This document shows positions 1-64,000 of a stretch of 64,000 nucleotides of DNA, piece after piece. The translations under genes were made by a program, and so were the position numbers. The stretch covers positions 1 to 64,000 of the forward strand of contig DUMO01000055.1 in NCBI GenBank assembly GCA_012839865.1, written 5' to 3'. Below the pieces are notes generated by a model. The model made no database searches, was not told the DNA's origin, and was given only the letters and a program-made list of their open reading frames with translations. This DNA comes from Clostridiaceae bacterium (GTDB lineage Bacteria > Bacillota > Clostridia > CAYPLH01 > DUMO01). Position 1 is the stretch's first letter. Each line of letters begins with the position of its first letter.

Positions 1-658
1 CCGGCAAAACCTCGGCAGTATGTTTTGTGTCATTGTGAAAAAGCAGGATGGATCCAGGCTTTGTCTTGTTTATAACCCTGCTGATAATTGATTCCGGAGT
101 TATTTCCGGTTTCCAGTCAAGGGAATCCACATCCCATTGTATCGTATAACACCCCAACTCCCTTGCGACTGAAACGGTAAGATTATTGTAATCACCATAA
201 GGTGCTCTGAAAAGGTCTGTTTTTGCACCGGTTAAGGAAGCCAGAGTATTATTGCATTTTTCAATTTCTGCTTTTATTCTATCTCTCCCAATAGTGCTCA
301 TTTTCAGATGCGAATAAGAATGGTTTCCTACATCATGCCCATGCTGATGCATAAGCTTTACCATCCCGGGATTTTTCTCAGCCCATTTACCTACAAGAAA
401 AAAAGTGGCTCTGATCCCTTCCTGATTAAGTGTTTCCAGAATATCCGGAATATCATCTGCTCCCCAGGCACAGTCAAAGGTGATTGAAATCTTTTTTTCA
501 GTTGTATCTACACAGTAAATGGGAATTTCCCTCTGCGGTCGCATTACAGTTATAACCCTGTCATATGCACTTACTGCAATTATCAGTGAAATAACAGATA
601 TAATTAATAAACCTGCAAATAAAAACAACTTTTTCCGGCTGACATACAATATAACCAT
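1..658 (-). CDS. Polysaccharide deacetylase, PdaB-like (3' end cut by window edge)
   Basis: Membrane-anchored NodB-fold carbohydrate esterase (CE4), expected to remove acetyl groups from peptidoglycan sugars outside the cell. Only the first 219 residues lie in the window; the C-terminus runs off the left edge. Residues about 10-32 form one hydrophobic N-terminal anchor. The CE4 motifs appear in order: ITFDCAWG (residues 59-66), HSYSH (113-117), RAPYG (151-155), the WDVDSLDW segment (175-182) and LLFH (205-208). The DCAWG form of motif 1 resembles sporulation deacetylases of the PdaB/YlxY type, so a spore-cortex role is plausible but inferred. The ATG at 658 follows a GGGGGTGT ribosome-binding site. 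Family assignment is firm; substrate and subfamily are not. Confidence 0.88.
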   Translation of the reverse strand, partial: MVILYVSRKKLFLFAGLLIISVISLIIAVSAYDRVITVMRPQREIPIYCVDTTEKKISITFDCAWGADDIPDILETLNQEGIRATFFLVGKWAEKNPGMVKLMHQHGHDVGNHSYSHLKMSTIGRDRIKAEIEKCNNTLASLTGAKTDLFRAPYGDYNNLTVSVARELGCYTIQWDVDSLDWKPEITPESIISRVINKTKPGSILLFHNDTKHTAEVLP

Positions 659-1001
659 GGTACACCCCCAAAAAGCCCGTATAAGTTAAATATATTAGCC
701 TTCAGGGATGTCCTATGCACTGTGGTTTCTCATATTCTTCATCCTTTCTTAGATCCTTTATAATATCAGAAAAACCATCAAGTTTAACATTTCTGCACAT
801 GGAAAACAGCCTCAAATTCAATTTAGCCTTGCACTAACCTGATATATGCCATCTGACAAGACATGCCAATTTTTATAGTCCATTATTCCCAACCAAATCA
901 AAAACACTATTACTCCACCGGTTTTTATTTAAAAAAGACAATGCATAATTAAATCGCATTGCCTTTTTATATATCTTATTTCGCTTTTTCAGAACTTACT
1001 T
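659..1001. other. Intergenic stretch, deacetylase to alcohol dehydrogenase
   Basis: No coding region is supported on either strand. It holds the upstream region of the minus-strand deacetylase and, at its right end, the terminator of the alcohol dehydrogenase gene. Nothing else is recognisable. Confidence 0.6.
931..964 (-). terminator. Intrinsic terminator of the alcohol dehydrogenase gene
   Basis: On the minus strand, AGGCAATGC (956-964) pairs with GCATTGTCT (936-944) across an 11-nt loop and is followed by five T residues. It starts about 40 nt after the stop codon at 1002. Confidence 0.85.
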
Positions 1002-2064
1002 TCACTTTATCTCCTCATCAAAAACCACTGCAACTTTTCCGCATTTTCCCTCAGCCATCAAACGATATGCCTCCGATACCTCATCCAGGGTAAACCGGTG
1101 GGTTACCAGGTCTTCAGGGTGTATCCCCCACCGCACAAGCCTTTCTGTCAGTTCTTCCATCTTCCATATGCTGGTCACCCATGAACCGTATATGGTCTTC
1201 TGATCATGTATTATATCAGGGCTGGGATTAAATTCTACAGTTCCTCCTTCTCCGATAAAAACGATCTTTCCCCATTTCCTTGCCGCCCTGATGGCGAGCT
1301 GGCGGCCTAAAGTATGGCCTGAGCAGTCAACGGCACGCTCAACTCCGTTTCCTTTGGTAATCTCAAGAATCTTGTCAAGTGTATCGGGTCCGGATACGAA
1401 GGTGTAATCCGCAAGCTTTTTGTCAAGGGCAATCTGACAGCGTTCCTTGACAACATCTACACCTATCAGCTTTTGAGCCCCCATTGCCCTGGCAAGCATA
1501 AGAGTGGCAAGCCCGACAAGGTCCCAATCCCACTACAAGAACAGCGTCGTTGCCGGATATTCCTATCTTCTCCAGGCCTTCATAGACTGTTCCAAACCCG
1601 CAGGCTATCTGGGCACCATCAGTATAGGTGAGTTCGTCAGGCAACGGTACGCAATCCTTTTCATCAGCCAGAATGTAAGGTGCCATTCCCCCGTCTCTCT
1701 GCCATCCATAGGCTGCACGAATAGGACTTGTACAGCTAATCATATAACCCTTTCGGCAATCAACACACAGTCCGCATCCGGAAATGTGATACAGGATAAC
1801 CCTGTCTCCCTCTTTAAATCTTCTCATTCCCGGACCGCATTTTACAATCTGTCCGGCCGGTTCATGCCCTGCTATTTTGTTCTGATACCCTTCCGGACCT
1901 TTTCCCAAATGCTCATGATATATGGCACGGATGTCGCTCCCGCAAATGGTTGATGCCTTGGTTTTTATCAGTACCTGTCCGAATCCCGGCTCCGGTATTT
2001 CAACCTCCTTTAGAACGACTGTGCTGTTGCCGGGCAGGTATGCTGCTTTCATAAGTTTACTCAT
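1002..2064 (-). pseudogene. Zinc-dependent medium-chain alcohol dehydrogenase, frameshifted
   Basis: The two halves together make one MDR-family zinc dehydrogenase of about 353 residues, which oxidises an alcohol or polyol with NAD(P). The N-terminal half has the catalytic zinc site (STICGSD, then GHE) and the four-cysteine structural zinc loop ([15 protein letters not shown]). The C-terminal half carries the Rossmann dinucleotide fold. The reading frame breaks inside the nucleotide-binding glycine motif: VVGLGP should continue into [15 protein letters not shown], but one extra A at 1518-1519 (plus strand) shifts the frame. Start is the ATG at 2064, behind GGAGGGAGAT. Both halves look intact, so this is either a very recent pseudogene or a sequencing or assembly error in a short homopolymer. 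The substrate cannot be deduced. Confidence 0.85.
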
Positions 2065-2251
2065 CGTATCTCCCTCCATATATATTTCATATATTTCCAT
2101 GATCTTTTGTAATAAGCATTGCTGCATTACTTCAACTATCAAGTGTATTGCCCAAGGAGCAAATTTATATTTACATGTTAATTATATTTTAGATATAGGA
2201 TGTATTCAATTGCAAAATAAAAATAAACCCTTTGTATAACGATAAAAAGGA

Positions 2252-2356
2252 GGACCAGGGGGACGGTTATTCTGGTTCCTATTCAAGGGGACCAGGGGGA
2301 CAGTTATTCTGGTTCCTATTCAAGGGGACCAGGGGGACGGTTATTGTGGTCCCCCG
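2252..2356. repeat. Tandem 37-bp REP-like repeats
   Basis: Three tandem copies begin at 2252, 2289 and 2326, an exact 37-bp period; the last is incomplete. Each starts GGACCAGGGGGAC(G/A)GTTAT and continues to a CTGGTTCC end. In the third copy GGGGACCA and TGGTCCCC form an inverted repeat (2324-2354). Partial relatives follow at 2391-2410 and 2544-2557. The GGGGGACGGTT...CTGGTCC signature resembles the REP-type repeats that RAYT (Y1 transposase-like) proteins are thought to spread in Firmicutes; no such gene lies in this window. Units abut directly, so this is not a CRISPR. Confidence 0.75.
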
Positions 2357-2555
2357 GAAAAGGTAACCTCCCCTTATTTCTCTGAAAGAAGAACCAGAAG
2401 AACCGTTAGGTTGTGTGAGAATTCATACAAAAATATTCCAAGCCTCAAAAAGCCTTTGCCGAAGCTTGTAAGTGGGTATTAATTATACTATTTTTGCTTA
2501 TAGTGGAGAACCATTTTTTAAGATTGGATTTTTCACACATTCTGCCGTCCCCCTG

Positions 2556-2585
2556 GAATAAAAAGGGCTGTACTTCGACAGCCCC
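2556..2585 (-). terminator. Intrinsic terminator of hppA
   Basis: On the minus strand ACAGCCC-type arms (2565-2571 and 2578-2584) form a 7-bp GC-rich stem around a 6-nt loop, followed by TTTTTATT. It lies about 40 nt beyond the hppA stop codon. Confidence 0.85.
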
Positions 2586-2622
2586 ATTTGTATTCTGAAA
2601 ATCATTATATAAGCTTTATTAT

Positions 2623-4722
2623 TTAAAAAATTGAAAATTGTATGAACAAAACAGCCAAAAGTGAAGAAACCAGTGAAACAACAGTTATCTGGGTGTTAAT
2701 GGAAGGTCCTGCCGTATCCTTGAAAGGGTCACCCACAGTATCACCTACAACTGCTGATTTATGGGCAACTGAACCTTTGCCGCCGAAGTTTCCGGCTTCC
2801 ACATACTTCTTTGCATTGTCCCAAAGTCCGCCTGCATTAGACATCAGAAGAGCAAGCAAAAGACCTGAAGCAATATTACCGGTTAAGAAACCGCCAATTG
2901 CCTGGGCTCCACCGATAAATCCAACTGCTATGGTTGAAAAGATTGCAACCAGACCGGCAGGTATTAACTCTTTAATAGCGCCTGCTGTAGCGATCTCGAT
3001 ACACTTTTCATAGTCAGGTTTTGCATCTTCCCTGCCTTCTTTAAGGCCGGGAATTGTGTCAAACTGTCTGTGAATTTCGCCAACCATTCTCTGAGCGTTC
3101 TTGTCAACACCCAGCATCAACATTGCAGAGAATACTGCAGGTATAGCCAACCCGACAATCAGTCCGAAAAATACGGTTGGATTCATTATATCAAAGTTGT
3201 CAATAAACTTTTGTCCTGCTTCAACAAGTCCATGCTCAACAGCTGCAGTATTTACTTCGCTCATAAAAGCGCCCAAAAGTGCAATAACGGTAAGACCTGC
3301 TGCACTGATTGAAAATCCTTTGGTGACAGCTTTAACAGTGTTTCCGGCTGAATCCAGTTCGTCAGCTGTTGCTATAACATCTTCACCGAATCCACCCATT
3401 TCTGCAAGACCACGTGAATTGTCAACAATAGGTCCATAAGCATCGTTGGATATAATCATGCCGACAATTGAAAGCATTCCAAGGGCTGACATGGATATTC
3501 CAAACATTCCATAACCTTCGCCCAGTGGTGCGCAAACTTTATAAGCCAGCAATGCGGAAAGCGCAATACCAATTAAAGCCGGAAGAGAGCTCAACAGCCC
3601 GTAGGAAAATCCTGAAAGAATGGTAAATGCAGGACCTGACTTTGAAGCATTTGCAACTTCATGAACAGGTGGTTTAGCGTCATTGGTGAAGTAGTCGGAA
3701 GTAATTCCTATAACAGTACCAACTAAAAGACCGATAGCTGTTGCACCCCAAATACGCCACTCAAAGTTAAACAGGTAAGTAACAACTGCAGTAAGTACGG
3801 CAAAAATAGCTGTGGTAACATAAGTTGAACTGTTAAGAGCTTTGCTGGGATCCCCGTCCTTACCTATACGAGCGGTAGCCACACCGATAACTGACGCCAG
3901 AAGTCCTATTGCAGCATAGGCAAAAACCATGCTGACAGCAGATTGACTGGCTGCTCCGCCAAAGGATGTTGCCATGACAAGAGCTGCAGCCATGGAAGCA
4001 ACGTTTGAGTCGAACAGGTCTGCACCCATGCCGGCTACGTCACCTACGTTATCTCCAACGTTGTCTGCGATAACTGCCGGGTTTCTCGGGTCGTCTTCAT
4101 TGATACCCAACTCAACTTTTCCTACAAGGTCCGCACTAATGTCTGCAGTTTTGGTATAAATGCCGCCACCTGCCTTGGCAAACAGGGCAAGGGAGCTTGC
4201 ACCGAAACTAAAACCCAAAAGAGAAGTCGCGTCCCCGACAATCATCAGCACAAGGGTTACTCCCAAAAGGCTTGTGCCGACAACTGCCATACCCATTACG
4301 GCGCCGCCTCTGAAACCTGCCATAAAGGATGGCTTGATACCTTTCTTTGCTGCTTCAGCAGCTTTAATGTTGGCAATAGTGGCAACCTGAATACCAATTT
4401 TACCTGCCAGAGCAGATAATACTGTACCGAAAATGTATGATACTGCCATTAAAATATTGCTTACGATGTCACCTTTCCATATCGGCTTTGGAAGCAATAC
4501 TAAAATCAACAATGCTGCAACTGCTGCAAAACGTGTTAAGACCAGGTACTCGCGTTTCAAAAATGTATTTGCGCCTTTTCTGATGTACTCGCCTATTTCA
4601 GCAATACGAGCATTTGAAGAAGGTTGTGCTTTAACCCATGTATATAACCAGGCTGCTACACCCAGTGCAAGAAATGAGATCAAAATAGCAATAACCTGAA
4701 TTAATTGTGTAGTAATTACCAT
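2623..4722 (-). CDS. hppA: Membrane-bound ion-translocating pyrophosphatase
   Basis: Integral membrane enzyme that hydrolyses PPi and pumps ions outward. The 699-residue length is typical. The substrate-binding segment is complete: GGGIYTK (186-191), DLVGKVE, then NPAVIADNVGDNVGDVAGMGADLFDS (about 214-239), and the C-terminal GDPFKDTAGPSINT. At the site that separates the subfamilies the sequence is GNTVKAVTKG (460-469), with Lys464 and Thr467. In characterised enzymes this Lys/Thr pair marks K+-independent H+ pumps, whereas K+-dependent enzymes, including Na+ pumps, have Ala and Gly there. Proton specificity is therefore inferred. Start ATG follows AAGGAGG at 7-nt spacing. It is monocistronic, with its own terminator. 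PPi pumping suits a PPi-rich clostridial glycolysis. Confidence 0.97.
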   Translation of the reverse strand: MVITTQLIQVIAILISFLALGVAAWLYTWVKAQPSSNARIAEIGEYIRKGANTFLKREYLVLTRFAAVAALLILVLLPKPIWKGDIVSNILMAVSYIFGTVLSALAGKIGIQVATIANIKAAEAAKKGIKPSFMAGFRGGAVMGMAVVGTSLLGVTLVLMIVGDATSLLGFSFGASSLALFAKAGGGIYTKTADISADLVGKVELGINEDDPRNPAVIADNVGDNVGDVAGMGADLFDSNVASMAAALVMATSFGGAASQSAVSMVFAYAAIGLLASVIGVATARIGKDGDPSKALNSSTYVTTAIFAVLTAVVTYLFNFEWRIWGATAIGLLVGTVIGITSDYFTNDAKPPVHEVANASKSGPAFTILSGFSYGLLSSLPALIGIALSALLAYKVCAPLGEGYGMFGISMSALGMLSIVGMIISNDAYGPIVDNSRGLAEMGGFGEDVIATADELDSAGNTVKAVTKGFSISAAGLTVIALLGAFMSEVNTAAVEHGLVEAGQKFIDNFDIMNPTVFFGLIVGLAIPAVFSAMLMLGVDKNAQRMVGEIHRQFDTIPGLKEGREDAKPDYEKCIEIATAGAIKELIPAGLVAIFSTIAVGFIGGAQAIGGFLTGNIASGLLLALLMSNAGGLWDNAKKYVEAGNFGGKGSVAHKSAVVGDTVGDPFKDTAGPSINTQITVVSLVSSLLAVLFIQFSIF

Positions 4723-4789
4723 GTATAGACCTCCTTAGTCTGAATAATTATTAATGAAAAAAATAATATTTTAAAATTCATTAAAATAT

Positions 4790-6076
4790 TTATTTATTAG
4801 CCTTTATTTTTTCAACACCGACCCATTTTTGCAGAACCTCCGGAACCAGTACGCTTCCGTCTTCCTGCTGGAGCTGTTCCACAATGGCAGGGAGAAGTCT
4901 GCTTGTAGCCAAACCCGAAGCATTAAGGGTATGGACAAATTCAGTTTTCCTGGAGCCTTCTCTCTTGAACCTTATATTGCCTCTTCTGGCCTGAAAATCA
5001 TATCCGTTCGATGCGGAGCTCACTTCTTTATACTCATTCATGCTGGGTATCCAGATTTCAATATCATAGGTCTTGCCCATGGATGCGCTGCAATCTCCGG
5101 CAGCCAGCTTTGACACCCTGTAGTGAAGCCCAAGACCCTGTACCAGCCTTTCTGCTTTTTCCACAAGTTCTGATAAGGCGTCTTCTGAATCTTCAGGCTT
5201 TGTATATTGAAACATTTCAACCTTGTTAAACTGATGCCCTCTTATCATACCTCTTTCATTTGCCCTGTAGCTGCCTGCTTCTTTTCTGTAACAGGGAGTA
5301 TAGGCAAAAAACTTCCTGGGAAGTTCATCTTCTCTTAGAATTTCATCCCGGTAATAGTTGCAAAGGGCTGTTTCGGCTGTTGGTAAGATGAACTGCCTGT
5401 TTGCAGCATCTTCTTCTTTTTCAAGGCTGAATACATCATCTTCAAATTTAGGGAACTGTCCTGCCGTGTAACCACACTGCCAGGTAAGAATGTGCGGCGG
5501 AAGTATGAATTCATAACCGTCCTTCAGATGTTCCTCAATAAAATAATTTAGAAGAGCCCATTCAATAAGGGCTCCCTTTCCCTTATATAACCAGAACCCG
5601 TTTCCTCCCATTTTTACGCCGCGTTCATAATCAATAAGGTCCAGGTCGCGAACCAAATCCACATGATTTTTGGGTTCGAAAGAAAACCCGGGCTTTTCTC
5701 CCCAGACCCTTACCACCTCATTGTTTTCCTTCCCGCCTGCTTTAACGTCTTTGGCGGGAATATTCGGAAGTACAACCAAAAAGTCATATATTTTCTTTTC
5801 ATACTCAGCAATTTGGGTATCCTGATCTTTAATTAAATCAGCGATTTGCTTCATTTCTTCAAGCAAAGGATTTACATCCTGCCCGGATTTTTTTAGTCTT
5901 GGTATATCTGCTGAAACCTTGTTTCTTTTTGCTTTCAAGTTTTCGGTCTCAACTAATAATTCCCGGCGCTTTTTATCCCATGAAAGCATCTCGGTAAAAT
6001 CCACATCAACCATTCTTTTTAATAACGCATCTCTAACTTCATCAGGTTTCTCCCTGATATAATTAATATCAAGCAT
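4790..6076 (-). CDS. serS: Serine--tRNA ligase
   Basis: Class II aminoacyl-tRNA synthetase that charges tRNA-Ser (and tRNA-Sec where present) in the cytosol. At 428 residues it is normal length. The N-terminal 110 residues form the long antiparallel coiled coil that binds the extra arm of tRNA-Ser. The class II motif 2 region runs FAYTPCYRKEAGSYRANERG..HQFNKVE, and motif 3 is GLATSRLLPAI. Start ATG at 6076 follows GGAGGAGG. No T-box elements were recognised in the 98 bases upstream, which hold only a short GTGGTC/GACCAC inverted repeat. Confidence 0.97.
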   Translation of the reverse strand: MLDINYIREKPDEVRDALLKRMVDVDFTEMLSWDKKRRELLVETENLKAKRNKVSADIPRLKKSGQDVNPLLEEMKQIADLIKDQDTQIAEYEKKIYDFLVVLPNIPAKDVKAGGKENNEVVRVWGEKPGFSFEPKNHVDLVRDLDLIDYERGVKMGGNGFWLYKGKGALIEWALLNYFIEEHLKDGYEFILPPHILTWQCGYTAGQFPKFEDDVFSLEKEEDAANRQFILPTAETALCNYYRDEILREDELPRKFFAYTPCYRKEAGSYRANERGMIRGHQFNKVEMFQYTKPEDSEDALSELVEKAERLVQGLGLHYRVSKLAAGDCSASMGKTYDIEIWIPSMNEYKEVSSASNGYDFQARRGNIRFKREGSRKTEFVHTLNASGLATSRLLPAIVEQLQQEDGSVLVPEVLQKWVGVEKIKANK

Positions 6077-6174
6077 GTTTTACCTCCTCCAAAAGTTGAT
6101 TGCAGTAGTGGTCAACTCCTTTTATTTATTAGACCACATACTTATTAATTAATCAATGATTTTTACAAAGTTTG

Positions 6175-8427
6175 TTAATACTTTTCTTCATATAACTCCC
6201 TGTCGATATTTTTTAAAAAGGGTGTGATTTCTCTGGTATAGTAAATATTCAGCTCATGCAGGGCTCTGGTGCATGCTGTGTAAAAAAGCCTTCTTTCTCT
6301 TTCATCTTTATAGCTTTCCTCTCCTGCATTGTAAATAAAAACTATATCAAACTCAAGACCTTTGGCAAGATAGGAAGGTACAACCACCACTCCTTTGTTA
6401 AACTTGGCATCATCCTTTGTAATCAGATGAATATCAATGTTTTTTCGGAGCTTCTGATACAAGTTTCTGCTTTGCACATTGGTTTTGCAAATAACAGCCA
6501 CAGATCTCAAACCCCTTTTTTTGATTTGCTCAAGTTCTACTTCAATATGCCTTGCAATGTCATCCTCATCTTCACATTTGATGATAACGGGCTTTTTGCC
6601 CGGCCTTTGTACAAAATCCACATCATTTTTCTCATCAAGAATCGCATGGCAAAATGCCGCTATTTCCCTTGTTGACCTGTAGCTTTTGCTTAATTTTATC
6701 GTTGCTCCTTTTTTATCCGGAAATATATCGCTTATGTTTTCATAGGTTCCCACATTCAGCAGAGGATTTATTGACTGGTTCAAATCCCCCAGCATAGTAA
6801 AACTGCTGTCGGGAAAAAGCTGCTTTATGATGTCATATTGCATGGGTGTGTAGTCTTGCGCTTCATCAATAATAACATGCTTTATGTCCGGTTTTACCGG
6901 TATGTCACCAATAAGCCCTTTTAAATACAGCAAGGGAAAAACGTCTTCATAATATAAGGTTTTGCTTTCAACACTCTCCACAGTAAATCTGCTTATTTCT
7001 TCAAAGTTGTCGGGCAGCCTTCCATTATTCAGCTTTTTATAAATGTCAGGTTTTTTGAATAATTGCTTGTATAAATCATAAATATTAAACTCTGTCATCC
7101 GGTTCAGTGAGTCATACAGGGGTTTTACTTCCTCCCTTACAATCAACCGGCACTTTGCCTTCATTTCATTCTTATCCACATACTTTCCCGAGCTTGCCGC
7201 CTCCTCCAGCAGCTCCGCATATCTCTTTTTTTCCAATGGCTTCAGCAAATACTCAAACCTGTTCTTAATTTTTTCCACCCTCTTAATTATTGGAAGAAAA
7301 TTATAATCGTTCACAAAGAGGTTGTATAATTTATCCTTTGACAATACAACATTATTGCCAAGTTTTAAGTCGGTAAAATTAAACCCTTCCTTCTCAAAAT
7401 ATGAAACATATTTGTTTATAATATGTTTAAACTCCATCGAACCTTTAAGTTTTATTGCTTCAACTCTTATATCGTATTCTTTACTATATCCGGTTGTTAA
7501 AAGATATTCCATCTGGTCGTTCATATCCTCAAGCATGTATGAATTATCCAGATTCCTGAGGGCATACTCGAAAAAAGTGGTCCTGAATGCATTTTCTTCA
7601 CCCAGTTCCGGCAACACACCTGAAATGTAATCGCTGAAAACCTGGTTAGGTGAAAATATAACAATATTTCTGGCAGTAATCGTGTCCTTGTACCTGTAAA
7701 GCAGAAATGCCACCCGGTGGAGTGCGATTGAAGTTTTTCCGCTTCCTGCAGGTCCCTGCACCAGCAAAAGCCTGTGGTCTTCATCCCTTATGACCCTGTT
7801 CTGTTCCCGCTGAATAGTGGTAACAATAGTCTTCATTTTGTTATCCACACTTTTACTCAAAATTTCCTGGAGGATTTCGTCATCTATTTTGAGGTTGCTG
7901 TCAAACATGTATTCAATTTTCCCGTTCCCTATCTTATATTGCCTTTTTAATTCAACTTCTCCGCTGATTATTCCTGAAGGGCTGTTGTACTGGGCCGCAC
8001 CGGTTTCATAATCATAGAACATGCTTGAAACAGGTGCTCTCCAGTCATATACCATTATATCCCCCTGTTCATCTTCCAGGTTGGATATGCCAATATATAT
8101 TTTTTCGCTTTTTGCTGTGCCATCTTCTTTAAAGTCTATTCTTCCAAAATAAGGAGAGTATTTCATTTTGTTTAACTTTTTAATCAGGTAGTTGTAAAAC
8201 TCTCTGGTTCTTGCAATATACTTTATAGCATCGATATATTGTTTCATTATGGCCACATCATCGAGATCTGTAGGATCCTGGACGTCCTCCCACATTGATT
8301 TATTGGCCTCAATCTGGCTGTTCAGGTAACTTTCTGCTTTGGCGGAATTTCGAGCAATTTGTCTTTCTATTTCTTCCAAAACACTTTCAAGATTCTTGTG
8401 TTCGTATATTCTTTCTTGCTCTGTCAT
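6175..8427 (-). CDS. helD: HelD-like RNA polymerase recycling ATPase (UvrD/Rep superfamily)
   Basis: Superfamily 1 helicase-like ATPase of 750 residues. HelD proteins bind RNA polymerase, pry open its clefts and release stalled or post-termination complexes. The N-terminal 80 residues are strongly helical and charged, matching the coiled-coil arm HelD inserts into the secondary channel. Walker A is GPAGSGKTS (about residues 225-233), Walker B is VIIDEAQDYTP, and the C-terminal helicase motif YLAKGLEFDIVFI is present. A TTG upstream overlaps the ribosome-binding site, so I chose the ATG at 8427, which sits 9 nt after GGGAGG. Older annotations call this family DNA helicase IV; the RNA polymerase role is inferred from the family. 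Confidence 0.85.
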   Translation of the reverse strand: MTEQERIYEHKNLESVLEEIERQIARNSAKAESYLNSQIEANKSMWEDVQDPTDLDDVAIMKQYIDAIKYIARTREFYNYLIKKLNKMKYSPYFGRIDFKEDGTAKSEKIYIGISNLEDEQGDIMVYDWRAPVSSMFYDYETGAAQYNSPSGIISGEVELKRQYKIGNGKIEYMFDSNLKIDDEILQEILSKSVDNKMKTIVTTIQREQNRVIRDEDHRLLLVQGPAGSGKTSIALHRVAFLLYRYKDTITARNIVIFSPNQVFSDYISGVLPELGEENAFRTTFFEYALRNLDNSYMLEDMNDQMEYLLTTGYSKEYDIRVEAIKLKGSMEFKHIINKYVSYFEKEGFNFTDLKLGNNVVLSKDKLYNLFVNDYNFLPIIKRVEKIKNRFEYLLKPLEKKRYAELLEEAASSGKYVDKNEMKAKCRLIVREEVKPLYDSLNRMTEFNIYDLYKQLFKKPDIYKKLNNGRLPDNFEEISRFTVESVESKTLYYEDVFPLLYLKGLIGDIPVKPDIKHVIIDEAQDYTPMQYDIIKQLFPDSSFTMLGDLNQSINPLLNVGTYENISDIFPDKKGATIKLSKSYRSTREIAAFCHAILDEKNDVDFVQRPGKKPVIIKCEDEDDIARHIEVELEQIKKRGLRSVAVICKTNVQSRNLYQKLRKNIDIHLITKDDAKFNKGVVVVPSYLAKGLEFDIVFIYNAGEESYKDERERRLFYTACTRALHELNIYYTREITPFLKNIDRELYEEKY

Positions 8428-8775
8428 TATCAAAAACCTCCCTGTCTATCTATTTTGAGTAAAATCATAAATTATATTGACATTAATTCTTCTTTATGAT
8501 ATAATATATATGGAAATATTGTATATTTCTGGTATATACTTATTCTTTTATAGTCTAGCATTTTCAATTCTGAATGTCAACTTCAAAGTTTTAAAATTCA
8601 AATTCTTGACCCTGTTATATTGCTGTATTTAATCTGTCTTTCAATAGAAAACAATGTATCAGGAAACCATCCTTATAAAAATTTATGGAAAACTTATTAT
8701 ACAAAAGCTCTATTGCTTTTCCATCCCAATAATCATAAAATTAACAGAGACTATTAATTAAGCAAGGTGAATGTT
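8428..8775. other. Divergent promoter region helD / ABC transporter
   Basis: AT-rich region between divergent genes. It should hold both promoters, but no site could be assigned with confidence and no coding sequence is supported. Confidence 0.5.
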
Positions 8776-10527
8776 TTGAATTCGAAATTTTCTATGCTGA
8801 GAAGATTTGTATCTTATTACAGGCCACATATAAAGCTATTTGTAATTGATATGTCCTGTACCTTCACAGTAGCCGGAATTGACCTTCTGTTCCCGGTTGT
8901 TTCAAGATACATGCTTCAAAATGTCATTCCCCAGGGGAAAATCAATACTCTTGTAATTTTATTAGGTGTACTGGTATCTTTATATCTTTTGGTAACAGCT
9001 TTAAATTACATAGTAAGTTATTGGGGGCATGTAATAGGTGTCAGAATGGAATATGACATGCGCAGGGATTTATTTGCCCATCTTCAGACTTTGTCATTTA
9101 ATTTTTATGACAATACCCGGACCGGGCACCTGATGTCCAGAATGATAAATGACTTGAACCAGATAGCAGAGCTTGCCCATCACGGACCTGAGGATGTATT
9201 TTTGTCTGTAGTAATGCTAATAGGCTCATTTTTCATTTTACTGAGCATTGAATGGAGACTCTGCCTGATAATATTCCTGACTATACCTGTAATGTTGTGG
9301 TTCACCATAATAAAAAGGAAAAAAATGTCCCGGGCCTTCAAGGATGTACGGCTGAAGGTTGCAGATGTCAATGCGGACCTGGAAAACAGTCTTTCCGGTA
9401 TAAGGGTCTCAAAATCCTTTACAAATGAAAAATATGAAATGGATAAATTCAATGCCGGAAACAAAAGATTCAGGGACTCAAGAATTTCTGCATACCGTGT
9501 TATGGCTGAATTCTCAGCAGGCATGAATTTCTTTGCAAATATGCTCAATACGATTGTTATTGGCGTCGGAGGTTTTTTCGTATATTACAGGGTAATTGAC
9601 ATTGCCGATCTGATGGCTTTTGTGCTTTATATAAATATTGTTCTTCAGCCAATAAGGCGGCTTGCCAATTTTGCACAGCAATTTGAAGAGGCAATGGCTG
9701 GTTTTTCACGTTTTGTTGAAATCATGGATGAAAAGCCCCAGATTACTGACAGGGAAGGTGCTGTGGAAATTACCGATGTCAAAGGTGAAATCGAGTTCAG
9801 GAACGTATCATTTTCATACAACAACACTGAAAAGGTACTAAGCAATATCGATATAAAAGTCAAACCCGGCCAGACCCTTGCCCTTGTAGGGCCTTCCGGC
9901 GGAGGTAAAACAACACTCTGTCATCTTATACCCCGGTTTTATGACGTTGACAGCGGAGAAATCCTTATAGACGGGATTAATATACGGGATATAAAACTTA
10001 AATCCTTAAGATCAAATATCGGCCTTGTGCAGCAGGATGTGTTTATATTTTCAGGTACAATCAAGGACAACATCCTGTATGGCAGAATTGATGCCACAGA
10101 TGAGGAAGTTGAAGAAGCTGCAAAAAGGGCAAATATACATGACTTTATAGTCTCCCTTCCCGACGGGTATGACACCTATGTAGGTGAAAAAGGAATCAAG
10201 CTTTCAGGAGGACAAAAACAGCGTATATCAATAGCCCGGGTGTTCTTAAAGAATCCGCCAATCCTTATACTGGATGAAGCAACATCCTCCCTGGACAACG
10301 AGACCGAAATCAAAATACAGCATGCTCTGGATGAGTTGTCTAAAGGCAGGACAACACTGGTTATTGCCCACAGGCTTTCTACAATCAAGAATGCAGACGA
10401 AATATTGGTGCTTACAGAACATGGAATTACCGAGCAGGGCACTCATGAAGATCTGCTGGAAAAGAAAGGATTATACTACACTTTATATCAGGCCCAGTTC
10501 AAGGGCTATATACCTGAGACGGTTTAG
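8776..10527 (+). CDS. ABC exporter, fused permease and ATPase
   Basis: Half-size ABC exporter of MsbA/LmrA type, expected to act as a homodimer moving a hydrophobic substrate, drug or peptide out of the cell. Residues about 15-310 form the six-helix ABC membrane domain. The ATPase follows, with Walker A GPSGGGKTT, Q-loop VQQDVFIFSG, signature LSGGQKQR, Walker B ILILDEATSSLD and the H-loop AHRLST, all intact. A GTG at 8767 lies inside the AAGGTGA ribosome-binding site (8764-8770); the TTG at 8776, five bases after that site, is the better start. It stands alone behind its own terminator, so context gives no substrate. Confidence 0.9.
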   Translation: MNSKFSMLRRFVSYYRPHIKLFVIDMSCTFTVAGIDLLFPVVSRYMLQNVIPQGKINTLVILLGVLVSLYLLVTALNYIVSYWGHVIGVRMEYDMRRDLFAHLQTLSFNFYDNTRTGHLMSRMINDLNQIAELAHHGPEDVFLSVVMLIGSFFILLSIEWRLCLIIFLTIPVMLWFTIIKRKKMSRAFKDVRLKVADVNADLENSLSGIRVSKSFTNEKYEMDKFNAGNKRFRDSRISAYRVMAEFSAGMNFFANMLNTIVIGVGGFFVYYRVIDIADLMAFVLYINIVLQPIRRLANFAQQFEEAMAGFSRFVEIMDEKPQITDREGAVEITDVKGEIEFRNVSFSYNNTEKVLSNIDIKVKPGQTLALVGPSGGGKTTLCHLIPRFYDVDSGEILIDGINIRDIKLKSLRSNIGLVQQDVFIFSGTIKDNILYGRIDATDEEVEEAAKRANIHDFIVSLPDGYDTYVGEKGIKLSGGQKQRISIARVFLKNPPILILDEATSSLDNETEIKIQHALDELSKGRTTLVIAHRLSTIKNADEILVLTEHGITEQGTHEDLLEKKGLYYTLYQAQFKGYIPETV

Positions 10528-10568
10528 CCGCCGGATCAAAAATTCGAAGTTTTAAAACAGAAATTCAT

Positions 10569-10596
10569 AAGCCGGGTTGCATCCGGTTTATTTTTG
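10569..10596 (+). terminator. Intrinsic terminator of the ABC exporter gene
   Basis: AAGCCGG (10569-10575) pairs with CCGGTTT (10583-10589) around a 7-nt loop, followed by a T-rich tract. It lies 42 nt after the stop codon. Confidence 0.75.
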
Positions 10597-10710
10597 TATT
10601 GAGCCACCGGGACTGTTAAAAAAGGTGCAGCCGGTACGGATGCGCCCAACTCTTTCGATTTTATTCAGAGCAATCTGCAGTTTTTTTATCAAGGGCAATT
10701 GTTCATCAAA

Positions 10711-10741
10711 TATAAAAGGTGCAGCAAATATGGCGGCACCT
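10711..10741 (-). terminator. Probable terminator of the purL-fur operon
   Basis: On the minus strand AGGTGC (10736-10741) pairs with GCACCT (10717-10722), followed by TTTATATT. It lies about 60 nt beyond the stop of the Fur-family gene. Confidence 0.65.
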
Positions 10742-10798
10742 GATTTTAATTCCTATATTCATTTAAAATTCATTATCCTCGAAAATTTTTGCTAAACA

Positions 10799-11236
10799 CT
10801 ATTGCATCTGGCTTTTATGCTTGCATTCAGGACAATAGCCGAAAACCTCAAGGTTATGACCTGTAATATCAAACTCTGTTGTTTCTCTCAAGGATTTTTC
10901 AAGGCTTTTAAAAGGACATTCTCCTATGGGTATTACCTTTTTGCATTTCATACAAATCAAATGATGCCGGTGTTCAGGCCTGTTCATTTCAAAAGCGGAC
11001 ACATTTTCATTTGGAATATTAAGCTTTTTAATAATTCCCTTTGATACAAAAAGTTCCAATATCCTATATACTGTTGATAAATTTATATTTTCGTCCCTGC
11101 TCCTTAAAACATAATAAATTTGTTCTGCAGTTAAAAGCGTATCGGTGTTTTTAAGGAGATCGAAAACCATTGCTCTTTGTCTTGTATTCTTAATTCCCAA
11201 CCTGGAAAAGACAAGGCCTGATTCTTGTATTTTCAC
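10799..11236 (-). CDS. Fur-family metalloregulator
   Basis: Dimeric metal-responsive repressor of 145 residues, normal for the family. The N-terminal winged helix-turn-helix (about 10-85) includes the typical TRQRAMVFDLL and LSTVYRILE segments. The C-terminal dimerisation domain has HRHHLICMKCKK and CPECKHK, giving the two CxxC pairs of the structural zinc site. Whether it senses Fe (Fur), Zn (Zur) or peroxide (PerR) cannot be decided. Start is a GTG at 11236 behind GGAGAGGG. It begins 16 nt after purL, apparently in the same transcript. A Fur-type box precedes the ZIP transporter gene at about 33.8 kb, a possible but unproven target. Confidence 0.88.
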   Translation of the reverse strand: MKIQESGLVFSRLGIKNTRQRAMVFDLLKNTDTLLTAEQIYYVLRSRDENINLSTVYRILELFVSKGIIKKLNIPNENVSAFEMNRPEHRHHLICMKCKKVIPIGECPFKSLEKSLRETTEFDITGHNLEVFGYCPECKHKSQMQ

Positions 11237-11252
11237 ATAACCCTCTCCAATA

Positions 11253-14200
11253 TTATTTAAAGTACTCTACACCTGATTCAAATATCTTCTGATCCTTTTC
11301 CCCGGGAACATTAATCGCTACATTTGTTCCTTTTCTTTCAGAATGACCCATCTTGCCCAAAACTCTTCCATCAGGGCTTGTAATTCCTTCAATCGCCCAT
11401 ACCGAGCCGTTGGGATTATAGCGAATGTCATAAGTCGGATTTCCATCCGGGTCTACATATTGGGTTGCTATTTGGCCATTTTCACATAGTTGTCGCAAAA
11501 CATCATCATTTGCAACGAACCTGCCTTCCCCGTGAGAAACAGGAATAGTATGAATATCTCCGACATTTACCTTCCACAACCATGGAGAAAGGTTGGAAAC
11601 AATTTTCGTATTGACCATGCAGGATACATGCCTTCCCAACGTGTTGAATGTAAGAGTCGAACTGTCATTGTCTATATCAAGTATCTCGCCATAGGGAACC
11701 AGACCTACCTTGATAAGTGCCTGAAAACCGTTGCAGATGCCAAGTATCAATCCATCCCTTTGCCTGAGAAGCCTCATTACGGCCTCCTTCACATATTCAT
11801 TTCTGAAAGCGGTTGCAATAAACTTGCCGGACCCGTCAGGCTCGTCTCCTCCGCTGAAACCTCCAGGTATCATAATCATCTGGGAGTCGTTGATTTTTTC
11901 CACCATTGCCTTTATGGACTCTTCTATATCTTTTTGTGTCAGGTTTCTTACAACCATTATATCCGTCAGAGCACCGGCTTTCTCAAAAGCTTTAACTGTA
12001 TCATATTCACAATTGGTTCCCGGAAATACAGGAATAAACACCCTTGGTTTTGCAATTGAAGTTGCTTTTTTATACTGTGGTTTTTTATCAAATATATAAT
12101 TGTCTTTGTACGTTCTTGTTTCATTGACCCTGGTGGGGAAAATTTTCTCAAGAGGCTTCTCCCATGCCAAAATGGCATCGTTCAACGGGATTTCCACGCT
12201 GTTTACCTTAATACCGGGGTTGTTGGTAGTCATTCCAATATTAATATAATCAAGCCCTTCAAACAATTCATCAATTTTTTCGTCTCCTGCCACTTCCAAT
12301 AAAATTGAGCCAATGTCAGGAACAAACAGGTTTTTGCTTTCAAATTCAGCGGCAAACTCAAATCCCAATTTGTTTCCGAAACACATTTTGCTTACAGCTT
12401 CAGCAATTCCGCCTTCTTTTATGGTCGAAGCTGCCAAAATCTTTCCTTTGGAACACAAATCAAAAATGCGCCTGTAGTTTTTCTCAAGCTGTTCAAAGTC
12501 TGGCATATCATATTTGTCCCTGGACAATGGCAGTAAGACCGCTTTGCTCCCTGCTTTTTTGAATTCCGCCGAAACAACATTCCTTACATCCACCATGTCT
12601 ACCGCAAAAGAAACTAATGTAGGCGGTACGTTCAGGTCCATAAAAGTGCCTGACATACTGTCTTTTCCGCCAATTGCCGGTATCTTAAGGGTCTTTTGGA
12701 CAGTAAGGGCTCCTAGCAGGGCACTGAATGGCTTGCCCCATTTAACAGGGTCTTTGCCCAACTTCTCAAAATACTCCTGCAATGAAAGCCTTATTTTCTT
12801 GTAGTTTCCGCCCATTGCAGCAATTTTGGCTATAGAATGTACAATTGCATATACCGCACCGTGAAAAGGACTCCATTTTGCAATTGATGGTATATAGCCG
12901 AAGCTCATAAGTGTTCCTGAGGTGGTATCACCTTCAAGCAATGGGATTTTAGCAGCCATGCCCTCCTGGGGAGAAAGCTGGTATTTACCTCCAAAGGGCA
13001 TTAATACCGTGCCTGCGCCTATTGTACTGTCAAACATCTCCACAAGGCCTTTTTGGCTGCATACATTCAACCTCTCCAGGTTTTTAATCCATGCTGTTTT
13101 TAAATCATTGACATATGGTTCAACTTCAGGTGCAATCTTACTGAACACGCTTTCTTCCCTTGCAGGGCTTTTATATGAAACTTTTGTTTTTTGTCGTACA
13201 CCGTTTGTATCAAGGAATTCACGGCTGATATTTACAATGGGTTTACCCCTCCAGTACATCACCAGCCTGGGATTTGATGAAACTTCGGCAACCTTGGTAG
13301 CCTCCAGGTTTTCAAGCATAGCTTCTCTTATGAACTCTTCCATATCGGATCTGGACACAAGAACTGCCATACGTTCCTGGGATTCGGAAATGGCAAGTTC
13401 TGTTCCATCCAGGCCTTCATATTTTTTGGGTACTGCATCAAGATTGATAACAAGGCCTTCCGCAAGTTCCCCAATTGCAACAGAAACCCCGCCTGCCCCA
13501 AAGTCATTGCACTTTTTGATCATTCTGCTCACTTCGGGTTTTCTGAATAATCTTTGAATCTTTCTTTCAGTCAGCGGGTTACCCTTTTGAACTTCGGAAC
13601 CGCAGGAAATCAATGATTCTTCGGTATGCTCCTTGGATGAGCCGGTGGCTCCCCCACATCCGTCTCTTCCCGTTCTTCCGCCAAGTAATATAACGACATC
13701 ACCCGGTACAGGCTTTTCCCTTTTCACATTTTTCCTTGGTGCAGCGCCGATAACCGCACCTACTTCCATTCTTTTTGCAACAAATCCTTCGTCATATACT
13801 TCAGCAACCTGGCCGGTGGCAAGACCAATCTGATTTCCATAGGAACTATATCCTGCTGCAGCACCGGTTGTTATTTTCCTTTGGGGAAGCTTGCCGGGCA
13901 AAGTATCTGCAACACTGGTCCTTGGATCTCCGCAGCCTGTCACACGCATTGCCTGATATACATAGGACCTTCCTGACAAAGGATCCCTTATCGCACCTCC
14001 AAGGCAGGTGGCTGCCCCTCCAAAGGGCTCGATTTCTGTCGGATGGTTGTGGGTTTCATTCTTGAACATTACAAGCCATTCTTCATTTTTTCCGTCAACA
14101 TCCACATTTACGATTATGCTGCATGCATTTATTTCGTCGGAGATTTCAAGATCATCCAAAAGCCCCTTCTTCCGGAGTTCTTTCATACCCATTACGGCAA

Positions 14201-15032
14201 TGTCCATAAGGCAGATGTTTTTCTTGTTTTCTCCGTAAACATACTCTCTTGAATCAAGATAGCTTTCGTAGGCAGACTTGACAATACTGCTGTAATCACC
14301 GTCATCAAACTCAACATCAATGATGTCGGTTTGAAAAGTAGTATGCCTGCAATGGTCCGACCAATAGGTATCCAGAACCTTAAGCTCTGTTATTGTAGGG
14401 TTGCGCTTTTCAGTGTTTTTAAAATACTGCCTGCAAAATTCAATATCTTCATAAGACATGGCAAACCCCATTTTTTTGTGAAATTCGGAAAGCTCTTCAG
14501 AAGACATGTCAATAAAACCTTCGATAACCTCTACATCCGGTGGAGTAACAAAAACGGAAGTCAAGGTATAAGGTTTTTCAAGGGAAGCTTCCCTTGACTC
14601 AACGGGATTAATGCAGTAGTCCTTTATTTTCTTCACATCTTCACCGGACAAATTACCTGAAAGGACAATAAGCTGTGCCACTTTTATTTCCGGTTTGTCC
14701 TTTTGGGTCAATATCTGTATGCATTGAGCTGCAGAATCAGCTCTCTGGTCGTATTGGCCTGGCAGATATTCTATGGCAAATACTTTTTCGTTGCTGCTGA
14801 AAGTAATATTTTCATCATATACAATGTCTACATTAGGCTCGGATAAAATGGTATTTTTCGCAGTTTCGTATTCATCATCGGAAAGACCTTCAATGTCATA
14901 TCTGTTAATTATCCTTAGCGATTCCAGACCTGTTATTCCAAGATTGATTTTAAAATCATGCAGGAAGTGTTCCGCCTGGACGGCATATTCTCTTCTCTTT
15001 TCAACAAATACTCTTCTAACCTTTTGTACCAT
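11253..15032 (-). CDS. purL: Phosphoribosylformylglycinamidine synthase, large single-chain form
   Basis: Converts FGAR, glutamine and ATP to FGAM, the fourth step of de novo purine synthesis. The 1259-residue chain is the fused form: an N-terminal PurS-like part, two AIRS-like ATP-binding halves in the middle (for example FKNETHNHPTEIEPFGGAATCLGG), and a C-terminal class I glutamine amidotransferase with FPGTNCEYD, the nucleophile elbow LGICNGFQ and SHGEGRF. An in-frame TTG at 15065 is rejected: the ATG at 15032 is preceded by GAGGAG at good spacing. The Fur-family gene follows 16 nt later. The gene is separate from any pur cluster in this window, and no purine riboswitch was recognised upstream. 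Confidence 0.96.
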   Translation of the reverse strand: MVQKVRRVFVEKRREYAVQAEHFLHDFKINLGITGLESLRIINRYDIEGLSDDEYETAKNTILSEPNVDIVYDENITFSSNEKVFAIEYLPGQYDQRADSAAQCIQILTQKDKPEIKVAQLIVLSGNLSGEDVKKIKDYCINPVESREASLEKPYTLTSVFVTPPDVEVIEGFIDMSSEELSEFHKKMGFAMSYEDIEFCRQYFKNTEKRNPTITELKVLDTYWSDHCRHTTFQTDIIDVEFDDGDYSSIVKSAYESYLDSREYVYGENKKNICLMDIAVMGMKELRKKGLLDDLEISDEINACSIIVNVDVDGKNEEWLVMFKNETHNHPTEIEPFGGAATCLGGAIRDPLSGRSYVYQAMRVTGCGDPRTSVADTLPGKLPQRKITTGAAAGYSSYGNQIGLATGQVAEVYDEGFVAKRMEVGAVIGAAPRKNVKREKPVPGDVVILLGGRTGRDGCGGATGSSKEHTEESLISCGSEVQKGNPLTERKIQRLFRKPEVSRMIKKCNDFGAGGVSVAIGELAEGLVINLDAVPKKYEGLDGTELAISESQERMAVLVSRSDMEEFIREAMLENLEATKVAEVSSNPRLVMYWRGKPIVNISREFLDTNGVRQKTKVSYKSPAREESVFSKIAPEVEPYVNDLKTAWIKNLERLNVCSQKGLVEMFDSTIGAGTVLMPFGGKYQLSPQEGMAAKIPLLEGDTTSGTLMSFGYIPSIAKWSPFHGAVYAIVHSIAKIAAMGGNYKKIRLSLQEYFEKLGKDPVKWGKPFSALLGALTVQKTLKIPAIGGKDSMSGTFMDLNVPPTLVSFAVDMVDVRNVVSAEFKKAGSKAVLLPLSRDKYDMPDFEQLEKNYRRIFDLCSKGKILAASTIKEGGIAEAVSKMCFGNKLGFEFAAEFESKNLFVPDIGSILLEVAGDEKIDELFEGLDYINIGMTTNNPGIKVNSVEIPLNDAILAWEKPLEKIFPTRVNETRTYKDNYIFDKKPQYKKATSIAKPRVFIPVFPGTNCEYDTVKAFEKAGALTDIMVVRNLTQKDIEESIKAMVEKINDSQMIMIPGGFSGGDEPDGSGKFIATAFRNEYVKEAVMRLLRQRDGLILGICNGFQALIKVGLVPYGEILDIDNDSSTLTFNTLGRHVSCMVNTKIVSNLSPWLWKVNVGDIHTIPVSHGEGRFVANDDVLRQLCENGQIATQYVDPDGNPTYDIRYNPNGSVWAIEGITSPDGRVLGKMGHSERKGTNVAINVPGEKDQKIFESGVEYFK

Positions 15033-15582
15033 CTCTGTTTCTCCTCGAAATTTAAATTTATTCAATATAATTATGGTTGAATTTTAACCTCAATTCACCA
15101 TGAAATTTCAAAATTCGGATTTGAATTTATAATGTTGAAATTTTAATAGTATTTTGTCAAAGTATTTTTTTTACTTACTTATTATAATATTATACATGAA
15201 ATATGTAAAACTAATATTTCTATTCTTTATTTGATTTTTTCTACTGTTTATTCTCCTCCTCTTTTTCTTCCAGGGATCACTTGGGCAACAAATTACAACC
15301 AAAAGCGGTTCTTTGAGTTCTTTCTTTCGCATGTTGATCAGTTGGTGTTTTCTTTGCCTTTTCCAGAGGTATTTTCCTCTGATTTTCCATCATACATGTG
15401 AACATGCCAGGGACCAGAAGAACCGTCCCCCTGGGCCCACCTCTTCACACCTCGTTTAATTGAATTTAATTGAAATTAATTGTTGATAATATAGGATTAG
15501 TGGTATATAATTATCAATGTTTGTTGAATGTTAAGCTTTTTTAAGCGATAAAGCCAAAAAAATTTCGAAGAAGGTGTTTTCC
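15033..15582. other. Divergent intergenic stretch purL / methyltransferase operon
   Basis: No gene is supported in these 550 bases. Apart from the REP-like element it is AT-rich, with short direct repeats of TTTAATTGAA type at about 15457-15482. No SAM, SAH or purine riboswitch signature was recognised on either strand. Confidence 0.55.
15410..15435. repeat. Isolated REP-like element, inverted relative to the 2.3-kb copies
   Basis: Read on the minus strand this is CCCAGGGGGACGGTTCTTCT followed by GGTCCC, the same signature as the 37-bp repeats near 2.3 kb. It is a single copy in the divergent gap between purL and the methyltransferase fusion gene. Confidence 0.7.
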
Positions 15583-16380
15583 ATGGAAAAGGAAATACTG
15601 ACCCTTGAAGAAGCTGCCGAATTGTTCGGTGTCAGTGTCAAAACCTTTATAAAGCTTCTCAAGGAGGAGACCATACCGGCAAGAAAGATCGGCCGTGAAT
15701 GGCGTTTCAGCAGAAAAGCACTGATTGAGTGGCTTTCATCCGGCAATTCCCAGGACTATTCCTCCAGTGAAAAGGATGTAAAAGACTTTTTCGATAATGT
15801 TGCCCCGGAATGGGAGAAAATCAGGGAAAACTTATATGATGAGTCGATAAAAGACAAACTAATAAATATTAACATTTTAGATAAAGATAAGATTGTTGTT
15901 GACCTGGGAGCAGGTGATGGTTTTATATCCCGGTCGGTTTCGGGTTACGTAAAAAAAGTCATTGCAGTCGACCTGTCTTCCGAGATGTTAAAGCAGTTGA
16001 ACATTAAAGCCCGCTCAAGTGGTATTAACAATATTGAAACAATCGAAGGTGACGGATTGGATTTGCCCCTTGAGGATTCTTCGGTTGATGTTGTTTGCGC
16101 AAATATGTTCCTTCATCATATAGACAGTCCGGAACTTGCAATAAGGGAAATGCACCGGGTTCTGAAACCTTGTGGGATGGTTTATATAGCAGATTTTCAT
16201 GAGCACAGCAATATTGAACTGACCAGGAAAATGCATGATATATGGCCAGGCTTCAAAAGCAACGAAATCACTGCATGGTTTGGCAAAAACGGTTTTAAGA
16301 ACATACAGATTGATTCACTGATTAATGATAAACAGTCAAAAGACAAAATAGGTATTTTTACTCTTACAGCAGTGAAATAA
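15583..16380 (+). CDS. Excisionase-type DNA-binding domain fused to a SAM-dependent methyltransferase
   Basis: A 265-residue two-domain protein. Residues about 1-55 are an excisionase/MerR-like helix-turn-helix (LTLEEAAELFGVSVKTFIKLLKEETIPARKIGREWRF). After a short linker, the rest is a class I Rossmann methyltransferase with motif I VVDLGAGDGFISR, the acidic loop AVDLSSEM, and a motif IV/post region ANMFLHHIDSPELAIREMHRVLKP, as in small-molecule methyltransferases of the UbiE/Methyltransf_11 type. The next two genes handle S-adenosylhomocysteine and adenosine, so the domain may methylate a substrate or sense SAM/SAH to control the operon; both are inference. The ATG at 15583 follows AAGGTG at 6-nt spacing; an upstream GTG overlaps that site and was rejected. 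Confidence 0.85.
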   Translation: MEKEILTLEEAAELFGVSVKTFIKLLKEETIPARKIGREWRFSRKALIEWLSSGNSQDYSSSEKDVKDFFDNVAPEWEKIRENLYDESIKDKLININILDKDKIVVDLGAGDGFISRSVSGYVKKVIAVDLSSEMLKQLNIKARSSGINNIETIEGDGLDLPLEDSSVDVVCANMFLHHIDSPELAIREMHRVLKPCGMVYIADFHEHSNIELTRKMHDIWPGFKSNEITAWFGKNGFKNIQIDSLINDKQSKDKIGIFTLTAVK

Positions 16381-16512
16381 GACTTTCGATTTCAAACTGC
16401 GCCATGGAGAAATGTAGCGGTCAGTTTGGCCGGATGAAACATACTCCAAAAACCATGAACATTTAATTTCACAAAGGGTCAAAGCTTTTATTAATTTTTT
16501 ATGGAGGTACTG

Positions 16513-17457
16513 ATGAAAAAGAATAAAATACTTGTATTAGGTTCAATTGCATTTGACCATATCATGGAGTTCCCGGGCTTTTTTAAAGAGCATATTGTAG
16601 CGGACAAACTAGATACATTGAATATCAGTTTTCTGGCGGACAGTTTTACCAGGATGCGTGGCGGAACCGCACCCAATATTGCCTACAGCATGGCATTGCT
16701 GGATCTTAATCCAGCTATTGTCGGAACCTGTGGTAAAGATTTTGCCGAATATAAAAACTGGCTTGAAAACAACCATGTGGATACATCCTACATAAAGGTT
16801 CTGGAAGATGATTATACCGCTTCCTGTTTTATAACTACCGACAAAGCACATAATCAGATTACGGTATTTTATCCTGGTGCCATGTCAAGGGATCCTGAGA
16901 TTTCATTAAAGGAACTGGACCTTGAGGGCGTGCAAATGGCGGTGATTGCACCGACAGAACCGCAAGCCATGGCAAAATGGGCCAGCGAATGTGCAGAGCT
17001 TGGCATTCCCTATTTGTATGACCCCGGAATGCAGATTCCCAGACTGCCGGAAGATGTTTTGATATCCGGAATAAAAGGAGCAAAAATAGTTATCTTCAAT
17101 GAATATGAATATGCAATGCTGAGTGAAAAAACCAAACTGACCTATGACGACATATTGAAAAGTGTTGATTTGTTTGTAGTGACCCTCGGTGAGAATGGCT
17201 CAGTTCTCAGAACAAAAACAGAAACCGCAGTTGTTGCCGCGGCCAAAGCTTATAATGTAGTAGATCCCACAGGTTGCGGAGATGCATACAGAGCCGGGCT
17301 TCTGAAAGGGTATTTTGAGGGTGCTTCCATAGAAACAGCCGGCAAATACGCAAGCATATCTGCAGTTTATGCGGTTGAACACAAGGGAGCAACCGAACAC
17401 AAGTATACTATGGAAGAATTTTATGAAAGATATAGATTAAACTATGGAGGTAATTAA
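16513..17457 (+). CDS. PfkB-family sugar/nucleoside kinase, probable adenosine kinase
   Basis: Ribokinase-fold kinase of 314 residues. The N-terminal half holds the substrate-binding region (LGSIAFDHIMEFPG; GGTAPNIAYSMALL), and the C-terminal signature DPTGCGDAYRAGLL carries the catalytic Asp and anion-hole glycines. PfkB proteins phosphorylate sugars or nucleosides. The gene lies directly before ahcY, with 1 nt between stop and next start, so conversion of AhcY-derived adenosine to AMP is the most economical role. This is inferred from context, since the fold alone does not separate adenosine from sugar kinases. An upstream ATG at 16501 overlaps the GGAGG site and was rejected. Confidence 0.85.
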   Translation: MKKNKILVLGSIAFDHIMEFPGFFKEHIVADKLDTLNISFLADSFTRMRGGTAPNIAYSMALLDLNPAIVGTCGKDFAEYKNWLENNHVDTSYIKVLEDDYTASCFITTDKAHNQITVFYPGAMSRDPEISLKELDLEGVQMAVIAPTEPQAMAKWASECAELGIPYLYDPGMQIPRLPEDVLISGIKGAKIVIFNEYEYAMLSEKTKLTYDDILKSVDLFVVTLGENGSVLRTKTETAVVAAAKAYNVVDPTGCGDAYRAGLLKGYFEGASIETAGKYASISAVYAVEHKGATEHKYTMEEFYERYRLNYGGN

Positions 17458-17458
17458 T

Positions 17459-18721
17459 ATGATAAAATGTGACATTAAGGACAAATCACTGGCTCCAAGA
17501 GGGAAACTCAGAATTGAATGGGCCGACAACCAAATGCCGGTGTTGAAGCTTATACGGGAAAGGTTTATAAAGGAAAAACCATTGAAAGGCATAAAGATGT
17601 CATGTTGTCTGCACATTACAACTGAAACTGCCAATCTTGCAAGAACCCTGAAAGACGGGGGCGCAGATGTTGTACTGTGTGCTTCCAATCCTTTGTCAAC
17701 CCAGGATGATGTAGCAGCTTCACTTGTTGTGGATTATGGCATTCCGGTCTTTGCCATCAAAGGAGAAGACAGGGACACTTATTACAAGCATCTGATATCC
17801 GCCATCATGCATGAACCGGTAATAACAATGGATGATGGAGCTGACCTGGTAGGTCTTCTTCACAAGGACTACAGTCAAACCCATCTTAGAAATGTTATCG
17901 GAGGAACCGAGGAAACCACAACCGGAGTAATAAGGCTGAAAAGCATGGAAAAAGACAAGGCTTTAAGATTTCCTATAATTGCAGTCAATGAATCTGACAC
18001 AAAGCATCTTTTTGACAACAGGTACGGAACCGGACAAAGCACTGTTGACGGACTGCTTAGGGCAACAAATATTTTGATTTGCGGAAAAGTTTTTGTTGTG
18101 GCAGGTTATGGATGGTGCGGCAAGGGTGTTGCCATGAGGGCAAAAGGCATGGGTGCAGATGTCGTTGTTACCGAAGTTGATCCCATAAGAGCTCTTGAAG
18201 CTGCCATGGACGGCTTCAGGGTTATGAAGCTGGAACAGGTCATGCCCTATGCTGATATAGTTATTACAGTTACCGGCAATTTGAATGTAGTTGATGAAAA
18301 GCACCTGAAGCTTGCCAAAAACGGCTGTATAATTGCAAATTCCGGCCACTTCAACGATGAAATCAACATTGCAGCCCTTGAAAAACTTTCGCTTTCAAAG
18401 CGGACGGTTCGGGATTTTGTAGTTGAGTATACTCTCAGCAATAGTAAAAAGATTTTTCTTCTTGCCGACGGAAGGCTTCTGAATCTTTCAGCAGCTGAAG
18501 GCCACCCTGCCATTGTTATGGATATGAGCTTTGCAAACCAGGCGCTGGGTGCCGAATACATGGTGAAAAACGCAAAAAACATGGAAAACAAGGTTTATGT
18601 CATCCCTAAGGAAATTGACATGGAAATCGCCAGACTGAAACTCAATTCCATGAATATTGCAATTGATGACCTGACAGATGAGCAAATAAAATACCTTTCT
18701 TCCTGGCAGAGCGGAACCTGA
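17459..18721 (+). CDS. ahcY: Adenosylhomocysteinase
   Basis: NAD-dependent hydrolysis of S-adenosylhomocysteine to adenosine and homocysteine, which relieves product inhibition of methyltransferases. At 420 residues it is the shorter, Thermotoga-like type without the long insertion of eukaryotic enzymes. The substrate region GGTEETTTGVIRLKSME and the NAD-binding motif GYGWCGKGVAMRAKGMGADVVVTEVDP are intact, and it ends YLSSWQSGT. The start ATG at 17459 follows GGAGG at the end of the kinase gene, which supports translational coupling. A strong terminator follows, so the three genes form one operon. Confidence 0.96.
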   Translation: MIKCDIKDKSLAPRGKLRIEWADNQMPVLKLIRERFIKEKPLKGIKMSCCLHITTETANLARTLKDGGADVVLCASNPLSTQDDVAASLVVDYGIPVFAIKGEDRDTYYKHLISAIMHEPVITMDDGADLVGLLHKDYSQTHLRNVIGGTEETTTGVIRLKSMEKDKALRFPIIAVNESDTKHLFDNRYGTGQSTVDGLLRATNILICGKVFVVAGYGWCGKGVAMRAKGMGADVVVTEVDPIRALEAAMDGFRVMKLEQVMPYADIVITVTGNLNVVDEKHLKLAKNGCIIANSGHFNDEINIAALEKLSLSKRTVRDFVVEYTLSNSKKIFLLADGRLLNLSAAEGHPAIVMDMSFANQALGAEYMVKNAKNMENKVYVIPKEIDMEIARLKLNSMNIAIDDLTDEQIKYLSSWQSGT

Positions 18722-18766
18722 TTGCAAGCTTTTTAAAGAAGTGCAGTTTCAAAATAATTTCTAAAA

Positions 18767-18800
18767 AAGCCGGTGGATTTATTCCATTGGCTTTTGTTTA
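18767..18800 (+). terminator. Terminator of the ahcY operon
   Basis: An 11-bp stem of AAGCCGGTGGA (18767-18777) with TCCATTGGCTT (18783-18793), including two G-T pairs, around a 5-nt loop, followed by a T-rich tract. Confidence 0.88.
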
Positions 18801-18926
18801 TTATGAATTAATATTTCCATCTGTACACTAATACTCTTTGCTGCTTGGTGCATACACGCATTATTGGTAAAAAAACAGTAAGCTGCTTTGGCTTTTACAA
18901 TACACCATATATTAGTTGCATGTATA

Positions 18927-19997
18927 TCACTTCTGCTCTATCACACATTGAATAATGTCGGCAATTTTGGCTGTGCTGTCCGAATATTCTGTTTTTTTCA
19001 TATTTTCATAGTATAAGTCTTTATTCTCAAGGACTTCCCTGCAGGCTGCGATGAGACTATCCACAGTTAAATCCTCTTCAGTGATTACCTTGCTCAGCCC
19101 ATGTTTCTCAAAGGATTTTGCATTCAAAATCTGATCTCCCCTGCTGGCCTTTTTACCAAGGGGCACCAAAATGTTCAGCTTCTTAAGTGCAACTATTTCA
19201 AACAGCGTTGTGGCTCCTGCCCTTGATATAATAATGTCCGACATTGCAAATAAATGAGGCAGTTCCGCTTTCACGTATTCAAATTGCCTGTAACCTGAAA
19301 GTTTGGAGAGGTTTTCGTCAATCCCGCCTTTGCCGCATATGTGGCAAACCTGAAAACTATTAAGGAATGCCTGCAATCCCTTTCTTATAACCCCGTTTAT
19401 GGTTTGAGAACCCTGGCTCCCTCCTATTATCATCATGACAGGTCTCCTATCTGTAAAACCGCACAGTTTCCTTCCAGTTGCCGCATCTCCGCCAAAAAGT
19501 TCCTGCCTTATGGGAATACCTGTTACTACAGTATTTTTACCGCTCAGACATTCTTTGGTTTCAGGAAATGAAACGCAGACAATTCCCGCAAAAGGCAAAG
19601 ACAGTTTGTTTGCAAGTCCCGGGGTAATGTCTGACTCATGAAGCACAATAGGTATCTTTAGAAGCCATGAAGCCCATACAACAGGTGAAGTTACAAACCC
19701 ACCCTTGCTGAATACCACATCGGGCTTTATTTTTTTAAGAATCTTAATCGATTGTAAAAATCCTTTCAGGATGCGTCCAGTGTCAGAAATGTTCTTTATA
19801 TCGAAGTATCTTCTAAGTTTTCCAGCTGATACGGAAAAATATGGCAAACCTGTTTCCCTGACCAGGTCAACCTCCATCCCGTTTTTTGAACCTATGTAAA
19901 AAACCTCAAAACCTCTTTTATAAAGCTCCGGCAATAATGCCAAATTTGGCGTTACATGACCGGCTGTTCCCCCTCCGGTCAATACAACTTTAGGCAT
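18927..19997 (-). CDS. murG: Undecaprenyl-PP-MurNAc-pentapeptide GlcNAc transferase, MurG
   Basis: Peripheral membrane glycosyltransferase (GT28) that turns lipid I into lipid II. The 356-residue protein has the N-terminal lipid-carrier loop GGGTAGHVTPNLAL, a second glycine-rich segment IIGGSQGSQTIN at the C-domain junction, and the donor-binding region SRAGATTLFEIVALKKLNILVPLG. The ATG at 19997 is preferred over a TTG one codon upstream. It stands alone, away from any mur/fts cluster, so it may be a second MurG copy, perhaps sporulation-linked; that is inference. Confidence 0.92.
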   Translation of the reverse strand: MPKVVLTGGGTAGHVTPNLALLPELYKRGFEVFYIGSKNGMEVDLVRETGLPYFSVSAGKLRRYFDIKNISDTGRILKGFLQSIKILKKIKPDVVFSKGGFVTSPVVWASWLLKIPIVLHESDITPGLANKLSLPFAGIVCVSFPETKECLSGKNTVVTGIPIRQELFGGDAATGRKLCGFTDRRPVMMIIGGSQGSQTINGVIRKGLQAFLNSFQVCHICGKGGIDENLSKLSGYRQFEYVKAELPHLFAMSDIIISRAGATTLFEIVALKKLNILVPLGKKASRGDQILNAKSFEKHGLSKVITEEDLTVDSLIAACREVLENKDLYYENMKKTEYSDSTAKIADIIQCVIEQK

Positions 19998-20276
19998 CAA
20001 ACCATCCCTCTTGTTTTATTATTTATAACTAAAAAATATTTCCAGATTAATCATATTATCATATGCAATAATTCAAATCAATATAATTTCCAGTGTCATT
20101 TGTAATATGAATTATAATTTTTTCTTTTCTGAGCGGTCCGTAATGTGTATTTCAGACAGACAAGTTTTTCTGAGCTTATCTGAAGATATGGTTTCTTTCA
20201 ACTCAATTTTAGAACAATTATCTGAAATACAGCCAAGAATATTGGAAGTGCATATCCATACGGATAACATTACTAA

Positions 20277-20305
20277 TTGACACATTTTGTTGGTTTACAT
20301 ATATC
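20277..20305 (+). promoter_or_regulatory. Sigma-A-type promoter before the riboswitch
   Basis: TTGACA (20277-20282), a 17-nt spacer and TATATC (20300-20305) predict transcription starting near 20312, just at the 5' side of the riboswitch aptamer. Confidence 0.7.
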
Positions 20306-20311
20306 CCAGAT

Positions 20312-20442
20312 TATTGTAAACTATTAAGGAAGTTGAATCTTCATTTTGAAGAACGGGGGACAAAATACTTTTTTGGGGTGAAGCTGTTTTATGCAGCGGG
20401 ATTAACTCTTTCCTAACCCGTCAGCTAACCTCGTAAACTAAA
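20312..20442 (+). ncRNA. c-di-AMP riboswitch (ydaO/yuaA class)
   Basis: Conserved ydaO-class blocks appear in order: the CTATTAAGG region, a hairpin (GAATCTTCA/TGAAGA), GAACGGGGGACAAA, TTTGGGGTGAA, a short hairpin, GCGGGATTAACTCTTTCCTAA, and the diagnostic 3' block CCCGTCAGCTAACCTCGTAA. This class binds cyclic di-AMP and commonly controls cell-wall hydrolase, resuscitation and osmolyte genes. The aptamer ends only a few bases before the AGAGGGGG ribosome-binding site of the next gene, and no T-tract terminator lies between. Control may therefore act at translation initiation, which is less usual for this class and is inferred. Confidence 0.88.
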
Positions 20443-20456
20443 AAGAGGGGGATTAT

Positions 20457-21257
20457 ATGTTACATAAGATTAAGGGTATTATGTTAACCGCTTTTGTTTT
20501 CCTTGCGGTTATGCTGCCAGTCAATTCTGTTTTTGCCTACAGTTCACTTTTGAAGTACGGTCAAACAAGTTCGGATGTGTACAAACTTCAGGAAGATCTT
20601 AAACGTCTGGGGTACTTTTCGGTCAATCCAACCGGATATTTCGGATCGATTACAAAAGATGCAGTAATTAATTTTCAAAGGTCAAATAATTTGCTTGTGG
20701 ATGGAATTGTAGGTTCTCAAACAGCCGGAATGATTTCACAACTTTTAAACAGGTCATCAGGTGTCTCCAGGGGCAGCGAAAGCAATCCGGTTGAACTTCT
20801 CAACTGGTTTGGAAATGCAGAATATGTATTCTCAATAGGCTCGGTTGCCAGGGTAACTGATGTGGATACAGGGTATTCATTTTACTTAAAACGCACCTAT
20901 GGCTATAATCATGCTGACGTTGAACCATTAACCGCTTCAGATACCCAAACCATATTGAACATTATAGGTTGGTGGAATTGGAACAGAAGAGCGGTTATAG
21001 TAGAAGTTAACGGTCGAAGAATAGCTGCCTCCCTCGCTCCGATGCCGCATGCAGGCAGGGATGACAAACCCGCAAATGCCATGGTAAGCAATAGGAGCGG
21101 TGATTATGGCTATGGAGCCAATCTTGATTCCGTCAAGGGAAATAATGTAGACGGCGTGCTTGATCTTCATTTTCTCGGAAGCAAAACTCATGGTTCAAAT
21201 ACTGTAAACAGTGCCCATCAACAAATGGTTTACAAAGCATTCAATTCAGGCAGGTAA
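20457..21257 (+). CDS. Secreted peptidoglycan-binding domain protein
   Basis: A 266-residue exported protein. Residues 1-27 form a signal peptide ending SVFA. Residues about 30-98 are a PG_binding_1 domain (LKYGQTSSDVYKLQEDLKRLGYF...TGYFGSITKDAVINFQRSNNLLVDGIVGSQTAGMI). The remaining 160 residues contain YSFYLKRTYGYNHADVEPL and VLDLHFLGSKTHGSNTVNSAHQQMVYKAF, a conserved clostridial module whose activity I do not know. The gene sits under a c-di-AMP riboswitch, which fits cell-wall remodelling. ATG at 20457 follows AGAGGGGG. Confidence 0.88.
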   Translation: MLHKIKGIMLTAFVFLAVMLPVNSVFAYSSLLKYGQTSSDVYKLQEDLKRLGYFSVNPTGYFGSITKDAVINFQRSNNLLVDGIVGSQTAGMISQLLNRSSGVSRGSESNPVELLNWFGNAEYVFSIGSVARVTDVDTGYSFYLKRTYGYNHADVEPLTASDTQTILNIIGWWNWNRRAVIVEVNGRRIAASLAPMPHAGRDDKPANAMVSNRSGDYGYGANLDSVKGNNVDGVLDLHFLGSKTHGSNTVNSAHQQMVYKAFNSGR

Positions 21258-21398
21258 ATTATCTATTAACCTGCCATTTTATTAATAATGTATTGCTGAC
21301 CATCAGTAGGCAATAAAGGCAAACCTGATGACAAAAGGAACAAATGAATAAAGAATTGGCTTATTAGGCAGTAATGTTGGTAAAGTTTAAAAATTCAA

Positions 21399-21423
21399 GG
21401 GGCATCTTTGCCCCACTTTTTTT
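21399..21423 (+). terminator. Terminator of the peptidoglycan-binding gene
   Basis: GGGGCA (21399-21404), a 4-nt loop TCTT, TGCCCC (21409-21414), then a long T run. It lies 140 nt after the stop codon. Confidence 0.85.
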
Positions 21424-21469
21424 TGCAGACTTGTTATCACAATAATTACCGGTTATTCACACCTGGTTA

Positions 21470-21517
21470 AAATATCGGGAGAAGCATGGTATCCTCCAAC
21501 CCCTCCCGATATTTTTA
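21470..21517 (+). terminator. Second hairpin terminator, possibly bidirectional
   Basis: AAATATCGGGAG (21470-21481) and CTCCCGATATTT (21503-21514) make a 12-bp perfect stem with T-rich sequence on the plus side and a shorter T stretch on the minus side. It lies between convergent genes. Confidence 0.7.
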
Positions 21518-21632
21518 TTGATGCAAGGACTGCTTATAATTTAAGTATTTTTTAGGAAATCCGGTGGAAATACTATGTTTTTCAATTGGGAGAAGAAAGC
21601 AGGGTTTTGGTACTAACTTCACTGAAAACGTT

Positions 21633-22937
21633 TCAATTTTCATTGGCTTTCTCTTCAAACAAATAATCCTGTACTACATCCATGGTGTTTTTGTAAGAAC
21701 CCAGAACCTTTTCCCTGTTGCGGTCATTTATGAAATCTTCATCCAAAATGTCGTCCGGAATAGGAATTATCCGGTATTGCAAATCTTCCTCCACATAAAA
21801 CTTGTCCACCCAGGTTGGAATATGTTCAACTTTCTTTAAAACAACCCCTCCCCCATCCTCAGGAGGTCTTTTTTCAAACTCAAGCCTTACCATAACACCG
21901 TCCTCGGTAAAAACCTTGTTGACTCTCTCTCCCTGGTCTTCCCTCCGGAAGTTTGAAATAAAATTACCCATTGAGTAAATGAGATATCGGTCTTCCCCGT
22001 TTACATCAACAATTTCAGACCTCTGGATAACATGGGGATGAAAGCCTATTACAACATCCGCACCCCATTCAAATATTTTTTTGGCCAGTTCCACCTGCTC
22101 TTTTGAAGGCTCCCTTTGATATTCAATTCCCCAATGCATGCAAACAATCGTTATATCAGAACCTATTTCTTTCGACTTTAATATATCTTCCTTGATCTTA
22201 GCCTCGTCAATCAGGTTTACCATGTACGACAGTTCTTCCTTGGTCAGTTTCCAGTCGTTTCCGTTTAGCCCGTAAGTATAGACAAGTGTGCTGATTTTAA
22301 AACCCTTTACATCAGTTGTTGTGAAACGTTGACCCTTTTCCGTCCAGGTCCCTGTGTGCAGCATTTCATATTCCCTGATTTTTTCTATGGTACGGACAAG
22401 CCCGTTCTTTCCCCTGTCGAGACTGTGGTTGTTTGCCGTAAGCAGTATATCAACTCCAGCATCCTTTAAAGCCTCAAGCATGGAATCCGGAGTGTTAAAC
22501 TCAGGATAGCCGGTGAAAACAGCCTGCTCCCCTCCGATTGTAGTTTCAAGGTTTGCGATTGCAAAATCCACCTCGCTGATGTAAGGTTTGACATATTCAA
22601 AAAATCCTTTGAAATCATATATGCCTTCTTTTTCGTCAAAAGCTCCGATAAGATTAGACTCGTGACACATTATATCTCCGACTGCCATTATAGAAATTCT
22701 TTCAGGTTTCTTTTCCTCAATATGGTTGTTTTCTTCAGAGTCCTGATTTTCTGCTCCGTTTTCTGAAGAAGGCTCCGGGGAAGGTTCTGTATTAAAGCTT
22801 GGAGCAACCTCGCCGGTCTTTGTTGTTCCATTTGTAGAGCTGCTTGATTCATTGACATTCTTCCTGTCTTTGCACCCTGATATAAGCAACACAAACACAG
22901 CCAAAAATACCAAAATGGTTTTGTAATACTTTTTCAT
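21633..22937 (-). CDS. CapA/PgsA-family lipoprotein, metallophosphoesterase-like
   Basis: A 434-residue surface lipoprotein. The signal peptide ends in the lipobox LISGC, with the lipidated Cys at residue 22, followed by an acidic, Ser/Glu-rich linker to about residue 80. The catalytic-like domain has AVGDIMCHESN, FAIANLETTIGG, LLTANNHSLDRG, CMHWGIEYQREPS and VVIGFHPHVIQ, the metal-ligand pattern of the CapA (poly-gamma-glutamate synthesis) family. Some members act in capsule polymer synthesis, but no capBC-type partners are present, so the true activity is open. The ATG at 22937 sits 5 nt after GGAGGG; an upstream GTG overlaps that site. Confidence 0.88.
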   Translation of the reverse strand: MKKYYKTILVFLAVFVLLISGCKDRKNVNESSSSTNGTTKTGEVAPSFNTEPSPEPSSENGAENQDSEENNHIEEKKPERISIMAVGDIMCHESNLIGAFDEKEGIYDFKGFFEYVKPYISEVDFAIANLETTIGGEQAVFTGYPEFNTPDSMLEALKDAGVDILLTANNHSLDRGKNGLVRTIEKIREYEMLHTGTWTEKGQRFTTTDVKGFKISTLVYTYGLNGNDWKLTKEELSYMVNLIDEAKIKEDILKSKEIGSDITIVCMHWGIEYQREPSKEQVELAKKIFEWGADVVIGFHPHVIQRSEIVDVNGEDRYLIYSMGNFISNFRREDQGERVNKVFTEDGVMVRLEFEKRPPEDGGGVVLKKVEHIPTWVDKFYVEEDLQYRIIPIPDDILDEDFINDRNREKVLGSYKNTMDVVQDYLFEEKANEN

Positions 22938-23067
22938 TGCCACCCTCCAGTCGCGTTCTGTTTTGCCGGCAGCATGAATTATTATTATTGATTATCATTG
23001 CGCCAGACTTTTCTAATCAATGTCATTATATCAAAAAATAATTTTTAGGGAAGGCTATGGATATAAA

Positions 23068-23811
23068 TTACAGGTTTAATAAGTCCCGTATAATTTCCCC
23101 GGCAATTATCAATCCGGCCACTGGCGGTACAAAAGATATGCTCCCGGGAACATGTTTTTTTGCGGTTGGAGACTCAACATTGGACAACTCTTCCTGTGGT
23201 GTAACTTCTGAAACTGTATTAACTTGCTTTATAGGCAGCTCTTTTGAATAAACAACTTTCAAGGATGGAATTCCATGTTTGCGCATTTCTTTTCTGATGA
23301 TTTTTGCCAATGGGCAAACCTGAGTGGAATATATATCCGCTACTTCAAACCTGGTGGGATCAAGCTTGTTGCCTGCCCCCATGCTGCTTATGATCCTGAT
23401 TCCACGCTGTTTTGCGTTAAGAATCAAGTCAATTTTTGATTTTACAGAATCAATGGCATCCGCTATATAATCATAATCCCAAAGAAGCTCTCCGCAAGTT
23501 TCATTGCTGTAGAAAAGTTGATGCACGGTTACTTCAGATTCAGGATTGATGTCAACAATCCTTTCCTTCATTACCTGCACCTTTGGCATTCCAATAGTCT
23601 TATGGGTTGCATGAATCTGCCTGTTTAAATTACTTATGCAAATATTGTCACTGTCAATAAGGACAAGTTTTCCAATACCGGCCCGGGCAAGGCCCTCTGC
23701 AACAAAGGAACCCACCCCGCCTATTCCGAAAATCGCAACCTTGCTCTTCTTTAGTTTTTCCAACCCATCCTTCCCAATTAAAAGCTCTGTTCTTGAAAAT
23801 TCATAAGACAT
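23068..23811 (-). CDS. tcdA: tRNA threonylcarbamoyladenosine dehydratase
   Basis: E1/ThiF-like enzyme that uses ATP to cyclise t6A37 of tRNA to ct6A. The 247-residue length suits TcdA (CsdL). The nucleotide-binding loop is VAIFGIGGVGSFVAEGLARAG (about 27-47), followed by DSDNICISNLNRQIHAT, with the conserved adenylation-site Arg, and the TcdA-typical segments SSMGAGNKLDPTRFEVADIYST and CPLAKIIRKEMRK. The C-terminus ends in a hydrophobic helix like other members. MoeB/ThiF are alternatives, but the sequence pattern favours TcdA. It stands downstream of the copper genes without an obvious functional link. Confidence 0.9.
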   Translation of the reverse strand: MSYEFSRTELLIGKDGLEKLKKSKVAIFGIGGVGSFVAEGLARAGIGKLVLIDSDNICISNLNRQIHATHKTIGMPKVQVMKERIVDINPESEVTVHQLFYSNETCGELLWDYDYIADAIDSVKSKIDLILNAKQRGIRIISSMGAGNKLDPTRFEVADIYSTQVCPLAKIIRKEMRKHGIPSLKVVYSKELPIKQVNTVSEVTPQEELSNVESPTAKKHVPGSISFVPPVAGLIIAGEIIRDLLNL

Positions 23812-23839
23812 GCTGTTTCATCCTGCTTTCTTATGCGTA

Positions 23840-24049
23840 TTATTCTATGCGAAGAACCTCATACCCTGCATCCTCTACCGCTGCTTTAATTTCATCATCA
23901 CTGATTTCAATATCCATTTCAACCTGTGCCAACTTTTTTGCAAGGTCCACTTTTACATTCTTAACTCCTTTAATATCACTTAAAGCATTTTCCACATGCC
24001 TTACACAATGAGAACAGGACATACCTTCAACAAATACTTTTTTATTCAT
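23840..24049 (-). CDS. copZ: CopZ-type copper chaperone
   Basis: A 69-residue heavy-metal-associated domain protein. The metal-binding loop GMSCSHC (residues 9-15) carries the Cys-x-x-Cys pair, and the babbab ferredoxin-like pattern spans the whole chain. It shuttles Cu(I) to the CopA ATPase encoded 160 nt upstream. The ATG at 24049 follows AGGAGGAAG; a longer frame that begins upstream has no ribosome-binding site and was rejected. Confidence 0.92.
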   Translation of the reverse strand: MNKKVFVEGMSCSHCVRHVENALSDIKGVKNVKVDLAKKLAQVEMDIEISDDEIKAAVEDAGYEVLRIE

Positions 24050-24208
24050 ATTTCTTCCTCCTCTTGATTTCATAAATAATAATACGGTTAAGCTTGTCAG
24101 GAAAGACAAGTTGGTTAATTCCACAGTTCTTTTGGCTTTGATTAATGCGGAATGTAAAATGCATGTACCCGCATCTTGCTTTACAGGGACAACTTCTTCT
24201 AAATTGAA

Positions 24209-26665
24209 TCAATACTCCGTCTTAAACCTTCTAAGCCTTAATGCATTTGTTAAAACAGAAACAGAGCTTAAGGACATTGCTCCTGCTGCAATCATTGGGT
24301 TTAGCAGCGGACCGCCGAACAGATGAAGAACTCCTGCTGCTATTGGAATTCCTGCTGTGTTGTATGCAAAAGCCCAGAACAAATTTTGCTTAATATTTTT
24401 AATGGTCCTTTTACTTAGCCGTATTGCTTCCGGGACACCTGAAAGTTCACTTCTCATCAACACAATATCAGCTGATTCCATGGCAACATCGGTACCGCTT
24501 CCTATGGCAATCCCTATATCCGCCTGTGCCAACGCCGGAGCATCGTTTATACCATCCCCCACCATTGCGACTTTTTTCCCTTTTTCCTGAAGTTTTTTCA
24601 CTTCAGTGGCCTTATCCTGCGGCAAAACTTCAGAAAGTACCCTGTCAATACCTGCCTGCCTTGCTACAGCTTCTGCAGTCATCCTGTTATCTCCGGTAAT
24701 CATGACAATCTCAATACCCATATTCCGAAGGGCTTCAACAGCTTTCCTGCTTTCCTTCTTGATAACATCGGCTACAGCTATTATTCCTGCCAGCTTGCCG
24801 CCTGATGCAACAAACATTGGAGTTTTCCCTTCCCTTGCCAGATTGTCGGATTCCTTTTGAAGGTTAACTTCGATATTTGTTCGTTCCATTAGCTTTTTGT
24901 TGCCCAGTATAATATTTTTTCCATTTATATTTACCTCAATTCCATATCCCGGAATTGCCGAAAAACTTTCAATATTATAAAAGTCCAAACCTTTTTCTTC
25001 TGCCATGTTCACAATTGCTTCCCCCAAAGGATGCTCAGAAGCTTTTTCCGCAGAAGCTGCAATCTTTAAAAGCTCTTCCTCCGAAAATCCGTTGGTTGGA
25101 ATTATGTCAGTTACCACCGGCTTGCCTTCTGTTATGGTACCTGTTTTATCAAGTACAACAGTGTCTATCCTGTGAGCGGTCTCCAGGGCTTCACCGCTTT
25201 TGATCAATATGCCGTATTCTGCTCCCTTGCCTGTTCCGACCATTATAGCAGTAGGAGTTGCCAGGCCAAGGGCACACGGGCAGGCAATTACCATCACCGA
25301 TACAAATATGGTCAGGGAAAAAACAGCAGACATGCCTGAAAGAGCCCAGGCTGCAGCTGCAATAACAGCAATAATTATTACAACCGGTACAAAATATCCT
25401 GAAATTATATCTGCCAGTTTTGCAATCGGTGCTTTTGAGGCTTGTGCATCCTCCACAAGCTTTATTATCCGGGCAAGGGCGGTGTCTTTCCCGACTCTTG
25501 TGGCCTTGAATTTTATCATCCCGTTTTTATTTATACTCGCACCTGTTACAAAACTACCCACGGTCTTCTCCACAGGAATGCTTTCACCGGTAAGCATGGA
25601 TTCGTCCACCGAAGTTCTTCCTTCCACTACTTCGCCATCCACCGGAATCTTTTCTCCGGGCTTTACAAGCAAAATATCCCCCACTTCCACTTCTTCAACA
25701 GGAATGACAATTTCCTTTCCTTCATGAACAACCGTGGCATTTTTCGGTGCAAGTCCCATGAGCTTTTTAATTGCTTCTGAAGTTTTTCCCTTGGATACAG
25801 CTTCAAGATATCTTCCAAGGAGAATCAGGGTAATAATTACACCTGCAGATTCAAAATACAGTCCTTCCAGAAATTCAAGGTCACCTCCGGCAATCTTTGC
25901 GGTGGAGTAAATACCGTATACAAACGCTGCACCTGTACCTATGGCAATAAGGGAGTCCATGTTGGGTTCCAGTTTTATCAACCGCCGAAAGCCTACTGTA
26001 TAAAACCTGTACCCTACCGCCAATACCGGTATTGCCAATATTAACTGGGTCAGGGCAAAATACATGGGATGCATGTGGGGGTTTATTATTGAAGGTATAG
26101 GCAATCCAACCATATGTCCCATGGCAATATAAAAAAGAGGAATTGTAAATATGGCTGAGGCTACGAATTTCGAAAAGAGAGCTTTTATTTCATTCTCCCG
26201 TCTGGACTTTTCCCAGTCAACCTGCTGGGTTGTTTCAATTTCCAAAGCCTTATATCCGGCTTTGGAAATTGCGCTTTTTATTTCGGAAATCCTTACTTTC
26301 GATGGGATATATTCGACCTTTGCTTTTTCCGTAGCTAGATTGACACTGACCTGGCTGATACCCGGAAGCTTTTTCACAGCTCTTTCAACAGCCTTGGCAC
26401 AAGCTGCACAGGTCATGCCTTCAATGGGAACCGTCAGCTCTCTGACGGCTGAAGGGTCTTCCTTTAAGCCGTACCCTGCTTTAATTACCGCATCTTTTAT
26501 GGTATTGACATTGGTTTTGTTTTCATCAAACTCAACTGTCAGTCTCTCAGAGGCAAAATTTACAACCGCCGAGGAAACTCCGTCTATTTTACCGACACTT
26601 TTCTCTATTGACCTTGCACAAGAGGCACAAGTCATACCTTTTATATCCAGCTTTTCTTTCTTCAT
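24209..26665 (-). CDS. copA: Copper-exporting P1B-type ATPase
   Basis: Exports Cu(I) at the expense of ATP. The 818-residue chain starts with two heavy-metal domains (GMTCASC, residues 10-16; GMTCAAC, about 84-90). It then has the P-type ATPase core: the TGE loop LTGES, the transmembrane metal site CPC in [15 protein letters not shown], the phosphorylation loop DKTGTITEG, the HP motif SEHPLGEAI and the hinge [20 protein letters not shown]. These are the P1B-1 hallmarks for Cu+/Ag+. ATG at 26665 follows AAAGGAG. No CsoR/CopY regulator gene is adjacent, so control is unresolved. copZ follows in the same direction. Confidence 0.96.
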
Positions 26666-26908
26666 TGAATGATCGCTCCTTTGACGGTACTTCCATTATT
26701 ATAGTCATGCTGTTGTGCGAAAAACCTTATTTGTAAAAGATGAAATCAATCGCACATTGTTGCCTTCTTTCAGGTTACATAGCAGATAAAAGCAGTTGGT
26801 GTTTATTGCCTTCTTTTTGAAAAGTCACTAAGTTGAGCTTTAATGCCTGCAAATTAAAGTAGTTCGGGCATTTTTATATCTCTTGACCGTATACCAAACC
26901 ATTGCCGG

Positions 26909-28324
26909 TTATTGTCCGATTAGTTCTTTTACAATTTTGGCTGCCAGCTCTGCATCAGCTTTTCCTCTTGTCTCCTTCATGATATATCCGATAATTGCTC
27001 CCAAAGCTTTTTCTTTTCCGCTTAAATAAGCTTCAACAGCCTGCTTGCTGGAATCAACCGCTTTTTTGCATATTTCCCTGAGGGTGCTTTCGTCCAGCCC
27101 CGCCATATCCTCTTTTGAGAGCAGTTCTCCAACGGACTTTCCTGTATCCAGCATTCTCTCCAGAGTGCTTCTTGCCATGTTGGAATTAATTTTTTTACTT
27201 TCCGTAAGTTCCACCAATTCCCTCAAGTACTCGGGAGGAATGGAAATTGCTGCTTTCTCTTTCTCATCATCTGTTGGCAAGCGCCTGAATATCGGCCCCA
27301 AAATATAGTTTGCAATTGCTTTGTAATTCTTTGAGCCACAGCATGCATTTTCAAAAAATTCTGCTATCTTCTTATATTTTACCAATAATTCTGCATCTGA
27401 AACAGGCAATCCATAGACCGAAGTAAACTTATTGAACTTTTCATAAGGCAACTCGGGCAATTCGTTCCTTATTTTTTCAATTTCTTCATCTGTGGTATAA
27501 ATAGTCACCAGATCAGGGTCTCTGAAATACCTGTAGTCCTCGGCATCTTCCTTTTCACGCATGCTTTCGGTAATGTTAAGGTCGCTGTTGTACCTTCTGG
27601 TTTCCTGCTCCAGTTTTCCGCCGTTCTCAAGGATTTCTACCTGCCGGTTAAACTCATACTCCATTGCCTTTGAAATGAAATTTATTGAGTTCATGTTTTT
27701 GATTTCCACCCTGGTTCCGAATTTTTCCTCTCCTTTTTTGCGGACGGAAATATTTACGTCACACCGCAGGGACCCCTCCTGCATTTTCACATCAGAAACA
27801 CCGATGTACTTCATAATCAACCTGAGCTGCTCCAGGTATTCCACGGCTTCTTCCACGCTTCTTATATCCGGCGCGGTTACTATTTCAATAAGTGGTGTTC
27901 CTCCCCTGTTATGGTCTATATAAGTATCACCTCTTTGGTGTACCAGCTTGCTTGCATCTTCTTCAATATGAATGCGTGCTATGTTTATTCTCTTTCCGGA
28001 GGTCAGGTTGATATACCCTTTTTCACATAGAGGTTTGTCATGCTGGGATATCTGGTATGCTTTTGGCAAATCAGGATAAACGTAGTTCTTTCGATCCATT
28101 TTTGTAGTCTTTCTAATTTTGCAATTTGTAGCCAGGCCGGCTTTAATGGCAAAATTAACAACGTTTCTGTTCAGCTTTGGCAGCGCTCCCGGCAGCCCCA
28201 GGCAAACAGGACAGCAAAGGGTGTTTGGTTCAGCTCCGAACTCTGTAGAGCACTGGCAGAATATTTTTGTTTTTGTAGATAGTTCAATATGTGTTTCAAA
28301 CCCGGCAACCATTTCCCAACTCAT
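26909..28324 (-). CDS. gatB: Asp/Glu-tRNA amidotransferase subunit B
   Basis: The kinase/tRNA-binding subunit of GatCAB, which phosphorylates Asp or Glu on mischarged tRNA before amidation. It has 471 residues. The family block ETHIELSTKTKIFCQCSTEFG with CCPVCLGLPGALP gives the zinc Cys set, and KMDRKNYVYPDLPKAYQISQ and SLRCDVNIS are present. The C-terminal helical and YqeY-like tail (about 300-471) binds tRNA. The ATG overlaps the gatA stop codon (ATGA), a sign of coupled translation. It is the last gene of aspS-gatC-gatA-gatB. Confidence 0.97.
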   Translation of the reverse strand: MSWEMVAGFETHIELSTKTKIFCQCSTEFGAEPNTLCCPVCLGLPGALPKLNRNVVNFAIKAGLATNCKIRKTTKMDRKNYVYPDLPKAYQISQHDKPLCEKGYINLTSGKRINIARIHIEEDASKLVHQRGDTYIDHNRGGTPLIEIVTAPDIRSVEEAVEYLEQLRLIMKYIGVSDVKMQEGSLRCDVNISVRKKGEEKFGTRVEIKNMNSINFISKAMEYEFNRQVEILENGGKLEQETRRYNSDLNITESMREKEDAEDYRYFRDPDLVTIYTTDEEIEKIRNELPELPYEKFNKFTSVYGLPVSDAELLVKYKKIAEFFENACCGSKNYKAIANYILGPIFRRLPTDDEKEKAAISIPPEYLRELVELTESKKINSNMARSTLERMLDTGKSVGELLSKEDMAGLDESTLREICKKAVDSSKQAVEAYLSGKEKALGAIIGYIMKETRGKADAELAAKIVKELIGQ

Positions 28325-29787
28325 AAAATCACCCCTGTTTCCGTTTTTTTATAAATTTTGTCGCAAGTTTGTTTTTCAAATTGGTATGCAGCATTCAATA
28401 CCCTGGCATCGTTAAATTTGTCACCGATAATTTGCATTCCTACAGGCAATCCCCTGCTGTCAAATCCGCATGGTACGGTAACTGCAGGAAGACCCGCCAG
28501 ATTTGCAGGCGCCGTGCAGATGTTGGAAATATATTCATCTTTATTTTCAGATGCATCATTGTTGAATTTAAAGGCTGTAGTCGGAACTGTTGGAGTCAAC
28601 AGCAAATCGCAATCTGAAAAAACTGCCTTAAATGATTTTACAATTGCACCCCTCAGTTTCCATGCTTTTTTGAAATATATATCATAGCAACCCTTAGTCA
28701 AAACATATGTTCCGAACAATATTCGTTTCTTTACTTCCCTGCCGAAACCCTCGGTCCTGGTTTTGCAGATCATATCGTTTACATCATTGTAGTATGGTGT
28801 TCTATAACCATATCCTATGCCGTCATAGCGTCCCATGTTTGATGAAAACTCGGCATAAGCCAGTGTAAAATAAACAGGCAACGTATATTCCAGTACCGGA
28901 ATTTCAATGTCTACAATTTCAGCGCCCAGCTTGCTGAACAGTGCCGCAGCCTTTCTGACACATTCTCTTACTTCTTCATTTGCACTGTCTGACAATTCCT
29001 TCAACAAGCCAATCTTCATACCCTTTATACTGTTTTCCAGATTAGGTGCCGCTTTGCATCTTTTTCCCTGTGAAGTTGCATCCTTTTTGTCATATACAGC
29101 AATAGCGTCATACACTATGGCTGCATCTTCCACACAGGATGTTATGGGGCCTGCCTGGTCAAGACTTGAAGCACATGCTACAATGCCATACCTTGACACA
29201 GAGCCATAGGTTGGTTTCAACCCTACCAAACCGCAAAAGCTTGCAGGCTGTCTGATAGAGCCTCCGGTATCAGAACCAAGGCCGTAAACGGCAATATTTC
29301 CTCCTACCGCTGAAGCAACCCCTCCGGAACTTCCTCCTGAAACTCTTGTTGTATCAAGGGGGTTCAATGCCCCTCCGAAATATGATGTTTTACAGGTTGA
29401 ACCCATTGCAAACTCATCCATATTGGTTTTGCCAAGTAAAACAGCGTTTTGGCTATGGAGAAGCTCCCAAACCGTTGCATCAAAAAAGGGGACATATCCT
29501 GTCAAAGCTTTGGAACAGCATGTAGTTTCAATGTCTTTAGTCGATATATTGTCCTTTAAGGTCATTGGTATTCCCTCAAGGGGCATTAATTCCTCACCCC
29601 TTTTTATTTTCACATCAACCTTTTTTGCTGTAAGCAGTGCTTCATCAGGAGTAATACGGACATAGGCGTTAAGCTTGCTGTTCACTTTTTCTATTTCGTC
29701 AAGGTACCTTTTGGTCAACTCAACGCAGGATATTTCTTTTGCTTTTAAAAGGCCATTCAAATACCTAATTTTACTTAAACTTTTCAT
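28321..29787 (-). CDS. gatA: Asp/Glu-tRNA amidotransferase subunit A
   Basis: Amidase subunit that frees ammonia from glutamine or asparagine for GatB. It has 488 residues. The amidase-signature triad is complete: Lys in GIPMTLKDN, Ser in GSDTGGSIRQPA, and the nucleophile-region SGGSSGG. The segment VSRYGIVACASSLDQAGPITSCVEDAA is typical of GatA and separates it from general amidases. It overlaps gatB by 4 nt and follows gatC by 8 nt. Confidence 0.97.
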   Translation of the reverse strand: MKSLSKIRYLNGLLKAKEISCVELTKRYLDEIEKVNSKLNAYVRITPDEALLTAKKVDVKIKRGEELMPLEGIPMTLKDNISTKDIETTCCSKALTGYVPFFDATVWELLHSQNAVLLGKTNMDEFAMGSTCKTSYFGGALNPLDTTRVSGGSSGGVASAVGGNIAVYGLGSDTGGSIRQPASFCGLVGLKPTYGSVSRYGIVACASSLDQAGPITSCVEDAAIVYDAIAVYDKKDATSQGKRCKAAPNLENSIKGMKIGLLKELSDSANEEVRECVRKAAALFSKLGAEIVDIEIPVLEYTLPVYFTLAYAEFSSNMGRYDGIGYGYRTPYYNDVNDMICKTRTEGFGREVKKRILFGTYVLTKGCYDIYFKKAWKLRGAIVKSFKAVFSDCDLLLTPTVPTTAFKFNNDASENKDEYISNICTAPANLAGLPAVTVPCGFDSRGLPVGMQIIGDKFNDARVLNAAYQFEKQTCDKIYKKTETGVIL

Positions 29788-29795
29788 AGTACCTC

Positions 29796-30083
29796 CTATT
29801 TGGCGACTCTCTTTCTGATAACAAAATATCCGTCTTCGCCGCCATCCCTCTCTCTTAGTATTAATTCCCTGTCTGTGGATTCTGCAACTTCATCCTCGTT
29901 GAAAGAATTTACTATATCATTTATGTCATCAAAGTCTTCCAGCCCATCTTCCGGTACATTTTTAATCTTGTCGGCAAATTCAACCAGCTTGTTCACATCC
30001 ATGGCATATGACTCAAGTTCATCGTCTTCAATATAAATCATGGCAAGCTTTGCGACTCTCAATAGATCTTCCTTCGTAAACAT
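29796..30083 (-). CDS. gatC: Asp/Glu-tRNA amidotransferase subunit C
   Basis: A 95-residue clamp that wraps GatA and GatB. The N-terminus MFTKEDLLRVAKLAMIYIEDDELESYAMDVNKLVEFADKI matches the family helical hairpin, and the C-terminal strand includes DGYFVIRKRV. The ATG at 30083 sits 8 nt after AAGGAG; an upstream ATG precedes that site and was rejected. The gene starts 187 nt after aspS, with no T-tract terminator in the gap, so one operon is likely. Confidence 0.95.
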   Translation of the reverse strand: MFTKEDLLRVAKLAMIYIEDDELESYAMDVNKLVEFADKIKNVPEDGLEDFDDINDIVNSFNEDEVAESTDRELILRERDGGEDGYFVIRKRVAK

Positions 30084-30270
30084 TTCATCAACTCCTTGCA
30101 TCTTTTGCTTTTTCAGAATTATTAAAATAAATTAATTTATCTGCTTCCGGTTTAACATATTTATATCAGGTTTTCAAAAGTATTTGTTCACAAGCCTTAT
30201 TTATTATATTCCTGGTTAAAAAATCAAACCAGTTCTTCTGATTTATATATCTTTATGCTATTGACACGTG

Positions 30271-32019
30271 CTACCTGATCTTGATATGAACTTCCCTAAG
30301 CTGCTTTTCAGTTACCTCGCAAGGTGCATTTGTCATCAGGTCCTGGGCATTGTTGTTCATTGGGAATGCAATAACTTCCCGGATATTTTCCTCACCTGTC
30401 AAAAGCATTATTATCCTGTCAATGCCCGGTGCCATACCTGCGTGGGGTGGCGCACCGAATTTAAAGGCGTTATACAATGCGCAAAACTTGTTTTTAAGGT
30501 CCTCCTCGGTGTAACCGGCCAGTTCAAAGGCCTTCACCATAATATCAATATCATGGTTTCTCACAGCACCTGAAGAAAGCTCAACCCCGTTGCAAACCAC
30601 ATCATATTGATGGGCAACAATTTCAAGAGGATCTTTGTTCAAAAGTGCATCCAGGCCACCCTGGGGCATTGAAAAAGGATTATGGGTAAATGCAATTGCA
30701 CCTGTTTCTTCATCAATTTCATACATTGGGAAATCAACAATAAAGCAAAATTCAAACCTGTTTTCATCTATCAGCCCCAGTCTCCTTGCAAGCTCGGTTC
30801 TGATTTGTCCCGCCAGCTTCGGTGCAAATTCCTTCGTATCCGCTATAAAGAACAAAACACAGCCAGGCTTGAGGTTCACACGATTTATAAGCTCTTTCCT
30901 GTCTTCATCGGATAAAAACTTGTCTATCGGGCCAAAAAATTTCATTTCTTCATCAACTTTTATATAACCCAAACCTTTCATTCCTATACCCAGGGCAAAT
31001 TCCAGCATGTTCTCAAAAAAGCTTCTTGGCTGTGTTGAGCAATTTTGCACATTGATCGCCCTTACCGTCTTTTTTCTGAAAGGAGCAAAACCGGTATCTA
31101 AAAACATATCGCTGATATCGATTATTTCAAGCGGGTTGCGAAGGTCCGGTTTGTCGGTGCCATACTTTAACATTGCTTCTTTGTAGGGTATTCTTGGGAA
31201 TGGTGGTTTTGATACAACCTTGTCTGAAAATTTAGTAAATGTTTCGTATAACACGTCCTCAGCAACTGATAATACATCTTCCTGCTCTGCAAAGGACATT
31301 TCAAAATCCAATTGGTAAAACTCTCCCGGTGAACGGTCTGCCCTGGCATCCTCATCCCTGAAACAGGGTGCAATCTGAAAGTACCTGTCAAACCCCGACA
31401 CCATCAAAATTTGCTTAAAAATCTGTGGTGCCTGGGGAAGGGCATAGAATTTCCCCTTGTACTTTCTGCTTGGAATAATATAATCCCTTGCTCCTTCAGG
31501 TGATGATGAAGTCAATATCGGAGTTTGTATTTCCAGAAAGCCCATTTCCTCCATCTTTTTTCTAATGAAGGAAATTACCTTGGACCGCAGAACAATATTA
31601 TTCTTAACTTCGCTGTTTCTCAAGTCCAGGAATCTGTACTTGAGCCTCAGGTCTTCCTTTACGCTTTTGGAGGAAGTTATCTCAAAAGGCAGGGAAGTTC
31701 TCACCTTGTTCAACACAGTCAGGGATTCACAAACTATTTCAACCGTACCTGATTCAATTTTGGGGTTAATTGTTTCTTCATCCCTTTTTACAACTTTGCC
31801 TTCAACAGTAATTACACTTTCCTTTGGCAGGCTTTTTATAAGATTTTCGTCATGTATTACTACCTGTACTATACCATAATGATCCCTAAGGTCAAGAAAC
31901 TTGACACCTCCATGATCTCTAATATTTTCATACCAGCCTGATACTGTAACCCTGGTTCCAATAATACTTTCCCTTATTTCACTGCAATTATGGGTGCGGT
32001 ATTTGTTTACTCTTTCCAT
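30271..32019 (-). CDS. aspS: Aspartate--tRNA ligase, probably non-discriminating (Asp/Asn)
   Basis: Class IIb synthetase of 582 residues with the bacterial layout: N-terminal anticodon-binding OB fold, catalytic core, and the inserted GAD domain (about 285-420). Motif 2 is FDRYFQIAPCFRDEDARADRSPGEFYQLDFE and motif 3 is GMAPGIDRIIMLL. In the anticodon-binding loop the sequence is RDHGG with His36. In studied enzymes His here goes with relaxed recognition of tRNA-Asp and tRNA-Asn, whereas discriminating enzymes (E. coli, B. subtilis) have Leu. This fits the downstream gatCAB and Asp-tRNA(Asn) amidation. The ATG at 32019 is 6 nt after AAAGGAG. Expression is under the T-box upstream. Confidence 0.96.
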   Translation of the reverse strand: MERVNKYRTHNCSEIRESIIGTRVTVSGWYENIRDHGGVKFLDLRDHYGIVQVVIHDENLIKSLPKESVITVEGKVVKRDEETINPKIESGTVEIVCESLTVLNKVRTSLPFEITSSKSVKEDLRLKYRFLDLRNSEVKNNIVLRSKVISFIRKKMEEMGFLEIQTPILTSSSPEGARDYIIPSRKYKGKFYALPQAPQIFKQILMVSGFDRYFQIAPCFRDEDARADRSPGEFYQLDFEMSFAEQEDVLSVAEDVLYETFTKFSDKVVSKPPFPRIPYKEAMLKYGTDKPDLRNPLEIIDISDMFLDTGFAPFRKKTVRAINVQNCSTQPRSFFENMLEFALGIGMKGLGYIKVDEEMKFFGPIDKFLSDEDRKELINRVNLKPGCVLFFIADTKEFAPKLAGQIRTELARRLGLIDENRFEFCFIVDFPMYEIDEETGAIAFTHNPFSMPQGGLDALLNKDPLEIVAHQYDVVCNGVELSSGAVRNHDIDIMVKAFELAGYTEEDLKNKFCALYNAFKFGAPPHAGMAPGIDRIIMLLTGEENIREVIAFPMNNNAQDLMTNAPCEVTEKQLREVHIKIR

Positions 32020-32088
32020 CATTAACTCCTTTCTAAATTTGTTTTATATGTATTTTTGAGCTTGAAAAATTTTTGTTTGATTATATAA

Positions 32089-32362
32089 TAAAAAAACTCT
32101 TACATCCCCCAAGGGACGAAAGAGTTGATTTCGCGGTGCCACCCTAATTAGCTAATTAAAATTAGCTCCCTCAAAATACACTAACATGTATTTGCCGCTT
32201 TAACGCTCGGATGCGTTTGAGTCTACTAATGCACAGGGCATTTTCGGTCAAAAGCTCAAGGATGTTCTTCATATTAGATCAAATGTAATAGCCTCTCACC
32301 TTACGCTATCTCTCTGTAACACTGAATCTAAACTACTCTTCCTGTCATCGCCGGATATTTTT
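32089..32362 (-). ncRNA. T-box leader of aspS-gatCAB, with overlapping GAA/AAC specifier
   Basis: On the minus strand the stem I S-turn side reads AAGAGTAGT, the apical part has AGAGAG and GGTGAGAG, and the opposite strand of the specifier loop reads TATGAAGAACA between a TTAGATT/GATCTAA stem and an AGGA/TCCT stem. The conserved antiterminator sequence GGGTGGCACCGCGA lies at 32131-32145. The terminator stem AACTCTT (32120-32126) with AAGAGTT (32095-32101) ends in a T run. The triplet before the conserved A is AAC (32264-32266), overlapped by GAA (32265-32267). Uncharged tRNA-Asn, and perhaps tRNA-Glu, should therefore switch the operon on. Confidence 0.93.
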
Positions 32363-32368
32363 TTTATT

Positions 32369-32397
32369 ATTATATCCACTTTTATATAAAAGTTCAA
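32369..32397 (-). promoter_or_regulatory. Promoter of the T-box / aspS-gatCAB transcript
   Basis: On the minus strand TTGAAC (32392-32397), a 17-nt spacer and a perfect TATAAT (32369-32374) predict a start near 32362, exactly at the 5' side of the T-box. Confidence 0.85.
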
Positions 32398-32457
32398 GCA
32401 ATTTTTTGACAGTACTGTAATAGATAACTTACCAACAATTTTGTTTGAAAGTACATG

Positions 32458-32619
32458 TCAGCTGTTTTTCTTCTTTTTGAAGTATTTGCATAAATGATAT
32501 GTCAGCAATATGAATGCACCAATAAGATATACAACGCCGGACGAGGTTTTTCCTTCAAGAAAAAAAACTATGGCAACAACTACAAAAAGTATCCCGGGTA
32601 TGAATTCAACTTTTCTCAA
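32458..32619 (-). CDS. Small two-helix membrane protein
   Basis: A 53-residue frame: (M)RKVEFIPGILFVVVAI, then VFFLEGKTSS and GVVYLIGAFILLTYHLCKY, ending FKKKKNS. Two hydrophobic segments (about 5-20 and 28-43) flank a short charged loop, with a basic C-terminal tail expected in the cytosol. The TTG start at 32619 lies 6 nt after a strong GGGGGG ribosome-binding site. It has no recognisable family and sits alone between the T-box promoter and the tRNA-Thr gene. The clear membrane pattern and ribosome-binding site support a real gene, but no function can be given. Confidence 0.6.
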   Translation of the reverse strand: MRKVEFIPGILFVVVAIVFFLEGKTSSGVVYLIGAFILLTYHLCKYFKKKKNS

Positions 32620-32766
32620 AAACAGCCCCCCTTACATTAATTTAATTGTATACTCATATTATTTTCCATGCAATATTTAAATCAGTTTAAACTCATGAAC
32701 CGCCGGTTTCAGTTTTCAAGCACGTAATTCATCAAAATCGGAGCGAAAGTATAATAAAAATAAAAT

Positions 32767-32800
32767 ATCCTTGGAACTAAATACATTCCAAGGATTAACT
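32767..32800 (-). terminator. Terminator after tRNA-Thr
   Basis: On the minus strand ATCCTTGGAA (86-95 of the 32.7-kb block, i.e. 32786-32795) pairs with TTCCAAGGAT (32767-32776) around a 9-nt loop, followed by ATTTTATTTTT. Confidence 0.88.
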
Positions 32801-32801
32801 C

Positions 32802-32877
32802 TGGAGCTGGCAAGGTGGCTCGAACACCCGACCTGCTGATTACGAATCAGCTGCTCTACCTGCTGAGCTATGCCAGC
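32802..32877 (-). tRNA. tRNA-Thr (anticodon CGU)
   Basis: A complete 76-nt cloverleaf on the minus strand. The acceptor GCTGGCA pairs with TGCCAGC. The D arm includes GCTCAGCAGGTAGAGC. The anticodon stem-loop CTGAT-TCGTA-ATCAG gives CGT, and the T arm contains GGTGTTCGAGCCACC. The discriminator T is followed by an encoded CCA. It reads ACG codons. A terminator follows directly, so it is transcribed alone. Confidence 0.96.
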
Positions 32878-33011
32878 ATGAAAATTATTCTCGTATTGTT
32901 AAAGCACTTTTGACTTACTTATTATAATTTAAATAAGTTTTCATGTCAATTCAAATTGCAACGTTGAATTCATGGTATCCTATAGGTTTTCAGCGGTCTT
33001 CAAAGCAACGG

Positions 33012-33824
33012 CTATGCCAAAAACCGAAGACTCACTTCCATGACCGCCATTCCTGCGATAAGCCCGTATATGGAGTGATGATGCTCGCCATATTCCCTGG
33101 CTGTAGGCAGAAGCTCGTCAAGGGAAATGAACACCATTATTCCAGCCACAGCCGCAAAAAGAATGCCAAATATCGTATCATTAAGGAACGGCAACAAAAT
33201 AAGATAGCCTATCAGGGCTCCCAGTGGCTCTGATAAACCTGACAAAAAAGAATAAATAAAGGCTTTTTTCCGGTTTCCTGTGGCACAGAAAATTGGAACT
33301 GAGACAGTAATCCCTTCAGGAATGTTGTGAATGGCAACTGCAATTGCAATGACAACTCCCAGGGATGGACTCTGTATTGTTGAAGCAAAAGTGGCTATCC
33401 CTTCCGGAAAATTGTGCACAGTTATTGCAATGGTTGAAAGCAATCCCGTTCTTAGCAGCCTCACCTTTTTTTTATCTCCATGACATTGGCCCATGGCTTC
33501 TATCAGCTTTGATTCATGGGGATTTTCAAAAGAAGGTATCAGCTTGTCAATAAGTGCAATAATGAATATGCCCGCAAAAAAAGCAGCCGCTGCAGCCCAG
33601 GGACCGACCTTTGCCCCAAGTTCCCTTACTAAATCAACTCTTGCCTCCTGAAGTATTTCTACAAATGAAATATATATCATAACCCCGGCAGAAAAACCTA
33701 AAGCAACAGATAAAAGCTTTGTATTGGTTTTCCTGTAGAAAAAAGTAAAGAGACTGCCTATACCGGTGGATAGACCTGCAAATATTGTCAAACCAAATGC
33801 CAACAGAACATTGTTAATTTCCAT
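33012..33824 (-). CDS. zupT: ZIP-family divalent metal transporter, ZupT-like
   Basis: Imports Zn2+, Fe2+ or related ions. The 270-residue protein has about eight hydrophobic segments and the two metal-site helices of the ZIP family: HNFPEGIATF (TM4) and AIHNIPEGITVSVPIF (TM5), with the His/Asn/Glu ligands intact. The internal loop with SFENPHESKLIEAMGQCHGDKKK is His-poor compared with eukaryotic ZIPs. The ATG at 33824 follows CAGGAGAG; an in-frame upstream ATG lacks a site. A Fur-type operator lies just upstream, so metal-dependent repression is likely. Confidence 0.92.
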   Translation of the reverse strand: MEINNVLLAFGLTIFAGLSTGIGSLFTFFYRKTNTKLLSVALGFSAGVMIYISFVEILQEARVDLVRELGAKVGPWAAAAAFFAGIFIIALIDKLIPSFENPHESKLIEAMGQCHGDKKKVRLLRTGLLSTIAITVHNFPEGIATFASTIQSPSLGVVIAIAVAIHNIPEGITVSVPIFCATGNRKKAFIYSFLSGLSEPLGALIGYLILLPFLNDTIFGILFAAVAGIMVFISLDELLPTAREYGEHHHSIYGLIAGMAVMEVSLRFLA

Positions 33825-33862
33825 ATGCTCTCCTGTAGCGCATACTCTTATGCACATTTAAT

Positions 33863-33877
33863 TGAAAATTATTATCA
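33863..33877 (-). promoter_or_regulatory. Fur/Zur/PerR-type operator before zupT
   Basis: The 15-mer TGATAATAATTTTCA (minus strand) matches the 7-1-7 Fur-family core TGATAATNATTATCA at all but one position. It lies 39 bp upstream of the zupT start codon, where a bound repressor would block transcription. Confidence 0.65.
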
Positions 33878-34103
33878 TTTACAATTATAGATTTTACCAT
33901 TCATTTTTGTCAATATCAATAGATTCTTAACTGCAACTAATGAATGGCGAACTCAGGGACATCCCTTTTTCAAACCCGCAAAGCTAATTGTTTACTATTA
34001 ATTTTTATTATGTTATTATATGATGTATTATAAACGCCTGTCGATCAAAAACTTATGAACTGAAATGTGTTTAAAATAAATTTAAAAGCAAAGGGTGATT
34101 TTT

Positions 34104-34658
34104 GTGGATGAAATTATGCAAGTGGCATCCAGAATAAAAGAACTTAGAATAATTTCAGGTTTTTCAAAGGAGCAAATGGCTCAAAAGCTTGAATTGTCTC
34201 AAGTGGAATATGACGCTTTCGAAGAAGGCAAGGTTGATATTCCAGCCAGTTATCTTTTTAAAATTGCTCATGTTCTCAATGTGGAGCTTACTGTCCTTTT
34301 AACCGGTGAAGAACCACGGCTTCATCGTTATTCAGTAGTGAGAAAAGGCAAAGGCAAAGGTGTAAACAGAAGAGAACAGTATAAATACATGAGTCTGGCC
34401 TATAAATACAAGAATAAAAAAGCTGAGCCTTTTTTGGTGGAAGTCCCTCCCACTCCTGAAAACGCACCTATAGAATACAACTCCCATCCCGGTCAGGAAT
34501 ACAATTATGTAATCGAAGGACGGATGAAAGTTTTCATTAACGGATATGAAATCATACTTAATGAAGGAGATTCGCTGTATTTTGATTCGGGAGCGGATCA
34601 TGCCATGAAGGCTTTAGACAATAAGCCTTGCAAGTTTTTAGCAATAATCACAGAGTGA
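34104..34658 (+). CDS. XRE-family regulator with C-terminal cupin domain
   Basis: A 184-residue regulator. Residues about 8-62 are a lambda-repressor-like helix-turn-helix (IKELRIISGFSKEQMAQKLELSQVEYDAFEEGKVDIPASYLFKIAHVLNV). Residues about 105-182 form a cupin_2 barrel (SHPGQEYNYVIEGRMKVFINGYEIILNEGDSLYFDSGADHAMKAL). Such proteins (PuuR-like layout) bind a small ligand in the cupin and usually control the adjacent operon, here an acyl-CoA ligase 50 nt downstream. The GTG at 34104 is preferred: AAGGGTGA precedes it at 6-7 nt, whereas an earlier GTG overlaps that site. Confidence 0.88.
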   Translation: MDEIMQVASRIKELRIISGFSKEQMAQKLELSQVEYDAFEEGKVDIPASYLFKIAHVLNVELTVLLTGEEPRLHRYSVVRKGKGKGVNRREQYKYMSLAYKYKNKKAEPFLVEVPPTPENAPIEYNSHPGQEYNYVIEGRMKVFINGYEIILNEGDSLYFDSGADHAMKALDNKPCKFLAIITE

Positions 34659-34708
34659 TTATTCCAGAGAAACCATACTAATTTACATACATTGCCGGAG
34701 GAAACAAA

Positions 34709-36361
34709 ATGATTGAGAAATACTTGTCAAAAACTAAATTTGAATCATATGAAGATTTTTACAAAAACTTTAAAATAAATGTTCCTGAAAAGTTCAACTT
34801 TGCTTATGATGTTACCGACAAAATAGCCGTTGAGACCCCTGAGAAAATTGCAATGGTGTGGTGCAACGACCAGGGCAAAGAAAAGACTTTTACTTTTGGC
34901 CAGATGAAGAAATACAGCGACAAGGCTGCCAACTTTTTTAAATCCCTGGGTATAAAAAAGGATGACAGGGTAATGCTCATTTTAAAAAGGAGATATGAGT
35001 TCTGGTTCTGCCTGCTGGCTCTGCATAAGCTTGGAGCTGTCACTATTCCTGCTACACACCTTTTGACTGCCAAAGATATAATCTACAGGAACAATGCTGC
35101 AAACATTAAAATGATTGTCAGTGTATGCGAAGATGAAGTAATCAGGCATATTGAAGATAGTGAAGCTTCATCACCAACACTGTCACTGAAGGCAGTTGTG
35201 GGCGGTGAAAGAAAAGGCTGGATAAATTTTGATGCGGAGCTTGAAAAAGCATCTGAGGATTTTATCAAAACTTGTGAAAACGAAACTTTGAACACGGATA
35301 TTTCACTTATTTACTTTACATCCGGTACTACCGGCATGCCTAAAATGGTGCAGCATGATTTCAGCTATCCCCTTGGGCATATTTTGACTGCAAAATATTG
35401 GCAAAATGTAAGAGATAACGGCCTTCACCTTACTGTTGCCGATACCGGCTGGGCAAAGGCTGTTTGGGGCAAAATTTACGGGCAGTGGCTTTCCGGAAGC
35501 GCAGTATTTGTGTATGATTATGATAAATTTGTACCCAAGAAGTTCCTGGAAGTCATATCAAAGCATAAAATCACTACTTTTTGTGCTCCTCCCACAGTTT
35601 ACAGGTACTTGATAAAAGAAGACTTGTCAAAATATGATTTAAGCAGCCTCACACACTGCGTAATAGCAGGTGAACCCCTTAATCCTGAAGTTTATTACCA
35701 GTTTCTCAATGCTACAGGATTGAAGCTTTATGAAGGTTATGGGCAGACAGAATTAACCTGCTGTATTGCCACATACCCGTGGATTGAGCCAAAACCTGGT
35801 TCAATGGGAAAACCTTCCCCCGGATACGATATAGACATTGTGGATGAGGACGGAAATTCATGTGATCCCGGAGAAGAAGGCCAAATAATAATACGCACGC
35901 ATGACAAAAAGCCGGTTGGAATGTTTGCCGGTTACCATAAGGATAAAGAGCTGACCGAAAAGGTTTGGAACAACAACATATATTATACAGGAGACATGGC
36001 CTGGCGGGATGAAGACGGCTATTTCTGGTTCGTTGGAAGAGCCGACGACATTATAAAGAGTTCAGGATACCGTATTGGTCCCTTTGAAGTTGAGAGTGCC
36101 CTCATTGAACACCCGGCAGTGCTTGAATGCGCAATAACAGCTGTCCCCGACCCTATAAGAGGACAGATTGTAAAAGCCACCGTAGTTTTGGCAAAAGGAT
36201 ATACTCCGTCCGATGAACTTGTTGTTGAGCTTCAGAACCATGTAAAAAAAGTTACTGCTCCATATAAGTATCCTCGCATAATAGAATTTATGGATGAGTT
36301 GCCAAAAACCATCAGCGGCAAAATACGCCGGGTTGAAATAAGGGACAAGGACAAAAAGTAA
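34709..36361 (+). CDS. AMP-forming acyl-CoA synthetase
   Basis: ANL-superfamily ligase of 550 residues that activates a carboxylic acid to acyl-AMP and then acyl-CoA. The P-loop-like A3 motif is [12 protein letters not shown]5 is YEGYGQTE, A7/A8 is [36 protein letters not shown] and A10 is [10 protein letters not shown] with the catalytic Lys. The sequence resembles medium-chain acyl-CoA or acetyl-CoA synthetase-like clostridial proteins. The acid is unknown. It is cotranscribed with the XRE-cupin regulator, which may sense the acid or its CoA ester. Confidence 0.92.
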
Positions 36362-36395
36362 CATATCTAAAAAAAATACTATGTAATGGTAATTA

Positions 36396-36446
36396 TCTCG
36401 CTGCTGTTAATATCCTTTTTGAATTTTTCCATTAACAGCAGCGAGA
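36396..36446. repeat. 16-bp perfect inverted repeat without T-tract
   Basis: TCTCGCTGCTGTTAAT (36396-36411) and ATTAACAGCAGCGAGA (36431-36446) pair perfectly across 19 nt. It lies 35 nt after the acyl-CoA ligase stop and is followed by AATACTCG, not Ts. It could be a non-canonical terminator, an mRNA-protecting 3' hairpin or a DNA operator. Confidence 0.8.
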
Positions 36447-36544
36447 AATACTCGCATCCTCAAAATTATTATGGGCAATAATATTGTGTATACATGTTTT
36501 TTTTGTTATAATTTATCTTGCTTTATATATTTGAGGAGGCAAGT

Positions 36545-36808
36545 ATGAATAAAATTGACACTTTGGCAGCTTGTTGCTGTAGAATGCTTAAGCTTTTATT
36601 AAATCTCTATGAAAAAAAAGAAATTGATTTACAAGAGCTTAAAGCAAATTCTATGAAAAAAGTGAAATTTTTGCTTGATAATTTTGAAAGTTTAGTTAAT
36701 AACGAAAAGGAAATTGCAGAAGATTTAATTGATAAATATATGTTGCTGATCGGGAATGAAGAATTATTTGAAGAAAATAAACTATTAACTGGAACTGAAA
36801 TTGTCTGA
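36545..36808 (+). CDS. Small helical protein of unknown function
   Basis: An 87-residue protein (MNKIDTLAACCCRMLKLLLN...) with a three-cysteine run at positions 9-11, then mostly charged amphipathic helices. No family was recognised and there is no signal peptide; the length suits a small regulatory or adaptor protein. The ATG at 36545 follows GAGGAGG at 5 nt, the best-formed ribosome-binding site in this neighbourhood. It stands between the acyl-CoA ligase and htpG in the same direction, and the palindromes upstream of htpG suggest htpG is transcribed separately. Confidence 0.72.
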   Translation: MNKIDTLAACCCRMLKLLLNLYEKKEIDLQELKANSMKKVKFLLDNFESLVNNEKEIAEDLIDKYMLLIGNEELFEENKLLTGTEIV

Positions 36809-36888
36809 TTCATTTTTGTTTATTCTATGAGCATTTAACCCATATCATTTGATATTTATTTTGCTTGTCATAAACTTGTTTCTGAATT

Positions 36889-36903
36889 GTTCACGATGTG
36901 AAC
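36889..36903. promoter_or_regulatory. Palindrome upstream of the htpG promoter
   Basis: GTTCAC-GAT-GTGAAC, a perfect 6-3-6 palindrome ending 18 bp before the htpG -35 box. It matches neither CIRCE (HrcA) nor the CtsR heptad repeat. It is an operator candidate only. Confidence 0.5.
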
Positions 36904-36921
36904 CCATTGATATCTTGTTTA

Positions 36922-36949
36922 TTGACTTTTTGCATTTTGAATGTATGAT
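36922..36949 (+). promoter_or_regulatory. htpG promoter
   Basis: TTGACT (36922-36927), a 16-nt spacer and TATGAT (36944-36949). A 14-bp palindrome TATCATTAATGATA (36971-36984) lies in the predicted leader, touching the ribosome-binding site. Confidence 0.7.
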
Positions 36950-36995
36950 ATTATAGTGAGTAAAAACTTTTATCATTAATGATAGGAGGTTTTTT

Positions 36996-38864
36996 ATGCC
37001 TAAAGAAACAGGTACTATTTCAATAAATACAGAAAACATATTGCCAATTATTAAACGTTGGTTGTATTCGGAAAAGGAAATCTTTGTCCGGGAACTCATT
37101 TCAAACTGCAGTGATGCCATCAGCAAGTTGAAACGCTTAAAAGCTTTAGGGGAAGCTCAATTTGATGATGGTACCGATTTTCAGATTAATGTTGTTATAA
37201 ACAAAAAAGAAAAGACTTTGGCATTCATAGATAATGGAATTGGGATGACCGGTGATGAAGTGAAAAAATACATTAACCAGATTGCTTTTTCCGGTGTCAG
37301 GGATTTTATTGAAAAGTATAAGGATAAAGCCGACGAAAACCAGATCATAGGACATTTTGGTCTTGGATTCTATTCAGCTTTCATGGTTGCATCAAAGGTT
37401 CAGATAGATACTCTCTCCTATTTGCCCGGATCACAAGCTGTAAGATGGGTCAGCACCGGGGATGAGAATTTTGAAATGGAGGAATCAAATTACAGCACAA
37501 GGGGTACCAGGGTAACACTCTATTTGTCCGAGGATTGCCATGACCTTCTTGATGAATACAAAATGAGAGAGCTTATAAGAAAGTATTGTTTTTTCCTGCC
37601 CTACGGGATATACCTTGAAACTATTGATGAAGAACCGGACAGCGGCAAAAAAGATAAAAAGCCTGAGCCCCTCAATGATACAAAACCTTTATGGCTCAAA
37701 GATCCAAAAGATTGCACAGATGAGGAGTATAAGGAATTTTACAGAAAAGTATTTTTGGATTTTAATGATCCATTATTCTGGATACATCTTAATGTTGACT
37801 ATCCCTTCAGGCTGAAAGGAATTTTGTATTTCCCAAAATTGAGAAACGAGCTTGAAATGATGGAGGGGCAAATCAAACTATACTATAATCAGGTTTTTGT
37901 TGCAGACAACATTAAAGAGATAATACCTGAATTCCTTCTTCTGTTAAAGGGAACAATCGATTGTCCTGATTTGCCCTTGAATGTATCAAGAAGCTTCCTT
38001 CAGAACGATAAAAGTGTGGCAAGCATTTCGGGCCATATAACAAAAAAAGTTGCTGACAAGCTTTCTTCCCTGTTTAATAATGAAAGGGAAACGTACAACA
38101 AGTATTGGAATGACATCCATCCTTTCGTCAAGTATGGTTGCATGAAGGAACCAAAGTTTTTTGAAAAAGTCAAAGGCTTGATTGTATACAAAACCACCAG
38201 TGATGATTATGTAACTCTGGAGGAGTACCTGGAAAGAAATAAATCAAAGCATGAGAATACTGTTTTTTATGTCACTGATGAAAAACAGCAGGCCCAATAC
38301 ATCAAAATGTTCAAAGAGCAGGACATGGAAGCGATTATACTTACATCATTTATTATAGACAGCAGCTTTATTCAGTTTTTGGAGTTTAATGAGAAAAATA
38401 TCAAGTTTTACAGAGTTGATTCAAATTTATCTGAAAGCCTTAAAGAAAAATCAGATAATGATACTGTGAAAAAAATGCAGAAAGATCTCGAGAAACTCTT
38501 CCGTGATACCATTGGGGATGAAAAACTCAAGGTTCAGGTTGAAACCCTGAAATCTCCTGCAGTTCCCGGAATAATTCTCTTATCCGAGCAATCAAGAAGG
38601 ATCCGGGAAATGTCCAGAATGTATGGGGGTCTTGGCATGGACGATGCGTTCCCTGAAGATAAAACACTTGTGCTGAACGCAAGCAATGAAATAATCAAGT
38701 CCCTTATGGAACTGAAAGATGATAATGACCGCAAAGAAGATGTATCACTTATATGCAGGCATATTTATGATCTTGCAATAATGGGAAACAAGCAGCTTGA
38801 ACCTGATGAAATGACCGCTTTTATCGAACGCAGCAGCAAAATACTGCTGAAGATTGCAAAGTGA
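36996..38864 (+). CDS. htpG: Hsp90-family molecular chaperone HtpG
   Basis: ATP-dependent cytosolic chaperone of 622 residues. The N-terminal GHKL ATPase has the lid and Bergerat motifs: ELISNCSDAISKLKRL, DNGIGMT, and GHFGLGFYSAFMVA. The middle domain carries the catalytic-loop Arg region (SRSFLQNDK) and the C-terminal dimerisation domain is complete. The sequence is divergent from E. coli HtpG but full length. ATG at 36996 follows AGGAGG. No CIRCE or CtsR box was seen; other palindromes are listed separately. Confidence 0.95.
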   Translation: MPKETGTISINTENILPIIKRWLYSEKEIFVRELISNCSDAISKLKRLKALGEAQFDDGTDFQINVVINKKEKTLAFIDNGIGMTGDEVKKYINQIAFSGVRDFIEKYKDKADENQIIGHFGLGFYSAFMVASKVQIDTLSYLPGSQAVRWVSTGDENFEMEESNYSTRGTRVTLYLSEDCHDLLDEYKMRELIRKYCFFLPYGIYLETIDEEPDSGKKDKKPEPLNDTKPLWLKDPKDCTDEEYKEFYRKVFLDFNDPLFWIHLNVDYPFRLKGILYFPKLRNELEMMEGQIKLYYNQVFVADNIKEIIPEFLLLLKGTIDCPDLPLNVSRSFLQNDKSVASISGHITKKVADKLSSLFNNERETYNKYWNDIHPFVKYGCMKEPKFFEKVKGLIVYKTTSDDYVTLEEYLERNKSKHENTVFYVTDEKQQAQYIKMFKEQDMEAIILTSFIIDSSFIQFLEFNEKNIKFYRVDSNLSESLKEKSDNDTVKKMQKDLEKLFRDTIGDEKLKVQVETLKSPAVPGIILLSEQSRRIREMSRMYGGLGMDDAFPEDKTLVLNASNEIIKSLMELKDDNDRKEDVSLICRHIYDLAIMGNKQLEPDEMTAFIERSSKILLKIAK

Positions 38865-38942
38865 TTGATTTTAGTAAACGTAGCTGTTATAACTTACCAG
38901 ACTGGCTAAAAAAGGAATACGTGCAGAAAAATAATTATATAA

Positions 38943-39147
38943 GGGAATGTGTGCAAAACGTAACAATGCTCTTATTTTGAGAAAACCGGCGGTTCGCTGA
39001 AGGCAAAAATGCTACCGTTTTTTACTCGCCTTCCGTGGCTTGAAAAAAGCTAAAAAAACATCCTGTTTTTTTCACGCATTTTTGCCTTCATCTCACCTGG
39101 TTTTCTATTAAAACAAAGCCACTTGTTACCATTTTGCACACATTCCC
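38943..39147. repeat. Nested palindromic element, copy 1
   Basis: Outer arms GGGAATGTGTGCAAAA (from 38943) and TTTTGCACACATTCCC (ending 39147) pair perfectly. Inside, GAGAAAACC faces GGTTTTCT, and GAAGGCAAAAATGC (38999-39012) pairs with GCATTTTTGCCTTC (39076-39089). The core holds a GCC/GGC hairpin and an AAAAAAACA-TCC-TGTTTTTTT hairpin. The whole 205 bp can fold as one long branched stem on either strand. A relative lies at 48052. No open reading frame or target duplication is evident. Confidence 0.85.
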
Positions 39148-39240
39148 TCATCTTAGTGCGTACAGCACACATTTTTTTATCTTGTTATGCTCTGCACAAA
39201 TTCATTTATCAACGGTATTTTATGCACACATTTCTTTTTC
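39123..39240. repeat. Degenerate 29-30 bp tandem repeats beside copy 1
   Basis: Four degenerate units start near 39123, 39153, 39182 and 39211. Each has a variable head followed by GCAC(A)A(A/C)ATT and a pyrimidine-rich TTTATC-like tail. The first unit is the right arm of the palindromic element, so the arm itself seems to have been multiplied. Confidence 0.55.
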
Positions 39241-39280
39241 TTCAATAATTATTAATTTTTGTTTTATTCCTACAGCTTAT

Positions 39281-40105
39281 TCATTCAATCCGCCTTATTA
39301 TTTCCGCAATAAGCCTTGAAAAATCTTTTTCAGTTCTTCTTGCAGCGGTGAGAACCTCCTCATGGTTCAAAGGTTCTTCGGATATACCTGCAGCCATGTT
39401 TGTAATGCAGGATATTCCCAGTACCTCCATACCCATATGCCGGGCAGTTATTACTTCCGGCACTGTTGACATACCAACCGCATCAGCCCCCATGATGCCC
39501 AGAGCCTTGATTTCCGCAGGCGTTTCATACATGGGCCCCTTTAAAAAAGCATATACCCCCTCCCTCACCTGAATTTCCAGATCCCTTGCCGACTGCAAAG
39601 CAAGCTGAATGAGTCTTTTGCTATATGCTTCCGTCATGTCGGGAAATCTTTGACCAAGCTCGTCAAGGTTTGCACCCCTCAAAGGTGAAGGAGCAAAGAA
39701 ACTTATATGGTCCCTGATAACCATTAAATCTCCTGCTCTAAAAGTTTTATTGATGCCTCCAGCTGCATTGGTTGCTATCAATGTGTCAATACCAAGCTTT
39801 CTAAACACCCGAACCGGTAAAATGACATCCGATATGTCATGTCCCTCATAATAATGGAACCTGCCCTTCATTGCTAGAATTCTCCGCCCGCCTAATTTTC
39901 CGGTAATCATTTGTCCCGCGTGTCCTTTTGCCGTAGTCATCGGGAAGCCGGGTATGTCACTGTAATCCAGCAGTTTAAGGTCTTGAGCTTCATCCATAAG
40001 CTTACCCAGACCTGAACCAAGTATTACTGCAACATTGAATCCACTCCCAAATTTTTCTTCAATGCATTTTGCTGCATCATCTATTTTTTTAAGAATACCA
40101 TTCAT
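39281..40105 (-). CDS. pnp: Purine-nucleoside phosphorylase
   Basis: Phosphorolysis of (deoxy)inosine and (deoxy)guanosine to the base and ribose 1-phosphate. The 274-residue length fits the trimeric PNP family. Motifs include ILGSGLGKLMDE (phosphate loop), GHAGQMITGKLGGRRILAMKGRFHYYEGH, ATNAAGGINKTFRAGDLMVIRDHI and the base-site segment ADAVGMSTVPEVITARHMGMEVLGISCITNMAAG. ATG at 40105 follows GAGGTG. It is monocistronic in this window and part of purine salvage. Confidence 0.95.
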   Translation of the reverse strand: MNGILKKIDDAAKCIEEKFGSGFNVAVILGSGLGKLMDEAQDLKLLDYSDIPGFPMTTAKGHAGQMITGKLGGRRILAMKGRFHYYEGHDISDVILPVRVFRKLGIDTLIATNAAGGINKTFRAGDLMVIRDHISFFAPSPLRGANLDELGQRFPDMTEAYSKRLIQLALQSARDLEIQVREGVYAFLKGPMYETPAEIKALGIMGADAVGMSTVPEVITARHMGMEVLGISCITNMAAGISEEPLNHEEVLTAARRTEKDFSRLIAEIIRRIE

Positions 40106-40481
40106 AAAGTTTCACCTCGAAAAAAACTTAATTGTCTTGTCTTTATAATTGTCTGCAATAAATGGTCTTAGCAGTCAATAAACCTGCACTTTTTTAAATA
40201 CACCAAAGATATTTCCCTGCCATGTGAACAAAAATTTTTGCTTGATTGAATTTCCTGTTTATACTATAATTAAAAAAATATCATACTTCAAGGCTTTGCA
40301 GTGATAAAACAAAGATAACAATTATTTTTTTAATAAATGGCAAGACTGCTGCGACTTGTTCTTTGTAATAGTTTGTTTTGTAAAAATTTCACTTTGATTA
40401 TACTATTTTTTCGAAAAAGACAGACTAAGCAGGAGGTTGCACTTCACAGAATGCCGACAAGTTTGAAAGGAGCTATTGAAA
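40106..40481. other. Divergent promoter region pnp / ilvE
   Basis: AT-rich, with no supported gene. A short frame of about 12 codons (MPTSLKGAIENV) just before ilvE has no Leu/Val/Ile run and does not look like an attenuation leader. No T-box or leucine leader was recognised. Confidence 0.5.
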
Positions 40482-41552
40482 ATGTCTGATACAATTAGAA
40501 TTGAAAAAACCAAAACCCCCAAGCAAAAGCCTGATCAAAACAATCTGGGCTTTGGCAAATATTTTACCGACCATATGTTTGTTATGGATTATTCTAAAGA
40601 TAAAGGCTGGTATGATCCCAGAATAATTCCATACGCCCCTCTGGAAATGAGCCCTGCTTCAATGGTGCTTCACTATGGGCAGGCCGTTTTTGAAGGCTTG
40701 AAGGCGTACAAGGCGCCGGATGGAAGAATACTTTTGTTCAGACCTGAAAAAAACATGGAAAGACTTAATGCATCCAATGAGAGACTTTGTATTCCGACTA
40801 TTGATACCGAATTTGCACTGGAAGCCCTCAAGACTCTTGTATCTCTTGAAAAAGAATGGATACCTGCCAGTGAAGGAGCCTCTCTGTATATTAGACCTTT
40901 CGTCATCGCCACTGACCCGTATCTTGGCGTAAGACCTTCAACTACTTATAAATTCATAATAATATTGTCGCCTTCCGGTGCTTATTATCCACAAGGTATA
41001 AATCCGGTTAACATTTATGTTGAGAATAAATATGTTCGTACTGTAAAAGGCGGTACCGGCCACGTTAAGACTATAGGCAATTATGCAGCCAGCCTCAAGT
41101 CTCAAATGGAAGCATACGAAAAAGGATATGTGCAGGTTCTGTGGCTTGACGGTATAGAAAGAAAATACATTGAAGAAGTAGGGGCAATGAATGTATTTTT
41201 TAAAATCAACGGAGAAGTAATAACTCCTGAGCTTACGGGCAGCATTCTCCCCGGAATAACAAGAATGTCGGTCATTGAATTGCTGAAAAGCTGGGGTGTA
41301 AAAACCACCGAGAGAAGAATCTCAATTGATGAAATTTATAATGCATATAATGGAGGACTGTTGGAGGAAGCCTTTGGAACCGGCACCGCAGCAGTAATTT
41401 CACCTATCGGTGAGCTGAACTGGGATGGCAGAAACATGATTATTAATGACAATAAAATTGGAGCATTATCCCAAAGGCTCTATGACAACTTAACAGGCAT
41501 TCAGTTTGGCAAGCTGGAAGACAAACTCGGGTGGACCGTAGAAGTCAAATAA
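40482..41552 (+). CDS. ilvE: Branched-chain amino acid aminotransferase
   Basis: PLP enzyme (fold type IV, class II BCAT size, 356 residues) that moves the amino group between glutamate and the 2-oxo acids of Leu, Ile and Val. Seen are the N-terminal LHYGQAVFEGLKAY and RPEKNMERLNASNERLCIP, the PLP-lysine segment GGTGHVKTIGNYAAS, EVGAMNVFF and the C-terminal EEAFGTGTAAVISPIGEL phosphate-binding region. The ATG at 40482 is 9 nt after AAAGGAG; a TTG 6 nt earlier is less likely. It is isolated from other ilv/leu genes here. Confidence 0.95.
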   Translation: MSDTIRIEKTKTPKQKPDQNNLGFGKYFTDHMFVMDYSKDKGWYDPRIIPYAPLEMSPASMVLHYGQAVFEGLKAYKAPDGRILLFRPEKNMERLNASNERLCIPTIDTEFALEALKTLVSLEKEWIPASEGASLYIRPFVIATDPYLGVRPSTTYKFIIILSPSGAYYPQGINPVNIYVENKYVRTVKGGTGHVKTIGNYAASLKSQMEAYEKGYVQVLWLDGIERKYIEEVGAMNVFFKINGEVITPELTGSILPGITRMSVIELLKSWGVKTTERRISIDEIYNAYNGGLLEEAFGTGTAAVISPIGELNWDGRNMIINDNKIGALSQRLYDNLTGIQFGKLEDKLGWTVEVK

Positions 41553-41710
41553 TAATGCAATAATGAACACAACCAATCCTACCGGCAATTGTACGAGGTT
41601 TTTTAGACAATATTATATGTAAACTGTAAACTACGAACTTGATAAACAGTTGGCAACAGAGTTTATATATATTTTTTATGCAGTATTCACGAAATAAAAA
41701 TAAGGTGAGG

Positions 41711-42304
41711 ATGTGATAGCACGAAGGATATTAAATTCACAAAAAAAGAATACCAGGGATGGAAGGATTGTCTGGAAATTTCAAACGGAATTGTTGACCT
41801 TGTTGCAACTACCACCGTAGGTCCCAGAATTATACGTTTTGGTTTTTCCGGCGACAGGAATGAGTTTTGTGAAGTAAAGGACCAACTTGGCAAGACAGGC
41901 GGAAACGATACCGCCTGGTAACATTATGGCCTTATGCTAAAATGAACGATAAAAGAGTTTACTGGGGCGACAAGTATATTACCTTAATTCAAGACCCCGT
42001 GGCTGCCTCTCCTTTCAAACTTGGAATTCCCAACGAACACGGTTTTGGTTGCTATTACAATAATAGCCATTTGTTTGTAAAAAAATTCGCTCATTACAAA
42101 GATGAAAAGTATCCTGATTTCGGGTGTTCATTTGAAGCATATTCATGTGATTTCATGATGGAAATTGAAAGTTTGAGTCCGCTTAAAGTTTTGCAGCCGG
42201 AAGAGTGCGTAATACATGAAGAAACATGGTGTTTGTTCAACAATATCAATGCACCTGAAAATGAAGGGGACCTCGATGATATATTGATTAAATGCAAATC
42301 TTAA
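41711..42304 (+). pseudogene. Decayed gene with internal deletion (aldose-epimerase-like family)
   Basis: Two fragments of one protein lie in different frames. The 5' part (to about 41920) reads YQGWKDCLEISNGIVDLVATTTVGPRIIRFGFSG, and the 3' part (from about 41926) reads LWPYAKMNDKRVYWGDKYITLIQD through GFGCYYNNSHLFVKKF to the stop at 42304. The pattern recalls clostridial proteins of the galactose-mutarotase-like superfamily of about 280-300 residues. Compared with that length, roughly 100 central residues are missing at the junction GNDTAW/LWPYAK, and the frame changes there. The ATG at 41711 is also followed by one extra base. The family call is from memory and moderate. Confidence 0.7.
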
Positions 42305-42334
42305 CTGCTTTTTAGCTGCTTTTCAAGATTTCCA

Positions 42335-42380
42335 TCACCCTGTAATGCTTGGCATTCAGCCACATAGCATTACAGGGTGA
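42335..42380. repeat. 15-bp perfect inverted repeat between convergent genes
   Basis: TCACCCTGTAATGCT (42335-42349) and AGCATTACAGGGTGA (42366-42380) pair perfectly around 16 nt. It lies between the plus-strand pseudogene and the minus-strand response regulator gene. Neither side has a T-tract. It probably acts as a bidirectional 3'-end hairpin. Confidence 0.75.
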
Positions 42381-42399
42381 ATTAATACTTTATCCGTTT

Positions 42400-43050
42400 T
42401 CATATCTTGATATTATTTTTAAAAGCATAAATTGCCGCTTGTGTCCGGTCTGCAACTTTCAGCTTTTTGAATATGTTTGAGACATGGTTTTTAACTGTTT
42501 TTTCGCTTATGTAAAGGGTCCTTGCTATTTCCTTGTTAAGCATGCCCTCTGCTATCAGTTCAAGAACCTCCAATTCTCTTTGAGTTAATCCGTTGTCGTT
42601 CTGTTTAACAGTTTCATAGGATGTTATTCTGCTGAATTCTTTGACCAAATCGTTTGTCAGGTTCGGCTGCACATATGATTCGCCATTATATACTTTTCTG
42701 ATTGCATCAATGAGCACAGAGGCGTCTGCATCCTTCTGCACAAATCCTGCTGCGCCAAGCTGGAGAGCTTTAAAAAGATATGCTTTATCCTGGTGAATTG
42801 TCACAACTATTATCTTATACTTGTATTTTTCACTGCTCAACTCTTTTATCGCCTGCATTCCGTTCATACCTGGCATGTTTATATCCATAAGTATGACATC
42901 CGGCTTTGTTTCCTTTGAAAGCCTTATGGCCTCCTCCCCATCAGATGCCTGGGCAATCACAACCATATCCTCTTCAAGTTCCAAAATCTGCTTGAACCCC
43001 TGTCTTACCATTGAATGGTCATCAGCAATCAATATCCTGATTTTTTTCAT
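42400..43050 (-). CDS. NarL/FixJ-family response regulator, DegU-like
   Basis: A 216-residue transcription factor. The receiver domain (1-120) has acidic pair DD (10-11), phospho-acceptor Asp56 (DVILMDINMPGMNG) and the conserved Lys in FVQKDA. The C-terminal LuxR-type helix-turn-helix (about 150-212) reads LTQRELEVLELIAEGMLNKEIARTLYISEKTVKNHVSNIFKKL. It begins 3 nt after the DegS-like kinase gene, its obvious partner. In Bacilli DegU controls degradative enzymes and motility; here the targets are unknown. Confidence 0.93.
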   Translation of the reverse strand: MKKIRILIADDHSMVRQGFKQILELEEDMVVIAQASDGEEAIRLSKETKPDVILMDINMPGMNGMQAIKELSSEKYKYKIIVVTIHQDKAYLFKALQLGAAGFVQKDADASVLIDAIRKVYNGESYVQPNLTNDLVKEFSRITSYETVKQNDNGLTQRELEVLELIAEGMLNKEIARTLYISEKTVKNHVSNIFKKLKVADRTQAAIYAFKNNIKI

Positions 43051-43053
43051 CCT

Positions 43054-44217
43054 TTACACCTCATCCCTTATTAATGGAATTTTGATAGTGATTCGAGTAC
43101 CTATTCCGACTCTGGATTTTAGCTCGAATATTCCATTTAGCAATTCAGTTCTTTCCCTCATGCTCATTATCCCGAATCCACCGTTTATATCCTCCCGCTG
43201 TCTGTTCAGTTCATCCACACAAAATCCTTTTCCATCGTCGCTTATCTCAAGCTTAAGCTCTTTTTCCAAAAAACTTAGCTTGATAATTATTTTATCGGCT
43301 TTAGCGTGCTTCTTGACATTGTTGATGGCTTCCTGAACAATCCTGTAAACCGTTAAAGATATCGCAGAGCTAAGGTCTTCACTGTTTCCGGTGGTTTTAA
43401 AATCAACTTTTATGCCGGTGTCCTCCTCAAAGGTGGAAATGCATCTTTGAATTGTCGGGATCAGTCCGAGGTCGTCCAGGGACATCGGTCTTAAATCATA
43501 AATTATGCTTCTGACATCCTTTAAACTTGTTCTGACAATTTCTTTCAGGTTTTTGAGTTCCTCTTTTGTTTTATTGATGTCAATATCTATCAATCTTTCA
43601 CAGAGTTCAGCTTTCAGGACAATATTGGACATGGACTGGGCCGGTCCGTCATGAATTTCCCGGGCGACACGCTGTCTTTCCTCTTCCTGGGCTTTTATAA
43701 TACGCAGACCTAAAAGCTGCCTTTGCTGCATGTCTTCCAATTGCAGGCTTATTTCCTGAAGATCTCCTGTAAGGTACCCTAAAGCGGCACTGATATTTGT
43801 TATTAGGTTTTCAGCCTTCTCAACAGTTTTTTGTGATTCCCTGATTCTTATTTCCAACTCATTCCTTCTTTTAATAAAGTGCAACTCCTGCTCCCTTTTT
43901 ACGGCCAGTTGGATTCTTATCTGGTCTGCTTCTTCATAAGCCAGCCTGTATTCTTCCTGCGAAAATTGATCATAATTTTTGTTAACGTACATTAAATGCT
44001 TTTGGCTTTTCTTTAGTTTCTCGTTTAAAACATCAACTTCAACGATAAGTTGTGCAACCTGGGATTTCAACTGGTCAAGCTCGTTTTCAAGCATTTTGCA
44101 CTCTCGCCTTGCATTTTCGGCAATATCGATTATTTCATTTTTACTCCTGGTTATAGCATCGATTGTCTTATCGATTATTTTCTGCAGCCGGCTAGCATCC
44201 ATTTTATAATTAGCCAC
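43054..44217 (-). CDS. DegS-like sensor histidine kinase, soluble
   Basis: A 387-residue cytosolic HisKA_3 kinase. Residues about 10-170 form long coiled coils like the DegS sensor domain, with no transmembrane segment. The phospho-acceptor is His189 in VAREIHDGPAQSMSN, the DegS-type box. The HATPase_c domain has NNVKKHAKA, DDGKGF and GGFGIMSMRERTELL. The GTG at 44217, 8 nt after GGAGG, is the likely start; an in-frame ATG overlaps that site. Confidence 0.92.
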   Translation of the reverse strand: MANYKMDASRLQKIIDKTIDAITRSKNEIIDIAENARRECKMLENELDQLKSQVAQLIVEVDVLNEKLKKSQKHLMYVNKNYDQFSQEEYRLAYEEADQIRIQLAVKREQELHFIKRRNELEIRIRESQKTVEKAENLITNISAALGYLTGDLQEISLQLEDMQQRQLLGLRIIKAQEEERQRVAREIHDGPAQSMSNIVLKAELCERLIDIDINKTKEELKNLKEIVRTSLKDVRSIIYDLRPMSLDDLGLIPTIQRCISTFEEDTGIKVDFKTTGNSEDLSSAISLTVYRIVQEAINNVKKHAKADKIIIKLSFLEKELKLEISDDGKGFCVDELNRQREDINGGFGIMSMRERTELLNGIFELKSRVGIGTRITIKIPLIRDEV

Positions 44218-44584
44218 AAAAAAATCCTCCATTCAGCTTTAATATAAGTAATCAGTGTTTATTAAAATTAACAGGACAAAACCGGATATACACTCATAGC
44301 AAGGCATACAATTACTTACTTGTTTTGCAAAGTCAACAAATTGTAGATTTTTGTAGTTTTATGCAAACTTCTATGATTATAATGATTATACTATATAATA
44401 ACAGATAGCTTCAATTACTAAACTTGATAACATTGATTATTTTAGGATTGCAGTTGCATATTCGGCATTTCTGTCGTTTTTTTAAGAACAATAACTATCG
44501 TGTTTCCCAATTTTCACTTTGAAATAAAGCAAATATGAAATATAATACATAATAGGAAGACAATTAAGAAAAACGGTATTGAAA
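44218..44584. other. Divergent region between two two-component clusters
   Basis: No gene is supported. It is AT-rich with several TATAAT-like strings around 44370-44400, so promoters for both directions are likely but cannot be placed exactly. Confidence 0.5.
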
Positions 44585-45463
44585 ATGAAAAGAAAGCTAA
44601 ACGTCAATAAAACGGCAAAAACAGTTATAAGTCTGAATATAATTCAGCTTGTAAGCCTGATTGGCATACTTGCTTCATATTACTTTACTCAACATTCAAT
44701 ACCCCTTGTGCAATTAAGCATATTTCTGGCAGTTATTTTTATTTCCTTGTGTTTTGATTGCTATCTGATTTTGAGGGAACGGTCTGACATTTTGCAGATT
44801 GATACAAAAGCTGAGACTCTAACAAACTCCCTCATGCAGGTGGAAAACCTCAATAATACACTACGGGCTCAACGTCATGACTTTTTGAATCACCTGCAGG
44901 TGGTTTACGGGCTTATTGAAGTTGAAGAATATGACCATGTCAAGGAATATATTGAAAAAGTATATACTGATATTCAAAAAATAAACAGCGTGTTAAAGAC
45001 AGCTATCCCTGCAGTAAATGCCTTGCTTTCTGCAAAAATCCTTCACTGTGAAAAACTGGGCATAAAAATAAGACTTGAAATTACTTCAAGGCTTGATAAT
45101 ATCGCTGTGCCATCATGGGAATTATGCAGGGTTTTAGGCAACCTGATCGATAATGCAGCTGAAGCCCTGCAAGAGTCATCCAATACGGACAAACGGCTGG
45201 TAATTGAATTTGGTGAAGATATTAAAGGCTTTATTTTCAAAATTTCCGACAACGGAATACCAATTCCCAAAAATTCCAGGGACAAAATATTTGAACCCGG
45301 GTTTTCAACAAAAGCCAACAAAGGCATAGGTATGGGATTGGCCATAGTCAAAGATATCGTAAAAAGATATAATGGCAGCATAACATTAAATGAAATTGAA
45401 TCATACAAGTGTTTTACGGCAGTCTTCCCAAAATCTATTTCAGACGAAAAATTTGACGGTTGA
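44585..45463 (+). CDS. Membrane sensor histidine kinase, SpoOB/AgrC-type
   Basis: A 292-residue kinase with two N-terminal transmembrane helices (about 15-36 and 42-63), a short coiled coil, then the phospho-acceptor segment LRAQRHDFLNHLQVVYGL with His98, the SpoOB/AgrC/CitA-type box. HATPase_c motifs are NLIDNAAEAL, ISDNGIPIPKN and GIGMGLAIVKDIVKRYNG. AgrC-type kinases usually pair with LytTR regulators, and one is encoded 1.7 kb downstream after nfeD and floA. No clear ribosome-binding site is present; I chose the ATG at 44585 over a TTG two codons upstream. Confidence 0.88.
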   Translation: MKRKLNVNKTAKTVISLNIIQLVSLIGILASYYFTQHSIPLVQLSIFLAVIFISLCFDCYLILRERSDILQIDTKAETLTNSLMQVENLNNTLRAQRHDFLNHLQVVYGLIEVEEYDHVKEYIEKVYTDIQKINSVLKTAIPAVNALLSAKILHCEKLGIKIRLEITSRLDNIAVPSWELCRVLGNLIDNAAEALQESSNTDKRLVIEFGEDIKGFIFKISDNGIPIPKNSRDKIFEPGFSTKANKGIGMGLAIVKDIVKRYNGSITLNEIESYKCFTAVFPKSISDEKFDG

Positions 45464-45645
45464 AGCCTTTTCATGTACTTTACAACATGTAATCATTCAA
45501 ATTTGATATTTGATATGTATAATAAAAAGTGGTCAGGTTTTTATTGCAGGAATATTCTTGTGTGGCTTATACACATGACGTGAACATTTTATTGCATTGT
45601 TTTTAATCCATTGTTGTCATATTATTTTAGTTGGGAGTTGATTAA

Positions 45646-46152
45646 ATGGATCTTCTGGAATTTATAACTACAATAGACATTCTTCCTGCCATATGTTTCA
45701 TATTAGGGTTCATTCTCGTGATATTTGAAATGTTTAATCCGGGTTTTGGAGCTGCAGGAGTAACAGGCATCATACTATTGATTCTTGGCATAATACAAAC
45801 TGCAAATACTATTCTGGAGGCGTTTATACTAATAATTATAATAATTGCAATACTTGGCATTGCATTGACCCTTGCCCTCCACTCCGCTACTAAAGGCCGG
45901 CTGTCGAAAACCCTGGTGCTGAACGACTCATTAAAAAAAGAATCAGGGTATATTGGTACCGAAGACCTCAATTATTTTCTGAACAGGGAAGGAACTACCC
46001 TGACTGTTTTAAAACCCTCCGGTATTGTGGATTTTGACGGTGTCAAGCTGGATGTGGTTTCCGAAAGTGAATTTCTGCCCAAGGGAACCAAAGTTAGAGT
46101 AATAAAGGTATCCGGAAGGCGTATTGTAGTAAGGAAGATTGAGGATAATTGA
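45646..46152 (+). CDS. NfeD-family membrane protein (short form)
   Basis: A 168-residue protein with three or four hydrophobic segments between about 10 and 85, followed by a soluble OB-fold NfeD C-terminal domain (LVLNDSLKKESGYIGTEDL...VDFDGVKLDVVSESEFLPKGTKVRVIKVSGRRIVVRKI). This is the short NfeD type without the serine-protease domain; it partners with flotillin-like proteins in membrane organisation. floA follows 37 nt downstream, which supports the call. Confidence 0.9.
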   Translation: MDLLEFITTIDILPAICFILGFILVIFEMFNPGFGAAGVTGIILLILGIIQTANTILEAFILIIIIIAILGIALTLALHSATKGRLSKTLVLNDSLKKESGYIGTEDLNYFLNREGTTLTVLKPSGIVDFDGVKLDVVSESEFLPKGTKVRVIKVSGRRIVVRKIEDN

Positions 46153-46189
46153 ACTTTTTGATTAAGTTTAATAATAAAGGAGAATGATT

Positions 46190-47176
46190 ATGGATCCATT
46201 GTTTTTTATAATTTTTTTAGGAGCTATTGCAGTATTTATAGTATTATTCTTTAACTTTATACCTTTTGGCTTGTGGATTTCGGCTTTTGCCGCAGGAGTA
46301 AGAATCAGTTTCCTGACACTTTTGGGAATGAAACTTAGAAGAGTTACCCCCTCACGTATTGTCAACCCGTTAATAAAAGCATCAAAAGCTGGTTTGGATG
46401 TTTCCATTAACAAGCTTGAGGCCCACTATCTTGCAGGAGGAAACATAGACCAGGTGGTAGATGCATTGATTGCCGCCCAAAGGGCAAACATACCCTTAAG
46501 CTTTGAAAGGGCTGCTGCAATTGACCTTGCAGGCAGAAACGTGCTTGAAGCAGTCCGGATGAGCGTCAATCCAAAGGTAATAGAAACTCCTATGATAGCA
46601 GCTATTGCCAAGGACGGTATTGAGCTTAAAACCAAAGCCCGTGTAACAGTGAGAGCCAACATTGACCGTCTGGTTGGCGGAGCCGGAGAAGCAACAATAA
46701 TTGCCCGGGTTGGAGAAGGTATAGTCACAACGGTTGGTTCAGCCGTCTCCCACAAAGATGTGCTTGAAAACCCTGACCTTATTTCAAGAACAGTGCTTAA
46801 CAAAGGGCTTGACGCAGGTACTGCCTTTGAGATTCTGTCCATAGATATTGCGGATGTTGACGTAGGGCGCAACATCGGTGCCCAGCTTCAAATTGACCAG
46901 TCTGAAGCTGATAAAAGGATTGCCCAGGCGAAAGCTGAAGAAAGAAGGGCTATGGCGGTGGCAAGGGAACAGGAAATGAAAGCAGCCGTTCAGGAAATGA
47001 GAGCAAAGGTTGTTGAGTCTGAAGCCCAGGTGCCAAAAGCCATGGCAGAAGCTTTAAGAGAAGGAAAAATAAGTGTAATGGACTACTACAATCTCCAAAA
47101 CCTGATTGCCGATACGCAAATGAGGGATATGATTTCCAGGATTGGCCAGACAGATACTTCAAAAGAAAAAAAATAA
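46190..47176 (+). CDS. floA: Flotillin-like membrane scaffold FloA
   Basis: SPFH-family protein of 328 residues that forms membrane microdomains. The N-terminus has a hydrophobic hairpin (about 3-40) anchoring it in the membrane. The SPFH/PHB part includes [52 protein letters not shown] and [31 protein letters not shown], all typical of FloA/YqfA. The C-terminal third is an Ala/Glu/Lys-rich coiled coil for oligomerisation. The ATG at 46190, 7 nt after AAAGGAG, is preferred over an ATG 6 nt upstream. Confidence 0.95.
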
Positions 47177-47210
47177 CATGTCTTAATTAAAAATGTGTTG
47201 GGATGGTACT

Positions 47211-47984
47211 ATGGATTTAAAAGTATTGATTGTTGATGATGATGAAGGTGTCCAGCTTCTTCTTGGGAAAATACTTGAAAAAATTGAAGGGTTTGAAGTT
47301 TCAGGCATTGCTTCAGATGGTGGGTCAGCCCTTTCCATGATTGAAATAGATGAACCCCACATTGTCTTTATGGATGTTGAAATGCCAGGGCTGAACGGAA
47401 TTGAGTGTGCCAGAAAAATAATGGACATCAACCCGAAAATAATAATCATTTTTGCCACTGCCCACCAGGAGTACATGCCTGAGGCCTTCGAATTATATGC
47501 TTTTGACTATCTGGTAAAACCTTTCAGGGTGGAAAGGATTAAAAATACCCTTGAAAGAATAAAGGATACTTTCAGAGTACAGAATTATATTGCTGATAGT
47601 TCTGTAAAAAGTGCTGTAGACTGCATACCAAATTACACTGCAAAAAATAAAATGAGTCTTGATAAAGTCGTAATCAGGAACAAAGACGGAATAAGTTTTG
47701 TTGATATGAATGAAATAATCCTCATCCAGCGGGAAAACAGGAATACGGTTATCTGTACCGCTGATGAGGAATATATTACTTCCGAAGGATTAAGTGAGCT
47801 TTATGAACGCCTTGACAAAAATCTTTTTTTCAGAAGCCACAAATCCTATATAATAAACCTTTCGATGATATCTAAAATATACCCTTACGGCCGCTGGACA
47901 TTTATCGTAAAATTCAAAAATACCTGCAAGGACGCCCTTATAACTTACAAGCAGTATGAGGAGTTAAAAAGCTTCTTTAGATGA
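47211..47984 (+). CDS. LytTR-family response regulator
   Basis: A 257-residue regulator with a receiver domain (1-122: acidic DDD at 9-11, phospho-acceptor Asp55 in IVFMDVEMPGLNG, Lys in YLVKPF) and a C-terminal LytTR DNA-binding domain (about 150-257: VIRNKDGISFVDMNEIILIQRENRNTVIC...LFFRSHKSYIINLSMISKI). It follows floA by 34 nt. The natural kinase partner is the AgrC-type kinase at the head of the cluster. The ATG at 47211 follows GGGATGG. Confidence 0.92.
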   Translation: MDLKVLIVDDDEGVQLLLGKILEKIEGFEVSGIASDGGSALSMIEIDEPHIVFMDVEMPGLNGIECARKIMDINPKIIIIFATAHQEYMPEAFELYAFDYLVKPFRVERIKNTLERIKDTFRVQNYIADSSVKSAVDCIPNYTAKNKMSLDKVVIRNKDGISFVDMNEIILIQRENRNTVICTADEEYITSEGLSELYERLDKNLFFRSHKSYIINLSMISKIYPYGRWTFIVKFKNTCKDALITYKQYEELKSFFR

Positions 47985-48051
47985 GAAGGTAAGATTGTTG
48001 CCGCCAATATGAAGTGTGTATGGCAATATATAAATGAAACTATTACACTGA

Positions 48052-48274
48052 AGTAAAGTAAACGAACTGTGTGCAGACATAATAAGGCAATTATTTTGAG
48101 AAAACCAACGGTTCTCCTCATGCAAAAATGCTAACGCTTTTTACTCGCCCTCCGTGGCTCGAAAAAGCTAAAAAAACATCCTGTTTTTTTCACGCATTTT
48201 TGCATTCGGCTCACCTGGTTTTCTAACAAAATAAAGCCGATTGTTATGCCTGCACACAGTTCGTTTGCTTTACT
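48052..48274. repeat. Nested palindromic element, copy 2
   Basis: Outer arms beginning AGTAAAGTAAACGAACTG (48052) and ending CAGTTCGTTTGCTTTACT (48274) pair over about 30 bp with one wobble and one mismatch. CATGCAAAAATGC (from 48119) faces GCATTTTTGCAT (from 48194). The core from TTTTTACTCGCC to CACGCATTTTTGC is nearly identical to copy 1, while the arms differ in sequence yet remain self-complementary. It lies between convergent genes, as copy 1 does. Confidence 0.85.
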
Positions 48275-48292
48275 GCTGCCAATTAATAATAA

Positions 48293-48318
48293 TAAAAAAT
48301 CCGGGCATTTGCCCGGAT
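48293..48318 (-). terminator. Terminator of the V-ATPase operon
   Basis: On the minus strand ATCCGGGC (48311-48318) and GCCCGGAT (48299-48306) form an 8-bp GC-rich stem with a 4-nt loop, followed by TTTTTTATT. Confidence 0.92.
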
Positions 48319-48358
48319 AATGCTTATATGCTATCTCTTCCCTATTACTGTTTTTATA

Positions 48359-49027
48359 TTATTCTTCTTTCAGCCTGGCTTTATAGTTATGAGCCTCTTC
48401 AAGCATCATATCTTTGACTTTCATCAATCGTGTAAGGTTTCCCCTCTCGTTTTCATCAAGCTTCATAGATATATACTTGATGGTTTCCGTTAACTGGGGA
48501 ATCAATACGTATTCCAGGGCATTGACCCTTCTTCTGGTTTTCTCTATTTCTGCAGCCAGAAGCTGTACAGTCTTCTCCAACTGGGCAAGCTTGAGCATGT
48601 AAGGGAATACTTCAGACAAGGTGGAAATTGCTCCATCAAGCTCTCCTGATGTAGTTGCAAACCCGTATGGATACACATTGCTTTCGTCTGTACTCTCAGT
48701 AGTAAAACTCAGTATGGGCACTTCCACTCCCATGATATTACCCTCTTCTGCTTTCAGAGCTATTTTCTGCTTTGGAAACATGAGAGCTTCTCCAAGGAAT
48801 TCTGATGACATCACAGCCCTTGCAATAAGGAATTTTTTATGAACTTCGCCAATCATTCTCTCAACAGTTTCCCTTAACTCCTTATTTTGCTTTACAAGCT
48901 CAAGAAACTGCTTCATGAGTTCATCACGCTTGTCTTTTAAGAGCTTATGACCTCTTCTGGCAGTTTTAAGCCTGTTTTTCAGTCTCGTAAGCTCCATTCT
49001 TGTTGGATTTATTTGCATAACAGCCAT
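48359..49027 (-). CDS. ntpD: V-type ATPase subunit D
   Basis: Central rotor shaft of the V1 sector, 222 residues. Its N- and C-terminal helices form the long coiled coil (QINPTRMELTRLKNRLKTARRGHKLLKDKRDELMKQF at the start; RRVNALEYVLIPQLTETIKYISMKLDENERGNLTRLMKVKDM near the end), the family signatures. It follows subunit B by 17 nt and is the last gene of the operon. Confidence 0.95.
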   Translation of the reverse strand: MAVMQINPTRMELTRLKNRLKTARRGHKLLKDKRDELMKQFLELVKQNKELRETVERMIGEVHKKFLIARAVMSSEFLGEALMFPKQKIALKAEEGNIMGVEVPILSFTTESTDESNVYPYGFATTSGELDGAISTLSEVFPYMLKLAQLEKTVQLLAAEIEKTRRRVNALEYVLIPQLTETIKYISMKLDENERGNLTRLMKVKDMMLEEAHNYKARLKEE

Positions 49028-49044
49028 CTTTGCTCACCCTGGAA

Positions 49045-50415
49045 TTAATTTTTATAATATTTTTCAATATACTCATCCCTGATACGTTTCAGCTCTTCCT
49101 TCGGCAGACCGGACAACAGTTTCCATCCTATATCAAGGGTTTTCTCAATTGTCCTGTCCTCATCATAGCCCTGGGAGACATATTCCTTCTCAAAATTGTC
49201 GGCAAACTTTGAATAAAGCTTGTCTATATCAGTCAAGGCTGCTTCGCCAAGTATGATGGCAAGCTCCTTTGCTTCCTTGCCTCGTGCATATGCGGCAAAA
49301 AGCTGGTTCATGGTATCAGCGTGGTCTTCACGGGTCTTGCCCTTGCCAATACCTTTATCCTTAAGCCTTGAAAGAGACGGAAGCACGTCAATGGGCGGCA
49401 TGATGCCTTTTCTGTACAATTCCCTGCTGAGGATTATCTGCCCTTCCGTAATATAACCTGTCAAGTCCGGGATGGGATGAGTCTTGTCATCTTCCGGCAT
49501 GCTTAAAATAGGTATAAGTGTAATACTCCCCTTATTGTCCTTTTTCCTTCCTGCTCTTTCATATATAGTGGCAAGATCTGTGTACATGTAACCGGGATAC
49601 CCTCTTCTGCCGGGTACTTCCTTTCTTGCAGCCGAAACTTCCCGAAGGGCTTCGGCATAATAAGTTATATCCGTAAGTATTACAAGAACATGTATGTCCT
49701 TTTCAAAGGCAAGATATTCTGCTGCAGTAAGGGCCATACGGGGTGTTGAAATCCTCTCAATGGCAGGGTCGTTTGCAAGGTTCATAAACAAAACCGCACG
49801 GTCTATGGCTCCTGTTCTTTTAAAGTCGGATATAAAGAAGTCTGCTTCTTCGTAAGTTATTCCGATAGCTGCAAATACCACCGCAAACCTGCTTTCGGTT
49901 CCCAAAACCTTGGCCTGTCTCGCTATCTGGGCGGCAAGCTGTGCATGGGGAAGTCCTGACCCGGAGAATATTGGTAGTTTCTGCCCCCTGACAAGGGTAT
50001 TCAATCCGTCGATTGCTGAAATTCCTGTCTGAATAAATTCCGAAGGGTAATCTCTGGCTGTCGGGTTTATCGGCGTCCCGTTTATATCAATTCTCTCATC
50101 AGGAATTATTTCCGGGCCTCCGTCTATAGGTCTGCCAAGCCCGTCAAAAACCCTTCCCAGCATGTCCATTGAAACAGGAAGCTCAATACCCCTTCCCAGG
50201 AATCTAACCTTGCTTTGGGCTGCATTAATTCCCTGGGCACTTTCAAAAAGCTGAACCAGAGCATTGTCTTCGTCTACTTCCAGAACCCTGCATCTTCTGA
50301 TTTCACCATTTCCCAGTTCAATTTCGCCCAATTCTCCGTATTTAACACCTTCAACACACCTTACAAGAAGCAACGGACCCGCTACTTCCGATATTGTTTT
50401 ATACTCCTTAAGCAT
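49045..50415 (-). CDS. ntpB: V-type ATPase subunit B
   Basis: Regulatory nucleotide-binding subunit of the V1 head, 456 residues. It has the beta-barrel N-terminus and the F1-like core with [17 protein letters not shown] in place of a canonical Walker A, which is normal for non-catalytic B subunits. The family signature [19 protein letters not shown] is present. The ATG at 50415 lies inside the 3' end of subunit A (8-nt overlap), 4 nt after GGTGAG. Confidence 0.96.
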
Positions 50416-52186
50416 TTTGCTCACCTGCCTTTGACGCCAGGGCATCTATCTGGCTTACCAGTTCTTCACTGATTTTGCCAAGAGTCTCATTTACATTTTG
50501 TTCCCCGACATATTTTGCTCTTCCAATTCTCTCTCTGACAGGCAAATTGAAAAGGTCCTTTATATCGACACCATTTTCCAATGCCTTTTTACCTCTATAA
50601 TAAAATTCCATTATTAGCTTCAACATTTTGTACTGCTTGTTAAGGGATGTATATGTGTCAACATCATGGAAAGCATTCTGATGGAGGTAATCTTCCCTGA
50701 TGGACTTAGCCTGTTCGAGTATAAGCCTGTCACCCGGTGAAAGGGAATCCACACCAACCAGCCTGACAATTTCTTCAAGCTCAGCTTCTTCCTGAAGTAT
50801 TCTCATGGCATCAGCTCGTAATGTTTCCCAATCCCTTGAAATATTTTCGCTTTTCCATTTATCCAGCATGTCAAGATATAATGAATAGCTGTTGAGCCAG
50901 TTTATTGCCGGAAAATGTCTTCTATAGGCAAGAGCTGAATCAAGTCCCCAGAATACCTTTATTATTCTCATTGTTGCCTGTGTTACAGGTTCCGACAAGT
51001 CTCCTCCCGGGGGAGATACTGCACCTATGGCGGTTATTGACCCTTCTCTTCCGTTGGTGCCTATACTTATAACCCTGCCGGCCCTTTCATAAAATTGTGC
51101 AAGCCTTGAACCCAGATAAGCAGGATATCCTTCTTCGCCCGGCATTTCTTCGAGGCGTCCGGACATTTCCCTTAGGGCTTCAGCCCACCTTGATGTGGAA
51201 TCTGCCATTAGGGCAACATTGTAACCCATGTCCCTGAAATACTCTGCAATTGTTATTCCGGTATAAATTGATGCCTCACGGGCTGCAACAGGCATATCCG
51301 ATGTATTTGCTATCAATACCGTTCTGTTCATCAGGGATTCCCCGGTGGTGGGATCTTTCAGCTTTGGGAATTCCAGAAGAACGTCGGTCATTTCATTTCC
51401 TCTTTCTCCGCAGCCGATATACACCACTATTTCAGCATCCGCCCACTTGGCAAGCTGATGCTGTACAACGGTCTTGCCGCTGCCAAAGGGTCCGGGAACT
51501 GCTGCTACGCCACCTTTGGCAATGGGGAACAAAGTATCGATAATTCTCTGACCTGTAACCAGCGGAGCCTCAGGCGACAATTTCTTATTATACGGTCTTC
51601 CCTTTCTGACCGGCCATTTCTGCATTAAAGTAATATCTGCAATTTCCCCGTTGTCCTGACGAACTTTTGCAACTGTCTCCTCTACGGTAAATTCACCTTC
51701 AATAATCTCAATCAATTTACCCGAAATTCCATAAGGTACCATTATACGGTGTTCAATAATTGAGTTTTCCATGACTCTGCCTATTATATCGCCGGCAGAT
51801 ACACGCAAACCTTTCTCTATCGTAGGTTCAAACTTCCATTTTTTAGTCCTGTCCAGAGCATTGGCTTCAATGCCTCTTGCTATGTTGCTTCCGGCCATTT
51901 CCCTGATCTTGGTCAATGGTCTTTGAATACCGTCAAAAATCTGACCGATAAGGCCGGGGCCCAATTCCACGCTCAAAGGTGAACCTGTTGACACAACCGG
52001 TTCTCCGGGACCTAAGCCCGCTGTTTCCTCATAGACCTGTATTGATGCCCTATCACCATGTATCTCAAGTATCTCGCCTATTAAGTTATGCTCGCTGACA
52101 CGAACAACGTCAAACATATTCGCAGCCCTCATTCCCTCTGCTATAACAAGAGGACCGGAAACTTTAACTATAGTTCCGCCATTCAA
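50408..52186 (-). CDS. ntpA: V-type ATPase catalytic subunit A
   Basis: Catalytic subunit of V1, 592 residues. The P-loop is GPFGSGKTV, with the catalytic Glu in [17 protein letters not shown] and the Walker B/ATP region [39 protein letters not shown]. The bulge domain unique to A subunits (about 115-190) is present. It follows subunit F by 65 nt and overlaps B. Confidence 0.97.
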
Positions 52187-52251
52187 ATATATCCCTTCTT
52201 TCTGATCCAGGTTTTAGAAATCAAATTGTACCTTAAAGAAATAAAATGGCA

Positions 52252-52569
52252 TTAATTACCAAACAGTATATTCGCACCTACTGCCCGTTCCACAGCATTT
52301 CTTACTGCCTGCATGCCTATATTCTCAGATCCCTTGATTCCGGGTATCGGTACAACAACAGGAAAACTCTGCTCTTTGTATTTTTGGATAAGCGGCAGAA
52401 TTTCCTTCGCAGTAGTTTCTGTAATATATATAAGGGCAAATTCTTCATTCACAAGTTTTGTAAAAACGCTTTCAGCTTCTGTTTTATCTTTTACAGGAAA
52501 AATATTTAATCCCAGCGCCAAAAAACCAAGAATACTGTCTTTATCCCCTATAACACCAATCTTATACAT
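52252..52569 (-). CDS. ntpG: V-type ATPase subunit F
   Basis: A 105-residue Rossmann-like central-stalk subunit that contacts D (named NtpG in E. hirae). The family start KIGVIGDKDSILGFLALGL and the loop ALIYITETTAKEI are present. It ends AVGANILFGN. It overlaps subunit C by 8 nt. Confidence 0.92.
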   Translation of the reverse strand: MYKIGVIGDKDSILGFLALGLNIFPVKDKTEAESVFTKLVNEEFALIYITETTAKEILPLIQKYKEQSFPVVVPIPGIKGSENIGMQAVRNAVERAVGANILFGN

Positions 52570-53563
52570 AGGTCTCCCTCAGCCTTTCTTTAATTATTTC
52601 GCCTGGAATGTTGTTTATCTTCCCTGTCATTATAATTCTTACATTCCTTATTTCATTTTCTTTTGCAAAAAGGTAACCCACCAGAGGTTCCACATCAAAG
52701 ACAGAATATTTATGCTTCTTGACAAAATCCAAAATGTAATTATCCGAAAGCTTTTCGTATGTAGACATAATACCCTTTTCATAGCTTTCGGCACTACTTA
52801 TTAGAAGTTTTTCATATTCCGTGGATGCCAAAACTTCCATCAAACCATTGATTCCTTTTTCAAGATTTTCCAACAGCAAATCCTGATTCACTTTTCCGCC
52901 GGGAAGCAAAACATTCCCAAGGAAGTCCCCGGTCTTTCCCATCAGTCTTACTCTTAAGAAAGAGCTGATATTTGTCAAATCAATAATTATTTTATTCAAC
53001 TCAATAATAAAACGCTTTTTGGAAGCCCTGGCAATATTAATTGCTTCGATTGCAGCAGCCCTGTCAAGAATCAGGTCAATAACCTGAGGGTCGGATGTTT
53101 TGTTGAATGTTTCCACACAATCCAAAACAGCATTTCTCATTTCTTCCGACATATCGTCGAGTTTTCTGTCTCTGACCATGAGCTTCAATTCAGAATAAGG
53201 TATCGTGCTGGTGTCAAGGAGCAGTTCATCCTGCGCATAACCCTTGTATTCAGATTTGATGATAACTTTTAAATTATGATAATCATTTTTCAACCTGAAT
53301 ATTTTGAAAACCTCAGGCTCCGGAGCTATTTCCGCCATCAGATCGTACAGTCTTTTGTATTCCAGCTTTAGTGACTCCTCAATTTCATAAGGATCATTAT
53401 TGCTGCTGCTCTTAAAACTGTAGCCTGATTCCTGCAGCATTTTTACTGCCTCATCAATGGTTCTTGCATCAACCATTCTGTAAAGCGAATCTTTATTAAG
53501 AAGCTTGTTTTCAATAACCTGTATTCTGGCTACAGCGTAAGCATATTCCGTATCATAGGACAA
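52562..53563 (-). CDS. ntpC: V-type ATPase subunit C
   Basis: A 333-residue, all-helical subunit (d-type/AC39 family) that sits on the membrane rotor and takes the central shaft. Typical segments are SYDTEYAYAVARIQVIENKLL at the N-terminus and FRLKNDYHNLKVIIKSEYKG. A GTG at 53572 overlaps the ribosome-binding site; the TTG at 53563 is 8 nt after GGGAG and is preferred. The start is moderately certain; the identity is firm. Confidence 0.93.
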   Translation of the reverse strand: MSYDTEYAYAVARIQVIENKLLNKDSLYRMVDARTIDEAVKMLQESGYSFKSSSNNDPYEIEESLKLEYKRLYDLMAEIAPEPEVFKIFRLKNDYHNLKVIIKSEYKGYAQDELLLDTSTIPYSELKLMVRDRKLDDMSEEMRNAVLDCVETFNKTSDPQVIDLILDRAAAIEAINIARASKKRFIIELNKIIIDLTNISSFLRVRLMGKTGDFLGNVLLPGGKVNQDLLLENLEKGINGLMEVLASTEYEKLLISSAESYEKGIMSTYEKLSDNYILDFVKKHKYSVFDVEPLVGYLFAKENEIRNVRIIMTGKINNIPGEIIKERLRETYV

Positions 53564-53646
53564 ACTGATCACTCCCTAAATCCTGCTCATTCCGAACCAA
53601 GCAAAAAAATCAATAAGATTGCATTCATATTCAGTCAATAAAATTG

Positions 53647-54249
53647 CTATTCTCCAAACAATATTGATACAACTTCCTTTTCCAGTTCATTGCGATTCAT
53701 CCTTATAATCGTGGAAAAAGTATTGTTGTATTCGATATCACCCTTTTTCAATATAAAACCGCCATCGAATTTTCCTGGTTCACCGGACAGTTTCAAATTG
53801 CCCTTCAAACCCTTTTGGGCAATTTTTTTATTAATTTCATCTATAAACATTAATCCTAAACGTTCTCTATCCTTATGTGATAAAATAATCTCTTCATCAC
53901 CGGTAATAACAGCTTTGGATATCATGTCAAGAAGTATCTTCCCATACTCCTCCTTTGGAAGAGAATTAAGATTGTCCACAGCCTTTTGTAATACTTCATC
54001 AATCAATTTCTGCTTTGCTGAAAGCTTAATTTTTCTAACCTCAAGCCGTGCTGAACCGACAAGTCTTTCCTTTTTGAGGTCAGCTTCCTTTTCAGCTTTT
54101 TTAATAATCTCCTGCTTCTTTTTTTCTCCTTCTTCCCTGGCTGCTTTTATGATATCTGCAGCCTCTTTTCTGGCATCGGCAATACTTGAATCTGCTTCAA
54201 TGCGGGCATCTTCAAGTATTTTCTCCACCAAATTTCGAGCATTTGACAT
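53647..54249 (-). CDS. ntpE: V-type ATPase subunit E
   Basis: Peripheral-stalk subunit of 200 residues. The N-terminal half is a long Ala/Lys/Glu coiled coil (EKILEDARIEADSSIADARKEAADIIKAAREEGEKKKQEI), and the C-terminal half is the globular head (PGKFDGGFILKKGDIEYNNTFSTII). The ATG at 54249 lies 9 nt after GGAG; an ATG upstream contains that site. Confidence 0.93.
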   Translation of the reverse strand: MSNARNLVEKILEDARIEADSSIADARKEAADIIKAAREEGEKKKQEIIKKAEKEADLKKERLVGSARLEVRKIKLSAKQKLIDEVLQKAVDNLNSLPKEEYGKILLDMISKAVITGDEEIILSHKDRERLGLMFIDEINKKIAQKGLKGNLKLSGEPGKFDGGFILKKGDIEYNNTFSTIIRMNRNELEKEVVSILFGE

Positions 54250-54266
54250 ATCGGCACACTCCATTT

Positions 54267-54752
<486 letters not shown>

Positions 54753-56711
54753 TTATTTTACCTCCTGTTTAAGTTTTATGTATTTAGTATTTATTTTTAA
54801 AGGATCAAAGGCCTTACCTCCGTCCTCATAAAACCTGCCGAAAAACTCTACATACTGGAGACGGGCCGCATGAACAAAGGCTCCCAGTCCTCCGGACAGA
54901 ATGTTGAAGGTATGCCCGATGAGAGCAACTATAATTAACAGGATTATACCGAAAATATTGTCAACCCCGAGAATTGTGCCCATGGTATTAATAACAGATG
55001 CAATAACTGCACCCGCCATACCCATGGCTAGAAGCCTTGAGTAGGACAGAATATCGCTTAAAATACCAACAGTGTCATATAATTTCAATACACCGCTTAA
55101 CAGTTTTCTGAATATTCCCTTCTGGCTTCTTCCCTGTGTAAGGACAATTGAAATTACTCCTCCAATTGCCATATACTTACCCGCAACACTAAGTGACGGC
55201 ACTGCCAAAAGAGCAAGACCACCCAGGAAAATATACCAGGTAAGTACATCAAATATGGCATCAAGAATTTTACCGTCCCTTATAAGCATATAGCCTTTAA
55301 TACCCATGCTGAATAAAATTTGTACAGCTCCAAATATGACACACCAAAGAAGCATTCTTAAAGGATCTTCCAGGGAGTTGAACCATAATGGCGGTATAAC
55401 ACCGGGTCTCCCAAAAATCTGATCGAACAGGTCTCCAAACCATCCGCCGAAAAGGGCACCTATTATAACAGTTGCAGCACCACACAAAAAAAGAAGTTTA
55501 ATTGACTTTTCCATTGTGCCTTCCAACTTGTAACGCCAGATAAAAAAGCCTGAAATTAAAAGCATTAATAATCCGTACGCTGCATCACCCATCATAACAG
55601 CAAATGAAATCAGGAAAAAGGGTGCCAGAAGTCCCGTGGCATCCACGCCATGGGAACCTGGAAGGCTGTATAATTCCAATAATGGCTCAAAAGGCCTTAT
55701 AAGACTGTTGTTTCGCAGTAGTACGGGAAACTCTTCCCCGTCTTCAGGTTCACTTATCTCAACAAGACAGGTGAATTCATTTTCAATTTTTTCTTTAACC
55801 TTACCGGCAAGTTCACTTGGGAGCCAACCTTCAAAAATGAAGGAATTGTCTGTTTTCATCAGGTTGTTGTATGATTTCTCCCTGTCCAGCTCCATCATAA
55901 ACCAGTCGTGCAGGATTTCCAGGTCAAAAAGTATGGAAGACAGCTCCTTTACTTCATTTGCCAAAACTTCACGGGAATTTTGTATTTCTTCCGTCTCCTT
56001 TTTGAGTCTTTCAATATTCTGGCTGACAGTGCCTTCAAGGCCGTCAAATGCAGTTCTGCTGAACCCATACTTTTGTAGTATCTCGACTACAGATTTTTCT
56101 ATTGAGTTGTGATAAAGTACAGCACAATAAATTTGTTCACTGGTCTTGCTTACTATATGGAATATGCTGAATGGTGCATTTTTTTCCAGTTCATCCTTGA
56201 TAACATCAATCTCCGTGTTTTCAGGCAATGTTCCAAGAATTATCGTAGTTTTCCCGGTTGAGCATTGATTGACAGGGAGATTGAAAGATTGCCATGGTAT
56301 GAGTAATTGAATAAGATTATTCAGCTTGCTTTCCTGGGAACGTAAGCTTGAAAGCTCTGATTCAATTTCGTCAATTCGGGAAACAGTATTCATTATATTA
56401 GGTTTTTTCTCTAAAACCTTGTTTATTTCAGAGGTAACGATTTCTCTTTTAGGTTCCAGAAAACCTTTTTTTCTTTGGTCGTACGGGCTGAAGTATTTAA
56501 TGGCGGATTCGATTTTCCGGATATCTGTCTCAAGCTCATTTTGCCTGTCAAGGCAGCCATCCCGGTTTACAAGCCCGGACCAGTTTTCATCATTGAGTTT
56601 GCTCTCTGCTTCGGATATTTCAACTACCCCCATACTCATGAGGGAATCCAATAACCTCTTTTTTTCCTTTTCAAGTCCGGCAAGGGCTATCTTGCTCATT
56701 TTAACGATCAT
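54753..56711 (-). CDS. ntpI: V-type ATPase subunit I (a-type stator)
   Basis: A 652-residue membrane stator that forms the ion half-channels. The first 330 residues are soluble, with long coiled coils linking to the peripheral stalks. The C-terminal half has seven or eight transmembrane helices, starting near LLAPFFLISFAVMMGDAAYGLLM. The conserved Arg-bearing helix region SYSRLLAMGMAGAVIASVIN and the end ALIGHTFNILSGGLGAFVHAARLQYVEFFGRFYEDGGKAFDPL are clear. It overlaps the G/H gene by 11 nt. Confidence 0.96.
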   Translation of the reverse strand: MIVKMSKIALAGLEKEKKRLLDSLMSMGVVEISEAESKLNDENWSGLVNRDGCLDRQNELETDIRKIESAIKYFSPYDQRKKGFLEPKREIVTSEINKVLEKKPNIMNTVSRIDEIESELSSLRSQESKLNNLIQLLIPWQSFNLPVNQCSTGKTTIILGTLPENTEIDVIKDELEKNAPFSIFHIVSKTSEQIYCAVLYHNSIEKSVVEILQKYGFSRTAFDGLEGTVSQNIERLKKETEEIQNSREVLANEVKELSSILFDLEILHDWFMMELDREKSYNNLMKTDNSFIFEGWLPSELAGKVKEKIENEFTCLVEISEPEDGEEFPVLLRNNSLIRPFEPLLELYSLPGSHGVDATGLLAPFFLISFAVMMGDAAYGLLMLLISGFFIWRYKLEGTMEKSIKLLFLCGAATVIIGALFGGWFGDLFDQIFGRPGVIPPLWFNSLEDPLRMLLWCVIFGAVQILFSMGIKGYMLIRDGKILDAIFDVLTWYIFLGGLALLAVPSLSVAGKYMAIGGVISIVLTQGRSQKGIFRKLLSGVLKLYDTVGILSDILSYSRLLAMGMAGAVIASVINTMGTILGVDNIFGIILLIIVALIGHTFNILSGGLGAFVHAARLQYVEFFGRFYEDGGKAFDPLKINTKYIKLKQEVK

Positions 56712-57024
56712 GACCTTTTATTATCCTCCCGATAATAAAATCAACAGCTTTTTCAATATTTCCCTTGACACTTTCATTTAATGATTCGCAATCTTTTAGA
56801 GCTTCTGCATTTATCTTTTCAATTTCTCTGTTTGCATCTTCCTCGGCATCATTCAAAAGCTTCGCAGCATGAGCTTCGGCTTCCTGAATTGAACGATCAA
56901 CAATTTTGGCAGCTTCTTCATAAGCATCTTTTATTATTTGACGGCTGTCCAGTCTGGCCTTATTCTTTATTTGCTCTGCCTCATTTTCAGCTTTTTTGAT
57001 GTCTTTTACGATATCAATCAGCAC
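56701..57024 (-). CDS. ntpF: V-type ATPase subunit G/H
   Basis: A 107-residue coiled-coil partner of subunit E in the peripheral stalk (NtpF of E. hirae). Nearly the whole chain is an Ala/Glu/Lys helix with the heptad pattern EAEQIKNKARLDSRQIIKDAYEEAAKIVDRSIQEAEAHAAKLL. The GTG at 57024 follows GGGTGG and is chosen over a GTG 39 nt upstream without a site. It is the first gene of the nine-gene operon (G/H-I-K-E-C-F-A-B-D), the E. hirae order. Confidence 0.88.
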   Translation of the reverse strand: MLIDIVKDIKKAENEAEQIKNKARLDSRQIIKDAYEEAAKIVDRSIQEAEAHAAKLLNDAEEDANREIEKINAEALKDCESLNESVKGNIEKAVDFIIGRIIKGHDR

Positions 57025-57348
57025 ATTGCCACCACCCAAATGAATATTGTTCCAACTATTCACTTATTGTAGCAAAAAGCCGTTGAAAGTACAAGTCCTC
57101 AAAGGATCAAACCCGTATAATCAAAAAACATGGCAATTATTGCCTTTGTTTCTATTAATTTAGAGTAATATTATTATGTTGCTTTGTAAAAATTAATTAT
57201 AGAAAACAAGACATACCCGCTATATAATATTGTATGTAAAAAGAACTTCCGTCTTGTGCACTAACCTTGTTATGTTTCTTTAATACATACAATTGTTGTA
57301 TAACCCTGAATATTGAAATAAAGAGGTGAACCGCACCAGCGGGATACG
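57025..57348. other. Divergent region V-ATPase operon / ymaF-like gene
   Basis: No gene or RNA is recognised. It must hold the promoter of the V-ATPase operon on the minus strand, but no box stands out enough to place it. Confidence 0.5.
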
Positions 57349-57672
57349 ATGATGGTAAATCATATACATGATTTTAAATTTGATGCTGAAATATCAAATT
57401 GCCATACTCACAGTGTTGCAGGCTACACTGACTGCATGCTGGGTGTAAATGCCTTGCACTTTCATTATTTTAGCGGTATTTCAACATACAAAAACCATAC
57501 CCATCATTTCTCAGGGTATACCGGTCCACCCATAAAGACTGAGAACGGGCATGTGCATAAAATCTCAGGGTATCTTGAAAGCAGGAGTTTTCACTCTCAC
57601 AAATTTAATAACTATACCTATGAGGAAGTGTCATACAACTCGCCCAGGCTTCACCAGAGAGTTATGATTTAA
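57349..57672 (+). CDS. YmaF-like histidine-rich repeat protein
   Basis: A 107-residue protein with four or five spaced repeats of the form H-x-H-x(2-3)-SGY: NCHTHSVAGYT, ALHFHYFSGIS, KNHTHHFSGYTG, GHVHKISGYLE and SFHSHKFNNYT, about 20-25 residues apart. There are about 16 His in the chain and no signal peptide. It matches my memory of the YmaF family in Bacillus and Clostridium, whose function is unknown. Regular HxH pairs suggest metal binding, which is inference. The start is uncertain: an AGAGGTGA site lies about 20 nt upstream of ATGATG. Confidence 0.75.
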   Translation: MMVNHIHDFKFDAEISNCHTHSVAGYTDCMLGVNALHFHYFSGISTYKNHTHHFSGYTGPPIKTENGHVHKISGYLESRSFHSHKFNNYTYEEVSYNSPRLHQRVMI

Positions 57673-57749
57673 ACCATTATTTTCACTAGATTTTAAAAAG
57701 TTTCGATTTTTGTTTCCTTTATAAAATCATATGCCGGTGTGTTGACGGT

Positions 57750-58922
57750 TTACCATTCACCCTGTATCTCGGCATATTTGTGGTCGACATTAAAATCCGC
57801 CTTGTCAAAATAATCAGCCTGGATTCCAAAGGTTGTATCTACATTTATCCAGTTGTCCTCTTCCCTGCTGTAAACCTGGTTCCAAGCATGGTCACCCCAT
57901 GCAATTCCGCTGTAGGCAAGGCCGGTAACCAACCTTACCTTCAATCCTGACGCTCGGCACATTGAGACATACAAGCTTGAAAAATCAAAACAAATACCCT
58001 TTTTTTCATAAAAAGCCGTTATTGTACCGGAATCAATTCCCCGGGGGTCTTTGCTTACTTTTTCCACCTTGTCATAATCATATTCAATATTTTCGGTTAT
58101 CCATTGATATAATAGAAATGCTTGTTCCCTGTCGGTTGACCCTTGCTTCGTTATCTGCCTTGCAAGGTTATCGATTTCATCAGTTGATTTGACTGCCTCA
58201 TCTAAAGTCACACCGTTAAAATATCTTATAATCTTTATTTTTTCGTCTGAAATGCCTTCAGGAGGCTTTTCATCAACGTAACTGTTGAGCTTTGCAAAAG
58301 TATCATTGAGAATTACAGGTATTCTTTTGGCGATATTGGAGTTCAGAACGGGATATATAGTTTTACTGTAAACAAACTGGTATGTTCCGGACTGCTTCAT
58401 TTGTGAGGCCAGAAGCGGTATGGTCACATAGTAGTTTGCAAAATTGAGGAGCAATGCACAAAGAAAAACAATGAAAAGGCTCTGGGGCAGGTTTGAAATA
58501 CCCAGCAACAACTTTCTCGGGAAACTTTTCATTGACTTTAAGCCTGAAAAAATCAAATCTGTCAGCGGATCCAGCAGCAATCTTTTTAAAAGCCAGTCCA
58601 CAAGTCTCATCAAAAGCGTTAATATTATAAATAAAGCCGGCACGGCTATAAGGTATGTCAGCACATCATTCCCGAAGAGAAAATTTCGGATAACTTCAGG
58701 AATTTTGCTGTAAATGACCTCATAAAACGTGCCTTCGTTATTGAAAAAGATCCTTTTAGTAAAAAATATGGACAACATCAAAGACACAATTAATTCAATA
58801 TTCCCCAGAATATTAATCAATGAATTTTTGATGCTTTCCCTGGTGAATTTGCCAAAAAAACCTGCAAGTATTGGTATGCAGAAAACTGTCCACAGGAACA
58901 GTGAAATAATGTTAATCTTCAT
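57750..58922 (-). CDS. Membrane protein with transglutaminase-like domain
   Basis: A 390-residue protein. The first 190 residues have four or five hydrophobic segments (about 5-22, 35-52, 85-108, 145-175). The C-terminal domain is transglutaminase-like (cysteine-protease fold) with the triad Cys in KKGICFDFSSLY, His in GDHAWNQVY and Asp in NVDTTFG. Bacterial members act as peptidases or protein-modifying enzymes, often at the cell envelope; the substrate is unknown. It stands alone between ymaF-like and hydratase genes. Confidence 0.85.
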   Translation of the reverse strand: MKINIISLFLWTVFCIPILAGFFGKFTRESIKNSLINILGNIELIVSLMLSIFFTKRIFFNNEGTFYEVIYSKIPEVIRNFLFGNDVLTYLIAVPALFIILTLLMRLVDWLLKRLLLDPLTDLIFSGLKSMKSFPRKLLLGISNLPQSLFIVFLCALLLNFANYYVTIPLLASQMKQSGTYQFVYSKTIYPVLNSNIAKRIPVILNDTFAKLNSYVDEKPPEGISDEKIKIIRYFNGVTLDEAVKSTDEIDNLARQITKQGSTDREQAFLLYQWITENIEYDYDKVEKVSKDPRGIDSGTITAFYEKKGICFDFSSLYVSMCRASGLKVRLVTGLAYSGIAWGDHAWNQVYSREEDNWINVDTTFGIQADYFDKADFNVDHKYAEIQGEW

Positions 58923-58939
58923 AAAACAACACCTTATTA

Positions 58940-59013
58940 TTGCAGCAACAACACTACTTTTAATGATGATTGAAGACTCAGAACCTCAATATAGCATATT
59001 ATTGTTGCTGCAA
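58940..59013. repeat. 12-bp perfect inverted repeat, 3' of the hydratase gene
   Basis: TTGCAGCAACAA (58940-58951) and TTGTTGCTGCAA (59002-59013) are exact complements 50 nt apart, just beyond the hydratase stop codon. No T-tract follows on the minus strand. It could be a terminator-like or stabilising structure. Confidence 0.65.
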
Positions 59014-59035
59014 CAGTCCCATAAGTCATTTTCCT

Positions 59036-61372
59036 TTACTTGCTGTAATAGTTTATCAGGCACCCTGAAAGAATGATGTCTCTTTCGCCCTTTTCAAGAT
59101 TCTTCAGGTTCAAGGTTATATTCCTGGTTCCTTCAGAACCTGTTATAACAGCCTCAACTGTTTCAGCACCGCTTTCTATTGATTCCTTTATACCCGGTAT
59201 GAATATATAATCATCCAATTTGAACGGAATCTCTTCAAAATTTTCAATAGTAAACGGAATAATCCCCCAGTTTATCAAATTGCTGCGGTAGCGTTTTGTA
59301 GCATACTCCCGTGAAATATTTGCCCAGCCACCAAGGACCTTCTGACAGGATGCTGCCTGTTCCCTGGCTGAGCCGTCACCGGGCTTGTTGGCATAAATAA
59401 CACTGCCTATTCCCGTATTCTTAAGTATATCATCATATAAAGAGTAATTCAGTTTTTCCTGAACTGCACTGAGAACTTCCTTCAACTCAGAATTAATCTC
59501 ATCGAAGCTGTGATCCTCATTTTTAGCGGCTTTCCTTCGTTTCAACTCCAGTCCGTAAACAGCCTTGGCTCTGGCAACATAACCCGGGTCCTTCCTGGAC
59601 AATGTAAACTCGGCCAATTTCAAAGGATTGGACCTGTAAGAGGAAGTTTCCCCGGAAGGTATCAGTTCATCGGTGGTTGTAACAGGGTCATTTATTACTG
59701 AAACCACCTTGAGAAGCAAGTTATCTGTAAGTTCAATCATTTTGGGCCAGTCAGCTATGTTCGGTCCAAACTTAAGCTGTTTGCCGGGGTCCGGCCTGCC
59801 AAATCCATTATATACACGATTGTCGTATACTTTTTTATTAAATGAATAAATGTGTTTTCTCTCATTGACAACAAGCTCGGTGGCAGCAGTAAGCAATCCG
59901 CCGTTTGCAGCAGTGGCTGTTATGGACCTGGCATCCATTAGAGCAACATAAGATACCTGACCGTCACCTGGCTTTGAACCTTCACGGTTCGGGAAATTCC
60001 TGGTTGTATGGCGTATGCTGAAACCATTGTTGCACGGAATGTCCCCTGCGCCAAAGCAAGGTCCACAGAAAGCGCTTCGTATTATGGCACCTGCTGTCAT
60101 TAGTTTTTCCATAATACCCTGTCTGATAAGCTCAAGATAAACCGGCTGGCTTGAAGGATATACACTGAGAGAAAATCCTTGGTGGCCTATGCTTTTACCC
60201 TCCAGTACATCAGCTGCATAGCATATGTTTTCAAACATTCCACCGGCGCAGCCTGCTATTACACCCTGGTCAACTTTTATTCTGCCGTTTTCAATCTTGT
60301 CATGAAGTTTGTATTCTAAACCGGAACCAAACTGCCTGCGTGCTTCGGCTTCAATTTCCGCAAGAAAATCACCTGCATTTTTATTGACCTCTGTTATGGG
60401 ATAAGCATTGCTTGGATGGAAGGGCAGCGCGATCATAGGCTGTACTTTGGAAAGGTCAACCCTTACCATGGCGTCATAGTATGCTATTCTGCCGGGTTCA
60501 AGTTTTTTATAATCATCCCCGCGGTTATGAGTCTTATAGTATTCCAATACTTTATCATCGGTACACCATATTGAACTCAGACAGGTACTTTCGGTTGTCA
60601 TGACATCTATTCCGTTTCTGAAATCCACTGATAGTTCAGAAACACCAGGTCCGACAAATTCCATAACCTTGTTCTTGACAAAACCATTTTTGAACACAGC
60701 TGCGATTATGGCAAGAGCAATATCCTGGGGCCCGACACCATATGCAGGTTTTCCTTCAAGATATACTGCTATTACTTTGGGAGCTTCAATATCATATGTT
60801 TTTCCAAGAAGCTGTTTAACAAGCTCAGGTCCTCCCTCACCGACACCCATGGTGCCAAGGGCTCCATATCGGGTATGACTGTCGGAACCCAATATCATGC
60901 GGCCGCAACCTGTCATCATTTCCCTCATGTATTGATGAATAACAGCCAGATGGGCTGGTACAAATATCCCACCGTATTTTTGCGCTGCCGATAACCCGAA
61001 AAAGTGGTCATCTTCATTAATTGTACCTCCAACAGCACAAAGACTGTTATGACAATTGGTAAGAACATAAGGTAAAGGAAACTTAAAAAGACCGCTGGCC
61101 CTTGCTGTTTGGATAATGCCAACATAAGTTATGTCATGGGATGCCAGGGCATCAAATTTTATTTTTAGGAAATTGTCGCTGTTATTGGTGTTATGCCTGG
61201 ATAAAATCTGCCATGCTATTGTTTTCTTCCTGGCTGATTCTGGCAATGCTTCAGACAAGGGTATATTCCTTTTTATCAGTTCTTCTTTAAGTTGTTCCTC
61301 ACAGGACAAATCCGAAGAAACAACATACTTTCCATCAATTAGATAAATACCGTGGTTTATTAATTGAACCAT
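59036..61372 (-). CDS. Aconitase-superfamily hydratase (YbhJ-like)
   Basis: A 778-residue 4Fe-4S hydro-lyase. Cluster ligands are present as Cys375 (VIAGCAGG), Cys436 and Cys439 (FCGPCFG). GSDSHT (162-167) and the substrate-Arg segments RNFPNREGS and [14 protein letters not shown] correspond to aconitase sites. The motifs around the first cluster Cys ([10 protein letters not shown] instead of GSCTNSS) and the overall pattern resemble the E. coli YbhJ group more than AcnA/AcnB, so citrate may not be the substrate. It follows the korC-type gene by 11 nt in one operon, which favours a role in 2-oxoacid metabolism. Confidence 0.85.
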
Positions 61373-61383
61373 CCTAAGCCTCC

Positions 61384-61920
61384 TTAATTATAATTCATGC
61401 CCAGTTCAAAGGCTTTCATTTCTTCAGGAATCAGGTGATGTTTTCTCGGGGGCAATGTTTTCTTAAGAGCAAGTTCAAAGTTCTCCTTTGAGATGATGTT
61501 TGTTTCGGCCACCAGTTTGCCTAAAAGTATTATGTTTGCAAATACCTGATTCCCCATTTCAGATGCTATGCGGGTAGCCGGAATTTCAAAAACCTTTATG
61601 TCATTTCTGGTGCATTTTCTGTCAACCAGAGAACTGTCAATCACGATTATTCCGCCCGGTTCAACAAAACTCTCAAATTTGGCCAATGAAGGCGTATTCA
61701 TAACAATTAAGGATGTTGAACTGTTAAGAATTGGAGATCCAACCTGGCCATCAGTTATTATTACATTGCAATTTGCCGTTCCTCCACGCATTTCAGGTCC
61801 ATAGGACGGAAGCCATGAAACATTCATGTTTCCAAGCATTCCTGCATATGCTAAAAGCCTTCCCGCAGAAAGTATTCCCTGTCCTCCAAAACCTGCAATT
61901 ATAATTTCCTGCAGCACCAT
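61384..61920 (-). CDS. korC: 2-oxoacid:ferredoxin oxidoreductase, gamma subunit
   Basis: A 178-residue domain III subunit of a pyruvate-oxidoreductase-like enzyme. Typical segments are [45 protein letters not shown] and [11 protein letters not shown]. With alpha and beta it decarboxylates a 2-oxoacid to acyl-CoA and reduces ferredoxin. The acid could be 2-oxoglutarate or a branched-chain 2-oxoacid. It lies 6 nt after the beta gene. Confidence 0.92.
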
Positions 61921-61926
61921 CTATGC

Positions 61927-62673
61927 TTACACCTCCAAATCCTTTCCTTTAAAGTTGCCCAACGGAAATACGGGCAGCAATTCTTCTTCAATTCTCTTCA
62001 GGGACTCGGAAGGATTCAACCCCCAGTTGGTCGGGCAGGTTGAAAGAACTTCAACAATCGAAAAACCTTTCTTTGCAAGTTGAACCTTAAAGGCCTTTTT
62101 TATAGCTTTCTTTGCATTAATAATGTTTTTTATATTGTGTGTGGATACTCTTTCTACAAAAGTAGCTCCGTCAAGAGTGGATAAAAGTTCGCATACTCTA
62201 ATGGGAAATCCATGAAATTCAGGTTTTCTGCCAAATGGAGTGGTTTGAGTTACCTGACCTAATATGGTAGTGGGTGCCATCTGACCTGATGTCATACCAT
62301 ATACCGTATTGTTTGCAAATATAACCGTAATATTTTCTCCTCTTGTTGCAGCATGAACAATTTCAGCCATGCCTATTGCCGCCAGGTCTCCGTCACCCTG
62401 ATAGGCAAAAACCACATTGTCAGGATTCACACGTTTAACCCCTGTTGCAACCGCCGGAGCCCTGCCATGGGCAGCTTGCACCATGTCACAGTTAAAAAAT
62501 TCATAGTTACCGTATGTGCAGCCTACAGGCGATATGCCTATTGTCTTTCCTTCAATATCAAGTTCGTCCAGACACTCGGCAATCATTCTATGGATAATGC
62601 CATGTGTACATCCCGGACAGAAAGTTGTCGGGACATCACGCAGCGCATGTGGCCTTTTCATCACTATTGCCAT
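61927..62673 (-). CDS. korB: 2-oxoacid:ferredoxin oxidoreductase, beta subunit
   Basis: A 248-residue TPP-binding subunit. The N-terminal CPGCTHG holds cluster cysteines, and the TPP/Mg site is GDGDLAAIGMAEIVHAATRGENITVIFANNTVYGMTSGQMAPTT. The SGQMAPTT form is common in 2-oxoglutarate and 2-oxoisovalerate enzymes rather than in pyruvate synthase. It starts 71 nt after the alpha gene. Confidence 0.93.
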   Translation of the reverse strand: MAIVMKRPHALRDVPTTFCPGCTHGIIHRMIAECLDELDIEGKTIGISPVGCTYGNYEFFNCDMVQAAHGRAPAVATGVKRVNPDNVVFAYQGDGDLAAIGMAEIVHAATRGENITVIFANNTVYGMTSGQMAPTTILGQVTQTTPFGRKPEFHGFPIRVCELLSTLDGATFVERVSTHNIKNIINAKKAIKKAFKVQLAKKGFSIVEVLSTCPTNWGLNPSESLKRIEEELLPVFPLGNFKGKDLEV

Positions 62674-62744
62674 TTTACTTCCCCTTTCAATCTTTCTTTT
62701 TACGCCTCACTATCAAATTATTTTTTTCTATGGTAAACCGGACA

Positions 62745-63809
62745 CTATTTGGCTTCCCTGAGTATTTCCCTAATCTTGTCAAGAATCTCACTCTGTGCAG
62801 GTATCATTCCACCCATTCGCCCGTAAAAATGAACTTCATTCCTGCCATTCAGGGACAGTCTTACGTCCTCCACCATCTGTCCCGCACTCATCTCTACTGT
62901 CAGAAAAGCCTTTGGAACATCTGCATACTTTTGAAAAGCTTTTTCAGGGAATGGCCATAAGGATACAGGTCTTATGAGTCCTACCTTGATGCCTTCCTTT
63001 TCAGCTGTCTTGATGACATTTTTTACAATACGGGCAACTGTTCCATAAGCTGCTACTATGATATCAGCATCATCACAATTGTATACTTCAACTCTGGTTT
63101 CATTTTCAGATATCTTTTTATATTTTGCCTGCAAATTCAGGTTGTGCTTTTCCAATGTAACGGGGTCAATATATATTGACGTTATAACGTTATGATCTCT
63201 TAGCAATTTGGTACCCGTTGCAGCCCACGGTTTTTCATAAACCTTGTTATCTTCCTCATCTCTGAATTCAACTACCTCCATCATCTGGCCAAGGGTGCCG
63301 TCACCCATTATCATGGAAGCAATTCTATACCTGTCGGCTATGTTGAAAGCTTCAACAGTCAGCTCATAAGCTTCCTGAACACTTGCCGGCGCCAGAACAA
63401 CCATCTTATAGTCACCGTGGCCACCGCCTTTTACCGCTTGAAAATAATCCCCCTGGGCAGGTAAAATACCTCCGAGACCTGGTCCGCTTCTGACAATGTT
63501 TACAATTACCGCCGGTAATTCCGCACCCGCTATATACGATAAACCTTCCTGCTTCAGGCTGATGCCGGGACTTGAGGATGTGGTAAGCACCCTTGCTCCT
63601 GCACTTGCAGCACCATAAACCATGTTGATGGCCGCAACTTCACTTTCCGCCTGTATGAAAGTACCGTTAACCTCAGGCATTTTTCGTGCCATGTAATGTG
63701 ATATTTCCGACTGGGGTGTAATAGGATAGCCGAAATAAAATCTGCAGCCTGCTCTTATAGCAGCTTCGGCTATTGCTTCATTTCCCTTCATAAGCATCTT
63801 TTCACCCAA
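62745..63809 (-). CDS. korA: 2-oxoacid:ferredoxin oxidoreductase, alpha subunit
   Basis: A 354-residue alpha subunit with domains I and II. Features are LMKGNEAIAEAAIRAGCRFYFGYPITPQSEI (substrate/TPP pyrimidine side), TTSSSPGISLKQEGLSYIAGAELPAVIVNIVRSGPGLGG, and the transketolase C-like end IVAAYGTVARIVKN...GLIRPVSLWPFPEKAF. The start is a TTG at 63809, 7 nt after AGGGGGAG; the next ATG (63797) has a weaker site. No ferredoxin-like delta subunit lies in the 190 bases before the window end. Confidence 0.92.
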   Translation of the reverse strand: MGEKMLMKGNEAIAEAAIRAGCRFYFGYPITPQSEISHYMARKMPEVNGTFIQAESEVAAINMVYGAASAGARVLTTSSSPGISLKQEGLSYIAGAELPAVIVNIVRSGPGLGGILPAQGDYFQAVKGGGHGDYKMVVLAPASVQEAYELTVEAFNIADRYRIASMIMGDGTLGQMMEVVEFRDEEDNKVYEKPWAATGTKLLRDHNVITSIYIDPVTLEKHNLNLQAKYKKISENETRVEVYNCDDADIIVAAYGTVARIVKNVIKTAEKEGIKVGLIRPVSLWPFPEKAFQKYADVPKAFLTVEMSAGQMVEDVRLSLNGRNEVHFYGRMGGMIPAQSEILDKIREILREAK

Positions 63810-64000
63810 TTTATTTCTCCCCCTTAAGAATTACTGTTTTTATCTTACGACTTACCATTTGACTGATTGAATCACTGAACTACTGTATGTATTTCAATAT
63901 CATACAACCGGTTAATAAATTATCTTGTAATTTTCTCAATTCTTTAAATAAAAAAATACCTTAAGAAAATGTTTTAATATCAAAAAACATTGTTTTCCTG

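Follow-up and report, generated by a model that had tools for sequence, protein, structure and literature searches.

The window, a 64,000-nucleotide stretch of a draft Clostridiaceae genome (89 contigs, contamination estimate 3.7%), carries on its reverse strand the operon aspS–gatC–gatA–gatB, headed by a T-box leader (Table 1). The leader matches Rfam family RF00230 far above chance (E 2e-28; gathering score 93 bits) and spans the full model (positions 1–219), which bears out the T-box proposed here by the initial annotation; the separate TTGAAC-17-TATAAT promoter claimed for the operon is likewise present, in a leader region with three promoter-like sites against about 1.6 expected by chance. 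A short way upstream, the strand of the leader also carries a tRNA-Thr (CGT) gene (32877–32805). Elsewhere in the window, a c-di-AMP riboswitch (RF00379, 81.6 bits, 20321–20454, forward strand) directly precedes an ORF (20457–21257) that looks like a peptidoglycan-binding protein.

Table 1. Features of the aspS–gatCAB operon and its leader, in window coordinates.
Feature	Position	Strand	Basis or remark
Sigma-70-like promoter, TTGAAC-17-TATAAT	32369–32397	−	10/12 consensus
T-box leader, RF00230	32109–32357	−	129.3 bits
Specifier loop 3′ strand, UAUGAAGAACA	32263–32273	−	RF00230 match and fold
Specifier codon AAC (Asn), TBDB +0 frame	32264–32266	−	RF00230 match, register rule, fold
GAA (Glu) overlapping it in the −1 frame, probably incidental	32265–32267	−	Comparative counts
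Bulge UGGC of the T-box, matching the GCCA end (G73) of tRNA-Asn	32138–32141	−	RF00230 match, tRNA ends
Intrinsic terminator (hairpin with U-run), competing with antiterminator	32090–32126	−	Not listed by simple scan
aspS, bacterial-type AspRS, probably non-discriminating	30271–32022	−	First gene after T-box
gatC	29796–30101	−	Second gene of operon
gatA	28321–29787	−	Third gene of operon
gatB	26909–28324	−	Genome's only GatB_N match

The leader has the parts expected of the family: Stem I with a specifier loop, an antiterminator with a UGGN bulge, an intrinsic terminator that competes with it ahead of aspS, and a bulge complementary to the discriminator base G73 of the cognate tRNA-Asn. A simple terminator scan of the leader region did not list this terminator. 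Folded alone and without constraint, Stem I adopts its canonical shape at −17.5 kcal/mol: AGGA pairs with UCCU to close the specifier loop, and UAUGAAGAACA forms the 3′ strand of that loop; a 141-nt piece of the 5′ leader gave a minimum lacking canonical Stem I (z about 0). The RF00230 alignment and the Stem I fold both place AAC directly 5′ of the conserved A at 32263, and AAC is the specifier because the TBDB rule, which takes bases 2–4 counted from the specifier loop end (PMC7778990), picks this triplet. The register is secure, and an Asn codon therefore stands before an operon whose first gene is aspS, as originally read. The overlap of AAC by GAA within GAAC, shifted one base upstream, is also as annotated; −1 frames of this kind are considered by TBDB as well (PMC7778990). 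A reading of ACA in the +1 frame by tRNA-Thr was rejected, having no link to the operon.

Three AspRS genes are present in the genome. A housekeeping enzyme on contig C41 is 44% identical to the window AspRS, which is thus free for a special role; the third is archaeal-type and has its own T-box with a GAC specifier. This last protein scores 385 bits against TIGR00458 (cut-off 368), as expected of an archaeal-type non-discriminating AspRS (L012), and its T-box (G000 C54:62706–62889, 53 bits) has a UGGC bulge and a Stem I without the distal part. The anticodon-binding domain reads RDHGG in the window AspRS and RNLGG in the housekeeping AspRS, where we take His to mark non-discriminating and Leu discriminating enzymes; on this signature, the window AspRS is probably non-discriminating.

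GatB occurs once in the genome, within this operon, and GlnRS is present (803 bits to TIGR00440), so GatCAB is not required for Gln-tRNA. An AsnRS-like synthetase (named by size and domain) and AsnA are also encoded, and the indirect route is therefore not the sole source of Asn-tRNA; a genome search for AsnB gave nothing convincing beyond one 21-bit partial match. The genome's tRNA-Asn carries the U1-A72 pair that bacterial GatCAB recognizes (PMC4206432), so that both the amidotransferase and a suitable tRNA of the tRNA-dependent asparagine pathway are in place. The operon is best read as such a pathway, running beside the direct one.

The ends of the tRNAs bear on what the leader could sense. 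In this genome tRNA-Asn, tRNA-Asp and tRNA-Gln end in GCCA, and tRNA-Glu ends in ACCA. The UGGC bulge therefore matches G73 of tRNA-Asn, and its C faces A73 of tRNA-Glu, a combination that under the TBDB rule allows neither Watson–Crick nor G-U pairing (PMC7778990). A leader in which tRNA-Glu also drives read-through would be expected to pair with the tRNA-Glu discriminator too, and this one does not. The genome holds 12 T-boxes including this leader, and the bulges of the others are UGGU except for thrS (UGGA) and the GAC-type (UGGC). Among relatives, all tRNA-Glu genes read that encode the CCA end have A73; these ends were located by ARAGORN coordinates.

To place the specifier in a wider context, 170 aspS loci of the window type or near it (80 named and 90 genome loci) were screened for an upstream T-box motif, which was found in 76, 74 of them distinct. 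Specifiers were read by eye and not blind; a script then confirmed that AAC, with the preceding base assigned by eye, stands at a suitable distance. The sample is clustered by clade and includes two row pairs with identical AspRS; about 80 housekeeping-type aspS regions, which showed few T-boxes, were kept out of the tally. Among T-boxes of the window AspRS type, the specifier is AAC in 69/74, window included; the other five are L130, which clearly reads GAC, the odd leaders L142, L144 and L285, and L146, whose specifier went unread. The three odd leaders resemble one another and belong to a small-genome family (f6); the specifier of L142 seems to be GAC, and that of the other two AAC. Rfam returned a T-box match at 13/13 loci checked, and AAC adjoins the conserved A in most of the alignments shown. 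The nearest homologous aspS–gatCAB operons, from Ruminococcus-like MAGs with about 70–74% AspRS identity (L013–L049, L071, L228 and L229), showed no upstream T-box, as Rfam confirmed at ten loci. At one locus (L254), the aspS T-box is preceded on its own strand by a TwoAYGGAY RNA (RF01731, 88.8 bits, 3813–3650, reverse strand).

The AAC-type aspS T-boxes of other Clostridia (in L057–L091, L127–L139 and L230–L276), with or without gatCAB, share the specifier, a UGGC or UGGU bulge and the AspRS type with the window, but most of them lack its GAA overlap, since U, C or A precedes AAC in 45/69. Relatives also carry T-boxes before asnA-like and asnB-like genes (L338 and L357); the AAC specifier is common to these and the window, whereas their context is UAACA and the genes downstream encode asparagine synthetases rather than amidation enzymes.

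Of the 69 AAC-type aspS leaders, 35 have U immediately before AAC, 24 have G, 7 have C and 3 have A; among the 37 linked to gatCAB, this base is G in 21, U in 11 and C in 5. The overlap is thus missing from 16 of the gatCAB-linked leaders, where a conserved sensor would be expected to keep it. With kinship ignored, G is enriched beside gatCAB (21/37 against 3/32 unlinked; Fisher p 4e-5); when the AspRS tree is taken into account, gatCAB goes with G in about 2.3 of 6 independent pairs and the opposite way in 0, so few that the association cannot reach significance. In one clade of close AspRS relatives, eight rows have U before AAC and a single one (L139) has G. Nor is G before AAC associated with UGGU, the bulge that would fit A73; if anything, the reverse holds (8/24 with G against 27/45 otherwise; p 0.045, kinship ignored). 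Within the window genome, G precedes the specifier in 4/10 other readable T-boxes, so the overlap calls for no particular explanation, and GAAC is not far above chance. The overlapping GAA is, on these comparative counts, probably incidental.

The initial annotation had gone further, proposing a conserved sensor of both tRNA-Asn and tRNA-Glu, and hence of the substrate and product of amidation. A leader in which both tRNAs bind and regulate, through AAC and the −1 frame GAA, does have a precedent, correctly named in that annotation: the transamidation operon of Clostridium acetobutylicum is described as having a two-codon T-box for which tRNA-Glu binding was reported (Saad et al. 2013, PNAS 110:12756, as described in PMC4052509). 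As far as that description goes, the two systems have in common a T-box over a tRNA-dependent amidation operon and overlapping Asn and Glu codons, and both genomes hold three AspRS genes (PMC4206432). They differ in that the window genome combines a single GatCAB with GlnRS, and may also differ in the UGGC that faces A73 of tRNA-Glu, features set here against the published description of the C. acetobutylicum leader. The GAAC in the loop, the frames considered by TBDB and the enrichment of G beside gatCAB all speak for two codons; the mismatch at A73, the loss of the overlap in so many gatCAB-linked leaders, the absence of any association of G with UGGU and the scarcity of independent pairs speak against, and we regard this reading as unlikely. 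A conserved dual sensor is not supported: the overlap itself is not conserved, and the rationale also falters on the chemistry. Substrates of tRNA-dependent amidation are Asp-tRNA-Asn and Glu-tRNA-Gln, and tRNA-Glu is not among them. GlnRS was found in 29/43 T-box-bearing genomes searched and in 12/16 of the GAAC type, the window genome included, which weakens a rationale built on Glu-tRNA-Gln; of the four GAAC genomes with no GlnRS match, three fall below 90% completeness, where a missing match does not prove that the gene is absent.

Regulation by tRNA-Glu through normal antitermination is accordingly unlikely in the aspS–gatCAB leader, though tRNA-Glu as such may bind to it. A variant that we hold to be quite improbable would have tRNA-Glu bind the GAA frame with its A73 unpaired to UGGC, acting as a competitor that damps tRNA-Asn antitermination and is selected mainly beside gatCAB. 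Sensing of tRNA-Asp, suggested by aspS as first gene, by the G73 that tRNA-Asp likewise carries and by the GAC of one related aspS T-box, is highly improbable: neither GAC nor GAU stands at the specifier position, and the related T-boxes overwhelmingly carry AAC.

Very probably, then, this is a transcriptional T-box that controls aspS–gatCAB by reading uncharged tRNA-Asn with one codon, AAC. The full-length family match, in which AAC occupies the standard register, argues for this, as do a codon that stays nearly constant while the base before it varies, a bulge that fits G73 of a tRNA whose U1-A72 suits GatCAB, an AspRS that is both spare and of the RDHGG form, and a GatCAB that is not needed for Gln-tRNA. 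Against it stand the AsnRS-like synthetase and AsnA, the GAA overlap itself and the tRNA-Glu binding reported for C. acetobutylicum. By analogy with characterized members of these families, the anticodon of uncharged tRNA-Asn would pair with AAC and its GCCA end with the bulge, holding the antiterminator so that the terminator fails to form and all four genes are transcribed. AspRS, if non-discriminating as its family suggests, would then make Asp-tRNA-Asn, which GatCAB would turn into Asn-tRNA-Asn, closing a feedback loop.

An Asn codon before aspS is thus the rule for T-boxes of the window AspRS type, often beside GatCAB, which helps in annotating such operons as asparagine- and not aspartate-regulated. 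The sample also serves as a comparative test of how general two-codon T-boxes are and, as a conserved feature, the second codon does not generalize here. If the gatCAB-linked excess of G held in a larger, phylogeny-aware sample, sensing of two tRNAs would become a testable general idea.
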